41,611 nt of DNA, taken from assembly GCA_030616605.1 (NCBI GenBank), contig JAUWWY010000002.1, positions 182,867 to 224,477 of the forward strand, written 5' to 3'. The translations under genes and the position numbers were made by a program. Positions within the stretch are counted from its first letter, which is position 1, and each line of letters begins with the position of its first letter. The notes beneath the pieces are model-generated. The model worked only from the letters and a program-made list of their open reading frames with translations, did no database searches and was not told where the DNA came from. The stretch is from a bacterium (GTDB taxonomy: Bacteria > Patescibacteriota > Minisyncoccia > Minisyncoccales > CG1-02-41-26). Shown in pieces: positions 1 through 41,611 of the stretch.

Positions 1-2472
1 TTGGAAATTTTTGAAGCTAAAGATTTTTCCAAAAAGCCAAAGAAATATATTTTAATTGAATTTCCCTATCCATCCGGTGAAGGTTTGCATGTCGGACATT
101 GCCGACCCTATATTGCTTTAGATATCGTTTCTCGAAAAAGAAGAATGGAGGATTTTAATGTTTTGTTTCCTATGGGTTGGGATGCTTTTGGTCTGCCAAC
201 AGAAAACTATGCTATTAAAACCGGCATCCATCCTAAAATTGCAACCAGAAAAAACACTGTTAATTTTAAACGCCAGCAAAAAAATCTGGGGTTTTCTTTT
301 GATTGGACTCGGGAAATTAACACCACTGACCCCAGCTATTACAAATGGACCCAATGGATATTTGTGCAGCTTTTTAAAAAAGGTTTAGCTTACAAAGCTA
401 AAATGCCGATTAACTGGTGTTCTTCTTGCAAGATTGGTTTAGCTAACGAGGAAGTAATTGATGGCCGTTGCGAAAGGTGTGGGGAAAAAGTAGTCAAAAA
501 AGAGAAAGAACAATGGTTGTTAAAAATTACAGATTATGCCGAAAGATTAATTGATGATTTAGAAAAAGTAGATTATCCGGAAAGAGTCAAAACCCTGGAG
601 AAAGATTGGATAGGGAGGAGTAAGGGCTATGAAATAAAGTTCCAGGTTTCAAATTCCAAGTTTAAAGAGAAAAGATTTATTAATGTTTTTACTACCAGAA
701 TTGACACTATTTTTGGCGCTACTTATTTAGTGGTAGCTCCCGAACATACGATTTTAGAAAAATTAAAAAAAGAAATAGAAAACTGGAAAACAGTTGAGAG
801 ATATATTGAGAAATCTAAAAGAAAAACTGACAAAGAAAGAATATCAGAAATTAAAAATAAAACTGGAATAAAATTAAAAGGGATTAGAGTCCTCAATCCA
901 GCAACCAACAAAGAAATTCCTATTTTTGTCGCTGATTACGTCTTGATGCACTACGGAACCGGAGCTATTATGTCAGTTCCTTGTCATGACAAAAGAGATT
1001 TTGATTTTGCAAAAAGTTATAATTTGCCAATAATAAAAGTTATAAAGTCAGAAGAAAAAGAAAAAAGACCTGGTTTTACTCTTTCAAGTGAGAGCTATAA
1101 AGAAGTTTATGAAGGGGAAGGTATTTTGGTCAATTCTAAGAGATTTAATGGAATGAAATCAGAAACTGCCAGAGAAAGGATTGCTGACTGGTTAGCCAAG
1201 AAAAAATTAGCAAAAAAATCTGTTCATTATAAGTTGAGAGATTGGATTTTTTCAAGGCAGCGTTACTGGGGGGAGCCGATTCCAATGGTTAAATGTGAAA
1301 AATGTGGCTGGTTGGCCTTGCCGGAAAAAGAATTACCGTTAAAATTACCCAATGTTAAGGAATACAAACCAACTGAGAAAGGAGAATCGCCCTTAGCTAA
1401 AATTGGAAAATGGGTAGGTACAAAATGTCCCAAATGTGATGGTCCGGCTAAAAGAGAAACCGATGTTATGCCAAACTGGGCTGGTTCTAATTGGTATTAT
1501 CTCCGTTATTGCGACCCTAAAAATGATGAGAATTTAGCCAGCCCCAAATTGCTCGGCTATTGGATGCCGGTTGATTGGTATAACGGAGGTATGGAGCATA
1601 CGACTTTACATCTTTTGTATTCTCGGTTTATCTATAAATTTTTGTGGGACATCGGAACAATTCCTAAATTTCTCAGTCCTGAACCTTATAAAAAACGAAC
1701 TTCTCATGGCATAATTCTTGGTGAGGGAGGAATTAAGATGTCAAAATCAAAAGGTAACGTTATAAGTCCTGATAACGTTATTAAACAGTATGGGGCTGAT
1801 ACTTTAAGAGTTTATGAGATGTTTATGGGTCCTTTTAATCAGTCCATAGCCTGGGATACAAAAGGCGTTAAGGGAGTAAGGAGGTTTTTAGATAAAGTTT
1901 GGAAACTCTCTAATCAATTTATCAATCTTAGTCAATCTAAATCTCAACAATCAGTTAGTGATTTAGAAAAATTACTTCAGAAAACTATTAAGAAAGTTTC
2001 AGAAGATATTGAAGCTTTAAAGTTTAATACTGCTGTTAGTTCTTTAATGGAGTTTTCTAATGCCTGGCAAAAAAATATAAAGGGTTTGAAAAAAAAGAAT
2101 TTTAAAGATTTTTTGAAAATTCTTTCTCCTTTTGCTCCCCATTTAGCAGAAGAACTGTACCAAAAGTTCAAAGTGCAAAGTTCAAAGCGCAAAGCTACAA
2201 CTAAAAGCTCAAAAGTTTCTAAGCTTAAATCAATTTTTAAAGAAAAATGGCCGAAATATGATATAAAATTAATTAAAGAAGAAAAGATAGTTTTAATAAT
2301 CGAGATTAATGGAAAAGTTCGAGACAAAATAAAAGTTAAAAAAGAAATTTCAGAAGAGGAAGCAAAAAAAATTGCCTTGAATAGTCCGAAGATAAAAAAA
2401 TGGCTTCAGGCTAAAAAAATCAAAAAAACAATTTTCCTAAAAAATAAACTAATTAATTTTGTAATTATATGA
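1..2472 (+). CDS. leuS: Leucyl-tRNA synthetase, 5'-truncated by the window edge
   Basis: Protein contains PYPSGEGLHVGH (HIGH-type), the RYWGEPIPM region and KMSKSKGNV (KMSKS); the N-terminus starts mid-protein at position 1. Confidence 0.96.
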   Translation: MEIFEAKDFSKKPKKYILIEFPYPSGEGLHVGHCRPYIALDIVSRKRRMEDFNVLFPMGWDAFGLPTENYAIKTGIHPKIATRKNTVNFKRQQKNLGFSFDWTREINTTDPSYYKWTQWIFVQLFKKGLAYKAKMPINWCSSCKIGLANEEVIDGRCERCGEKVVKKEKEQWLLKITDYAERLIDDLEKVDYPERVKTLEKDWIGRSKGYEIKFQVSNSKFKEKRFINVFTTRIDTIFGATYLVVAPEHTILEKLKKEIENWKTVERYIEKSKRKTDKERISEIKNKTGIKLKGIRVLNPATNKEIPIFVADYVLMHYGTGAIMSVPCHDKRDFDFAKSYNLPIIKVIKSEEKEKRPGFTLSSESYKEVYEGEGILVNSKRFNGMKSETARERIADWLAKKKLAKKSVHYKLRDWIFSRQRYWGEPIPMVKCEKCGWLALPEKELPLKLPNVKEYKPTEKGESPLAKIGKWVGTKCPKCDGPAKRETDVMPNWAGSNWYYLRYCDPKNDENLASPKLLGYWMPVDWYNGGMEHTTLHLLYSRFIYKFLWDIGTIPKFLSPEPYKKRTSHGIILGEGGIKMSKSKGNVISPDNVIKQYGADTLRVYEMFMGPFNQSIAWDTKGVKGVRRFLDKVWKLSNQFINLSQSKSQQSVSDLEKLLQKTIKKVSEDIEALKFNTAVSSLMEFSNAWQKNIKGLKKKNFKDFLKILSPFAPHLAEELYQKFKVQSSKRKATTKSSKVSKLKSIFKEKWPKYDIKLIKEEKIVLIIEINGKVRDKIKVKKEISEEEAKKIALNSPKIKKWLQAKKIKKTIFLKNKLINFVII

Positions 2473-3194
2473 AAGTAGTTATTGCCGCAGCTGGTAGGGG
2501 TACTCGGATGCTCCACCTGACAAACAAAAAATCAAAACACTTGATTAATATTCAAAAAAAACCTTTCTTGGCTTATCTTTTAGATAATCTTTTGGAAGCC
2601 GGATACAAAGAGCTGATTTTAGTAATCGGTTATAAAGAAAGGATGATGAGGGAATTTTTAAGAAAATATAATTATAAAGTCAAGATTATTAATCAATTTC
2701 AAGTTTTAGGCAAAAAAGAGTATGGCACTTTATGTCCTTTAAAATGTGTAAAGAATACTATAGGAAAAGAAAATTTTTTAGCTGTTTACGGCGACAATCT
2801 TTATTCAGTAAAGGATTTGAAAGCCTTTAATATTAACGATAACTGCAATTATGTGGCTGGTTTCTTTCATTCCCAGCCCCAAAAATACGGCATTCTTATT
2901 CCTAAAGATGGTTTTCTGAAGAAAATTGTAGAAAAGCCCAAAAAACAGGTTGGTAATTTGATAAATACCGGCCTTTATAAATTTACTCCAGAAATTTTTG
3001 ATAAGGTTTCTCAAGTAAAACTTTCCCCAAGAGGAGAATACGAATTAACTGATGCTCTTTCTCTTTTAGCAAAAGAGAATAAAGTAAAAATTAAAAAAAT
3101 TAAAGATTACTGGTTAGATTTTGGCAACCCAGCTGATATTTTAAAGTTTTACCGTTTCCTAAAAAAGCATGGAAATTTTAAAAATCAACCATAA
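2469..3194 (+). CDS. Sugar-phosphate nucleotidyltransferase (NTP_transferase family)
   Basis: N-terminal VVIAAAGRGTRML motif, GDNLYSVKDL, VEKPKKQVGNLINTGLY. Confidence 0.85.
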   Translation: MKVVIAAAGRGTRMLHLTNKKSKHLINIQKKPFLAYLLDNLLEAGYKELILVIGYKERMMREFLRKYNYKVKIINQFQVLGKKEYGTLCPLKCVKNTIGKENFLAVYGDNLYSVKDLKAFNINDNCNYVAGFFHSQPQKYGILIPKDGFLKKIVEKPKKQVGNLINTGLYKFTPEIFDKVSQVKLSPRGEYELTDALSLLAKENKVKIKKIKDYWLDFGNPADILKFYRFLKKHGNFKNQP

Positions 3195-3753
3195 AGGCTT
3201 AATTGAGAAAATTGAAAAATTTTTAAAAGAAGGCAAAGTTTTAATTTTTCCAACTGATACAGTTTATGGTCTTTTAGCTGATGCTACTAACCGAGAAGCA
3301 GTAGAAAAAGTTTTAAAGATAAAAAAAAGAAAAGAAGCAAAACCAATTCCTATTTTTGTTTCTGATTTAAAAATGGCAAGAAATTTAGCTGAGATTTCCA
3401 AAAGAGAAGAGGAATTTTTAGAAAAGGTTTGGCCGGGCAAAGTAACAGTAGTTTTGAAACGCAAAAATAACCTACCAAGAATTTTGTTTGGTAATAAAAA
3501 AACAATTGGTCTTCGAATTCCTAAATATCCTTTCTTAAATAAAGTCTTAAAAAGGACAAAACTTCCTCTTACTGCTACTTCAGCTAACATTTCTGGACTT
3601 TCTGCTTCAATAAAAATAAAACAAGTATTAAAACAATTTAAAAATCAGAAATATCAACCAGAGATTATAATTGATGCCGGGAATTTAAAATCATCCAAAC
3701 CCTCAATTGTGGTTGATATTTTCGGTCCAATCCCTAAAGTCTTAAGACATTAG
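3169..3753 (+). CDS. tsaC: Threonylcarbamoyl-AMP synthase (Sua5/YciO/YrdC family)
   Basis: FPTDTVYGLLADA, KIKKRKEAKPIPIFV, LPLTATSANISG. Confidence 0.9.
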   Translation: MEILKINHKGLIEKIEKFLKEGKVLIFPTDTVYGLLADATNREAVEKVLKIKKRKEAKPIPIFVSDLKMARNLAEISKREEEFLEKVWPGKVTVVLKRKNNLPRILFGNKKTIGLRIPKYPFLNKVLKRTKLPLTATSANISGLSASIKIKQVLKQFKNQKYQPEIIIDAGNLKSSKPSIVVDIFGPIPKVLRH

Positions 3754-3756
3754 TTT

Positions 3757-4956
3757 ATGCCTTCTCACTCTCCAATTTACCTTCTACAATATTTTTTAAG
3801 AAAACCCTCTAATCAGTTTTTTTTGAGCATTGCTATCCGTTCTTTTGCCATAGGAATGGTAGTAATTTTTGAGCCGATTTACCTTTATTTTTATTTCGGC
3901 AAATCTCTTTCATTGACTCTGCTCTTTTTTGCAGCAAATTATGGTCTTTTTGCAGTTTTGTCAGTTTTTGGAGGAAGGATAATGTCTAAAGTTGGATTTG
4001 ATTGGGCAATGTTTATTTCCCATTTTTTCTTTTTCTTTTACTATCTTCTACTTAATTTTATTGATTTTTCGCTTTTCTTTATTGGTTTAGCTATAATTAC
4101 AAGAGCTATTGGCATGACTCTTTTTTGGCCTTCATATCACACCGATTTTATTCGTTTTTCTCGAGAAAACCATAGGGGCACAGCCGTAGGGATAATGAAC
4201 ATTTTTACCATTATTCCTACTATATTAAGCCCTGTTATTGGAGGCTTGATTTTAAGCAAGCTCGGCTACCCTGGTTTATTTGCTTCTGTTTTAACAGTTC
4301 TTTTAGCTTCTGCTATTCCCTTGTTTTTTAATCATGAAAAGCACGAGATTTATAGCGACACTTTCAAACAAGCTTGGAGCAGGGTTTTTAAAAAAGAGAA
4401 CAGAAGAACTTCTTTGGCTTTTGGTTGCGTTGCTGTTGAGGGAACAATAGCTTTTATTTTCTGGCCTATTTTTATGGCTGTTTCTATGTTTGGCTTTATC
4501 GCTATGGGTAGTCTTACTTCTTTTGCTCTTTTTGTGGCTGCTCTTTTTTCCTTTTATATGGGCAAAGTTTCTGATACTAACAACCGAGCAAAACTTTTAA
4601 ACATTGGCGCTTTATTAACTTCAGTTTCTTGGATTCTAAAATATTTTGTTATCACTCCTTTCACTGCTCTTTTAGCTCACAGTTTTTATAAATTATGCCG
4701 GACTTCTGTTGCTATTCCTTTCCAGACATTTTTCTATGAAAAAGCGGCTTTAAAAAAGCATGAAGCTGATGAATTTGTAATTTATCGGGAGATAGTTTTG
4801 AATATTTCTAGATTCTTTTCTTTAATCTTTTTAGCCGGGCTATTTTTAATTTTTCCTAAAATAAATTTAAGTTTTATTTTAGCCGCAATAATTTCCTTTG
4901 GTTTTGTATTTTTGGGTAAACCTCCAAAATTTCTTAGAAGATTTAAAAAATTATGA
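3757..4956 (+). CDS. MFS-type multi-pass membrane transporter
   Basis: About 12 hydrophobic segments in a 399-aa protein; MFS-like architecture. Confidence 0.7.
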   Translation: MPSHSPIYLLQYFLRKPSNQFFLSIAIRSFAIGMVVIFEPIYLYFYFGKSLSLTLLFFAANYGLFAVLSVFGGRIMSKVGFDWAMFISHFFFFFYYLLLNFIDFSLFFIGLAIITRAIGMTLFWPSYHTDFIRFSRENHRGTAVGIMNIFTIIPTILSPVIGGLILSKLGYPGLFASVLTVLLASAIPLFFNHEKHEIYSDTFKQAWSRVFKKENRRTSLAFGCVAVEGTIAFIFWPIFMAVSMFGFIAMGSLTSFALFVAALFSFYMGKVSDTNNRAKLLNIGALLTSVSWILKYFVITPFTALLAHSFYKLCRTSVAIPFQTFFYEKAALKKHEADEFVIYREIVLNISRFFSLIFLAGLFLIFPKINLSFILAAIISFGFVFLGKPPKFLRRFKKL

Positions 4957-5459
4957 ATCTTGATATTTATATTTTTTCCCAAATAAACAATCTTGCTCTA
5001 AAACATCTTTGGCTTGATGCTCTGGTAATTTTCTTGGCTAAATATCTCCCCTGGCTTTTAATCGGAGTTTTAGTTTTGTTTTTAATAAAAGACTTTAGAA
5101 AATATTGTAAAATAGTAGAGAAGGTTCTTTTAGCTGTAATTTTTTCAGGAGTTATTGTCCAACTCATTCGTTTTATCTGGTATCGACCAAGACCATTTAT
5201 TGCTGAAGAGGTTAATTTACTTTTAAGTCATTCTCCAACAGGTTCTTTTCCTTCTGGTCATGCTGCCTTTTTCTTTGCTCTTTCTACCATCATTTATTTT
5301 CAAAACAAAAAAGCCGGACTTTTCTTTTTATTTGCCAGCCTTTTAATTGGTTTAAGTAGGATTTTTTCCGGTCTCCACTGGCCATTTGACATTTTAGCCG
5401 GAATTATCCTTGGTATTTTCTCTGCCTGGCTGATAAATAAACTCTTTTTCAAAGATTGA
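4953..5459 (+). CDS. PAP2-family membrane phosphatase (undecaprenyl-PP phosphatase-like)
   Basis: RPRPF, PSGHAAFF and SRIFSGLHWPFDILAG motifs. Confidence 0.9.
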   Translation: MNLDIYIFSQINNLALKHLWLDALVIFLAKYLPWLLIGVLVLFLIKDFRKYCKIVEKVLLAVIFSGVIVQLIRFIWYRPRPFIAEEVNLLLSHSPTGSFPSGHAAFFFALSTIIYFQNKKAGLFFLFASLLIGLSRIFSGLHWPFDILAGIILGIFSAWLINKLFFKD

Positions 5460-5473
5460 GCTTAAAACCCAAA

Positions 5474-5503
5474 AAACAGAAATCCTTTCAGATTTCTGTT
5501 TTT
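5474..5503. terminator. Bidirectional intrinsic terminator between the PAP2 gene and tRNA-Leu
   Basis: AACAGAAATC-CTTTCA-GATTTCTGTT, flanked by A-tract and T-tract. Confidence 0.85.
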
Positions 5504-5506
5504 TTG

Positions 5507-5590
5507 TGCCGGGGGAGGGACTCGAACCCTCAAGCTCTTGCGAGCAATGGATTTTGAATCCATCGTGTTTTCCGATTTCACCACCCCGGC
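5507..5590 (-). tRNA. tRNA-Leu (anticodon CAA)
   Basis: GCCGGGG...CCCCGGC acceptor, anticodon arm ATGGA-TTCAAAA-TCCAT, long variable arm, T-arm GGGTTCGAGTCCC; no encoded CCA. Confidence 0.95.
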
Positions 5591-5623
5591 TCGGCTTTTA
5601 TCTTATCACTAATTTTTTCCTTT

Positions 5624-7672
5624 TCAAGAATTTTTTTTAAAATTACATTCTTTATTCGAACACTTTAATTTTTTGCCTTTTTCCATTAAAAGAGAAGCAC
5701 ATTTTGGACAGGTTTCAGCAACTGGTTTATCCCATAAAGCAAAATCACATTCGGGAAAATTAGGGCAGCCATAAAAAATTTTTCCTCTTTTAGTTCTTTT
5801 TTCTACAATCTCTCCTTTTTTACATCTCGGGCATTCAATTTCTAAACTTGGTTTTTTAAGTGATTCTGTATATTTGCATTTGGGAAAGTTACTGCAAGCA
5901 TAAAATTTTCCATATTTGCCCAGTCTTATAATAATATTTGCTCCGCATTTTGGGCATTTTTTATCGGTTTCTTCAATTAATTTCTTTTTTGGAATTTCTT
6001 CTTGTTTTTTCTCTAAATTTTTTTCAAAAGGTTCGTAAAAATCTCTTAAGGTTTTAATCCAATCCTTTTTTCCTTTAGCAACTTCATCTAAATCTTCTTC
6101 CATATTAGCAGTAAATTTAAGGTCAACAATTTTTGGAAAATGTTCAACCAAAAGGTCATTAACCAGAACACCAATTTCTGTTGGCTGAAATTTCCTATTT
6201 TCATTTTTTCCAACGTAATTTCTTCTTTGAATAGTATCCAAAATCGGGGCATAAGTTGAAGGTCTGCCAATTCCTTCTTTTTCTAAAATTTTAATTAAAG
6301 TAGCTTCTGAATACCTAGCAGGAGGTTGAGTAAAGTGCTGGGAAGGAATAAGTTCTTTTAAATTTAAGATTTCATTTTTTTCTAAAGAAGGCAATTCATT
6401 TTCATTAAATTTCATCAAATAGACTTTCAAAAATCCATCAAATTTTAATGTTTGGCCATTAGCTCGAAAAGTATAATTCTGGGCTGAAATGTCAATTGTT
6501 AAGGAGTCAAAAATTGCTTGGGCCATTTGAGAGGCAATAAATCTTCGCCAAATTAAATCATAGACTCGGAAAAGATTATCATCTAATTTCACTTTTAATT
6601 TTAAGTCATCAGGGGTTTTATCTGGCTCAGTCGGTCTGATTGCTTCGTGAGCTTCCTGAGCGACTTTTGATTTTGTTTTGAACTTTCGCAAAGACCCGGC
6701 CCAGTATTCTTTTCCAAAAGTTCCAGTAATGAATTTTTTAGCAGCCAAAAGAGAAGACTCGCTTAAGTTTAGAGAATCGGTTCTATGATAACTGATAGTT
6801 CCTCTTTCATAAAGGTTTTGGGCAAGGAACATCGTTTTTTTAACTGAAAAGCGCAATTTATTCCCGGCTTCTTGCTGAAGGGTGCTGGTAGTGAAAGGGG
6901 GCAGGGGATTTCTTTTTATTTCTTTTTTTTCAATATTTATTACTTTGTATTCAGCTTTTTCTAAATCTTTGACAATCTTATTGGCTTCTTCTTTGTTTTT
7001 AATACCCAGTTTTGAGATGGGTTTATTATTTTTCTTTACTAGTAGAGCTTTAATTTCTTGTTTCTTATCTGTTCCGCGTTTTTGAAGCAAAGTTTCAATA
7101 CTCCAATATTCAGTTGGTTTAAAATTTTCTATCTCTTTTTCTCTTTCTGCTATAAGTCTTACCACTACTGATTGAACCCTTCCAGCTGATAAGCCCCGAA
7201 CTACTTTTTTCCATAAAAATGGAGAAAGCTTATATCCCACCAATCTATCCAAAATCCGTCTTGTCTGCTGGGCATTGACTAAATCCATGTCAATTTTCCT
7301 CGGGCTTTTAAGTGCTTGTTCAATGGCTTTTTTTGTTATTTCATGAAAAACAATTCTCTGGTAGGGTTTTTGGCCATTTAAATTTAAAATTTTAGTAAGA
7401 TGATAAGCAATTGCTTCTCCTTCTCTATCTTCATCAGTAGCCAAAATGACAATTTGAGATTTTTTTAAATAATTTTTTAATTCCTGGATTCTTTTTTTGA
7501 CTCGAAGAGGAATAACATACTTTGGTTCAAAATCATGTTTAATATCAACTCCTAATTGTTTTTCTGGTAAATCTCTGATATGGCCATAGGAAGATGCAAC
7601 TTTATACTCTTTACCTAGGAATTTTTCAATTGTGGTTCCCTTTGTGGGACTTTCTACTATAACTAAATTCAT
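5624..7672 (-). CDS. topA: DNA topoisomerase I (type IA) with C-terminal zinc ribbons
   Basis: MNLVIVESPTKGTTIEKFLG start, DEDREGEAIAYHL, three C-terminal CxxC zinc ribbons; ORF track extends to 7705 but the MARETAEHPTT prefix comes from a repeat. Confidence 0.95.
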   Translation of the reverse strand: MNLVIVESPTKGTTIEKFLGKEYKVASSYGHIRDLPEKQLGVDIKHDFEPKYVIPLRVKKRIQELKNYLKKSQIVILATDEDREGEAIAYHLTKILNLNGQKPYQRIVFHEITKKAIEQALKSPRKIDMDLVNAQQTRRILDRLVGYKLSPFLWKKVVRGLSAGRVQSVVVRLIAEREKEIENFKPTEYWSIETLLQKRGTDKKQEIKALLVKKNNKPISKLGIKNKEEANKIVKDLEKAEYKVINIEKKEIKRNPLPPFTTSTLQQEAGNKLRFSVKKTMFLAQNLYERGTISYHRTDSLNLSESSLLAAKKFITGTFGKEYWAGSLRKFKTKSKVAQEAHEAIRPTEPDKTPDDLKLKVKLDDNLFRVYDLIWRRFIASQMAQAIFDSLTIDISAQNYTFRANGQTLKFDGFLKVYLMKFNENELPSLEKNEILNLKELIPSQHFTQPPARYSEATLIKILEKEGIGRPSTYAPILDTIQRRNYVGKNENRKFQPTEIGVLVNDLLVEHFPKIVDLKFTANMEEDLDEVAKGKKDWIKTLRDFYEPFEKNLEKKQEEIPKKKLIEETDKKCPKCGANIIIRLGKYGKFYACSNFPKCKYTESLKKPSLEIECPRCKKGEIVEKRTKRGKIFYGCPNFPECDFALWDKPVAETCPKCASLLMEKGKKLKCSNKECNFKKNS

Positions 7673-7682
7673 GGTTGTTGGA

Positions 7683-7848
7683 TGCTCGGCAGTCTCTCTC
7701 GCCATCGGACGCGGTCAATTTCCCCAGCGAGGAAATTCCCGCTCCCTCTCGGCCTCGCTCGTCGCCTTCGCCACGTCAGACGTGGCTTCGGCGACACCAT
7801 GCTCGCTCGGCCTGCGAGAGGCCTATGTCAAGAAAGCTGCCTCGCTTA
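7683..7848 (-). repeat. GC-rich modular palindromic repeat, copy 1 (upstream of topA)
   Basis: Minus strand nearly identical over its length to 32453-32596 (+), with an extra ~20 bp palindrome at 7763-7788. Confidence 0.93.
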
Positions 7849-7883
7849 CATGAAGTATGAAGTATTTATAATATGTTTCAAGT

Positions 7884-8750
7884 TTAGCGCATTAGGGCAT
7901 AGACGTTTCCGCCTAAATTTTTTACCCTGCCATATATTTCCATTAAGCTCAAGCTGGCTGAAACTTTTTGGGAAGGAAGTTTTGTTTTTTCAATAATCTT
8001 GTCTATATGTAAATTTCCTTGTTCCAGTACCTCTAAAATTAAATTTTCTTCCAAACTTTCTCCTTTAATTTTTTTTCTTTCAATTTTGGCTAATTTTAAT
8101 TCTTCTAAGATATCGTTAGCATTTTCAACCAATTTAGCCCCCTCTTTAATTAAAGAATGAGGACCTTTGGAATTTAAAGAATGAATTGAGCCGGGAAGAG
8201 CAAAAACTTTTCTTCCTTGTTTTTGAGCCCATTGAGCAGTGATTAGAGCCCCGGAGCCGAATTTAGCTTCAATTACCAAAATCCCCAAGCTCATTCCAGA
8301 GATTATCCGATTTCTTTCTGGAAAATTTTGTTTCCTTCCAGAAGTTCCCGGAGGATATTCAGAAATCAGGCAGCCCTCATTTTCTAAAATTTTTTTTACT
8401 AATTTCAAATTTTGTTGAGGATAAATGCTTTTTTCATCAAGACCGGTTCCCAAAACAGCAATTGTCCGACCTTTTCCTTCAAGGGCTCCCTGGTGAGCCA
8501 TGGTATCAATTCCTCTGGCCATTCCACTAACCACACTTATTCCAGCCTGAGCTAAATCTTTGGCAATGTCAAAAGCGATTTCTCTTCCATAATCTGAGCA
8601 GCGCCGGGTACCTACGATAGCAAAACAGAATTCATTTTTAAATAATTTTCCTCTAAGATAAAGAAGTTTTGGAGGAATAGAAATTTTTTTCAGAAGCTTA
8701 GGATAATCTTTGTCTTCAATTTTTATTGTAAAAATATCTTCTCTTGACAT
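7884..8750 (-). CDS. dprA: DNA processing protein DprA
   Basis: FAIVGTRRCSDYGREIA, VSGMARGIDTMAHQGAL, GSGALITAQWA; C-terminal winged-helix-like region. Confidence 0.93.
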   Translation of the reverse strand: MSREDIFTIKIEDKDYPKLLKKISIPPKLLYLRGKLFKNEFCFAIVGTRRCSDYGREIAFDIAKDLAQAGISVVSGMARGIDTMAHQGALEGKGRTIAVLGTGLDEKSIYPQQNLKLVKKILENEGCLISEYPPGTSGRKQNFPERNRIISGMSLGILVIEAKFGSGALITAQWAQKQGRKVFALPGSIHSLNSKGPHSLIKEGAKLVENANDILEELKLAKIERKKIKGESLEENLILEVLEQGNLHIDKIIEKTKLPSQKVSASLSLMEIYGRVKNLGGNVYALMR

Positions 8751-8834
8751 TTTAATTTTATTATATTATAGTAAATTATATCATATTCACTCAATCATCA
8801 AAAGTTCTTTAAAAAGTAAGAAAGGAAGACGACA

Positions 8835-9095
8835 ATGCCAGAAGCAGGGATGAGACCAACTGCTCATAAAAGAGCTGAGGTTTTACTCAAACAAGATCCA
8901 GTGGGCCATTTATTCACCTTAGCCCGAATCTATCAATTTGGAACAAAGGTTCCAACAACGGATATTCCTGGGCTTATCGAGGCTTTCCGAGTGGCAGAAG
9001 CAAAAATGATATCTTTGATTGAGAGGACAATTGAAGCCCTTGAAAGCCAAATGAAAGAGGATAAAGAAAAGGAAGGAGAGGAGAAAAAAGATTAA
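8835..9095 (+). CDS. Hypothetical 86-aa protein with charged C-terminus
   Basis: ATG preceded by GAAAGGAAGACGAC (SD-like), followed by a terminator. Confidence 0.65.
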   Translation: MPEAGMRPTAHKRAEVLLKQDPVGHLFTLARIYQFGTKVPTTDIPGLIEAFRVAEAKMISLIERTIEALESQMKEDKEKEGEEKKD

Positions 9096-9109
9096 TTTTT
9101 CAAATTTAT

Positions 9110-9142
9110 AAAGCCGAGACAAACCTTTTGCTTCGGCTTTTT
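9110..9142 (+). terminator. Intrinsic terminator
   Basis: AAGCCGA...TTCGGCTT followed by TTTTTT. Confidence 0.8.
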
Positions 9143-9163
9143 TTATTAAATCACCCAAGGATT

Positions 9164-9730
9164 TCAATTAAATTCTGTCATTGCTTTCTCTGTATTTTTA
9201 GTCAAAGCGGTTTTTAAAACTTGGCAAATTTTTTTAATAGTTTTTTTAACAATTTTTTCTTCCTCTTTACTGAATTTCTGAAGCACAAATTTTTCAGAGT
9301 TTTTCGGCTTACCCTTTTTAGGCTGGATTCCAATCCTGACTCTGATAAAATCTTTTGTTCCCAGTTCTTTGATTATTGATTCCACGCCCTTGTGGCCGGC
9401 CGAACCTCGGTTTTTTACAATTCTAATTTTACCTAAAGGCAAATCAATATCGTCATGCACAACTAACAAGTTTGTAGTTTGTAGTTTGTAGTTTGTAGTT
9501 AAAATTTTTACTGCTTTTCCAGAATTATTCATAAAGGTTTGAGGTTTAACTAAGATAATTTTTTTTCTGTCAATCTTTTCTTCAGAAATTAAAGAATTGA
9601 ACTTTTTTGAAACTTTAAAAAAAGGAAAGTTGCTTTCCTTTTGGAATTTATCTAAAACCCGAAACCCGACATTGTGACGAGTTTTGAGATATTTTTTTCC
9701 GGGATTACCCAGACCTACAATTAGAGACAT
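9164..9730 (-). CDS. pth: Peptidyl-tRNA hydrolase
   Basis: IVGLGNPGKKYLKTRHNVGF, KPQTFMNNSGKAV, DDIDLPLGKIRI. Confidence 0.95.
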   Translation of the reverse strand: MSLIVGLGNPGKKYLKTRHNVGFRVLDKFQKESNFPFFKVSKKFNSLISEEKIDRKKIILVKPQTFMNNSGKAVKILTTNYKLQTTNLLVVHDDIDLPLGKIRIVKNRGSAGHKGVESIIKELGTKDFIRVRIGIQPKKGKPKNSEKFVLQKFSKEEEKIVKKTIKKICQVLKTALTKNTEKAMTEFN

Positions 9731-9802
9731 AATGGCAGCTTTATTATATCAATTACTTGCTTAATTTAAAAATTTAAGTACAATTAAAATATAATCAACA
9801 CT

Positions 9803-10348
9803 ATGAAAAAAGCATTATTATTTTTTTGGGAAATATTAAAAATTGTTCTTTTAGCTTTAATAATAGTGGTACCTATTCGTTATTTTGTATTCCAACCATT
9901 TATTGTTAAAGGAGTTTCAATGGAGCCGAATTTCCATAATGGTGATTATTTGATTGTTGATGAACTTAGCTATCATTTAAGAACACCAGTAAGGGGAGAA
10001 GTGGTTGTTTTTAAGAATCCTAAAAATCTTTCTGAAAAATTTATAAAAAGGATTATTGGTTTACCCGGAGAAGAAATTATTTTTGAAAATAACCAGATAG
10101 TAATTATTGATGAATTTGCTAAAAAAACAATTTTAGATGAATCAACTTATCTTGGCTATCCTGTTAGCTTAAGTAAAAAAGAATTTTATTTAAAAGAAGA
10201 TGAATATTTTGTTTTAGGCGACAACAGATTACATTCTTTTGATTCAAGAGATTGGGGGCCGCTTCTTGAAAAATATATTATTGGCAGAGCAGTTTTAAGA
10301 GTTTTTCCGCCAATAGCAATGGCTTATTTTCCAACTCCCAGCTATTAA
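9803..10348 (+). CDS. lepB: Signal peptidase I
   Basis: VKGVSMEPNFHNGDYL (catalytic Ser), FIKRIIGLPGEE, FVLGDNRLHSFDSRDWG. Confidence 0.95.
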   Translation: MKKALLFFWEILKIVLLALIIVVPIRYFVFQPFIVKGVSMEPNFHNGDYLIVDELSYHLRTPVRGEVVVFKNPKNLSEKFIKRIIGLPGEEIIFENNQIVIIDEFAKKTILDESTYLGYPVSLSKKEFYLKEDEYFVLGDNRLHSFDSRDWGPLLEKYIIGRAVLRVFPPIAMAYFPTPSY

Positions 10349-10364
10349 AAGTTTAGTCTAAAAT

Positions 10365-11714
10365 ATGGTAAAATTTCAATCACCAACTGGAATGCGCGAT
10401 CTTCTTGAGGAAGATTTTAAACATTTTCAAAAGATTGAAAGAGTTTGTCAAGAAATAGCAAGATTTTATGGTTTTAAGAGAATCGAAACTCCAATTTTAG
10501 AAGAAAGTGCACTCTTTGAGAAAGGAACCGGTTTTAGCACTGAAATTGTCAAAAAGCAGATGTTTAACTTAGAAACCAAAGGAGGAGACCATTTAGTTTT
10601 AAGGCCGGAAGGAACACCCTCGATTGTTCGAGCCTATCTTGAAAAAGGAATGGAAAGTTTGCCAAAGCCAGTTAAGCTTTGGCATTTTGGTCCCTTTTTC
10701 AGGCATGAAAGACCTCAAGCAGGAAGATACCGCCAGTTTTATCAAGCCGGACTTGAATCTTTAGGTAGTGATTCTTGGATTATAGATTCTCAAATTATCC
10801 AAATTTTTTATAATATATTAAAGAGTCTCGGTTTCAAAAATTTAATCGTTGAGATAAACAGCATCGGTGATTCTCAACACAGGGCTTACTACAAAAAAAA
10901 TTTAGTAAGCTATTTAAAAGATTACCGTAACTCTCTTTGTTCAGATTGTAAAAGGAGATTGCGGGAAAATCCCTTAAGAATTTTAGATTGTAAACAAGAG
11001 AAGTGTCAAAAAATTATCAGAGACGGGACTCCTCAGATTATTGATTATCTTTGTAGAAAATGTAATAATCATTTTAAAAATGTCTTAGAAACCTTGGAAG
11101 AATTAGAGATTTCTTACAAGTTGAATCCTTATTTAGTCCGAGGATTAGATTATTATACCAGAACCGTTTTTGAGATTTTTGAAGAAACAGAACCCACCTT
11201 TTTACCCACCAAAGCCACGTCTGACGTGGCGAAGGCGGGCGCCAGGGATACAGAGAGCGAGGAAGAGAAGAATCAGGAGCCCTTAGCTTTAGCTGGAGGG
11301 GGAAGATACGATGATTTAGTGAAATTATTAGGGGGAAAAGAGACACCGGCTTGCGGTGGCGCTTTAGGAGTAGATAGAATAGTTAATTTAATAAAAAAAA
11401 GAACTAAAAAAACTCGGAAAATTATCAAACATAGAATTTTCTTAGCTCAGATAGGAAAATTTCCCAAAATGAAAGCTTTAAAATTGATGGAAAAGTTTAG
11501 AAAATCTGAAATTAAAATAGCCGAAGCTTTGGATAAAGATTCACTTTCGAGTCAATTGAAATTAGCTGATAAATTGAAGGCTGAATATGTTTTAATTTTG
11601 GGTCAAAAAGAGACCCTTGAAGAAAAAATAATTTTAAGGAATATGAAAACGGGTAAGCAGAAGATAATAGCGATAAAAAAAATAGTTGGAGAAGTTAAAA
11701 AGAAAACAAAATAA
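10365..11714 (+). CDS. hisS: Histidyl-tRNA synthetase with repeat-derived in-frame insertion
   Basis: LRPEGTPSIVRAYLEKG, VRGLDYYTRTVFEI, LAGGGRYDDLVKLLGG motifs; insertion between the last two. Confidence 0.95.
   Translation: MVKFQSPTGMRDLLEEDFKHFQKIERVCQEIARFYGFKRIETPILEESALFEKGTGFSTEIVKKQMFNLETKGGDHLVLRPEGTPSIVRAYLEKGMESLPKPVKLWHFGPFFRHERPQAGRYRQFYQAGLESLGSDSWIIDSQIIQIFYNILKSLGFKNLIVEINSIGDSQHRAYYKKNLVSYLKDYRNSLCSDCKRRLRENPLRILDCKQEKCQKIIRDGTPQIIDYLCRKCNNHFKNVLETLEELEISYKLNPYLVRGLDYYTRTVFEIFEETEPTFLPTKATSDVAKAGARDTESEEEKNQEPLALAGGGRYDDLVKLLGGKETPACGGALGVDRIVNLIKKRTKKTRKIIKHRIFLAQIGKFPKMKALKLMEKFRKSEIKIAEALDKDSLSSQLKLADKLKAEYVLILGQKETLEEKIILRNMKTGKQKIIAIKKIVGEVKKKTK
11212..11237 (+). repeat. 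26-bp palindromic module inside hisS, identical to the module nested at 7763-7788 (minus strand)
   Basis: AAGCCACGTCTGACGTGGCGAAGGCG at both loci. Confidence 0.9.
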
Positions 11715-11737
11715 TACGAATCTACGAAATTCGCATT

Positions 11738-12061
11738 ATGTCTTGTCTTTTTTGTAAAATCATAAATAAAGAAATGCCTTCGGAAATAGTTTACGAAGAT
11801 GATAAAATTCTTACTTTTAAAGACATAAATCCGAAAGCGCCGATTCATTTTTTAATTGTTCCCAAAAAGCATATTGAATCAATAAAATCTTTAAATTCAG
11901 AAAGAATAGTAGATAGCTTGATTTTGGCAGCAAAAAATATTGCTGAAAAAAATAAAATTTCAGGATACAAATTAGTTTTTAATGTAGGTCGAGAAGGAGG
12001 TCAGTTAATAGACCATTTACATTTACATTTCCTAGCTGGAAAACCAATAAAAATACCCTAA
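11738..12061 (+). CDS. HIT family protein
   Basis: MSCLFCKIINKEMPSEIVYEDD start and HLHLHFLAG histidine triad. Confidence 0.95.
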   Translation: MSCLFCKIINKEMPSEIVYEDDKILTFKDINPKAPIHFLIVPKKHIESIKSLNSERIVDSLILAAKNIAEKNKISGYKLVFNVGREGGQLIDHLHLHFLAGKPIKIP

Positions 12062-12283
12062 ATGCCTTTAAAAGTTCAAAAACAAGGTAGAGAGTCTTCG
12101 TGGAATTTAATTCGCCGCTTTTCCCAGAAAATTCGCAAAAGCGGGCTTTTAGTTGAAACAAGAAAAAGAATGTTTAAAAGAAAGAAGAAAAGTCATCAAT
12201 TAAAGAAAAGATCAGCTTTAAGAAGAGAGCAAAAAAAGAAAGAATATGAAAGATTGAAAAAAATGGGGAAAAATTTAAAATGA
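12062..12283 (+). CDS. rpsU: 30S ribosomal protein bS21
   Basis: 73-aa basic protein with a bS21-like RRFSQKIRKSGLLVETRKRMFKRKKK pattern. Confidence 0.8.
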   Translation: MPLKVQKQGRESSWNLIRRFSQKIRKSGLLVETRKRMFKRKKKSHQLKKRSALRREQKKKEYERLKKMGKNLK

Positions 12284-12702
12284 TTGAAATAAATAATTTA
12301 ACTAATGTTGAGATTGACGAAGATTTTATAAAAAAAATAACTCAGGAAGTTTTAAAAAAAGAAAAAAAACAAGGAAATATTTCTTTAGCCTTCTTGGGTC
12401 CAGCAAGAATGCGAAAAATAAATAAAAAATATCGAGGGAAAAACAAAGTAACTAATGTTTTATCTTTTTCCGAAAATGAAATTTCTTTTAAAAATTTGGG
12501 AGAGATTATTATTTGTTTACGGGAAATTAAAAAATCTTCCCAGAGAATAAATATTTCTTTTGAAAAAGAATTAGCCCGAGTTTTAATCCATGGAATTTTG
12601 CATCTTTTGGGCTATGACCATGAGAAATCAGAAGAGGAAGCAAGAAAAATGGAGGAGAGGGAAGAGTATTACCTTGGGAAAATTCAAACGTCAAATATAT
12701 AA
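12280..12702 (+). CDS. ybeY: Endoribonuclease YbeY (rRNA maturation)
   Basis: HGILHLLGYDHE metal-binding motif, NVLSFSENE. Confidence 0.95.
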   Translation: MIEINNLTNVEIDEDFIKKITQEVLKKEKKQGNISLAFLGPARMRKINKKYRGKNKVTNVLSFSENEISFKNLGEIIICLREIKKSSQRINISFEKELARVLIHGILHLLGYDHEKSEEEARKMEEREEYYLGKIQTSNI

Positions 12703-12704
12703 TT

Positions 12705-13937
12705 ATGCCAAAATCTATCACTCTCACTGCCTTAGATATAGGGACAAGCTCTTCTAAATTATTAGTAGGGCAAAAAGAATTATATTCTCCAAATATTAAT
12801 ATTTTGGCAAAAGAAGAAATTCCTTATTCGGTTGGGGTTAGAAGGGGTGAGATTTACGATCCCCAAAAAGTAGCTGAGAATATATCTTTTTTAAAAAATA
12901 AACTTCAAAAATCAAAAGGAATTAAAATTAAAAAGGTACTTGCAAACATTAGTGGTCCTCATCTATTCACTCTTAGAAGCCAAGGATTGGTTTCTGTTTC
13001 CCGGGCTGACAAAAAGATTTCTCAAGAAGATATCCAAAGGGTTTTACAAGCTTCCCAGTCTGTTAACCTGCCTTCAAATAAAGAAATTTTGGAGGTTTTA
13101 CCTCAAGAATTTATAGTTGATGGTCAAAGAGGGATAAAAAATCCTTTGGGTTTGGAAGGGATTCGTTTGGAAGATGAGGTTCTTTTAATTTGTATTTTTT
13201 CCTTGGTTTTGGAACATTTGGAAACAGCGATTTTGGAAGCCGGACTTGAAATTGAAGAAGAAGTTATTCCCTCTCCTTTGGCTTCAGCTAGGGCGGTTTT
13301 GAGTCCTGAACAAAAAGAGTTAGGAGTGGCTGTAGTTGATATTGGAGCCGGAACTACTTCCCTTTCTGTTTTTAATGAAGGTAATTTAATAGACTTTACT
13401 GTTTTTCCAATGGGTTCTGCAAATATTACAAATGATATTGCTATTGGATTAAGAACTGAAATAGCTACAGCGGAAAGAATAAAAAGAGAATTTGGTTCTT
13501 TTGATTTATCTTCCCGAAAAAGAAAAACTAAAAAAGGAAAAATTAAAAAAGAAAGAATAGAAATTCCAGAAGAGGGACTTTCTTTTTCTAAAATTTCCTT
13601 AAAGAATATTATAGAATCTCGGGTTTCAGAGATTTTCTTAGAAGTTGCTAAAGACTTAAAAAGAATTTCAAAAAAAACAATTTTACCAGCCGGAGTTATT
13701 TTGACCGGTGGGGGAGCTTCTTTGCCGGGGTTGATAAAATTTGGAAAACAAAAATTTGAACTTCCTTGTTATTTAGCCAAGCCCGAAGAGATTCCTGTGC
13801 TTGAAGATCCAGCTTTTTATACTTGTGCTGGAGTTTTACTTTCTGGATTTGATTTTCAAGAAGGAAAAAGAGAAAAAATAGCTGGAGAGGGAATAAAGAC
13901 AAAATTTAAAAAAATATTTAAAATATTTCTACCCTAA
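12705..13937 (+). CDS. ftsA: Cell division protein FtsA
   Basis: LDIGTSSSKLLVG, VVDIGAGTTSLSVF, ILTGGGASLPGL; C-terminal amphipathic KTKFKKIFKIFLP. Confidence 0.9.
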   Translation: MPKSITLTALDIGTSSSKLLVGQKELYSPNINILAKEEIPYSVGVRRGEIYDPQKVAENISFLKNKLQKSKGIKIKKVLANISGPHLFTLRSQGLVSVSRADKKISQEDIQRVLQASQSVNLPSNKEILEVLPQEFIVDGQRGIKNPLGLEGIRLEDEVLLICIFSLVLEHLETAILEAGLEIEEEVIPSPLASARAVLSPEQKELGVAVVDIGAGTTSLSVFNEGNLIDFTVFPMGSANITNDIAIGLRTEIATAERIKREFGSFDLSSRKRKTKKGKIKKERIEIPEEGLSFSKISLKNIIESRVSEIFLEVAKDLKRISKKTILPAGVILTGGGASLPGLIKFGKQKFELPCYLAKPEEIPVLEDPAFYTCAGVLLSGFDFQEGKREKIAGEGIKTKFKKIFKIFLP

Positions 13938-13943
13938 ACCATT

Positions 13944-14870
13944 ATGTCTATTCCGAAAATAAAAGTAATTGGAATTGGAGGAGCTGGTTGCAATACAATT
14001 TCTCGGCTGACAAAAGCCAACTTAAAAGGAATTGAACTTTTTGCTGCAAATACGGATATCCAGGCTTTAAAGAAAACTTTATCTCCCAATAAAGTTTTAA
14101 TAGGGGAGAAAATAACTGGTGGTTTAGGAACAGGCATGGATTGGGAATTAGGGGAAAAGGCAGCTCAAGAAAGTCAAGAATCTTTGAAAAATATTTTAAA
14201 AGGAGCAGAAATTGTTTTTTTAACCTGCGGATTGGGCGGGGGATCGGGTACATTTGGTATTTCAGTTCTAGGAAAGTTAGCTCAAGATTTGAAAATATTA
14301 ACTTTAGCTATTGTTACTTTACCCTTTTCTTTTGAAGGAAATTCAAGAAAAAGATTAGCAAAAAGAGGATTGAAAAAGCTTCAAGAAAATGTTGATGCCT
14401 TTTTAGTTATTCCCAATGACCGTATTTTAAAAGTAACCGCAAGAAACATTTCAATTGAAGATGCTTTTTTGAAAATTGATAGAGTTTTAGTCAACTCTTT
14501 GGAGGGAATCTCCGATTTGCTTTTACTTCCCGGAATTATCAGTCTTGACTTCGCTGATGTAGAAGAGATATTAAGAAATTCCGGAAGAACTTTATTTGGA
14601 CAGGGAAAAGCAAAAGGGGAACAAAGAGCGATTTCAGCCGCCAGTCAAGCCCTACAGTCTTCCCTGCTTGATTTTTCACCCAAAAAAGCAAAAGGAATTT
14701 TATTTAATGTCAGGGGAAGGGATGTTGCTTTGTCTGAGGTTCATTTGGTAGCCAACTTTATAAAAAAATTAGCTGACACAAAAACAAAAATAATCTTTGG
14801 AGTTTCTGAAGATAAGAGTTTGGAAAAGGGTGAAATAAAAGTCATCTTAATTGCAACCGGAATTCGATGA
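13944..14870 (+). CDS. ftsZ: Divergent FtsZ homolog consisting of globular domain only
   Basis: IGIGGAGCNTISRL, ANTDIQAL, GEKITGGLGTGMDWELGEKAAQES, GLGGGSGTFG, SLDFADV; ends right after the core domain. Confidence 0.88.
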   Translation: MSIPKIKVIGIGGAGCNTISRLTKANLKGIELFAANTDIQALKKTLSPNKVLIGEKITGGLGTGMDWELGEKAAQESQESLKNILKGAEIVFLTCGLGGGSGTFGISVLGKLAQDLKILTLAIVTLPFSFEGNSRKRLAKRGLKKLQENVDAFLVIPNDRILKVTARNISIEDAFLKIDRVLVNSLEGISDLLLLPGIISLDFADVEEILRNSGRTLFGQGKAKGEQRAISAASQALQSSLLDFSPKKAKGILFNVRGRDVALSEVHLVANFIKKLADTKTKIIFGVSEDKSLEKGEIKVILIATGIR

Positions 14871-15595
14871 TTATTGGCGGGCTTCAAAAACTAACTCTAA
14901 TTGATTATCCTGGTAAAATAGCCTGTACAGTTTTTTTACAGGGGTGTAATTATCGCTGTCCTTTTTGCTATAACCCAGAACTTGTTTCAAGAGAGGAAAT
15001 TAAAAAACATCTTCCAATTCCAGAAAAAGATTTTTTCCAATTTTTAAAACAGGGACTATTACCAAACAACAATAGTTCCCGTTTGGAAGGAGTCTCTGTT
15101 GGAGGAGGGGAACCTACCATTAACCAGGATTTACCCAAATTTTGCCAAAAGATTAAGAAACTGGGCTACAATTTAAAAATTGATACCAATGGTTCAAATC
15201 CTGATATGTTAAAAGATTTAATTGACCGAAAATTGGTAGATTACATTGCCATGGATGTTAAAGCTCCCCCAAAAAAGTATTGTCGAGTGATTGGTTTAAA
15301 GGATTGTTCAAATTATTATCTTTTGAGCAGGATTGAAGAAAGCATAAATATTTTGAAACAAGGTAAAGTAGATTATGAATTTCAAACAACTGTCACTCCA
15401 ACTTTATTAAAAAAAGAAGATATTTTAAAAATTGTTCATTGGATAGCTCCAGCAAAAAAATACGTTTTGCAAAATTTTGAGTCAGAAAAAACAGTTGACC
15501 CAAAATTTGAAAAAATTAAACCTTATCCCAAAGATTTTCTCTTTTCTCTTCAGAAAATAATCTCTCCATTTTTTGAAATCTCCGAAGTCAGATAA
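14867..15595 (+). CDS. Radical SAM activating enzyme, NrdG/PflA-like
   Basis: LTLIDYPGKIACTVFLQGCNYRCPFCYNPEL (CxxxCxxC), GGGEPTINQDL; ATGA overlap with the ftsZ stop. Confidence 0.88.
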   Translation: MIIGGLQKLTLIDYPGKIACTVFLQGCNYRCPFCYNPELVSREEIKKHLPIPEKDFFQFLKQGLLPNNNSSRLEGVSVGGGEPTINQDLPKFCQKIKKLGYNLKIDTNGSNPDMLKDLIDRKLVDYIAMDVKAPPKKYCRVIGLKDCSNYYLLSRIEESINILKQGKVDYEFQTTVTPTLLKKEDILKIVHWIAPAKKYVLQNFESEKTVDPKFEKIKPYPKDFLFSLQKIISPFFEISEVR

Positions 15596-15599
15596 AATT

Positions 15600-16211
15600 A
15601 TGTTTCCCCTTTATCCTCAAATCAGAATACCGGGTAAAAAATCCTGGTTGATTATTTTTTTAATCGCTTTAAATACAACTCTTTTTTTAATTTCCTTGTC
15701 CAGACTTGAAGAGTTTATTTTTAAATACGGTATGATTCCAACAAAAATTTTTCAGGGTGAAGGTTCTTTAACCATATTCAGTTCAATGTTTTTCCATGCA
15801 AGTTTTTGGCATCTTTTCGGCAATATGTGGTTTTTGTGGGTATTTGGAAATAATCTGGAAAGAAAGTTGGGAAAAGTAAAATTTTTAGCTTTTTATATTA
15901 TTTGCGGGGTTTGTTCAGCTTTGATTTATTTACTTTTAGCTTCCCAAAAATCTATTCCCGCTATTGGAGCATCAGGGGCAATTTCCGGGGTTTTAGGTGG
16001 CTATTTAATTCTTTTCCCCAAGCACAAAATTATCAGTTTAGTTCCAATTTTCTTTTTTATCCAATTGATTGCTGTTCCAGTTTTAATTTTTATTGGCATC
16101 TGGTTTTTGTATCAACTTTTATATATTGGTTCTCAAACAATGATTGCTTATTGGGCCCACATTGGCGGTTTTCTTTCAGGTATCATTTTGATAAGATTTT
16201 TTGCTAAATAG
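15600..16211 (+). CDS. Rhomboid family intramembrane serine protease
   Basis: HLFGNMWFLWVFG, GASGAISG (catalytic Ser), AHIGGFLSG (catalytic His). Confidence 0.93.
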   Translation: MFPLYPQIRIPGKKSWLIIFLIALNTTLFLISLSRLEEFIFKYGMIPTKIFQGEGSLTIFSSMFFHASFWHLFGNMWFLWVFGNNLERKLGKVKFLAFYIICGVCSALIYLLLASQKSIPAIGASGAISGVLGGYLILFPKHKIISLVPIFFFIQLIAVPVLIFIGIWFLYQLLYIGSQTMIAYWAHIGGFLSGIILIRFFAK

Positions 16212-16215
16212 CCGT

Positions 16216-17424
16216 ATGACTCTTTCTAAGGTGCTTTCTTATTCTCTACTTTCCTTTGTTGGAGGGGTTTTTATTTCCTCTTTTTTAAATGTTCCCCAGT
16301 TTATAATTTATGAACTTTTTGTTTTAGGAATTTTTTATTCTTTAATTTTTTTCAAAGAAAAAGCAATTCTTGTTTTTGGAATCTTTTTAATAGTTCTTGG
16401 TTTTGGTATTTTTAGGACCGAGATAGCAAAGCCAGGTATTTCAGAACATGGATATTATGAAACTAATGAATCTCTTTCAGTAGTTGAAGAAAAGATTTAT
16501 CCATTAAAATATAAACTAAGAGAGATTATTTATGAGAACTTCTCACCACCGAACTCTTCAATTCTGGCAGCCCTGACCTTAGGCGATAAACAATATATTT
16601 CCAAAGAGTGGAAACAAAAACTGAATATTGCCGGAGTTCGTCATATAACTGCCGTGTCAGGACTACATGTGGTGATTGTAAGTGGTATTTTACTTTGGTT
16701 AGGTATAAGAATAGGATTATATCGCGGTCAGGCGTTTTATTTTGCTTTGTTTTTTCTTTGGTTTTTTATATTAATGATTGGTTTTCAACCATCCGCGGTC
16801 AGAGCTGGCATTATGGGTTCAATGTTGCTTTTTTGTCAGAAAATAGGACGACAGAGAGTGACTGATAGGGCATTATTGCTAACAGCAGCTGTAATGCTTG
16901 CTATTAACCCATTACTTTTAAGGTATAATGTTGGTTTTCAGTTGTCGTTTTTGGCAACCTTGGGCATAATTTATTTGATGCCTTTCCTCCAAAATCTTTT
17001 TGAAAGGATAAAGTTAACAAAACTTGGTGAAGTGAGCAATCTTTTAGCAATGACTTTTTCAGCCCAGATTTTTGTCCTGCCAATTTTAATTTATAATTTT
17101 GGACAATTTTCTTTAGTTTCGCCAATCACCAATGTTTTAATTGTTCCCTTACTTCCATACATTATGATAGCCGGATTTATTTTCTTAATTGGCGGATTGT
17201 TATGGCAGGGTTTAGGTTGGATTTTATCATTTCCTGTTTGGTTTTTATTGAGTTATGTCACAGGAATAGTTGATTTATTCTCCAGATTTTCTTTTTCATC
17301 CATTGTCTTTCAAATCTCTTGGATTTGGCTGCCAATTTTTTACTTAATTATAGGTTATTTACTTTGGTATATTCAAAAGAAAAAAAATATGTTAAAATTT
17401 TATGTATGGACTGGCAAAAAATAA
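16216..17424 (+). CDS. comEC: ComEC/Rec2-type competence membrane protein, membrane domain only
   Basis: HITAVSGLHVVIVSGILL and hydrophobic profile; no C-terminal metallo-beta-lactamase domain in the 400 aa. Confidence 0.85.
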   Translation: MTLSKVLSYSLLSFVGGVFISSFLNVPQFIIYELFVLGIFYSLIFFKEKAILVFGIFLIVLGFGIFRTEIAKPGISEHGYYETNESLSVVEEKIYPLKYKLREIIYENFSPPNSSILAALTLGDKQYISKEWKQKLNIAGVRHITAVSGLHVVIVSGILLWLGIRIGLYRGQAFYFALFFLWFFILMIGFQPSAVRAGIMGSMLLFCQKIGRQRVTDRALLLTAAVMLAINPLLLRYNVGFQLSFLATLGIIYLMPFLQNLFERIKLTKLGEVSNLLAMTFSAQIFVLPILIYNFGQFSLVSPITNVLIVPLLPYIMIAGFIFLIGGLLWQGLGWILSFPVWFLLSYVTGIVDLFSRFSFSSIVFQISWIWLPIFYLIIGYLLWYIQKKKNMLKFYVWTGKK

Positions 17425-18779
17425 AACAATTTTTAAATAAAGATATCTTGCAGATAGGTCAACCAAAGAAAAAAAGAGTTGCCAAAAAGAGCAGAGCCCC
17501 AAAAAGAAACCGAGTTAATTCTTGGCTGGCTGGTTTGATTGTTCTTGCATTTTTTCTTGGGGTTTTTGGAGGTCTTTATTTTAAGGATTATATTCAGCCT
17601 ATTTTAAAAAACCTTTTCTCAGAATCTCAACCTCAACTTCAAACTCAACCTTCAACAACCCAATCTCAAGCTTATTCTCCTCAGACCAGCCAAGAAAAAG
17701 CAGTAATTGAGGTGGTTAAAAAAGTTTCTTCTTCAGTAGTAAGTATTATTATTACCAAAGACTTACCGGTTTATAAAGAATATTATGAAAGTCCTTTTGA
17801 AGGATTTGAAGAATTTTTTGGCGACGATCCTCTTTTCGAGTTTAAAGTCCCCAAATATCGTCAGGAGGGAACAGAAAAAAAGACAATTGGTGGAGGTACA
17901 GGTTTTATTATTTCTGAGGATGGTTTAATTTTAACCAACAGACATGTTGTTTCTGATGAGGAAGCAGATTATATAGTTATTACTAATAAAGGAGAAAAAT
18001 ATCAGGCTCAACTTTTAGCCCGGGATCCTTTTCAGGATTTGGCAGTTTTAAAGATTGAAGGAGAAAATACTATTAGCGGAGATGGAAATTTAACGGAGAA
18101 GAACTTCTCGGTTTTAAAACTTGGCGATTCCTCTATGCTCGAAATCGGTCAAAGTGTTATTGCTATTGGAAATGCCCTAGGAGAATTTCGGAATACTGTT
18201 TCAGTTGGTGTAATTTCAGGACTGGGCAGAAGAATTACTGCCTCAGGTGGAGGAATCGTTGAAACCCTGGAAGATGTCATTCAAACCGATGCTGCAATTA
18301 ATAGAGGAAATTCCGGGGGACCTTTATTAAATTTAAAAGGAGAAGTAATTGGAGTGAATGTTGCTATGGCTCAAGAAGCTCAAAGTATTGGTTTTGCTAT
18401 TCCAATTAATAAAGCAAAAAAAGCCATAGAACAGGTTAAAACCTTGGGTAAAATCGTTTATCCCTTTTTGGGAATAAGATATATTTTAATAACGCCCGAA
18501 ATCCAAGAAGGGAAAAATCTAAAAGTAGATTACGGAGTTTTAATTATTGGCGGAGATAACCCTGATAATCCGGCTATTATTCCCGGTTCTCAAGCTGAAA
18601 AAGCAGGTCTTCAAGAAAACGACATAATTTTAGAAGTTGATGGAGAAAAAATTACTTTAGAGAATTCTTTAGCCCAAATTATTAGAGCTCATCAGCCAGG
18701 AGATAAATTAATTTTAAAAATCTTAAGACAAGATAAAGAAATAACAATTGAAGCAACTTTAGGCGAAAAAACCAGCTAA
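17406..18779 (+). CDS. HtrA/DegP-like serine protease with N-terminal TM and C-terminal PDZ
   Basis: ILTNRHVVSDEE, RDPFQDLAVLKI, GNSGGPLLNLKGEVIGVN; PDZ region. Confidence 0.95.
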   Translation: MDWQKIKQFLNKDILQIGQPKKKRVAKKSRAPKRNRVNSWLAGLIVLAFFLGVFGGLYFKDYIQPILKNLFSESQPQLQTQPSTTQSQAYSPQTSQEKAVIEVVKKVSSSVVSIIITKDLPVYKEYYESPFEGFEEFFGDDPLFEFKVPKYRQEGTEKKTIGGGTGFIISEDGLILTNRHVVSDEEADYIVITNKGEKYQAQLLARDPFQDLAVLKIEGENTISGDGNLTEKNFSVLKLGDSSMLEIGQSVIAIGNALGEFRNTVSVGVISGLGRRITASGGGIVETLEDVIQTDAAINRGNSGGPLLNLKGEVIGVNVAMAQEAQSIGFAIPINKAKKAIEQVKTLGKIVYPFLGIRYILITPEIQEGKNLKVDYGVLIIGGDNPDNPAIIPGSQAEKAGLQENDIILEVDGEKITLENSLAQIIRAHQPGDKLILKILRQDKEITIEATLGEKTS

Positions 18780-18833
18780 TCCACTTGATTTTTTATCCTC
18801 TCTTTGCTAAGTTGAAATATTAAATAATTTATT

Positions 18834-21539
18834 ATGCCATTTATTCAAGGGGGAGATTTTACCCACAAATCACAAGAAATAATGATTAAGGCTCAGACCG
18901 TTGCTAAAAATCACGGCCAACAGCAGATTGATGCTTTGCATCTTCTTCAGGCTCTTCTTGAAGAAGAAGAGAGTATTGTTTTAACATTGCTCAAAAATAC
19001 GGAGATTGATATAGAAGATTTAAAAAGAAAAACCCAAAAGGCAATTCTTCAAATTCCTTCTCTTTCTGACCCCCAAGTTACTGGTCAAATTTATCTTACA
19101 CAAGATTTAGCTCGGACCCTGGATAAAGCAAGGCAGGAGGCAATGAAAATGGGAGATGAATTTATTTCTATTGAACATTTATTTTTGGCTCTTTTAATGG
19201 TTAATACTGCAGCCCAAAAAGTTTTAGAAACTGCAAGATTTTTAGTTTCTAATGCTCCCGCTTCTTTAGATAGAGAAACTATTTTGAAACAACTTTCTGA
19301 GATTCGAGGTGGTGAAAGAGTTATTGATCCAAAACCAGAATCAAAATACGAAGTGGTTAAAAAATATACCAGAAACTTAACTGATTTAGCCAAGGATGGA
19401 AACATTGATCCGGTTATTGGCCGAGAATCAGAAATTAGAAGGTTAATGCAGGTTTTGTCCCGAAGAACAAAAAATAACCCGGTTTTAATCGGAGAAGCTG
19501 GAGTCGGCAAAACTGCAATTGTTGAGGGTTTGGCAAAAAAGATTACCACTTTAAATGTTCCAGAAAGTTTAGGAAAAAAGGAAATAATTGCTTTGGATTT
19601 AGGAGCTTTGGTTGCTGGTACAAAATACAGAGGAGAATTTGAGGCAAGAATTAAAGCTTTTTTGCGAGAATTAAAAAGAGCTAATGAGCAATATATTTTA
19701 TTTATTGATGAGCTTCATACTTTGGTTGGAGCTGGGGCAGCCGAAGGAGCAATTGATGCTTCAAATCTTTTAAAACCAGCTTTAGCAAAAGGGGAGCTTA
19801 GAGCAATTGGTGCTACCACTTTGAAAGAATATCAAAAATATATTGAAAAAGACCCGGCTTTAGAGAGAAGATTTCAGCCAATTTATGTTGCCGAACCTTC
19901 AATTGAAGATACACTTTCTATTTTACGGGGAATAAAAGAAAAGTATGAACTTCATCACGGAGTTAAAATTAAAGACGCAGCTCTTAAGACTGCTGTAGAA
20001 TTAAGTAATCGTTACATTACTGACAGATTTTTACCAGATAAAGCAATTGATTTGATGGATGAAGCAGCTTCGGTTTTAAGATTGGAGATAGAATCAGAAC
20101 CTTCAGAACTTGAAGAGCTCCGTAATCAAATTACCAAGCTGGAAATAGAAAAAGAGGCTTTAAAAAAAGAAAATTCACCCGGAGTGAACTCAAAAAGATT
20201 GAAGGTAATTGAAAGAAGTTTAGCTGACTTAAAAGAAAAAGCAAAAAGTTTGAAAGCTAAGTGGGATTCTGAAAAAGATTTAATTTTAAAAATTAAAAAC
20301 CTAAAAAGAGAGATTGATGACCTTTACTTTCAAATAGAAATTGTCCAGCGAGAAGGTGATTTGCAAAAGGTTGCTGAATTGACGTACGGTAAAATTCCAA
20401 GCTTAAAAAAAGAAACAAATCTTGCCGAAAAGAAATTGCGCGATCTTCAGAAAACGAGTCATCTCTTAAGGAAAGAGGTAACTGAAGAAGATATATCTCA
20501 GGTTGTTTCCCTTTGGACAGGAATTCCAGTGACAAGATTAATGGAGGGTGAAGCAAAAAAATTGGAAAAAATGGAGGAGATTTTGAAAAGGCGGGTTATT
20601 GGTCAGGACCAGGCAATTTTTATTGTTTCCAATGGTATCCGAAGAGGAAGAGCGGGGATTTCTGAAGAAAATCGGCCGATTGGTGTTTTCCTTTTTTTAG
20701 GACCAACAGGTGTCGGAAAAACCGAAACAGCCAAAGCTTTAGCTGGGTTTTTATTCAATACTGATAAGGCTCTTATCAGATTGGATATGTCAGAATACAT
20801 GGAAAAATACAGTGTTTCAAAGATAATCGGTTCTGCTCCGGGCTATGTCGGTTATGAGGAAGGAGGCCAATTAACCGAGAAAATTCGCCGGCGTCCTTAC
20901 AGCGTGGTATTGTTAGACGAGATTGAAAAGGCTGATACTGAAGTCTTTAATATTTTGTTACAAATTTTTGAAGACGGTAGATTAACCGATGCCAAAGGAA
21001 GAGAGGTTTCTTTCAAAAACACGATTATCATTATGACTTCTAATATTGGCTCAGAATATATTTCTGGAATGCAGACTTTAGGTTTTGAACAAAAAAGCGA
21101 GGAGAAAATATCCCAGACAAAACAGCTTAAAGACAAAGTTTATCAGAGCTTAAAAGAATTTTTTCGGCCCGAATTTTTGAACCGAATTGATGAAACCGTA
21201 ATATTCAATTATCTGGGTAAAAAAGAAATTAGAAAAATCGTTGATTTAGAATTAAAGAAAGTTAAAGAGAGATTGAGAAAAACAAAAGACATTAAAATTA
21301 GATTTTCCAAATCTTTAAAAGATAAGTTAGCCGAGCAAGGATTTGATCCAAATTTAGGGGCAAGACCTTTAAAAAGAATTATTCAGAAATTGATTCTTAA
21401 TCCTTTGTCTTTGAAAATCATAACTTTTCAGATTGAACCGGAAAGCAGAGTTTATGTTGATTTAGAAAAAGAAACAGTTGTCTTTCAAGTTTCTCAAGCT
21501 GTTTCTCAAAGAAAAAGGGAAGAAGCTTTAGTAAAATAA
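18834..21539 (+). CDS. clpB: Clp AAA+ ATPase, ClpB/ClpC type
   Basis: Clp_N domain, [15 protein letters not shown] and [15 protein letters not shown] Walker A motifs, long middle coiled coil. Confidence 0.93.
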
Positions 21540-21562
21540 TTGGTTTTTCAGATTGAAAAGGG

Positions 21563-21591
21563 TTGACAATCCTTTTCAAATTTGTTAATAT
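21563..21591 (+). promoter_or_regulatory. Sigma70-type promoter
   Basis: TTGACA - 17 nt - TAATAT. Confidence 0.75.
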
Positions 21592-21598
21592 TGAAATT

Positions 21599-21682
21599 GT
21601 GAGGGTCAAATTCATCTTTTTAAGATGGATTTTCCAAAAGAGTCTGCGGAAGACCTCCTGGTAATTGGGAGGTCTTTTGCTT
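21599..21682 (+). ncRNA. Candidate structured leader or small RNA with terminator-like hairpin
   Basis: Starts 7 nt after the -10; hairpins TTCATCTT-TTT-AAGATGGA and AAGACCTCC...GGAGGTCTT followed by TTTGCTTTT. Confidence 0.5.
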
Positions 21683-21689
21683 TTAATAC

Positions 21690-21719
21690 TTGCCTTCTTG
21701 GGTAAAATTGGCATATAAT
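21690..21719 (+). promoter_or_regulatory. Second sigma70-type promoter
   Basis: TTGCCT - 18 nt - TATAAT. Confidence 0.6.
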
Positions 21720-21725
21720 AAAATT

Positions 21726-21780
21726 GGGTCGGGAGCAGGCCCTCACAAAAGACTTTGGAGGAAAAACCCTCCCGGCCCAT
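21726..21780 (+). ncRNA. Candidate structured RNA upstream of murB
   Basis: GGGTCGGGAG...CTCCCGGCCC 10-bp stem starting about 7 nt after TATAAT. Confidence 0.45.
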
Positions 21781-21823
21781 TCCTTTTCATTCGCAGTATT
21801 CGAATTTCATTCGCATTAATTTT

Positions 21824-22729
21824 ATGGAGTTTAAAAAAAATGTTCTGTTGAAAAATTATACCACCTTTAAAATTGGGGGAAGAGCAAAATATTTTTTAAA
21901 AGCAAAAACAAAAGAAGAACTAATTAAGGCAATTAAGATTGCTGAGCAAAAAAAATTGCCTTTTTTTATTTTGGGCAAAGGAAGTAATTTATTGGTTTCT
22001 GATAAAGGATTTAATGGATTGGTAATAAAAATAGAAACTAGAGACTACAAACTAGAAACTGACAAAATTTATGCCCAGGCCGGAATAGAACTAGCCCAAA
22101 TAGTAGATTTTGTGGCAAAAAAATCGCTTACTGGTTTAGAATGGGCAAAAGGGATTCCCGGAACAATAGGAGGAGCTATTTTTGGAAATGCTGCTGCTTT
22201 TAAAAATTCAATAGGAAATTTTATTGAAGAAGTAGAATGTCTTGAGATTGAACCCTCTTTAAAGGTTCAACCCCCCAAAATTAGAATCTTCAATAATAAA
22301 GATTGTGAGTTTAACTTCAAAGATAGCATTTTTAAAAAAAACAAAAATCTCATAATTCTCGCTTGTATAATTCAGCTAAAAAAAGGAGACAAGAAAGAGA
22401 TTAAAAAAAAGATGAAATATTTTTTAAATTATAGAAAAAGAAGTCAACCTTTAAAATTTCCCTCAGCTGGCTGTGTGTTTAAAAACCCCCTTAGAATTCC
22501 GACAGCAGAATTAATTGATAAATCTGGCTTAAAAGGGAGAAAAATTGGCAGAGCCATGATTTCCAAGAAGCATGCGAATTTTATTATCAATCTGGGAGGG
22601 GCTGAGGCAAAAGACGTTTTAAAACTGATTAATTTAATAAAAAAAGAAGTCAAAGAGAAATTTAGAATTGAACTTGAAGAAGAAATATCAAAAGTAGGGG
22701 TTGACATCTCTTCTTATAATTTGGAATAA
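21824..22729 (+). CDS. murB: UDP-N-acetylmuramate dehydrogenase
   Basis: NYTTFKIGGRAKYF, LGKGSNLLVSDKGFNGLVI, GIPGTIGGAIFGNAAAF, PSAGCVFKNP; start set at MEFKKNV rather than the TTG at 21755. Confidence 0.94.
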   Translation: MEFKKNVLLKNYTTFKIGGRAKYFLKAKTKEELIKAIKIAEQKKLPFFILGKGSNLLVSDKGFNGLVIKIETRDYKLETDKIYAQAGIELAQIVDFVAKKSLTGLEWAKGIPGTIGGAIFGNAAAFKNSIGNFIEEVECLEIEPSLKVQPPKIRIFNNKDCEFNFKDSIFKKNKNLIILACIIQLKKGDKKEIKKKMKYFLNYRKRSQPLKFPSAGCVFKNPLRIPTAELIDKSGLKGRKIGRAMISKKHANFIINLGGAEAKDVLKLINLIKKEVKEKFRIELEEEISKVGVDISSYNLE

Positions 22730-22822
22730 TAATATAATAACTAAAATTTTTTGAGCAGATAGCTAAAGCTCAAGGGGCAAAAAGTCGACTATTTGCTAAA
22801 AATTAAATATTTCTAAAAACAA

Positions 22823-22876
22823 ATGCCAGCAAAAAAGAAAAAAAAGAAAGTCGCAAAGAGAAAGAAGAAGAAATAA
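22823..22876 (+). CDS. 17-aa lysine-rich micropeptide MPAKKKKKKVAKRKKKK
   Basis: ATG...TAA reading frame in a structured intergenic region that ends in an intrinsic terminator. Confidence 0.5.
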   Translation: MPAKKKKKKVAKRKKKK

Positions 22877-22965
22877 GAACCTGCTCGCTTCGTTCGCAGA
22901 ACCTTGTTTTCGGCAAGGTAAAAGATTGTATTCCGAAAATAGAAACATTTTAGAAAGCTTTCTAA

Positions 22966-23016
22966 AGTCTCGTTCTCTGCTCTATCTGATTTCTTAGAGA
23001 ACGAGACTTTTTATTT
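22966..23016 (+). terminator. Strong intrinsic terminator
   Basis: AGTCTCGTTCTCT ... AGAGAACGAGACT (13 bp perfect stem) then TTTTATTT. Confidence 0.9.
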
Positions 23017-23064
23017 GCATTTTTTTTAAATTTCAGTTAATATTTATTTGTAAAAAATTTTAAG

Positions 23065-23502
23065 ATGAGAATAGTCATTAAAGCAACAAAAGTAAATCTG
23101 ACAGAGAATTTGCGAGAATTGATTCAAGAAAAAATTTCAAGTTTAGAAAAATTCTTAGAAGAAATTTTAGAAAAAGAAGATATTTTTGATGGTCAAAAGC
23201 CGAGAACAGAAGCTTTCGTTGAGGTCGGTAAACCCTCAGCTCATCATAGAAAGGGAAAGGTTTTTTATGCCGAATGTCAGATTCCTCTACCCGGAAAAGA
23301 ATTGAGAGCAATAGCTGAAAGAAAAAGTTTGGAAATGGCAATTACTGAAGTTAAAGATGAGTTGCAGCGTCAGTTAAAAAAGTACAAAGGAAGTCAAAAA
23401 GCTCAACAGAAAAGAAATCAAAGAAGAGCAAAAAAAGATTTCAAAATTTCAAAATCAGCTAGATTTTATAGAAAAGGAAGAATAAGAGAAGAAGGAATGT
23501 AG
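23065..23502 (+). CDS. hpf: Ribosome hibernation-promoting factor / sigma-54 modulation protein family
   Basis: MRIVIKATKVNLTENLRELIQEKISSLEKFL; VEVGKPSAHHRKGKVFYAECQIPLPGKEL. Confidence 0.9.
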   Translation: MRIVIKATKVNLTENLRELIQEKISSLEKFLEEILEKEDIFDGQKPRTEAFVEVGKPSAHHRKGKVFYAECQIPLPGKELRAIAERKSLEMAITEVKDELQRQLKKYKGSQKAQQKRNQRRAKKDFKISKSARFYRKGRIREEGM

Positions 23503-23506
23503 AATT

Positions 23507-25978
23507 ATGAAATTTTTATCTAAACTCTTAGGTGATCCAAACGAGAAATATTTTAAAAAACTTCAGCCCATTATTGATAAGATAAACAGCCTCGAACCAG
23601 AGTTCGAGCATTTTTCTATTTCTGAACTTCAAGAAAAGACAAAAGAATTTAAAGAAAGATTGAGAAAAGCCGAGACTTTAGACGATTTACTGCCAGAAAC
23701 ATTTGCTTTAGTTAGAGAAGCATCAAAGAGGACCCTTAATCAACGGCATTATGATGTTCAGTTATTAGATGGAATTGCTCTCCATCAAGGAAAAATTACT
23801 GAAATGAAAACAGGAGAGGGAAAGACTTTAGCTGCAACTTTGCCGGTTTATTTAAATGCTTTACTTGGCAAAGGTGTTCATATTATTACGGTTAATGACT
23901 ATTTAGCAAGAAGGGATATGGTCTGGATGGGACAGATTTACCATTTATTGGGTTTGTCAATTGGCTGTTTGAATAGCGAGCAGAGTTTTTTATACGACCC
24001 GGATTATAAAAAACCAACCGAAGAAAAAGAAAAAATTAGAGATGAACTCGGTAGTTTTTATATTGTTGAAGATTTTTTAAGACCTTGTTCCAGAAAAGAA
24101 ACTTATTTAACTGATATTGTTTATGGCACTAACAATGAATTTGGTTTTGATTACTTAAGAGACAATATGGTTCCCGATTTAAAAAATAAAGTTCAGCGCG
24201 ACTTTCATTATGCTATTTTAGATGAAGTTGATTCTATTTTAATTGATGAAGCAAGAACTCCTTTGATTATTTCCCAACCCGATTACGAGGCATCAAAAAT
24301 GTATAAAGAATTTTCAGGGATTGTTCCAAGACTGAAAGAAAATCTTGATTATAATATTGATGAAAAAATGAAGGCGGCGAGCTTAACCGAGGAGGGAATT
24401 GAAAGAATTGAAAAAATTTTAGGAATTGGAAATATTTATCAGGAAAAAGGAATAAGATATCTTCACCATTTAGAACAAGCCCTGAGAGCCAAAGTTTTTT
24501 TCAAAAAAGACAGAGATTATATTGTCAAAGAGGGGAAAGTAGTCATTGTTGATGAATTTACTGGTCGTTTGTTGCCGGGAAGAAGGTATTCAGGTGGTTT
24601 ACATCAAGCAATTGAAGCAAAAGAGAGAGTTGAAGTGAAGCCGGAATCAAAAAGTTTAGCTACTATTACTTTCCAGAATTATTTTAGACTCTACCAAAAA
24701 TTAGCCGGAATGACTGGAACAGCCCAAACTTCCGGTGAAGAGTTTGAAAAGGTTTATGGTATTTCCGTTGTTGTAATTCCTACTAATAAGCCAATGATAA
24801 GAAAAGATTTATCAGACAGAGTTTACAAAAACGAATTTGGTAAATTTAAAGCAATAGTCAAGGATGTTAGGAAAAGACATCAAGAAGGACAGCCGGTTTT
24901 AATTGGAACGACCTCAATTGAAAAAAATGAGCTTTTAACCAAGATGCTCTTGAGAGAGGGGATTTCCTGCGAAATTTTAAACGCCAAACAGCACCAGAGA
25001 GAAGGAGAAATTATAGCTCAAGCTGGTAAAAAAAGAGCGGTGACAGTAGCTACTAATATGGCTGGAAGAGGAGTTGATATAATTTTGGGTGGAAATCCAC
25101 CAGATTTAAAAGAGGCAGAGGAAATTAAAGCGATTGGAGGTCTTCATGTTATCGGAGTTCAGAGACATGAGGCCAGAAGAATTGACAACCAATTACGGGG
25201 TAGAGCCGGAAGACAGGGCGATCCTGGCTCTTCTCAATTTTTTGTCTCTTTGGAAGATTCACTTATAAGAATATTTGGCGGTGAGAGGATAAAAAATTTA
25301 ATGACCAGTTTAAATATCCCGGAAGACCAAGCAATTGAAGCAAAACTTCTTTCCGGGGCGATAGAAAAAGCTCAAGCCAGGGTTGAAGGAACAAATTTTG
25401 ATATAAGAAAGCATGTTTTAGAATACGATGATGTTATCTCAAAACAGAGAAATAAAATTTATTTTCAAAGAAAAGAAATTTTGGAAAAAGATTACCAAAA
25501 ACTTCGGAATTTTATTTTAGAAGTTATTGAAAATGAGATTAAAAGAATAATTGAAGCCCATCAAGAAAATGGATTTGATTTTGAAGAAATTTTTGAGGAG
25601 TTAAAAACAATTTTACCTTTGCCTGATGAAATTCATGTTAAATTGAAAGATTTTTTAGAAAGTCAAGAAATGTTTGAATTTCTGGCAGGGTTAACTAAAA
25701 AATATTTTACCCTCAAGGAAGAAAAAGAGGGTAAAGAAAATATGGAAAAGATTTTAGACTTTATTTGCTTAAGAACAATAGATATCTTTTGGTCCGAACA
25801 TTTGGAAACAATGGAACATTTAAAAGACTCAGTAAGATTACGAGCTTATGGGGGAAGAGATCCTTTGGTTGAATATAAAACTGAAAGCCACCGAATTTTC
25901 CAAGAGCTTCAAAAAACCATTGATTTTCAAATTGCCCGCACAGTTTTTAAACTAACCTCCTCTCAAGGAGCTCGATAA
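23507..25978 (+). CDS. secA: Preprotein translocase SecA
   Basis: MKTGEGKTLAATLPVYLNAL, DEVDSILIDEARTPLIIS, GTTSIEKNE, NMAGRGVDIILGGNP. Confidence 0.97.
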   Translation: MKFLSKLLGDPNEKYFKKLQPIIDKINSLEPEFEHFSISELQEKTKEFKERLRKAETLDDLLPETFALVREASKRTLNQRHYDVQLLDGIALHQGKITEMKTGEGKTLAATLPVYLNALLGKGVHIITVNDYLARRDMVWMGQIYHLLGLSIGCLNSEQSFLYDPDYKKPTEEKEKIRDELGSFYIVEDFLRPCSRKETYLTDIVYGTNNEFGFDYLRDNMVPDLKNKVQRDFHYAILDEVDSILIDEARTPLIISQPDYEASKMYKEFSGIVPRLKENLDYNIDEKMKAASLTEEGIERIEKILGIGNIYQEKGIRYLHHLEQALRAKVFFKKDRDYIVKEGKVVIVDEFTGRLLPGRRYSGGLHQAIEAKERVEVKPESKSLATITFQNYFRLYQKLAGMTGTAQTSGEEFEKVYGISVVVIPTNKPMIRKDLSDRVYKNEFGKFKAIVKDVRKRHQEGQPVLIGTTSIEKNELLTKMLLREGISCEILNAKQHQREGEIIAQAGKKRAVTVATNMAGRGVDIILGGNPPDLKEAEEIKAIGGLHVIGVQRHEARRIDNQLRGRAGRQGDPGSSQFFVSLEDSLIRIFGGERIKNLMTSLNIPEDQAIEAKLLSGAIEKAQARVEGTNFDIRKHVLEYDDVISKQRNKIYFQRKEILEKDYQKLRNFILEVIENEIKRIIEAHQENGFDFEEIFEELKTILPLPDEIHVKLKDFLESQEMFEFLAGLTKKYFTLKEEKEGKENMEKILDFICLRTIDIFWSEHLETMEHLKDSVRLRAYGGRDPLVEYKTESHRIFQELQKTIDFQIARTVFKLTSSQGAR

Positions 25979-26009
25979 ATCAAGCTTAATAGATTAGAAT
26001 AAGATAAAG

Positions 26010-27266
26010 ATGAGAAAAAGAAAAATTTATATTAATTTAATAATAATTATTGTCTTGGCTTTTTTTGCTTTGAATACAGCCTTTCCTAATATTAAACTTC
26101 CTTATTTTCCGGAAAAACCATTTAAACTGGGATTAGATTTACAGGGAGGAACTCATTTGGTTTATCAAGCCGACTTATCAAAAATTGAAGAAGATGAAAG
26201 AGGGGAGGCAATGCAAGGCTTAAAAGATGTTATTGAAAGAAGGGTTAATCTTTTCGGGGTGGTTGAACCCAAGGTTCAGCTTCAACAAACCCCTGAACAT
26301 CAGCGGCTGATAGTTGAATTGCCTGGAGTTAAAGATGTTACTCAAGCCATAGAAATGATAGGAAAGACCCCTTATCTTGAGTTCAAAGAGGAAATAGAAG
26401 AAGAACCTTATTTTCTAACAACTAAATTAACCGGTCGCTATCTAAAAAAAGCCCAATTAGCTTTTGACCAGACAACTTTTGAGCCTCAAGTTCTTTTAGA
26501 GTTTAATTCAGAGGGTAAAGAAATTTTTAAAGATTTAACCACCAAAAACGTTGGCAAAAGATTAGCTATTTTTATTGACAATGTTTTAATTTCAGCTCCA
26601 GTGGTTCAGGAAGTAATTTCTGGCGGTAAAGCTCAAATTACCGGTAGGTTTACAAACGAAGAAGCTAAAGAATTAGCCAGAAATTTAAATGCTGGAGCTT
26701 TGCCTGTCCCAATTAAATTAATTTCTCAAAATACAATCGGACCCATCTTAGGAAAGATTTCTTTGGAGAAATCTTTAAAAGCAGGGATAATTGGTTTTTT
26801 GGCTGTATTTTTATTTATGATTATTTTTTATAGGGTTTCTGGAATTCTGGCTTGTATGAGTTTGATAATCTATGCTGGAATTTTACTCTCTCTTTTCAAG
26901 CTGGTGCCAGTGACTCTAACCTTAGCTGGAATTGGAGGGACTATTTTATCGGTCGGGATGGCAGTTGACGCAAATGTTTTGATTTTTGAAAGAATGAAAG
27001 AAGAACGAAAGGAGGGGGAGGGTTTTTCGCGAGCAGTTGAAACAGGATTTTCCCGGGCTTGGCCTTCAATCAGAGATAGTAATCTGACTACTTTAATTGT
27101 TGCTTTGATAATGTTTAGTTTCGGGACATCATTTGTTAAAGGATTTGCTTTAACTTTGAGTTTTGGAATTTTAGTCAGCATGTTTTCTGCTTTATTTATT
27201 GTCAGAACTTTTTTAAGAAGTTTCATGGGAACAAGGTTGGAAAAAGTAAAATGGCTCTGGGGATAA
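26010..27266 (+). CDS. secD: Protein translocase subunit SecD
   Basis: GLDLQGGTHLVYQ, SVGMAVDANVLIFERMKEE. Confidence 0.96.
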   Translation: MRKRKIYINLIIIIVLAFFALNTAFPNIKLPYFPEKPFKLGLDLQGGTHLVYQADLSKIEEDERGEAMQGLKDVIERRVNLFGVVEPKVQLQQTPEHQRLIVELPGVKDVTQAIEMIGKTPYLEFKEEIEEEPYFLTTKLTGRYLKKAQLAFDQTTFEPQVLLEFNSEGKEIFKDLTTKNVGKRLAIFIDNVLISAPVVQEVISGGKAQITGRFTNEEAKELARNLNAGALPVPIKLISQNTIGPILGKISLEKSLKAGIIGFLAVFLFMIIFYRVSGILACMSLIIYAGILLSLFKLVPVTLTLAGIGGTILSVGMAVDANVLIFERMKEERKEGEGFSRAVETGFSRAWPSIRDSNLTTLIVALIMFSFGTSFVKGFALTLSFGILVSMFSALFIVRTFLRSFMGTRLEKVKWLWG

Positions 27267-27267
27267 T

Positions 27268-28170
27268 ATGTATATTCCATTTATAAGACATCGCAAAATA
27301 TTTTATATAATTTCTGTTATTTTGGTCAGTTTGGCCATAATCAGTGTTTTTGTCTTTGGGCTGAAATTAGGTATTGATTTTACTGGAGGGAGCTTACTCA
27401 GCTTAAATTATAAAAACCAGATTCCAAGTTCCTTAGAGATAAGAGAAAGTTTAAAAGAACTTGAATTAGGAGAAATTGTGGTTCAGCCGGTAGGAGAAAA
27501 GGGAATTCTCTTAAGGATGAAAGATGTTTCAGAAGAAAACCATCAGAAAATTTTGGAGAAGCTGAAAAAATTAGGAGAAATTGAACAAGGTTCTGAGAGT
27601 TTTCAGTCAATAGGACCGGTAATTGGCCAAGAACTTACCCAAAAAACAAAAATTGTCGTTTTTTTAGCTTTATTAGCCATTTTAATTTACATTGCTTTTA
27701 GTTTTAGGAGAATTTCTCGCCCGGTTAAATCCTATGTCTATGGATTGACAAGCTTAATTGCTCTTTTTCATGATGTTTTAATTCCTATTGGCATTTTTGC
27801 CGTCTTGGGTAAATTCTATGGAGTAGAAATAACCATTCCCATAATTACCGCCTTTCTGACCATTTTTGGTTATTCCATCAATGACTCGGTAGTTGTATTT
27901 GACAGAGTAAGGGAAAACCTTTTAAAATTAAGAAAAAGCAACTTTGAGCTTTTGGTTGAAAAAAGTTTGAATCAAACCCTGACCCGCTCTTTAAGTACTT
28001 CTTTAACCACCTTATTTGTTCTTTTTTCCATCTTTTTCTTTGGTGGTCAAACCTTAAAATATTTTTCTTTAACCTTGATTTTAGGAATTATTCTTGGCAC
28101 TTATTCTTCTTTATTTTTAGCCACCCCTCTTTTAGTAAGCTTTTATAAATTTAGAGAAAGAAATAGTTGA
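27268..28170 (+). CDS. secF: Protein translocase subunit SecF
   Basis: GLKLGIDFTGGSLL, GYSINDSVVVFDRVRENL. Confidence 0.95.
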   Translation: MYIPFIRHRKIFYIISVILVSLAIISVFVFGLKLGIDFTGGSLLSLNYKNQIPSSLEIRESLKELELGEIVVQPVGEKGILLRMKDVSEENHQKILEKLKKLGEIEQGSESFQSIGPVIGQELTQKTKIVVFLALLAILIYIAFSFRRISRPVKSYVYGLTSLIALFHDVLIPIGIFAVLGKFYGVEITIPIITAFLTIFGYSINDSVVVFDRVRENLLKLRKSNFELLVEKSLNQTLTRSLSTSLTTLFVLFSIFFFGGQTLKYFSLTLILGIILGTYSSLFLATPLLVSFYKFRERNS

Positions 28171-28173
28171 CAC

Positions 28174-29208
28174 TTGATTTTAGTTATGGTTAAATGGAAA
28201 AACATGACTGATTACAAAAAAATTTGTTTAAAAGTTTTAGAAGAACTGCCTCAACGGCAAAAAACTGTTATTATCAGGAGATTTGGTTTGGAAAATAAAG
28301 AGAGAGAAACCTTGGAAAAGATTGGTCAAAACCTTGGAGTAACCAGAGAAAGAATTCGGCAAATTGAAGCTGACGGTTTTAGAGAAGTTGAAAAGAAAAA
28401 AGAAGAAAAGGATTTAAAAAAGACCTTTTTTGAGCTTAAACAATATCTTCAAGGAAAGGGTGGTTTGAAAAGAGAGAATATTATGCTGGCCGACCTGGGA
28501 AAGAATGATTTCCCAAATTATATCTTTCTTTTACTTACTCTAGGAGATGATTTTCACCGCTTTCCAGAGGATAAAGATTTTTATTCTTTTTGGACTATTG
28601 ATAAAAATCTTTTTCAAAAAGTAAAGAATATTTCAGAGAGTCTTGTTAAAAAGTTTGAAAGAGAAAAAAAGCCCCTTTCAGAAAATAATTTCTTCAAATT
28701 AGGTAAAAATGAATCTCCTCAGATTTTTCTTTCTTCAGTTGAAATTTTGAAAAGAATTGAAAAAGGACTTCTTGGTCGTTTTGGTTTAGTTGATTGGCCG
28801 GAGATTAAGCCGCATGGAGTGAAAGATAAAGCTTATTTAACTTTAAGAAAAACTAATAAACCTTTACATTTTAAAGATATAGCTTATCTTTCAAGCGAAC
28901 TTGAAGGAGAATACTGCCAAAGAAAAACTGTTTTTCCCCAGACCGTTCATAATGAGTTGATTAGAGACGAAAGATTTGTTTTAGTCGGCAGGGGAATTTA
29001 TGCCTTGAAAGAATGGGGCTATAATTCTGGAACAGTCAAAGATATTATTGTTGATATTTTAAAGAAATCAAAAAAAACCTTAACCAAGAAACAAATATTT
29101 AATCAGGTTTTGAATCAGCGAATGGTAAAAGAGAATACAATTTTACTGAATCTTCAAAATAAAGACTTCTTTTCAAAAGATTCTCAAGGAAGATATATTT
29201 TAAAGTAG
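28174..29208 (+). CDS. Sigma-70 region 4-like plus C-terminal HARE-HTH-like transcription regulator
   Basis: LPQRQKTVIIRRFGLENKERETLEKIGQNLGVTRERIRQIEADGFREVE (sigma4 HTH); C-terminal IIVDILKKSKKTLTKKQIFNQVLNQRMVKENTILLNLQNKDFF. Confidence 0.8.
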   Translation: MILVMVKWKNMTDYKKICLKVLEELPQRQKTVIIRRFGLENKERETLEKIGQNLGVTRERIRQIEADGFREVEKKKEEKDLKKTFFELKQYLQGKGGLKRENIMLADLGKNDFPNYIFLLLTLGDDFHRFPEDKDFYSFWTIDKNLFQKVKNISESLVKKFEREKKPLSENNFFKLGKNESPQIFLSSVEILKRIEKGLLGRFGLVDWPEIKPHGVKDKAYLTLRKTNKPLHFKDIAYLSSELEGEYCQRKTVFPQTVHNELIRDERFVLVGRGIYALKEWGYNSGTVKDIIVDILKKSKKTLTKKQIFNQVLNQRMVKENTILLNLQNKDFFSKDSQGRYILK

Positions 29209-29216
29209 AATCTAAA

Positions 29217-29438
29217 ATGCTATTTCTTGGAACAGCAATTACAATTTTATTGATAGCAGCTTTTGTCTTTTTTTTGATTTTCTCTTACGTTTGTTTACAT
29301 TGGACTAACAGAAATATAAAAGAGGCCAAAAATATATTTGGTGGTATAATGGTCTCTTTTTTATATACTTTTAAAATTTTGTTATTGGGTTTTGTGCTAA
29401 TTTTGATAGTTTCTTTGTTTTTGGATAAACCTTTTTAG
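29217..29438 (+). CDS. Small membrane protein (73 aa, two TM segments)
   Basis: Two hydrophobic segments; tightly packed with the downstream genes. Confidence 0.65.
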   Translation: MLFLGTAITILLIAAFVFFLIFSYVCLHWTNRNIKEAKNIFGGIMVSFLYTFKILLLGFVLILIVSLFLDKPF

Positions 29439-29441
29439 AAT

Positions 29442-30737
29442 ATGTCAGAAGTAATTTCAATAATAATTTTGGTTTTAAAGGGTTGGTGGTGGTTATTTCT
29501 TCCGGCTATTTTGTATTTGCCCGTCAGTTTTCTTTATCTCTGGTGGGTAAAATGGGAGGTTTGGTATAAAAGAATAGATTGGATGATGCTTGAAATTGTT
29601 CCGCCGGGAGAAATTGAAAAACCTTTTCGGGCAATGGAAGATGTTTTTTCTGCTTTGTGGCCAATATATGATTTTGCCAATTGGCGAGAGAGATGGTGTG
29701 AAGGAGAATTTCCTTTGGGTCCTTATTGGTTTTCTTTTGAAATAGCAAGTTTTGAAGGTGATCTTCATTTTTATCTGAGAATAGAAAGAGGCCGGCGTAC
29801 TTTTGCTGAAAGTATAATTTATACTCATTATCCAGAAGCAGAAATTTTTGAAGTTGAAGACTACACTCAAACCATTCCTCAAGACCTTCCAAATAAAGTT
29901 TACGATGTTTATGGCGAAGATTTTAAATTTATAAGAGATCATTCTTATCCAATAAAAACTTATAAATTTTTTGAGGCTCGAATACCGGAAGCAGTAGAAG
30001 CAGAGAAAAGGATTGACCCTCTTTATTCTTTAATGGAGGCAATGACAAACCTTAGAAAAGGAGAGATAACTTGGTTTCAAATTGTACCTGTTCCTATTAC
30101 TAATGAAGATATTCCTTGGGCTTCTAAAGGAAAACAAATAGCTAACAAAATTGCCAGACGTCCCCAAAAACCAAAGTCAAGGTCAATTCTTCAAGAAATC
30201 TCAGATGTAATAATAGGCGGACAACCGGCTGAAGCTGAGAGAGAAAAGGGGCTGCCTCCTGGAGTTTCTGAGGAAACTGAAAGAGAAATGTTAATTACTC
30301 CTGGAGAGAGAGCTATTCTTACTGGAATTGAGGAAAAAATTTCAAAATATGGCTTTGCTACTTTTATCAGATTTCTTTATATTTTTCCCAGAGGTGCTTA
30401 TTATGTTCCTCATGGTAAGATTGGCAGAAGTTATTTCGCTCATTTTTTTACTCAAGACATGAATACAATTGTCTTTTCAGGAAGAACTAGGAGCAAGGTT
30501 CACTATCTTCTTAGAAAAAGAAGGGTTTATGCCAGAAAAAAAAGTCTTTTTGAAAAATATGTTAAAAGATTTCCCCCTTCTTTTCCAAAGATGGTAGGTC
30601 CAGAGACTTTAATTTTAAACATTGAGGAATTAGCTACTCTTTTTCATCTCCCAACTAAAGCGTCTATTTTACCGCCGGGGATTCCTCGAGTTCCTGTCAA
30701 AAAAGGAGCACCGCCCCCCGGCATTCCTACAGAGTAA
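29442..30737 (+). CDS. Conserved-looking N-terminally membrane-anchored protein of unknown function
   Basis: Hydrophobic N-terminus followed by a ~390-aa soluble region; immediately upstream of the VirD4-like ATPase. Confidence 0.7.
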   Translation: MSEVISIIILVLKGWWWLFLPAILYLPVSFLYLWWVKWEVWYKRIDWMMLEIVPPGEIEKPFRAMEDVFSALWPIYDFANWRERWCEGEFPLGPYWFSFEIASFEGDLHFYLRIERGRRTFAESIIYTHYPEAEIFEVEDYTQTIPQDLPNKVYDVYGEDFKFIRDHSYPIKTYKFFEARIPEAVEAEKRIDPLYSLMEAMTNLRKGEITWFQIVPVPITNEDIPWASKGKQIANKIARRPQKPKSRSILQEISDVIIGGQPAEAEREKGLPPGVSEETEREMLITPGERAILTGIEEKISKYGFATFIRFLYIFPRGAYYVPHGKIGRSYFAHFFTQDMNTIVFSGRTRSKVHYLLRKRRVYARKKSLFEKYVKRFPPSFPKMVGPETLILNIEELATLFHLPTKASILPPGIPRVPVKKGAPPPGIPTE

Positions 30738-30743
30738 AAATTT

Positions 30744-32411
30744 ATGTCAGAAACAAACTTTTTTGCTGAAGCCATTTTTCGGACAAAGAGAAAAAAATTC
30801 GGAATTAAACTCGACGATAGACGTCGGCATGTTTATATTATTGGAAAAACTGGAATGGGTAAGACCGAACTTTTAAAAAATATGGCTATTCAGGATATTA
30901 GAGAAGGTAAAGGAGTTGGCTTTATTGACCCTCATGGAGAAGCGGCTGAGGAACTTTTAGATTTTATTCCCGAGAATCGAATTGATGATGTAGTTTATTT
31001 TAATCCAGCCGATTTTGATTATCCCATTGCTTTCAATGTCATGGAAAAAGTTGATGTTGAACACAGACATTTGGTAGCTTCGGGTTTAATGGGGGTTTTT
31101 AAAAAAATTTGGCCCGATGTCTGGTCAGCCCGAATGGAATATATTTTACACAATTCGATTTTAGCTCTTCTTGAATATCCCGATTCCACTCTTTTGGGGA
31201 TAAACCGGATATTAGCTGATTCTGAATATCGGAAGAAAGTCATTGAGAAGATAAGAGACCCGGTAGTTAAGTCATTTTGGATTAATGAATTTGCCAGATA
31301 TACTCAGCGTTATGAAGTTGAAGCAACTGCCGCCATTCAAAATAAAATCGGCCAATTTATTTCTGCTCCTTTAATTAGAAATATTGTTGGTCAAACTACT
31401 TCTTCAGTTGATATGAGAAAGGTGATGGACGAGGGTAAAATTTTGATTTTAAACTTATCAAAAGGCAGGATAGGAGAGGATACCTCAAAACTTTTGGGAG
31501 GACTTTTAGTAACCAAACTACAATTGGCGGCAATGTCCAGAGTGGATATACCAGAGAGTCAAAGAAGGGATTTCTTTTTGTATGTTGATGAATTTCAAAA
31601 TTTTGCCACCGAATCTTTTGTTAATATTTTATCTGAAGCCAGAAAATATAGATTAAGTTTAATCTTGGCTCATCAATATATTGCTCAAATGGAAGAGACA
31701 GTCGGAGATGCTGTTTTCGGCAATATTGGGACATTAGTTTCTTTTAGAATAGGAGCCGAAGATGCCGAATATTTAGAAAAGGAATTTTCCCCGGAATTTT
31801 ACGCCAGAGACTTTGTTAATCTGCCAAAATATCAGATATATTTAAAATTAATGGTTGATGGAGTTGCCGGCCGGCCCTTTTCAGCCCAAACCCTGGTACC
31901 TTTTGAAAAAATAGAGAAGAGTCAGGCAAAAAAAATTATTACCAGTTGCAGAGAAAAATATACTACTGGTCGCCAAACCGTAGAAGAAAAAATTGCTCGC
32001 TGGACTGGAGACTATGTTTTAGAAAAAAAACCATCAGCCTCTGAATTAGAACTCTATGATGCTAAATGCCAGAAATGCGACAAATGGACAAAAGTCCCTT
32101 TCAAGCCCGACCCCAAGCGACCCGTTTATTGTAAATCCTGTTTGAAAGAAATGAGAGAAAAAGAATCAGAGGGAAATAAAGAAAATAAGGAAGATATCAA
32201 AACTTTAACCCTTGAAGAACTGCTCTTAAAAAAACCAGTTTCTTTTTCTGGCCGAAAAGAAAGAAAGAAAGAAAAAAAAGAAATTGATAAAGAAAGCTTA
32301 AAAGAAACACTTAAAAAAGCCCTGGGAAATTCCCAGAAAGAATCAAAGGAAGAAAAAAAAAGAGAAAATAAAAGAGGTAAAATAGAACCAGGAGAGACAG
32401 TGAAATTCTAA
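30744..32411 (+). CDS. VirD4/TraG/TrwB-like ATPase with C-terminal zinc ribbon
   Basis: YIIGKTGMGKTELLKN (Walker A), RRDFFLYVDEFQNFA (Walker B), CQKCDKWTKVPFKPDPKRPVYCKSC zinc ribbon. Confidence 0.88.
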   Translation: MSETNFFAEAIFRTKRKKFGIKLDDRRRHVYIIGKTGMGKTELLKNMAIQDIREGKGVGFIDPHGEAAEELLDFIPENRIDDVVYFNPADFDYPIAFNVMEKVDVEHRHLVASGLMGVFKKIWPDVWSARMEYILHNSILALLEYPDSTLLGINRILADSEYRKKVIEKIRDPVVKSFWINEFARYTQRYEVEATAAIQNKIGQFISAPLIRNIVGQTTSSVDMRKVMDEGKILILNLSKGRIGEDTSKLLGGLLVTKLQLAAMSRVDIPESQRRDFFLYVDEFQNFATESFVNILSEARKYRLSLILAHQYIAQMEETVGDAVFGNIGTLVSFRIGAEDAEYLEKEFSPEFYARDFVNLPKYQIYLKLMVDGVAGRPFSAQTLVPFEKIEKSQAKKIITSCREKYTTGRQTVEEKIARWTGDYVLEKKPSASELELYDAKCQKCDKWTKVPFKPDPKRPVYCKSCLKEMREKESEGNKENKEDIKTLTLEELLLKKPVSFSGRKERKKEKKEIDKESLKETLKKALGNSQKESKEEKKRENKRGKIEPGETVKF

Positions 32412-32452
32412 AGGCTTTGGTCTGAAAATCCGAGTCCTGAACTTGTCGAAGG

Positions 32453-32596
32453 GCGAAGGCAGATCTCTTGCCATAGGCCTCTCGGAGGCCGAGCGGGCAT
32501 GGTGTCGCCGAAGGCGACGAGCGAGGCCGAGAGGGAGCGGCAATTTTCTCGCTGGGGAAATTGACCGCGTCCGATGGCGGGAGAGACTGCCGAGCA
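32453..32596 (+). repeat. GC-rich modular palindromic repeat, copy 2 (upstream of pgk)
   Basis: Matches the minus strand of 7683-7848 apart from the nested palindrome and scattered substitutions. Confidence 0.93.
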
Positions 32597-32612
32597 CTTA
32601 ACAGTTTTTAAC

Positions 32613-33788
32613 ATGAACTCTCTCAAAAATTCCAATCTCCAAGCTAAGCGGGTTCTTGTTCGCTGTGATTTCAATGTGCCAATAAAGAATGGTAAAGTTT
32701 TAGATGATTTTAAAATCCAAAGAACTCTCGAGACTATTAGCTTTTTAAAAAAAGCAGGAGCAAAAATAATCTTAACCAGTCATTTAGGGTCGCCCTTAAA
32801 GACAGAAAGAAAAAAACAAAGATTAAAAGAATTTAGTTTAAAACCGGTTCAAAAAAAACTTCAGGATTTATTGAAAGAAAAGATTAGATTTTCTAAAAGG
32901 TGTATTAAAAGAAAGGCAAAAAAAGAAATTAAAAGATTGAAAAATGGTCAAATTCTAATTTTGGAAAACCTAAGATTTGAAAAAGGAGAAAAAGAAAATA
33001 ATGAAAAATTTGCTAAAGAATTAGCTAAACTCGGTGATGTTTATATTAATGAAGCATTTAGTACTTGTCACAGAAATCACGCTTCAATTGTCTTTTTGCC
33101 GAAGCTTTTGCCCCATTTTGTTGGATTAAATTTTGAAAAAGAGATTGAGGTTTTATCGCGAATTTCTCAAAATCCAAAACATCCTTTAGTCGTTATAATC
33201 GGAGGAATAAAGATTGCTTCTAAAATTGGAGTAATTAAAAAATTTCTGGAGGTTTGCGATCATCTTCTTTTGGGCGGTAAGATTGTTAATAATATTTTGA
33301 CAGTTAAAGGAATTTCTATTGGAAAACCTTGGCCAGAAGAAAAAGTTGTAGAAATTATTAAAAAAATCAATTTAACTGATCCTAAAGTTCACTTACCGAT
33401 TGATGTTTTGGTTTCTCCTGATATAAGTGGTGAAGTTTATGTCCGAAACACTGGTCCGGGCAGTGTTAGAAAAGATGAAGGAATTTTTGATATTGGCATT
33501 GAAACTATAAATACATTTTCAGAAATTATTAAACAAGCTCAGACAATATTTTGGTCTGGACCTTTAGGGGTTTTTGAGAATGAAAAATTTGAAAAAGGGA
33601 CTCAAGAAATAGCTAAAATTATTGGAGAGTCTAAGGATGCATTTACTGTAGCTGGAGGAGGGGATACTGTCCGGGCTTTAAAAAAGTTTAATCTTTTAGA
33701 TAATTTTTCCTTTGTTTCAACAGGTGGAAGTGCAATGTTGGCATTCTTAACTGGGGAGAAATTGCCTGGTATTGAAGCCCTGAGGTAA
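32613..33788 (+). CDS. pgk: Phosphoglycerate kinase
   Basis: KRVLVRCDFNVPIKNGKV, LILENLRFEKGE, NEAFSTCHRNHASIV, TVAGGGDTVRAL; ORF track start 32574 lies in the repeat. Confidence 0.96.
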   Translation: MNSLKNSNLQAKRVLVRCDFNVPIKNGKVLDDFKIQRTLETISFLKKAGAKIILTSHLGSPLKTERKKQRLKEFSLKPVQKKLQDLLKEKIRFSKRCIKRKAKKEIKRLKNGQILILENLRFEKGEKENNEKFAKELAKLGDVYINEAFSTCHRNHASIVFLPKLLPHFVGLNFEKEIEVLSRISQNPKHPLVVIIGGIKIASKIGVIKKFLEVCDHLLLGGKIVNNILTVKGISIGKPWPEEKVVEIIKKINLTDPKVHLPIDVLVSPDISGEVYVRNTGPGSVRKDEGIFDIGIETINTFSEIIKQAQTIFWSGPLGVFENEKFEKGTQEIAKIIGESKDAFTVAGGGDTVRALKKFNLLDNFSFVSTGGSAMLAFLTGEKLPGIEALR

Positions 33789-33791
33789 AAA

Positions 33792-34940
33792 ATGGAGATT
33801 AAGAATTTAAAAAAAGCGGCAGATAGAATCAAAAAAGCAATCAAAGAAAAAGAAAAAATCGTTCTTTTTAGTGATGCTGATTTAGATGGGACAACTTCTT
33901 TGATTATTTTGGAAGAGACAATAAAAAATTTGGGCGGAGGAATTTCGGCCCTTTATTTTCCTGATAGAGGAAAGGAAGGAAGTGGTTTAAATGAGGAGGC
34001 TTTAAAATTTTTAAAAAAATATTCTCCAGCTTTAATAATTTTATTGGATTCTGGAATAGGGAATTTTAAAGAAATTGAAAAAGCAAAAGAATTGGGTTTT
34101 AAGGTAATAATAATTGACCACCACGAAATATTAGGGAAACTTCCTGTTGCCGAAATCGTTGTTGATCCGAAACAAAAAGGAGAAAAATATCCTTTTAAAT
34201 CATTGGCTGCTTGTGGTTTAAGTTTTAAACTTGCTGAACTTCTTTTAGAAGGCAGGATTTCAAAAAATATTAAAGAGAGCTTTTTGGAATTAGTGGCTCT
34301 GGGTACTATAGCCGACAAAATGCCTCAAATTGAAGATAATAAAGTTTTTATTGAAGCGGGATTAGACCATTTATCTTTTACTTTTCGGCCAGGTCTTAAA
34401 GTATTTTTTAAATTTTTTGAAAAAGAAACATATTCCTTTTCAGAGATTGTTCAGAAAATTATTTCAACTTTACAGATTACCGATAACAAAAATCATTTAA
34501 CAGAGGGCTATTTACTCTTAAGTGAATCAGACGAAAAAAAAGCTGAAAAACTTCTTGAATCTCTTTTAAAAAAATCTTCCCAAAGACAAAAAGCTATAAA
34601 AGAACTGATTAGTCAGATAGAAGAAAAAATTGTCTTAAGTGATTCTCCAATTATTTTTAAAGGGGGAGAGGATATTCCTTCTAATTTAACAGGTGCTTTA
34701 GCTGGAAGAATTTATTCAAAATTTAAAAAACCAACCTTCATTTTTACAATTAAAAAAAATTTAATTAGAGGTTCAGTAAGAAATCCTCAGGAGGTAAATA
34801 GTGTTGAAGCTTTAAGTCATTGTTCCTCTTTACTTGAGACTTACGGCGGTCATGCCCAGGCTTCCGGCTTCACTGTTAAAAAAAAGAACTTAGAAAAATT
34901 TGAAACCTGTCTTGAGGAATACTTCAAGTCTCATGAATAA
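33792..34940 (+). CDS. DHH-family phosphoesterase, RecJ-like exonuclease
   Basis: LFSDADLDGTTSLIIL, IIIDHHEI, GSVRNPQEVNSVEAL, YGGHAQASGFTV. Confidence 0.88.
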   Translation: MEIKNLKKAADRIKKAIKEKEKIVLFSDADLDGTTSLIILEETIKNLGGGISALYFPDRGKEGSGLNEEALKFLKKYSPALIILLDSGIGNFKEIEKAKELGFKVIIIDHHEILGKLPVAEIVVDPKQKGEKYPFKSLAACGLSFKLAELLLEGRISKNIKESFLELVALGTIADKMPQIEDNKVFIEAGLDHLSFTFRPGLKVFFKFFEKETYSFSEIVQKIISTLQITDNKNHLTEGYLLLSESDEKKAEKLLESLLKKSSQRQKAIKELISQIEEKIVLSDSPIIFKGGEDIPSNLTGALAGRIYSKFKKPTFIFTIKKNLIRGSVRNPQEVNSVEALSHCSSLLETYGGHAQASGFTVKKKNLEKFETCLEEYFKSHE

Positions 34941-35373
34941 ATTAATTATTTACATTGACGGTGGAGCAAGAGGTAACCCGGGACCAGCTGCTCTCGGAAT
35001 TTTATTTTTAACAGAAAAAAGAGAAGTTTTTAAAGAATATTCCCAATATCTTGGTAAGAAGACAAACAATGAGGCAGAATATCTTGCTTTAATTTTTGCT
35101 TTAAAAAAAAGCAAAGCTCTTTTTGGTCGAGAAAAAATAAAAAACCTTTTGATAGAATTAAAATCTGATTCTGAGCTTTTAGTAAAACAAATGAAAGGGG
35201 AATATAAAATAAAAGAGCCAAAAATTCAATCACTTTTTTTACAAGCTTGGAATTTAAAAGTTGATTTCAGAAAGTTAAAATTTTTATTAATTCCCCGGGA
35301 AAAAAACAAAGAAGCTGATAAATTAGTTAATGAAGCTTTAGATAGTGAAACTAGCAAAAAAACCTTGTTTTAG
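34933..35373 (+). CDS. Ribonuclease H-like protein (RNase HI family)
   Basis: IIYIDGGARGNPGPAALG, NNEAEYLALIFAL, SDSELLVKQMKGEYK, REKNKEADKLVNEAL. Confidence 0.92.
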   Translation: MNKLIIYIDGGARGNPGPAALGILFLTEKREVFKEYSQYLGKKTNNEAEYLALIFALKKSKALFGREKIKNLLIELKSDSELLVKQMKGEYKIKEPKIQSLFLQAWNLKVDFRKLKFLLIPREKNKEADKLVNEALDSETSKKTLF

Positions 35374-35384
35374 TTTGAGTCCTA

Positions 35385-35413
35385 TTTACTTTTAATAATC
35401 TTTTTGATATAAT
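35385..35413 (+). promoter_or_regulatory. Promoter for rnpB
   Basis: TTTACT - 17 nt - TATAAT, about 6 nt before the predicted RNA 5' end. Confidence 0.65.
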
Positions 35414-35418
35414 TAAAA

Positions 35419-35777
35419 AGTTCAAGTAGGCAAGGCAACCGCCCTTTACCTTTAGTTAAAGGTGAAGGGAGGAAAGTCCGAACACTCATTCCATTTGGTC
35501 TAAAAAAGTAGCGGGTAACACCCGTCGCTAGTAATGGTAGAGGTGCGAACAGAGACGTGCGAGGCCGAAAGGCCGAGCACCCCGTCGAATGACGGGGCAG
35601 TCCTCGAGTAATCGAGGGGTGAAACGGCTAAATCCTTACTGGGTGCAAGAAGAAACTCTTTGGACATTCTCCGGATTTGCCCAAAGAGAAAAAGTGCTTC
35701 GCTAGAGCCAAGGAGTAATCTTTGGCCCAGATAAATGGTTGTCCTCGACAGAATTCGGCTTATTGCCTGCTTGAACT
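35419..35777 (+). ncRNA. rnpB: RNase P RNA (bacterial)
   Basis: AGTTCAAGTAGGCAAGGCAACCGCC ... GGGAGGAAAGTCCGAACAC ... ACAGAATTCGGCTTATTGCCTGCTTGAACTT; closing helix GTTCAAG/CTTGAAC. Confidence 0.96.
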
Positions 35778-35835
35778 TTTTTTATTCCTCACTTTTAATC
35801 TTGTATAAAGTGGGGGATTTATTTAGAATAAGAGA

Positions 35836-37494
35836 ATGATTAGTAAGCTCTTAAACTCAAAGACAAAAACAGTTACTTTTAGCGCTTTTTTATTGGGTGT
35901 TTCTATTCTTTTTAGCCGTCTTCTGGGTCTGATTAGAGATAATCTTTTAGCCAATCTTTTTCCCAAAAGCCAAACCGATATTTATTTTGCTGCTTTCCGG
36001 ATACCTGATTTTCTTTACGGTATTTTAATAACCGGAGGAATAGTTGCTGTTTTTCTGCCTATTTTTGCTGAGAATTTCAAAAAAAGTCGTTTCCAGGCTC
36101 AATCTTTAACCAACACTGTCCTAACTTTTTTTCTAATCAACTTAATTCTCATTTCAACTATTTTAATAATTTTTACTCCCCAGCTTATTGAAATTATTAC
36201 TCCCGGCTTTAGTCAAGCCCAGAAAGCTCTCACTATTACCTTAGCTCGAATAATGTTTTTAAGCTCGATTCTTTTGGGGATTTCAGCGATATTCTCCAGT
36301 ATTTTACAATATTTTAATTTGTTTTTTGCTTATGCCTTAGCTCCTATTTTCTATAATCTCGGCATCATCCTCGGTATTTTATTTTTTGTTCCCTCTTTTG
36401 GCTTGAAAGGTTTGGCTTTTGGTGTAATTTTAGGAGCTTTTCTCCATTTAGTTATTCAATTTCCTCCACTTTTAAAGCATGGATTTTCTTTTCGGTTTTC
36501 TTTTAATTTTAAATCTCCAGGACTAAAGAAAATTCTTAAACTGATGGCTCCCCGAACATTAGGCTCTGCTGCTTATCATATTAATTTAATTGTTATTACT
36601 GCTATTGCTTCCACTCTTTCTCCGGGTTCAATCAGTGTTTTCAATTTTGCTAACAATCTTCAACATGTTCCAATTGGCTTAATTGGAACTTCTTTTGCTA
36701 TAGCCAGTTTTCCTTTTCTTTCCCGAAACTTCATTGAAAATAAAAAAGAAAAATTTTTAAAAAATTTTTCTCAAACCTTCAACCAAATCCTTTTTTTAAT
36801 AATTCCATTAAGTTGTTTGATGTTTCTTTTAAGAGCCCAGATAGTAAGATTAATTCTGGGAACCTCGATTTCAGGAGAGGGTTATTTCGGCTGGTTTCAA
36901 ACTCGCTTAACCGCTGCCTCTTTGGGAATTTTCGCTTTTTCTTTGTTTGCTGCTGCCTTGCTGCCGTTTTTGGTCCGGGTTTTCTACTCTTTTCAGGATA
37001 CAAAAACTCCGGTTAAAATCGCACTTGCCTCAATGGCTTTGAATATTGGTTCATGTTATCTTTTTGTCTGGTTGTTAAGTTTTTCTAATTTTTTCCAAAA
37101 AGCAGCTGTTGGCCTTTTAAAGCTTAGAGATATTGAAAATATCTCGGTTATTGGTTTGCCCTTGGCTCTTTCAATCTCTGTTATTTTTCAATTATTTTTA
37201 CTTATCTTTTTTCTAAAAAGAAAAATAAAAGTCTTGAATTACAAAAAAATTTATTCATCTTTGAAAAAAATTTTAATTGCCAGTTTTTTAATGTCAATTT
37301 TAATTTATTTTACCTTACAGGTATTTCCCTTAATAGGAGGAAACACTAAAACTGTTTTAGGAATTCTTCTTCAGGCACTCCTTGCTCTAATTGTTGGGAT
37401 ATCAGCTTATATTTTCTTTTCTCTAAATTTAAAATTAAAAGAACCAAAGCTTATTTTCTCTTCAATTTCCGCTCAATTCAAAAGAAAACATTGA
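35836..37494 (+). CDS. murJ: Lipid II flippase MurJ (MviN)
   Basis: LLGLIRDNLLANLFPKSQTDIYFAAFRIPDF; about 14 TM segments. Confidence 0.93.
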   Translation: MISKLLNSKTKTVTFSAFLLGVSILFSRLLGLIRDNLLANLFPKSQTDIYFAAFRIPDFLYGILITGGIVAVFLPIFAENFKKSRFQAQSLTNTVLTFFLINLILISTILIIFTPQLIEIITPGFSQAQKALTITLARIMFLSSILLGISAIFSSILQYFNLFFAYALAPIFYNLGIILGILFFVPSFGLKGLAFGVILGAFLHLVIQFPPLLKHGFSFRFSFNFKSPGLKKILKLMAPRTLGSAAYHINLIVITAIASTLSPGSISVFNFANNLQHVPIGLIGTSFAIASFPFLSRNFIENKKEKFLKNFSQTFNQILFLIIPLSCLMFLLRAQIVRLILGTSISGEGYFGWFQTRLTAASLGIFAFSLFAAALLPFLVRVFYSFQDTKTPVKIALASMALNIGSCYLFVWLLSFSNFFQKAAVGLLKLRDIENISVIGLPLALSISVIFQLFLLIFFLKRKIKVLNYKKIYSSLKKILIASFLMSILIYFTLQVFPLIGGNTKTVLGILLQALLALIVGISAYIFFSLNLKLKEPKLIFSSISAQFKRKH

Positions 37495-37520
37495 AAAAAG
37501 GCAAAAAATTTTGTATTCTA

Positions 37521-37619
37521 TCAGTAGAAGAGAGGAGTTAAGAGCCAAAGAACCATACTCAGAACTATTAACAAAATTACAATTATCCAGATAATTTTAA
37601 ATATAGTTTTGATTTTCAT
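37521..37619 (-). CDS. Candidate 32-aa single-TM microprotein MKIKTIFKIIWIIVILLIVLSMVLWLLTPLFY
   Basis: Frame read on the minus strand in the murJ-ftsB-like gap; strongly hydrophobic with a basic N-terminus; not in the ORF track (too short). Confidence 0.45.
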   Translation of the reverse strand: MKIKTIFKIIWIIVILLIVLSMVLWLLTPLFY

Positions 37620-37630
37620 GTTTTATTTTT

Positions 37631-38032
37631 ATGATAACATCTTTTCGCAGATTTAAAAAGAAGAAAAATCCTTCTGTTTACTTTATAACAATTTTGATTT
37701 TTTTAATCACTGGAATTCTAGTCTTCTCCTCTCTTCTTAACTTTAAAATAGTCAAAAAGATAGCAAAGGTTAGAAGCGAAGTAAGTTCTTTAGAAGAAGA
37801 AATTGAAAACTTAGAATTAAACAAAAAGAAACTTTCAGAAAAAATATCAGAAGCAGAAAGTAGAGTTTATTTAGAAAGAATAGCTAAAGAGGAAAAGAAT
37901 CTTAAATGGCCAGGAGAGAAAGTTGTAGCTTTTATACTGTTAAAAAGCCAGAAGGAACAAGAAGAAAAAGAAAATCAAGTTGAGGAAAAAAATTTCTGGC
38001 AAGAAATTTTAGAGAAAATCGGAATAAAATAA
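37631..38032 (+). CDS. FtsB/DivIC-like septum formation initiator protein
   Basis: Single TM then a coiled coil (VRSEVSSLEEEIENLELNKKKLSEKI) and LERIAKEEKNLKWPGEKV. Confidence 0.85.
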   Translation: MITSFRRFKKKKNPSVYFITILIFLITGILVFSSLLNFKIVKKIAKVRSEVSSLEEEIENLELNKKKLSEKISEAESRVYLERIAKEEKNLKWPGEKVVAFILLKSQKEQEEKENQVEEKNFWQEILEKIGIK

Positions 38033-38060
38033 GTTTACACTGAGTCCGTAAGGGTGAAGT

Positions 38061-38134
38061 GCGGGGTTAGTTGATCGGTTCAACGTAACCTTCCCAAGGT
38101 TGAGAGGCGGGTTCGACTCCCGTACCCCGCTCCA
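38061..38134 (+). tRNA. tRNA-Gly (anticodon CCC), CCA encoded
   Basis: GCGGGGT...ACCCCGC acceptor, anticodon loop TTCCCAA, T-arm GCGGGTTCGACTCCCGT, TCCA end. Confidence 0.94.
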
Positions 38135-38157
38135 GTTTACACTGAGCTTGTTGAAGT

Positions 38158-38229
38158 GCCGGAGTAACTCAGTGGTAGAGTAGCTATCTCGTAAATAGCA
38201 AGTCGTGGGTTCGATTCCCCCCTCCGGCT
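38158..38229 (+). tRNA. tRNA-Thr (anticodon CGT)
   Basis: GCCGGAG...CTCCGGC acceptor, anticodon arm GCTAT-CTCGTAA-ATAGC, T-arm GTGGGTTCGATTCCCCC; no encoded CCA. Confidence 0.94.
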
Positions 38230-38249
38230 CAAATAAAATTTTGTATAAA

Positions 38250-39353
38250 ATGATTGATGATTTTATTTCTAAAATTGAAAAGTTAAAAATAGAGATTAAG
38301 GAACTAAAAAAAAATCTTGATATTAAAAATAAAATAAAAGAACTAAAAAGATTAGAAAAAGAAATTCAAGAACCTAATTTTTGGCAAAAAGAAAAGAATC
38401 CAGCTAAGATTCAACAAAAAGCTGCCCAATTAAAGGAGAAAATCCAAGAGATTACTAATTTAGAAAAAGAAATTAAAGATTTAGAAGAATTTTTGCCGTT
38501 AGTGAAAGAGGATTCAAAGGAAGAAAAAGAATTTAAACAAAAACTGGAAGAACTCAGCTCTGAAATAAAAAATCAGGAAAAAGAAGTTTTTCTTTCTGGT
38601 AAATATGACTCTTACCCCGCTATCCTTTCTATTCAGGCAGGGGCCGGAGGAAGAGATGCCGAAGACTGGGTAGTTTTGCTTTTCAGAATGTATCAAAAGT
38701 TTTTTGAAAATAAAAATTGGAGATATAAAATTTTGTCTCAGACTTATACTGAAGGAGGGGGACCGGAAGGCAGAATTGGGATTAGAGAAGTCTCTATAGA
38801 AGTTAAGGGAAAATTTGCTTTTGGTTTTTTAAAGAAAGAAAAAGGAGTTCATCGCTTGGTTCGAATTTCTCCTTTTTCAAGTAAAGGAATAAGACATACT
38901 TCTTTTGCTAAAGTTGAAATTCTGCCTGAAATTAAAACTGAAGAAAGCCAAATTGATATTCGTCCAGAAGATTTGAAAATAGAAACTTTTCGAGCTTCAG
39001 GACCTGGCGGACAATATGTTAATAGAAGAGAGTCAGCTGTTCGTATTACCCACTTGCCAACCGGTATTCAAGCTGCTTCACAAGCTGAAAGATTACAGGG
39101 TGTAAACCGAAAAATTGCTCTTCAGATTTTAACCTCAAAACTCCAAAATCAGAAATTAAAAGAAGAAGATGAAAAACTGGAAAAAATAAAAGGCAAAAAA
39201 GTTTTAGCTGAGTTTGGAAATCAAATTCGCTCTTATGTTTTCCATCCCTATAAACTTGTCAAAGACCATCGAACCGGAGTTGAAACATCTGATGTGGAGA
39301 GAGTTCTTGACGGGAATTTAGATCGGTTTATTGAAGCAGAAATGAAATTGTAG
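38250..39353 (+). CDS. prfB: Peptide chain release factor 2
   Basis: RASGPGGQYVNRRESAVRITHLPTG; start set at MIDDFISK because 38205 lies inside tRNA-Thr; single frame. Confidence 0.92.
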   Translation: MIDDFISKIEKLKIEIKELKKNLDIKNKIKELKRLEKEIQEPNFWQKEKNPAKIQQKAAQLKEKIQEITNLEKEIKDLEEFLPLVKEDSKEEKEFKQKLEELSSEIKNQEKEVFLSGKYDSYPAILSIQAGAGGRDAEDWVVLLFRMYQKFFENKNWRYKILSQTYTEGGGPEGRIGIREVSIEVKGKFAFGFLKKEKGVHRLVRISPFSSKGIRHTSFAKVEILPEIKTEESQIDIRPEDLKIETFRASGPGGQYVNRRESAVRITHLPTGIQAASQAERLQGVNRKIALQILTSKLQNQKLKEEDEKLEKIKGKKVLAEFGNQIRSYVFHPYKLVKDHRTGVETSDVERVLDGNLDRFIEAEMKL

Positions 39354-39362
39354 TAAATTTAT

Positions 39363-40052
39363 ATGATTAGATTCCAAAATGTTAGCAAAATATATCATTC
39401 GGGTAAAGAACCAATTGTAGCTTTATCTGATGTTTCTTTTGAATTAGAAAAAGGAAGTTTCGTTTCTATTATTGGTAAATCAGGGTCTGGCAAAACAACA
39501 TTAATTAAACTTTTAATTGGGGAAGAGAAACTAACAAAAGGAAAAATTTTTTTTAAAGAAAGAGAAGTTCATAAAATGAGTTCCAAAAAACTTCAAAATC
39601 TCCGCCGAAAAATCGGCGTTGTCCACCAGGATTATAAACTGCTTTTTTCAAAAAATGTCAGAGAAAATGTTGAATATATAATGCAGGTAATTGGAGCTTC
39701 TGATCAAGACATTTCAAGAGATACTCCTCAGGTTTTAGAATTAGTCGGTTTAATGGAAAGACAGGAAAATTTTCCTCAAGAGCTTTCAGGAGGAGAGAAA
39801 CAAAGATTAGCAATTGCTCGTAGTCTTTGCCATCGACCAGAAATCATTATTGCCGATGAACCAACCGGCAATTTAGACCTTTACAACACTTTTGAAATTA
39901 TTAATCTTTTTAAAAAAATTCATAGTTTTGGCACAACAGTAATTTTAGCCACTCACAATAAAGAAGTTATTGATAGTTTAGAAAAAAGAGCAATAACCCT
40001 GGAAAAGGGTAGAGTAATCCACGACCAAGAAAAGGGAAAATTTATTTTATAA
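39363..40052 (+). CDS. ftsE: Cell division ATP-binding protein FtsE
   Basis: IIGKSGSGKTTLIKLL, ELSGGEKQRLAIARSL, IIADEPTGNLD; followed by ftsX. Confidence 0.95.
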   Translation: MIRFQNVSKIYHSGKEPIVALSDVSFELEKGSFVSIIGKSGSGKTTLIKLLIGEEKLTKGKIFFKEREVHKMSSKKLQNLRRKIGVVHQDYKLLFSKNVRENVEYIMQVIGASDQDISRDTPQVLELVGLMERQENFPQELSGGEKQRLAIARSLCHRPEIIIADEPTGNLDLYNTFEIINLFKKIHSFGTTVILATHNKEVIDSLEKRAITLEKGRVIHDQEKGKFIL

Positions 40053-40056
40053 ATCT

Positions 40057-40968
40057 ATGTTCATAAAGTTAAAACGTATTTTCAGATTTGCTTGGCAGAG
40101 CTTTTCACGCAATAAAGGTTTAAGCTTGCAGGTGGTTTTTATTATGGCAATTGCTATTTTTACTTTAACTTCACTTTTTATTTTCAAAGACTTAAGCAAC
40201 TTTTTAATTGCCAAAGCTGAAAAAAAAGTTGATATCTCGGTTTACTTTAAAAAGGATATTGAAGAAGATGAGATTTTTGTTGTCAGAGAGGGACTTTCTA
40301 ATTTTTCAAAAGAGATAGAAAATATTGATTATGTTTCAAAAGAAAAAGCAAAGGAGATTTTTCTTGAGAGACACAAAGATGATCCTCTTTATCTTGAAGC
40401 TTTAGAGCAAGTAGAAGAGAATCCCTTTTTATCTTCTTTAAATATTAAAGCAAAAAGTCCTGCTCTCTATGCTCAAATTTCCAGTTTTTTAACTAAAGGC
40501 CCCTTTCAAGCCTTGGTTGAAAAAGTTTCCTATTACCAGTCAGAAAAAGTGATTAGTAAACTCTTTGCCTTAACTTCAAATATAAAAACAGCTGGTCTTT
40601 TCTTTAGTTTCTTTTTGATAATTTTGGTTATTTTAATGACCTTCAATACAGTTAAGTTAACCATTTTTGCTTTCCGAGATGAAATTTCTACTATGCGATT
40701 AGTTGGTGCCTCCAGCTGGTTTATTCGAGGGCCCTTTGTAATTCAGGGATTTTTGTATGGAATTCTCTCTATCCTGATTGTTGATATTTTATTTCTTTTA
40801 TCTTTTGCTTTTTTAAATTCCGACCTTCAGACCTGGCTTTTTGATTTTAATCTTTTAGAATATTTTCAGGCGAACTTTTTGAACTTGTTTCTTTTGCAAA
40901 TTCTTTTTGCCTTTTTACTTGGAGGGATTTCTTCTTTCTTAGCTGTCCGCAAATATTTGAAGATTTAA
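40057..40968 (+). CDS. ftsX: Cell division permease FtsX
   Basis: Four-TM topology with ECD, FRDEISTMRLVGASSWFIRGPFVIQGFLYG. Confidence 0.94.
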   Translation: MFIKLKRIFRFAWQSFSRNKGLSLQVVFIMAIAIFTLTSLFIFKDLSNFLIAKAEKKVDISVYFKKDIEEDEIFVVREGLSNFSKEIENIDYVSKEKAKEIFLERHKDDPLYLEALEQVEENPFLSSLNIKAKSPALYAQISSFLTKGPFQALVEKVSYYQSEKVISKLFALTSNIKTAGLFFSFFLIILVILMTFNTVKLTIFAFRDEISTMRLVGASSWFIRGPFVIQGFLYGILSILIVDILFLLSFAFLNSDLQTWLFDFNLLEYFQANFLNLFLLQILFAFLLGGISSFLAVRKYLKI

Positions 40969-40972
40969 AAAA

Positions 40973-41046
40973 TGCGGGGTGGTGTAATGGTAGCACTCGA
41001 GATTCTGGCTCTCGTAATCTAGGTTCGAATCCTAGCCCCGCAGCCA
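40973..41046 (+). tRNA. tRNA-Gln (anticodon CTG), CCA encoded
   Basis: TGCGGGG...CCCCGCA acceptor, anticodon arm CGAGA-TTCTGGC-TCTCG, T-arm TAGGTTCGAATCCTA, GCCA end. Confidence 0.94.
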
Positions 41047-41068
41047 CGTAAAATTCGTCCTCCGAGCA

Positions 41069-41106
41069 TAAAAAAATACCCTATCAAACAATAGGGTATT
41101 TTTTTA
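41069..41106 (+). terminator. Intrinsic terminator after tRNA-Gln
   Basis: AAAAAATACCCTAT-CAAACA-ATAGGGTATTTTTTT. Confidence 0.88.
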
Positions 41107-41174
41107 ATCCGATATTAATATATTAGCTAAATTTAATAAACTTTTTTAAGCTAAATTACTTTCCTTTTTTGCTT

Positions 41175-41224
41175 TCCGATACCGATATTTTCATATCCGA
41201 TACCGATATTTGTATATCCGATAG
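41175..41224 (+). repeat. 21-bp tandem repeat, about 2.4 copies (TCCGATACCGATATTTNNATA)
   Basis: TCCGAT starts at 41175, 41196 and 41217, period exactly 21. Confidence 0.93.
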
Positions 41225-41233
41225 TTATCCACA
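41225..41233 (+). promoter_or_regulatory. Consensus DnaA box TTATCCACA
   Basis: Exact match; directly abuts the 21-bp repeats. Confidence 0.75.
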
Positions 41234-41240
41234 GGGGCTC

Positions 41241-41269
41241 TTGACAGAGAATTTTGAATAAAAGATAAT
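41241..41269 (+). promoter_or_regulatory. Strong sigma70-type promoter
   Basis: TTGACA - 17 nt - GATAAT. Confidence 0.75.
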
Positions 41270-41275
41270 AAGTAA

Positions 41276-41370
41276 AGATTAAAAGAAGGCCCAAAGGGCC
41301 AAAATCCTTTCTTAAAACTTGGGGGTTTTTGAAAAGAATTTTTTATTAGGTCGCTTTGAGCCTTCTGTCT
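41276..41370 (+). ncRNA. Candidate hairpin RNA / structured leader
   Basis: AGAAGGC-c-CAAAG-GGCC pairs with GGTC-g-CTTTG-a-GCCTTCT; starts just downstream of the promoter. Confidence 0.45.
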
Positions 41371-41419
41371 ATAATTTTACTCATTTAAATCTATTTGTCA
41401 AGCTTTTCTAACCTTTTTC

Positions 41420-41428
41420 TGTGGATAA
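41420..41428 (-). promoter_or_regulatory. Second DnaA box, inverted
   Basis: TGTGGATAA, reverse complement of TTATCCACA. Confidence 0.7.
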
Positions 41429-41432
41429 TTTT

Positions 41433-41611
41433 ATGGAGGAAAAACCAGAAAGAAAATTAAATACGAATATAGATGATAATAATAAATACATATCTCTTCA
41501 GGAAGCGACAAAATTTTGTAATTACTCGCAGGAATATTTGAGCTTGAGAGCAAGACAGAAAAAATTAAAAGCAAAGAAAATCGGCAGGAACTGGATGACT
41601 ACCAAAGAGTG
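41433..41611 (+). CDS. HTH (excisionase/MerR-like) domain protein, 3'-truncated by window end
   Basis: MEEKPERKLNTNIDDNNKYISLQEATKFCNYSQEYLSLRARQKKLKAKKIGRNWMTTKEW..; open to the window end. Confidence 0.7.
   Translation, partial: MEEKPERKLNTNIDDNNKYISLQEATKFCNYSQEYLSLRARQKKLKAKKIGRNWMTTKE

What the first reader, a model, noticed from the sequence alone, without database searches (positions are those of the whole stretch)
7683..7848. GC-rich, multi-hairpin mobile repeat placed identically upstream of topA and pgk
The minus strand of 7683-7848 and the plus strand of 32453-32596 are nearly identical and much more GC-rich than their surroundings. They sit in the same orientation directly before topA and pgk. 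The unit is a chain of small palindromes: GGCCTC-TCG-GAGGCC, GTCGCC-GAA-GGCGAC, and CAATTT..AAATTG. No ORF or transposase accompanies it. This resembles REP/MITE-like non-autonomous elements, but the precise gene-start placement suggests a regulatory or mRNA 5'-end role.
Basis: partly seen in the sequence, partly recalled or inferred. Interest (0 to 1): 0.72.

Follow-up and report, generated by a model that had tools for sequence, protein, structure and literature searches.

The report
Widespread Y-shaped mobile hairpin repeat
The two GC-rich repeats belong to a large, apparently undescribed family of small mobile DNA elements that fold into a conserved Y shape, occur across this bacterial phylum, and sit in a fixed direction relative to DNA replication rather than to genes.

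Summary
The repeats exist as described (94% identical over aligned bases, about 65% G+C against about 33% around them). A third copy beside pnp faces against its genes. The family is far larger than the window: a covariance model finds it in 110 of 247 genomes of the order and 32 of 382 sampled across the phylum. Copy numbers are floors; one genome has at least 26.

All copies share a Y-shaped fold: a long outer stem, hairpin A with a GCNNGGT bulge, hairpin B with a GCT loop. Of 41 pairs, 39 show compensatory changes, 92.9% of cells pair, and the covariation score is 0.76 (0.21 shuffled; at most 0.14 slid). The sense strand folds better than its complement in 81 of 86 copies.

Transposition is direct in one lineage: near-identical 233-bp units with inverted repeats at 8 sites, 6 with perfect 7-bp target duplications.

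Orientation ignores genes (22 same, 26 opposite) but follows replication: 38 of 41 in an independent batch oppose the G-rich leading strand.

So 'mobile, REP/MITE-like' is supported and 'gene-start regulation' is not. The mobilising enzyme is unknown: Y1 transposases co-occur within the order (odds ratio 5.1) but not across the phylum (1.1). No Rfam family matched; I found no published description.

The parts
32453..32595 (+). Element copy upstream of pgk, complete Y-shaped unit
   Evidence: Covariance model R2 match 85.5 bits over the full model; 134/142 aligned bases identical to the topA copy
7684..7845 (-). Element copy upstream of topA, complete unit with a 20-nt insertion in hairpin A
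   Evidence: R2 match 80.6 bits over the full model
32453..32477 (+). Outer stem, 5' strand, with the tandem G.A foot (pgk copy)
   Evidence: Pairs with 32569-32595; helices 1-4 of the consensus are 90-96% paired with changes on both sides
32478..32534 (+). Hairpin A (pgk copy)
   Evidence: Helices 5-8 of the consensus, 84-99% paired with double changes
32497..32503 (+). Conserved bulge GCATGGT inside hairpin A
   Evidence: G, C, G, G and T are 96-100% conserved among 78 sequences less than 85% identical
32536..32568 (+). Hairpin B with apical CTC-GCT-GGG (pgk copy)
   Evidence: Loop G and C 99-100% conserved; helix 11 about 88% paired
32569..32595 (+). Outer stem, 3' strand, ending CCGAGC (pgk copy)
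   Evidence: Partner of 32453-32477
7770..7786 (-). Small palindrome GCCACGTCTGACGTGGC inserted in hairpin A of the topA copy
   Evidence: Absent from the pgk copy; the same 17-mer lies in hisS and elsewhere in the genome

Best explanation
The repeats are copies of a non-autonomous mobile element of about 130-160 nt whose functional form is a single strand (the strand as read here) folded into a Y: an outer stem with a tandem G.A foot, hairpin A with a GCNNGGT bulge, hairpin B with a GCT loop. Shown: dispersed copies in many genomes, strong covariation, near-invariant unpaired bases, transposition of one composite form, and orientation fixed relative to replication (GC skew as proxy). Inferred: an enzyme acting in trans recognises the folded strand during replication and inserts the element between genes in a preferred direction; the outer ends change with the lineage, presumably to suit the resident enzyme, while the Y core stays constant. 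Any effect on topA or pgk expression would be a side effect.
For: Copies in 110/247 order genomes and 32/382 phylum genomes. Covariation 0.764 against 0.210 shuffled and at most 0.136 slid; 39 of 41 pairs with double changes. Unpaired bulge and loop bases 96-100% conserved. Sense strand folds better than antisense in 81/86 as RNA, 80/86 as DNA. 233-bp units with terminal repeats GGGTAAAGT...ACTTTACCC at eight sites in two genera, six with perfect 7-bp duplications. Orientation against the leading strand: 38/41 in the second batch, 85/102 overall, 30 genomes against 5. When flanking genes lie on the lagging strand, 10 of 12 copies still follow replication, not the genes.
Against: The mobilising enzyme is not identified. 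Terminal repeats and target duplications are clear in one lineage only. Genus g3 (G003) shows the reverse orientation, 0 of 5, and G609 is mixed. The sense strand lies on the leading-strand template, the opposite of IS608-type elements, so a simple lagging-strand-template model does not fit; loss of copies whose better-folding strand is on the lagging-strand template could also give the bias. Alignments fitted to the model lean towards its structure.
Confidence: 0.62

Rival explanations
1. REP-like element mobilised by Y1 (RAYT/IS200-type) HUH transposases acting on single-stranded DNA.
For: Within the order Y1_Tnp co-occurs with the element: 82 both, 28 element only, 50 Y1 only, 87 neither; odds ratio 5.1, p 2.4e-9; it survives shuffling within families (82 against 69.9 +- 2.9). 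DDE_Tnp_1, as a control, gives 2.2, p 0.054. Standalone copies show a left-flank preference (TTAA) and no visible duplication.
Against: No association across the phylum: 16 of 32 element genomes have Y1 against 182 of 382 overall, odds ratio 1.1. G272 and G562 have at least 8 and 7 copies and no Y1 match. None of 30 Y1 loci carries the element at E up to 0.01, and the loci inspected carry other palindromes. Polarity is opposite to that of IS608.
Confidence: 0.25
2. Classical MITE moved by a DDE transposase through terminal inverted repeats.
For: Terminal repeats and 7-bp duplications in G168/G169; these copies show no strand bias (4 of 7 opposite).
Against: Other lineages lack these ends, most copies show no duplication, and orientation is strongly biased there. 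DDE_Tnp_1 is in only 31 of 247 genomes, though other DDE families were not tested. In G168/G169 the core may be a passenger.
Confidence: 0.2
3. A trans-acting structured RNA (possibly a ribozyme) carried as a passenger on mobile DNA.
For: Near-invariant unpaired bases across the phylum and strand-specific folding.
Against: No match in more than half of the order's genomes; copy number from 1 to at least 26; no Rfam relative; replication-linked orientation is not expected for a transcribed gene.
Confidence: 0.15
4. A cis-acting mRNA leader (5'-UTR regulator) of topA, pgk and other genes.
For: Both window copies precede start codons in sense and are in frame with them; in genus g3 most copies precede genes in sense.
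Against: No gene-relative orientation bias in the family (22 same, 26 opposite); in most other genomes copies lie against the genes; the neighbouring genes are unrelated.
Confidence: 0.05

Closest known systems
Structured MITEs: ERIC, BOX, Correia, QMITE2 (review PMC10969869)
   Same: 100-250 nt, intergenic, no gene, stable hairpin fold, dispersed, some with terminal repeats and 7-9 bp duplications
   Different: Y-shaped core with a two-part invariant signature, compensatory change across a phylum, lineage-specific ends, replication-linked orientation
REP/REPIN repeats and TnpA-REP (RAYT) transposases (PMC8266576, PMC3116915, PMC6006769)
   Same: Imperfect palindromes with a bulge, intergenic, non-autonomous, strand-specific single-strand features
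   Different: About 140 nt rather than 20-40; foot is GC-GA-GG rather than GTAG; not found beside Y1 genes; no phylum-wide co-occurrence
Rickettsia palindromic elements (RPE)
   Same: About 150 bp palindromic repeats in small genomes; hisS here holds a comparable in-frame insertion of a small palindrome
   Different: Copies here are mostly between genes; sequence relation not tested
IS200/IS605 single-strand transposons (PMC6006769)
   Same: Folded single-strand recognition and replication-linked orientation
   Different: No transposase gene, one Y rather than two end hairpins, sense strand on the leading-strand template

Membership tests
MITE (broad sense) | Small, non-coding, dispersed, no own transposase | tested here: met
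MITE (broad sense) | Terminal inverted repeats with target-site duplications | tested here: inconclusive
   Met in G168/G169 (6 of 8 perfect 7-bp); not seen in standalone copies
MITE (broad sense) | Ends shared with an autonomous element in the genome | not tested
   Partner not identified; one search found only copies of the unit itself
REP/RAYT | GT[AG]G tetranucleotide at the hairpin foot | tested here: not met
   Foot is GCGAGG/CCGAGC
REP/RAYT | Copies flank the cognate transposase gene | tested here: not met
   30 Y1 loci: one match at E 0.025 only; other palindromes there
IS200/IS605 | Folded active strand lies on the lagging-strand template | tested here: not met
   Better-folding strand lies on the C-rich strand, i.e. 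the leading-strand template, in 85 of 102 copies
Known Rfam RNA family | Match at the family's gathering score | tested here: not met
   none on the element
Rickettsia palindromic element | Sequence similarity to RPE families | not tested
   No RPE sequences at hand; resemblance by size and fold only

The most novel reading that the evidence does not exclude
The Y core is a self-directing nucleic-acid module: a near-invariant folded strand that couples its own insertion to replication by a mechanism not yet described, keeping its core across a phylum while taking on different ends in unrelated carriers.
Probability: 0.15. Interest if true: 0.9.

Novelty: new variant of a known kind. Interest (0 to 1): 0.7.

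Why it matters
My literature searches found nothing on MITEs or palindromic elements in these small genomes. A family in nearly half of the genomes of one order, with clear covariation, a two-part conserved signature and replication-linked orientation, gives a ready handle: a covariance model for annotation, a marker of recent transposition and of exchange between genera (near-identical units in two genera), and a test of whether folded single strands drive transposition in bacteria with reduced genomes. It also warns that structured 'leaders' before genes here can be mobile DNA rather than riboswitches.

Tried and rejected
5'-UTR regulator: rejected on orientation. Y1/RAYT mobiliser: promising in the order, not reproduced in the phylum sample or by locus inspection. 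DDE_Tnp_1 as control and alternative: weak. Empty MITE (arms joined) in nine genomes of G168's family: none; one copy has most of the core deleted, 55 bp left between the arms. Phages: none; plasmids: one 31-base match in an archaeal gene. Resemblance of GGCAUGGU and CUCGCUGG to the HDV ribozyme: noticed from memory only, structural context differs, not tested. Literature: no paper found on palindromic elements or MITEs in candidate phyla radiation genomes; the library holds open-licence papers only.

Full report
CHECK. The two window stretches match at 134 of 142 aligned bases; the topA copy has a 20-nt insertion in hairpin A. They are about 65% G+C in 29-36% surroundings and fold better than shuffled sequence. 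topA is confirmed by its NCBIfam model and pgk by its best family and PDB matches. BLAST found one more copy in the own genome (632,766 bases, 8 contigs), next to pnp and opposite to its genes.

FAMILY. BLAST in the family found two full copies in another genus (G010) and partial matches whose folds were alike despite unrelated stems. A model from ten sequences (R1) found copies in 13 of 24 family genomes, 26 of them in G015. A refined model (R2) found 110 of 247 order genomes and 32 of 382 across the phylum. At most 13 or 8 candidates per genome were scored in those two searches, so copy numbers are floors and some genomes may have been missed.

STRUCTURE. The consensus is a Y: an outer stem closed by a tandem G.A foot (GC-GA-GG with CC-GA-GC); hairpin A with a seven-base GCNNGGT bulge; hairpin B with a GCT loop. 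On 86 copies 92.9% of cells pair, 39 of 41 pairs have changes on both sides, and the covariation score is 0.764 against 0.210 (shuffled) and 0.058-0.136 (slid). That alignment was fitted to the model and leans towards it; a MAFFT alignment of ten sequences, not so fitted, already gave 26 of 35 pairs with double changes. In the bulge G, C, G, G and T, and elsewhere an A before hairpin B and the loop G and C, are 96-100% conserved among 78 sequences less than 85% identical. The sense strand folds better than the antisense in 81/86 (RNA) and 80/86 (DNA), so one specific strand appears to be under selection.

MOBILITY. In G168 and G169 (different genera) near-identical units occur at eight sites: terminal repeats GGGTAAAGT...ACTTTACCC, 233 bp, six with perfect 7-bp target duplications and one with 6 of 7. 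A search with the two arms joined found no empty unit; one copy has most of the core deleted. In G003, G015 and G562 the core sits at the centre of other, lineage-specific inverted repeats. Standalone copies in the order show a TTAA|GCGAGG...CCGAGC|G context without a visible duplication. The core is constant; the ends are not.

ORIENTATION. Relative to co-directional flanking genes: 22 same, 26 opposite in the window's family and G086. Relative to local GC skew the first batch of regions suggested opposition to the G-rich strand. Because that idea came from the data, a second batch (other genomes, plus a second region of G576) was fetched to test it: 38 of 41 copies with absolute skew of at least 0.05 agree (p 1e-8). 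Overall 85 of 102; by genome 30 against 5, one tie. Copies within a genome are not fully independent, which the per-genome count addresses; related genomes are not fully independent either. Exceptions: G003 is reversed, G609 mixed, and the G168/G169 TSD-bearing copies unbiased (4 of 7), which fits a different mover there. Where both flanking genes lie on the lagging strand, 10 of 12 copies still follow replication.

MECHANISM. A strand-specific fold plus replication-linked orientation suggest single-strand recognition at replication forks (inference). Y1 transposases were the obvious candidate. The order-level association is strong and holds within families but is absent across the phylum, and Y1 loci carry other palindromes, so I leave the enzyme open. 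The polarity (sense strand on the leading-strand template) differs from IS608, which acts on the lagging-strand template (PMC6006769), and allows a second reading: loss of copies whose stronger hairpin lies on the lagging-strand template.

VERDICT. Real; a large, apparently undescribed family of structured mobile repeats; the regulatory role is not supported.

Noticed in passing
window 11214-11230 (hisS, 10365-11714 +): GCCACGTCTGACGTGGC lies in frame inside hisS, within about 30 residues (275-306) that have almost no counterpart in solved histidyl-tRNA synthetases; an RPE-like in-frame insertion.
   Followed up: partly
own genome C7:1272, C7:14915, C7:21570, C8:38027: Further copies or near copies of the same 17-bp palindrome; none on the reversed control pattern.
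   Followed up: partly
window 32436-32452: CCTTCGACAAGTTCAGG directly beside the pgk copy, possibly half of another palindromic repeat; the only such site in the window.
   Followed up: no
L042 and L053 (G002): A second structured insert of about 75 nt nested in hairpin B of two copies.
   Followed up: no
L032 (G002) and L076 (G003): Apparently the same insertion site in two species, yet the outer stems differ by compensatory changes and the G003 core resembles other G003 copies: possible conversion between copies.
   Followed up: no
L083, L098, L100, L108, L092 (Y1 loci): Y1 transposase genes with perfect palindromes on both sides, different in each genome: probable REP/RAYT pairs of their own.
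   Followed up: no

What the first reader, a model, noticed from the sequence alone, without database searches (positions are those of the whole stretch)
7763..7788. Nested palindromic module inserted within the topA-side repeat
Aligned to the pgk copy, the topA copy carries about 20 extra bp (CCACGTCTGACGTGGCGAAG) between GCCGAAG and GCGACGAG, leaving GAAG on both sides. The two copies therefore capture an insertion event: a smaller palindrome has moved into, or been lost from, a larger palindromic element. The GAAG duplication may be a target-site duplication.
Basis: seen in the sequence. Interest (0 to 1): 0.7.

Follow-up and report, generated by a model that had tools for sequence, protein, structure and literature searches.

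The report
Mobile mini-palindrome nested in hairpin loops
A 15-letter palindrome has inserted itself into the tip of a larger DNA hairpin next to topA, copying the tip's few letters on both sides; the same tiny element does this in many Patescibacteria (ultra-small uncultured bacteria), sometimes in frame inside essential genes, so it behaves like one of the smallest mobile DNAs I know of, moved by an enzyme not yet found.

Summary
At 7766-7790 (+) the topA-side repeat reads CTTCG-CCACGTCAGACGTGG-CTTCG. The pgk copy, and tips of the same outer repeat in other genomes of the order, have a single CTTCG: a clean 20-bp insertion. The duplication is 5 bp (CGAAG), not GAAG. The module occurs elsewhere: four copies in this genome, one in frame in hisS; at most about 2% of sampled genomes in its order, class or phylum; and 25 of 83 genomes in the Roizmanbacteria order. 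Among 53 unbiased perfect copies, 23 have direct repeats of 5 bp or more (permuted mean 1.8). In 17 of 17 distinct sites the repeat's ends are complementary (25% expected; P=8e-11): the duplicated bases are a 3-4-nt hairpin loop plus its closing pair, mostly very stable GNA/GNNA mini-hairpin loops. The core GTC[A/T]GAC is constant while outer arms covary (CCAC, CCGA, CCAA, GGAC). Filled and empty orthologous sites exist (20 bp; 21 bp in frame in dnaE; 7 residues in glgA). So it is a non-autonomous palindromic micro-element targeting hairpin loops. The enzyme is unknown; Y1 (RAYT) transposases were not found in two multi-copy carriers. It resembles REPs, MITEs and mitochondrial GC clusters but meets no full definition.

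The parts
7771..7785 (.). Inserted micro-element: 15-bp perfect palindrome CCACGTC-A-GACGTGG (core GTCAGAC)
   Evidence: the same 15-mer in other Patescibacteria
7766..7770 (+). First copy of the duplicated target CTTCG (CGAAG on the - strand): GAA triloop plus its C-G closing pair
   Evidence: single in the pgk copy and in relatives; direct-repeat statistics
7786..7790 (+). Second copy of the duplicated target CTTCG
7761..7795 (.). Tip hairpin of the outer repeat (GTCGC...GCGAC stem) with the inserted element; folds as one 35-nt hairpin with a symmetric TTC/TTC internal loop, -13.3 kcal/mol versus -5.5 for the empty tip
7676..7842 (.). Outer palindromic repeat, filled copy, just upstream of the probable topA start
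32457..32603 (.). Outer palindromic repeat, empty copy upstream of the probable pgk start; single CGAAG at 32509-32513 between GTCGC and GCGAC
11215..11229 (.). Second copy of the micro-element in the window, in frame inside hisS (peptide ATSDVA), flanked by CAAAG 11210-11214 and CGAAG 11230-11234, in a loop of about 30 residues that solved HisRS structures and most family members lack

Best explanation
The module is a non-autonomous palindromic micro-element, 15 bp long with core GTC[A/T]GAC. It inserted into the 3-nt loop at the tip of an older, larger hairpin repeat and duplicated the loop plus its closing base pair (CGAAG). Shown: the insertion, its likely direction (gain), its clean boundaries, the 5-6-bp duplication, the preference for loops of pre-existing hairpins (especially C-GNA-G and C-GNNA-G), covarying arms, and dispersal across distant Patescibacteria. 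Inferred: when DNA is single-stranded or extruded as a cruciform, an enzyme supplied in trans cuts the two strands on either side of the exposed loop with a 5-6-base stagger, joins the palindrome in, and gap repair makes the duplication. Recognition would be of DNA shape (hairpin target, palindromic donor) more than of sequence. The enzyme is not identified.
For: Clean 20-bp insert with a CTTCG duplication against the pgk copy and the empty tips of the outer repeat, which was found in 31 of 247 genomes of the order. 23 of 53 unbiased copies have direct repeats of 5 bp or more, permuted mean 1.8, maximum 7 in 2000; 17 of 17 distinct contexts have complementary repeat ends and 14 of 17 a stem of 2 bp or more (P=8e-11 and 5e-14). 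None of 55 viral contigs with the chance 15-mer has a repeat of 5 bp or more. Of 330 distinct 15-bp palindromes in Patescibacteria DNA, the 22 with a repeat all have the GTCAGAC core; three of these have other, covarying arms and were not selected by my searches (Fisher P=2e-4). Filled/empty orthologous pairs: L168/L154, 20 bp inside a hairpin loop; L146/L310, 21 bp in frame in dnaE. Seven-residue insert in GlgA. 16 of 20 distinct duplicated targets are GNA/GNNA loops (9 of the 20 come from contigs found by the scan that fixed part of the flank), a class of very stable DNA mini-hairpins (PMC4686876).
Against: No transposase or autonomous relative was tied to the element. 30 of the 53 unbiased copies have no exact repeat of 5 bp or more (decayed, composite or chance copies). 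The duplication length varies (5 or 6; about 12 in L048). The CGAAAG copies of one genome may be a single composite spread as a CGTC-type REP rather than separate insertions. The nine loci were found with a pattern that fixed part of the flanking repeat. The exact boundary of the hisS copy is not resolved, and 20 bp alone would shift its frame.
Confidence: 0.6

Rival explanations
1. It is a REP mobilised by a RAYT/Y1 (IS200/IS605-like) transposase by single-strand peel-and-paste, CGAAG being the enzyme's target or guide sequence.
For: Hairpin element. Y1 genes in 14 of 19 carriers and 11 of 13 Roizmanbacteria-order carriers searched. Palindromes with a GTC[A/T]GAC core flank Y1 genes at both ends in L129 and L144. 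Single-stranded hairpin targets fit single-strand chemistry.
Against: The duplicated target varies (CGAAG, CGTAG, CGAAAG, CTGTG, CCGCG, TCGAA), and known Y1 transposition makes no target duplication (own knowledge). Both orientations occur relative to the GNA strand, 8 to 8. No GTAG/CGTC tag. No Y1 gene found in G1006 or G941, which have many copies, nor in G220. Palindromes repeated at both ends were seen at 21 of the 50 Y1 loci, with many different cores; only 2 share GTCAGAC. The Y1 gene of the window's own genome is flanked by a different hairpin.
Confidence: 0.15
2. It is the remnant (two fused terminal inverted repeats plus target duplication) of a larger insertion sequence that targets REP loops.
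For: Inverted ends with a 5-6-bp duplication is what an IS deletion or excision footprint would look like, and several IS families insert specifically into REPs (PMC1525189).
Against: No full-length element with such ends and matching repeats in the loci examined. The same 15 bp recurs in unrelated genomes. The outer 4 bp vary while the centre is constant, the reverse of what conserved IS ends would give.
Confidence: 0.15
3. It arises without a transposase, by replication template switching or gene conversion between hairpin tips, so that a favoured tip sequence is copied into other loops.
For: Perfect arms with covariation are expected from quasi-palindrome correction. Tips of the outer repeat are hypervariable between species. 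Loop duplication resembles slippage.
Against: The same 15 bp appears in unrelated hairpins and genera with a regular 5-6-bp duplication, and in frame in genes without a large host palindrome (glgA, dnaE).
Confidence: 0.12
4. The event is a loss: the larger tip is ancestral and 20 bp were deleted between the CGAAG repeats.
For: Deletion of a hairpin between short direct repeats is common in bacteria (general knowledge).
Against: The family's other 23 genomes lack the 15-mer within one mismatch, and the same outer tip is empty across other genomes of the order. The filled state is the rare, derived one.
Confidence: 0.05
5. Ordinary intergenic hairpin or terminator; the resemblance between sites is chance.
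For: Some 15-mer hits are terminator-like palindromes without direct repeats (for example L012, L013, L064, L069).
Against: Flanking duplications at 23 of 53 copies against 0 of 55 viral chance hits, and zero hits for the reversed pattern in the family, order, class and phylum surveys.
Confidence: 0.03

Closest known systems
REP / BIME / REPIN elements (GTAG- and CGTC-tagged) and RAYT transposases (PMC3733652, PMC2817692, PMC3116915, PMC6006769)
   Same: Short dispersed palindromes, sometimes intragenic; several of the hairpins invaded here look like CGTC-type REPs (GTCATTCCCGCGAAAGCGGGAATCCAG).
   Different: No unpaired GTAG or CGTC tag; 15 bp; flanked by target duplications; low copy number; no cognate transposase identified.
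Insertion sequences that target REP palindromes (IS1397, ISKpn1, IS621, ISPsy8, ISPpu9/10; PMC1525189)
   Same: Choose palindromic repeats as targets; ISPsy8 makes a short direct repeat.
   Different: Those are full elements with transposase genes; here the insert has no coding capacity of its own and the preferred point is a hairpin loop whose bases are duplicated.
Rickettsia palindromic elements (RPE), palindromes inserted in genes
   Same: Palindromic inserts in frame inside protein genes (hisS, dnaE, glgA, argC-like, rpsS here).
   Different: RPEs are much larger (about 100-150 bp, own knowledge) or carry the CGTC tag (RPE-4 and RPE-6, PMC3733652); here 15 bp plus duplication.
MITEs (PMC10969869)
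   Same: Non-autonomous, inverted ends, target-site duplication.
   Different: Far smaller, with no interior, no parent element found, and conserved centre instead of conserved ends.
GC clusters of yeast mitochondrial DNA and palindromic repeats of Volvox organelle DNA (PMC4478555, PMC2670323)
   Same: Short mobile-looking palindromes with unknown mobilising enzyme; yeast clusters are GC-rich in an AT-rich genome with putative short target duplications, and Volvox repeats are often inserted in one another.
   Different: Organellar, 42 nt or about 50 nt, unrelated sequence; in the passages I read a loop-specific target was not described.

Membership tests
GTAG/CGTC-tagged REP | Unpaired GTAG or CGTC tetranucleotide at one foot of the hairpin | tested here: not met
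   Flanks vary between copies (CGAAG, CGAAAG, CGTAG, CTGTG, CCGCG, TCGAA) and are duplicated on both sides
GTAG/CGTC-tagged REP | GTAG REPs: association with a flanking RAYT gene | tested here: not met
   At the fetched Y1 loci of carriers the CCACGT hairpin was seen once, among other REPs at G680; no Y1 gene found in G1006, G941, G220, G262, G268 or G804. Not every Y1 locus of every carrier was fetched
MITE | Inverted termini plus constant-length target-site duplication | tested here: inconclusive
   Palindrome with 5- or 6-bp duplication; length not strictly constant, about 12 bp in L048
MITE | Derivation from an autonomous DDE transposon with the same ends | tested here: inconclusive
   No separated CCACGTC...GACGTGG ends with matching repeats in about 350 kb of Patescibacteria loci; whole genomes not scanned for this
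Rickettsia palindromic element | In-frame insertion of a palindrome in protein genes | tested here: met
   hisS, glgA, dnaE, argC-like, PMT-like and rpsS extension
Rickettsia palindromic element | Large (about 100-150 bp) element, or CGTC tag for RPE-4/6 | tested here: not met
   Insert is 15 bp plus a 5-6-bp duplication, untagged
IS that targets REPs | Transposase gene inside the inserted DNA | tested here: not met
   The insert is 15 bp
Mobile organellar palindromes (GC clusters) | Experimentally or strain-level shown mobility | not testable with these tools
   One genome per species is held; only between-species filled/empty pairs were available

The most novel reading that the evidence does not exclude
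A transposition system of Patescibacteria that reads DNA shape: it inserts perfect palindromes as short as 15 bp into the 3-4-nt loops of existing hairpins, duplicating loop and closing pair, and so builds nested hairpins step by step, in intergenic repeats and in frame in essential genes. Unrelated palindromes at the same kind of site (L302:15653, L052:6322, L153:2937) would be further substrates of the same machinery.
Probability: 0.3. Interest if true: 0.85.

Novelty: new variant of a known kind. Interest (0 to 1): 0.62.

Why it matters
It would be among the smallest mobile DNAs known, with a target rule (hairpin loop plus closing pair) that explains how bacterial palindromic repeats become nested and lengthen. 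It gives filled and empty sites that make the old question of how REP-like palindromes spread directly testable, and it shows hyper-streamlined genomes tolerating palindromic inserts inside DNA polymerase and a tRNA synthetase. An enzyme that inserts short DNA at structure-defined sites would be of wide interest if found.

Tried and rejected
(1) A simple GAAG duplication: the repeat is CGAAG here and other 5-6-mers elsewhere. (2) A fixed IS200-like target sequence: targets vary and orientation is 8 to 8. (3) RAYT-cognate REP: weakened by Y1-less multi-copy carriers and by the variety of cores at Y1 loci. (4) A parent IS with CCACGTC ends: scan of about 350 kb found none. (5) Viral origin: the 55 viral 15-mer hits look like chance, none with a repeat of 5 bp or more. 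(6) The CCACGTTTGACGTGG hairpins preceded by GC(G)NNAG in Roizmanbacteria-order genomes mostly lack duplications and may be a separate REP family; not pursued. (7) Known RNA: Rfam gives nothing at the site. (8) Literature searches found no description in Patescibacteria; the library is open-access papers only.

Full report
What is there. Upstream of topA lies a GC-rich repeat (7676-7842) with a second copy upstream of pgk on the other strand (32457-32603) and a third at contig C4:4928-5079. The topA copy differs from the pgk copy by one clean 20-bp insertion: GTCGC-CTTCG-CCACGTCAGACGTGG-CTTCG-GCGAC against GTCGC-CTTCG-GCGAC.

Gain, not loss. The outer repeat was found in 31 of 247 genomes of the order. 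Where a relative has the same tip (GCCTTCGGC) it has a single CTTCG (for example L275, L278, L279, L282, L284). The 15-mer is absent within one mismatch from the 23 other genomes of the family. The filled tip is therefore the rare, derived state.

The module is dispersed. The own genome has four copies: the finding; one inside hisS at 11215-11229, in frame (ATSDVA), in a stretch of about 30 residues that solved HisRS structures and most family members lack; and two on contig C7 near gene ends, one of them with one base changed. The 15-mer occurs exactly in 5 of 384 genomes of the class and 8 of 380 of the phylum (own genome counted), with none for the reversed pattern, and with up to one mismatch in 25 of 83 genomes of the order holding a Roizmanbacteria hit, with more than ten copies in some genomes (reversed-pattern control 3 hits). 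An exact 23-mer scan of 84,980 species gave nine stretches of DNA, eight of them in named Patescibacteria lineages and one in an unclassified bacterium, L053; that genome (G943) falls in the same order sample.

It carries target duplications, and the target is a hairpin loop. In copies found with no condition on flanks, 23 of 53 have an exact direct repeat of 5 bp or more touching the palindrome (permuted flanks: mean 1.8, maximum 7 of 2000). In all 17 distinct contexts the first and last base of the repeat are complementary (25% at random positions; P=8e-11), and in 14 the pairing continues outward in the reconstructed empty site (7% at random; P=5e-14) (flanks were joined only in script). 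The duplicated bases are thus the 3- or 4-nt loop plus closing pair of a hairpin that was there before: GTCGCC-TTC-GGCGAC here; the CGTC-type REP GTCATTCCCGC-GAAA-GCGGGAATCCAG in the Roizmanbacteria order, whose empty form is also seen in the same genome. 16 of 20 distinct targets are C-GNA-G or C-GNNA-G, though 9 of the 20 come from contigs found by the scan that fixed AAG/CGAAG. These loops form the very stable DNA mini-hairpins d(GCGAAGC) and d(GCGAAAGC) (PMC4686876). After insertion the whole folds as one longer hairpin. None of the 55 viral contigs with the same 15-mer has a repeat of 5 bp or more, so the 15-mer by chance does not bring duplications with it.

Orthologous filled and empty sites. 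L168 has a 20-bp insert, TTTGA-CCACGTCAGACGTGG-TTTTA, in the loop of a TCACGT...ACGTGA hairpin that is empty in L154. L146 (dnaE; PF07733, PF17657, PF14579) has a 21-bp in-frame insert that L310 lacks. L204 (a semialdehyde dehydrogenase, argC-like) has a 39-bp composite that L295 lacks. GlgA of G220 has seven extra residues, TFDVALA, against E. coli GlgA; its C-terminally extended ribosomal protein S19 also holds a copy.

What is constant. Of 330 distinct 15-bp palindromes with a single central base in the Patescibacteria DNA held, 22 have a direct repeat and all 22 have the core GTC[A/T]GAC; 0 of 263 others do. Nineteen have CCAC arms (what I searched for), but three found without selection have CCGA, CCAA and GGAC arms, perfectly paired (Fisher P=2e-4). 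The core and the pairing are kept, the outer arms vary. Three unrelated palindromes sit in the same kind of site with the same kind of repeat (L302:15653, L052:6322, L153:2937).

How it may work. The data require something that places a palindrome in an exposed hairpin loop and duplicates the loop. A staggered double-strand cut across the tip by a trans-acting enzyme, with gap repair, is the simplest reading and fits the equal orientations (8 to 8). It is inferred. Single-strand RAYT transposition is the main rival: Y1 genes are common in carriers, and at two Y1 loci the flanking palindromes share the core; but no Y1 gene was found in G1006 or G941, which have many copies, most Y1 loci have other palindromes, and known Y1 transposition makes no duplication. 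A fused-ends remnant of a larger IS and transposase-free copying between tips are not excluded.

Limits. Of the 53 unbiased copies, 30 have no exact repeat. Some multi-copy cases in one genome may be one composite amplified as a REP. The loci were found with part of the flank fixed. The hisS boundary is unresolved. The genomes are mostly metagenome assemblies, one per species, so absence of a gene and within-species mobility could not be tested.

Verdict. It works like known mobile palindromes (REP, MITE, mitochondrial GC clusters) but meets no family's full definition.

Noticed in passing
G000 contig C4:35618-35935 (locus L130): The only Y1 (RAYT-like) transposase gene found in the genome is flanked by, and contains, copies of a different hairpin (CACCGTCCCGACCGGTG), also present in neighbouring repetitive sequence.
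   Followed up: partly
window 7676-7842, 32457-32603; relatives L266-L294: The outer repeat is widespread in the order (31 of 247 genomes) with conserved arms and a hypervariable hairpin tip, as if tips are swapped or extended repeatedly.
   Followed up: partly
L302:15653, L052:6322, L153:2937: Three palindromes unrelated to GTC[A/T]GAC (22, 20 and 17 bp) are flanked by CTTCG or CGGAG direct repeats, the same kind of site.
   Followed up: no
L146, L147, L172, L182, L183, L186, L189, L191, L195, L196, L207, L208, L234: In Roizmanbacteria-order genomes CCACGTTTGACGTGG is often preceded by GC(G)NNAG and followed by T, mostly without a direct repeat: perhaps a separate REP-like family.
   Followed up: partly
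L129 (G944) and L144 (G753): RAYT genes bounded on both sides, and containing further copies, of AAGGTCAGACCTT or GCAAGGGTCTGACCCTTGC palindromes.
   Followed up: partly
window 32434-32452: A palindrome-like segment, GTCCTGAACTTGTCGAAGG, lies next to the pgk-side repeat.
   Followed up: no
window 35423-35777: RNase P class A RNA gene (Rfam RF00010); with four tRNA genes, the only curated RNA matches in the window.
   Followed up: no

What the first reader, a model, noticed from the sequence alone, without database searches (positions are those of the whole stretch)
22701..23016. Structured mini-locus encoding a 17-aa poly-lysine peptide between murB and hpf
After a TTGACA-like site at the 3' end of murB (possible -10 AATAAT at an 18-nt spacing), the gap contains MPAKKKKKKVAKRKKKK (22823-22876), then several hairpins, and ends with a 13-bp perfect intrinsic terminator. 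It therefore looks like a separate transcript rather than an hpf leader. A 13-Lys/Arg-in-17 peptide could bind rRNA or nucleic acids, and its place next to ribosome hibernation factor HPF is suggestive. Alternatively, the AAA/AAG run is a stalling or slippage device controlling the RNA structures.
Basis: partly seen in the sequence, partly recalled or inferred. Interest (0 to 1): 0.7.

Follow-up and report, generated by a model that had tools for sequence, protein, structure and literature searches.

The report
Conserved polylysine micro-gene beside hpf
Many tiny-genome Paceibacteria carry, usually between a cell-wall gene and a ribosome-hibernation gene, an easily overlooked gene of only 9-71 codons that encodes a mostly lysine peptide and has its own conserved RNA hairpin, which suggests a regulated nucleic-acid-binding micro-protein whose exact target is still unknown.

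Summary
The window comes from a 0.63-Mb Paceibacterota-type genome. The unit promoter - leader hairpin - MPAKKKKKKVAKRKKKK - terminator belongs to a gene found in at least 58 of 100 genomes sampled from the same family and order, and in one genome of another order. Peptides are 9-71 aa, 57% Lys and 10% Arg; the rest is almost only Ala, Thr, Val, Pro, Ser, Gly. The ORF shows coding selection: AAG is 52% of its Lys codons against 22% elsewhere, and AAA-AAA dicodons 15% against 59%, so A-runs are avoided. The leader holds a hairpin without Rfam match, loop core RGUYGR; all seven stem pairs show compensatory changes (0/500 shuffles). It occurs once per genome. In two genomes the gene lies convergent to its 3' neighbour, so it can stand alone and is not simply an hpf leader. 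Neighbours are murB, hpf, secA and, in some relatives, polyamine genes. Most likely a small nucleic-acid-binding polycation (ribosome/rRNA or nucleoid) whose synthesis is controlled through the hairpin; target and control are inferred, not shown. Part of the window's 3' 'hairpins' is an unrelated dispersed repeat.

The parts
22701..22730 (+). promoter overlapping the 3' end of murB (TTGACA, 18 nt, AATAAT, with TG)
   Evidence: 11/12 consensus; same promoter aligned in relatives
22754..22797 (+). conserved leader hairpin: AGCAGATAG 22754-22762, loop, CTATTTGCT 22789-22797; loop core AGTCGA 22783-22788
   Evidence: core in 57/65 leaders vs 14% shuffled, stem >=7 bp in 37/65 vs 0.8%; compensatory changes at all 7 pairs, 0/500 shuffles
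22823..22876 (+). ORF of the lysine-rich peptide MPAKKKKKKVAKRKKKK, with stop
   Evidence: orthologous ORFs in relatives; Lys codon bias
22871..22941 (+). copy of a dispersed repeat of this genome; overlaps the 3' end of the unit but is not part of the conserved gene
   Evidence: ten further matches in the own genome
22964..23010 (+). intrinsic-terminator-type hairpin, 15-nt perfect arms, followed by T-rich tail
   Evidence: terminator-like hairpins follow 55 of 65 orthologous ORFs by a permissive scan
23065..23502 (+). hpf (ribosome hibernation-promoting factor), neighbour
   Evidence: PF02482 and TIGR00741 above cut-off

Best explanation
The locus is a genuine small protein-coding gene of Paceibacteria. 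Shown by comparison: a promoter near the end of murB, a 5' UTR with one covarying hairpin that presents RGUYGR in its loop, an ORF for a lysine-rich peptide kept under coding selection, and usually a terminator-like hairpin. Inferred: the peptide is a disordered polycation that binds nucleic acid, most likely rRNA/ribosomes or else the nucleoid, as a counter-ion or compaction peptide, in line with the hibernation and polyamine genes often encoded nearby. Also inferred: the hairpin is a cis-regulatory element of this gene alone, most simply a feedback or translation-control site.
For: ORF present in at least 58 of 100 relatives by my tally and in another order beside hpf. Exact hairpin pattern over 84,980 species: 24 sites, 18 followed by the ORF, named ones all Patescibacteria lineages; the other 6 sites have no such ORF. 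Lys AAG 52% vs 21.6%, AAA-AAA 15% vs 59%; composition K/A/R/T/V/P with no aromatic and almost no acidic residues. Hairpin statistics and covariation. One element per genome. Stand-alone arrangement in L074 and L113. Neighbour families.
Against: No direct evidence of transcription, translation or binding. Lengths from 9 to 71 aa and loose sequence make a specific structure unlikely. About 40% of sampled relatives show no such gene in the places looked at, so it is not essential to the lineage. No homology to any protein of known function. Some leaders keep only the linear motif without a stem.
Confidence: 0.62

Rival explanations
1. Leader-peptide attenuator: ribosomes on the Lys/Arg run sense lysyl- or arginyl-tRNA or polyamines and decide whether transcription passes the terminator into hpf or polyamine genes.
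For: A terminator-like hairpin starts shortly after many of the ORFs; in L025 hpf follows the terminator with no visible promoter; in genomes without the ORF the same kind of promoter directly precedes hpf or PvlArgDC (G028, G073, G074, G031).
Against: Gene can stand alone, convergent to its 3' neighbour (L074, L113); 3' neighbours differ (hpf, secA, AdoMetDC, ArgDC); hpf has its own good promoter in L011, L023, L028; ORFs up to 71 codons that stay basic throughout exceed what sensing needs; no antiterminator fold was identified.
Confidence: 0.17
2. The leader hairpin works by RNA-RNA contact: its loop pairs with the 16S h26 loop (UGUCGACC) or imitates the motif just 3' of 16S, tying synthesis of the peptide to 30S subunits in cells without a normal anti-Shine-Dalgarno sequence. 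This can coexist with the main explanation.
For: h26 loop UCGACC in every genome read, exact complement of GGUCGA; GUYGRY within 60 nt 3' of 16S in 16/21 genomes vs 9% shuffled; CCUCC missing from the 16S ends read.
Against: One 6-mer match in about 4.5 kb of rRNA is expected by chance; the first core base is often A, which does not pair; GGCCGA leaders do not fit; leader and trailer variants do not match within genomes.
Confidence: 0.1
3. Non-coding RNA or DNA operator only; the ORF is incidental to an A-rich sequence.
For: The commonest stem is a near-palindrome in DNA, and the loop motif is better conserved than the peptide sequence.
Against: Codon bias against A-runs and 60 open frames with conserved start region MA/MV/MP-K; arms keep pairing while the loop varies from about 6 to 40 nt, unlike an operator.
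Confidence: 0.05

Closest known systems
Bacterial histone H1-like proteins (Hc2/HctB of Chlamydia, BpH1, AlgP)
   Same: Low-complexity Lys/Ala/Thr/Val/Pro composition and strong length variation; Hc2 varies in length through Lys-rich pentamer repeats (PMC2848022)
   Different: Hc2 has 165-237 aa (PMC2848022), this has 9-71; only a sub-threshold hit (E 0.21, 12 bits vs cut-off 40); this gene has a conserved leader hairpin
Smallest ribosomal proteins eL41 and bTHX (from memory)
   Same: About 25 aa, dominated by Lys/Arg, nucleic-acid binding through charge
   Different: No sequence match; the 60-aa form finds no such chain; no evidence of ribosome incorporation
Autoregulatory leaders of ribosomal protein genes (from memory)
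   Same: One gene-specific hairpin in the 5' UTR of a basic-protein gene; loop motif recalls rRNA segments
   Different: No Rfam family matches; binding by the peptide not shown
Amino-acid attenuators with runs of the sensed residue (his, trp leaders; from memory)
   Same: Short ORF with a run of one residue, followed by a terminator
   Different: Stand-alone in some genomes, varied 3' neighbours, up to 71 codons, no antiterminator identified

Membership tests
Histone H1-like HC2 (PF07382 / NF038052) | score above the curated cut-off | tested here: not met
   12.1 bits vs 40 and 10.4 vs 135 for one longer member; none for the others
Known structured RNA families (Rfam 15) | score above a gathering threshold | tested here: not met
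   none at this locus and none in 19 related loci
Amino-acid attenuator leader peptide | always co-oriented with, and upstream of, the gene it controls | tested here: not met
   convergent to the 3' neighbour in L074 and L113
Amino-acid attenuator leader peptide | alternative antiterminator fold | not tested
   no systematic search for alternative folds of the whole transcript was made
eL41 / bTHX | sequence homology to the solved chains | tested here: inconclusive
   no such chain up to E 1 for the 60-aa form; low complexity limits the test
Autoregulated ribosomal-protein-type gene | gene-specific structured leader with compensatory changes | tested here: met
Autoregulated ribosomal-protein-type gene | the encoded protein binds the leader and rRNA | not testable with these tools
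   needs binding experiments

The most novel reading that the evidence does not exclude
A lineage-specific 30S-linked micro-protein: the peptide helps fold or protect pre-16S rRNA or hibernating ribosomes, and its mRNA leader carries a hairpin that imitates the motif 3' of 16S and docks on the 16S h26 loop, so that its synthesis reports on free or immature 30S subunits in bacteria that have lost the anti-Shine-Dalgarno sequence.
Probability: 0.1. Interest if true: 0.88.

Novelty: new variant of a known kind. Interest (0 to 1): 0.68.

Why it matters
At 9-36 codons in most cases the gene falls near or below the length limits commonly used in gene calling, yet it is conserved across many families of a large uncultured bacterial group, with its own promoter, covarying leader hairpin and usually a terminator. 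No Pfam, NCBIfam or Rfam model covers it, and nothing matching turned up in the open-access literature searched. It offers a defined target for asking how minimal cells without a normal Shine-Dalgarno system manage ribosomes, polyamines and quiescence, and it shows that annotation can miss extreme micro-proteins.

Tried and rejected
Slippage/stalling device: rejected, Lys codons are mixed so as to break A-runs. Known RNA family: no match. Dispersed or mobile element: only 22871-22941 is repetitive, the gene is single-copy. DNA operator: arms keep pairing across loops of about 6-40 nt. Dependence on polyamine synthesis: AdoMetDC is absent from the window's genome and from 67 of 100 relatives, so only a positional tie remains. 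rRNA mimicry or pairing: examined, left as a lead. Model R1 missed the window itself because of its 26-nt loop; the class-level scan scored only 20 candidates per genome, so its 12 of 383 is a lower bound, and at least three of those 12 are chance hits without the ORF. Ten literature searches gave nothing on this gene.

Full report
Observation. The sequence is as described: promoter 22701-22730 (11/12 consensus), ORF 22823-22876 encoding MPAKKKKKKVAKRKKKK (12 Lys/Arg of 17), and a terminator-type hairpin with 15-nt perfect arms, 22964-23010. The following gene is hpf by PF02482 and TIGR00741; murB and secA are named from my own reading of the translations. The stretch 22871-22941 is one copy of a dispersed repeat with ten further matches in the same genome; it is not part of the conserved gene and folds no better than shuffles.

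Conservation of the ORF. hpf loci from relatives already showed short K/R-rich ORFs upstream of hpf. A covariance model of the leader hairpin matched 30 of 100 genomes; 29 of the 30 loci have a K/R-rich ORF within about 110 nt. Reading the DNA after murB wherever it could be fetched raises the count, by my tally over, to at least 58 of 100 genomes. The others include fragmentary genomes, and genomes where a similar promoter directly precedes hpf or PvlArgDC. Outside the order there is one clear case in the same class (G179: rplL - regulator - micro-gene - hpf - secA, gene names from my reading), and none beside murB in 27 other genomes of the phylum. An exact hairpin pattern over 84,980 species gave 24 sites; 18 are followed by the ORF, and where their lineage is named it is Paceibacterota, Pacebacteria, Nealsonbacteria, Wildermuthbacteria, Parcubacteria or Patescibacteria, except for MAGs labelled only 'bacterium'. 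The six sites without the ORF are in Lactobacillus, Pseudomonas, an acidobacterium, a lentisphaerium and two unnamed MAGs.

Is it coding? In 60 distinct ORFs Lys codons are 52% AAG against 21.6% in longer ORFs of the same loci, AAA-AAA dicodons 15% against 59%, and the longest A-run is 5-9 nt. The composition is restricted to K, A, R, T, V, P, S, G with single exceptions. This is what selection for a faithfully translated polycation would leave, and it argues against a slippage device. K-rich ORFs other than this gene appear in only about 1-2% of random 350-nt segments; since random segments overlap the true loci, I read that figure from the list of peptides, not from a clean null.

The RNA element. 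The core RGUYGR and close variants (GGUCGA, AGUCGA, GGUCGG, GGUUGA, GGCCGA) occur in 57 of 65 leaders against 14% in shuffled leaders; a flanking stem of 7 bp or more is found in 37 of 65 against 0.8%. Stems differ between divergent clades: CAAAUAG/CUAUUUG, UGACAG/CUGUCA, CAGCAG/CUGCUG, GAUGGU/ACCAUC, UGAUAA/UUAUCA, GCAAGUAG/CUGCUUGC. On a 22-row alignment all seven pairs show changes on both sides, 26 cells, 0 of 500 shuffles for the covariation score. The rows were trimmed inside the loop and chosen with the stem in view, so 'percent paired' is inflated by construction; the double changes are the informative part. An earlier set of closer relatives gave weaker support because the stem sequence hardly varies there. 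The element occurs once per genome. In the window species the 26-nt loop also allows a competing hairpin.

Is it an hpf leader? Not necessarily. In L074 the gene lies on the + strand between two - strand genes, and in L113 it is inverted relative to murB and secA, convergent to murB. In L011, L023 and L028 hpf has its own good promoter; in L025 none is visible after the terminator. So the gene can stand alone, and in some genomes it may also feed hpf by read-through.

Neighbourhood. Upstream is nearly always murB. Downstream come hpf, secA or polyamine genes: AdoMetDC, spermidine synthase, pyruvoyl arginine decarboxylase, deoxyhypusine-synthase-like and BpsA-like proteins. AdoMetDC occurs in 33 of 100 relatives and, by coordinates, in 23 of these within about 2.5 kb of this cluster; three of those clusters show no micro-gene, and the window's genome has no AdoMetDC. 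The tie is positional.

rRNA lead. The 16S h26 apical loop reads UGUCGACC (AUCGACC in G179) in every genome where it could be read, the exact complement of GGUCGA, and GUYGRY sits just 3' of 16S in 16 of 21 genomes against 9% in shuffles. This is suggestive only: the motif is short and self-complementary, one 6-mer match in about 4.5 kb of rRNA is expected by chance, the first core base is often A, and leader and trailer variants do not match within genomes. I keep it as the most novel reading, not as the main one.

Verdict. A conserved micro-gene for a lysine-rich peptide with its own regulatory-looking leader, without match in Pfam, NCBIfam and Rfam and not found in the literature searched. 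That it is a real coding gene I put at about 0.95; that the peptide works as a nucleic-acid-binding polycation under leader control, at about 0.62; which nucleic acid it binds is open.

Noticed in passing
window 22871-22941; L002-L008: Dispersed repeat of about 70 bp (AAGAACCTGCTCGCTTCG..CGCAGAACCTTG..TTTCGGCAAGG..) with ten further partial matches in the same genome.
   Followed up: partly
L204-L233, 3' ends of 16S; window gene starts: 16S 3' ends lack the CCUCC core (own: GGAUCAUUUCUUU; G025: GGAUUAUCUAAUC), and only 2 of 23 window genes have an SD-like sequence: this order seems to have lost Shine-Dalgarno initiation.
   Followed up: partly
L204-L233, 16S-23S spacer: Conserved spacer elements: GUGUCGRCU just after 16S, then AGGUGU-U[GGUCGA]-ACACCU..[UCGACC], looking like a pseudoknot with complementary changes (AAUCGA/UCGAUU, GGUUAG/CUAACC, GAUCUCG/CGAGAUC).
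   Followed up: partly
L038, L123 (genus g42): At the same place after murB, with a similar promoter, two related genomes have a small acidic Asp/Glu-rich ORF in place of the lysine-rich one.
   Followed up: no
L013/L052 (G039): Two lysine-rich ORFs in tandem (18 and 30 aa) after one leader hairpin.
   Followed up: no
murB/hpf clusters of 23 relatives, e.g. L051, L053, L055, L058, L066: Polyamine genes (AdoMetDC, spermidine synthase, PvlArgDC, DHS-like, BpsA-like) cluster beside hpf in this order, which may link polyamine synthesis to ribosome hibernation.
   Followed up: partly
L011, L028 hpf starts: The -10 box ends 6-7 nt before the hpf ATG, which suggests leaderless hpf transcripts.
   Followed up: no
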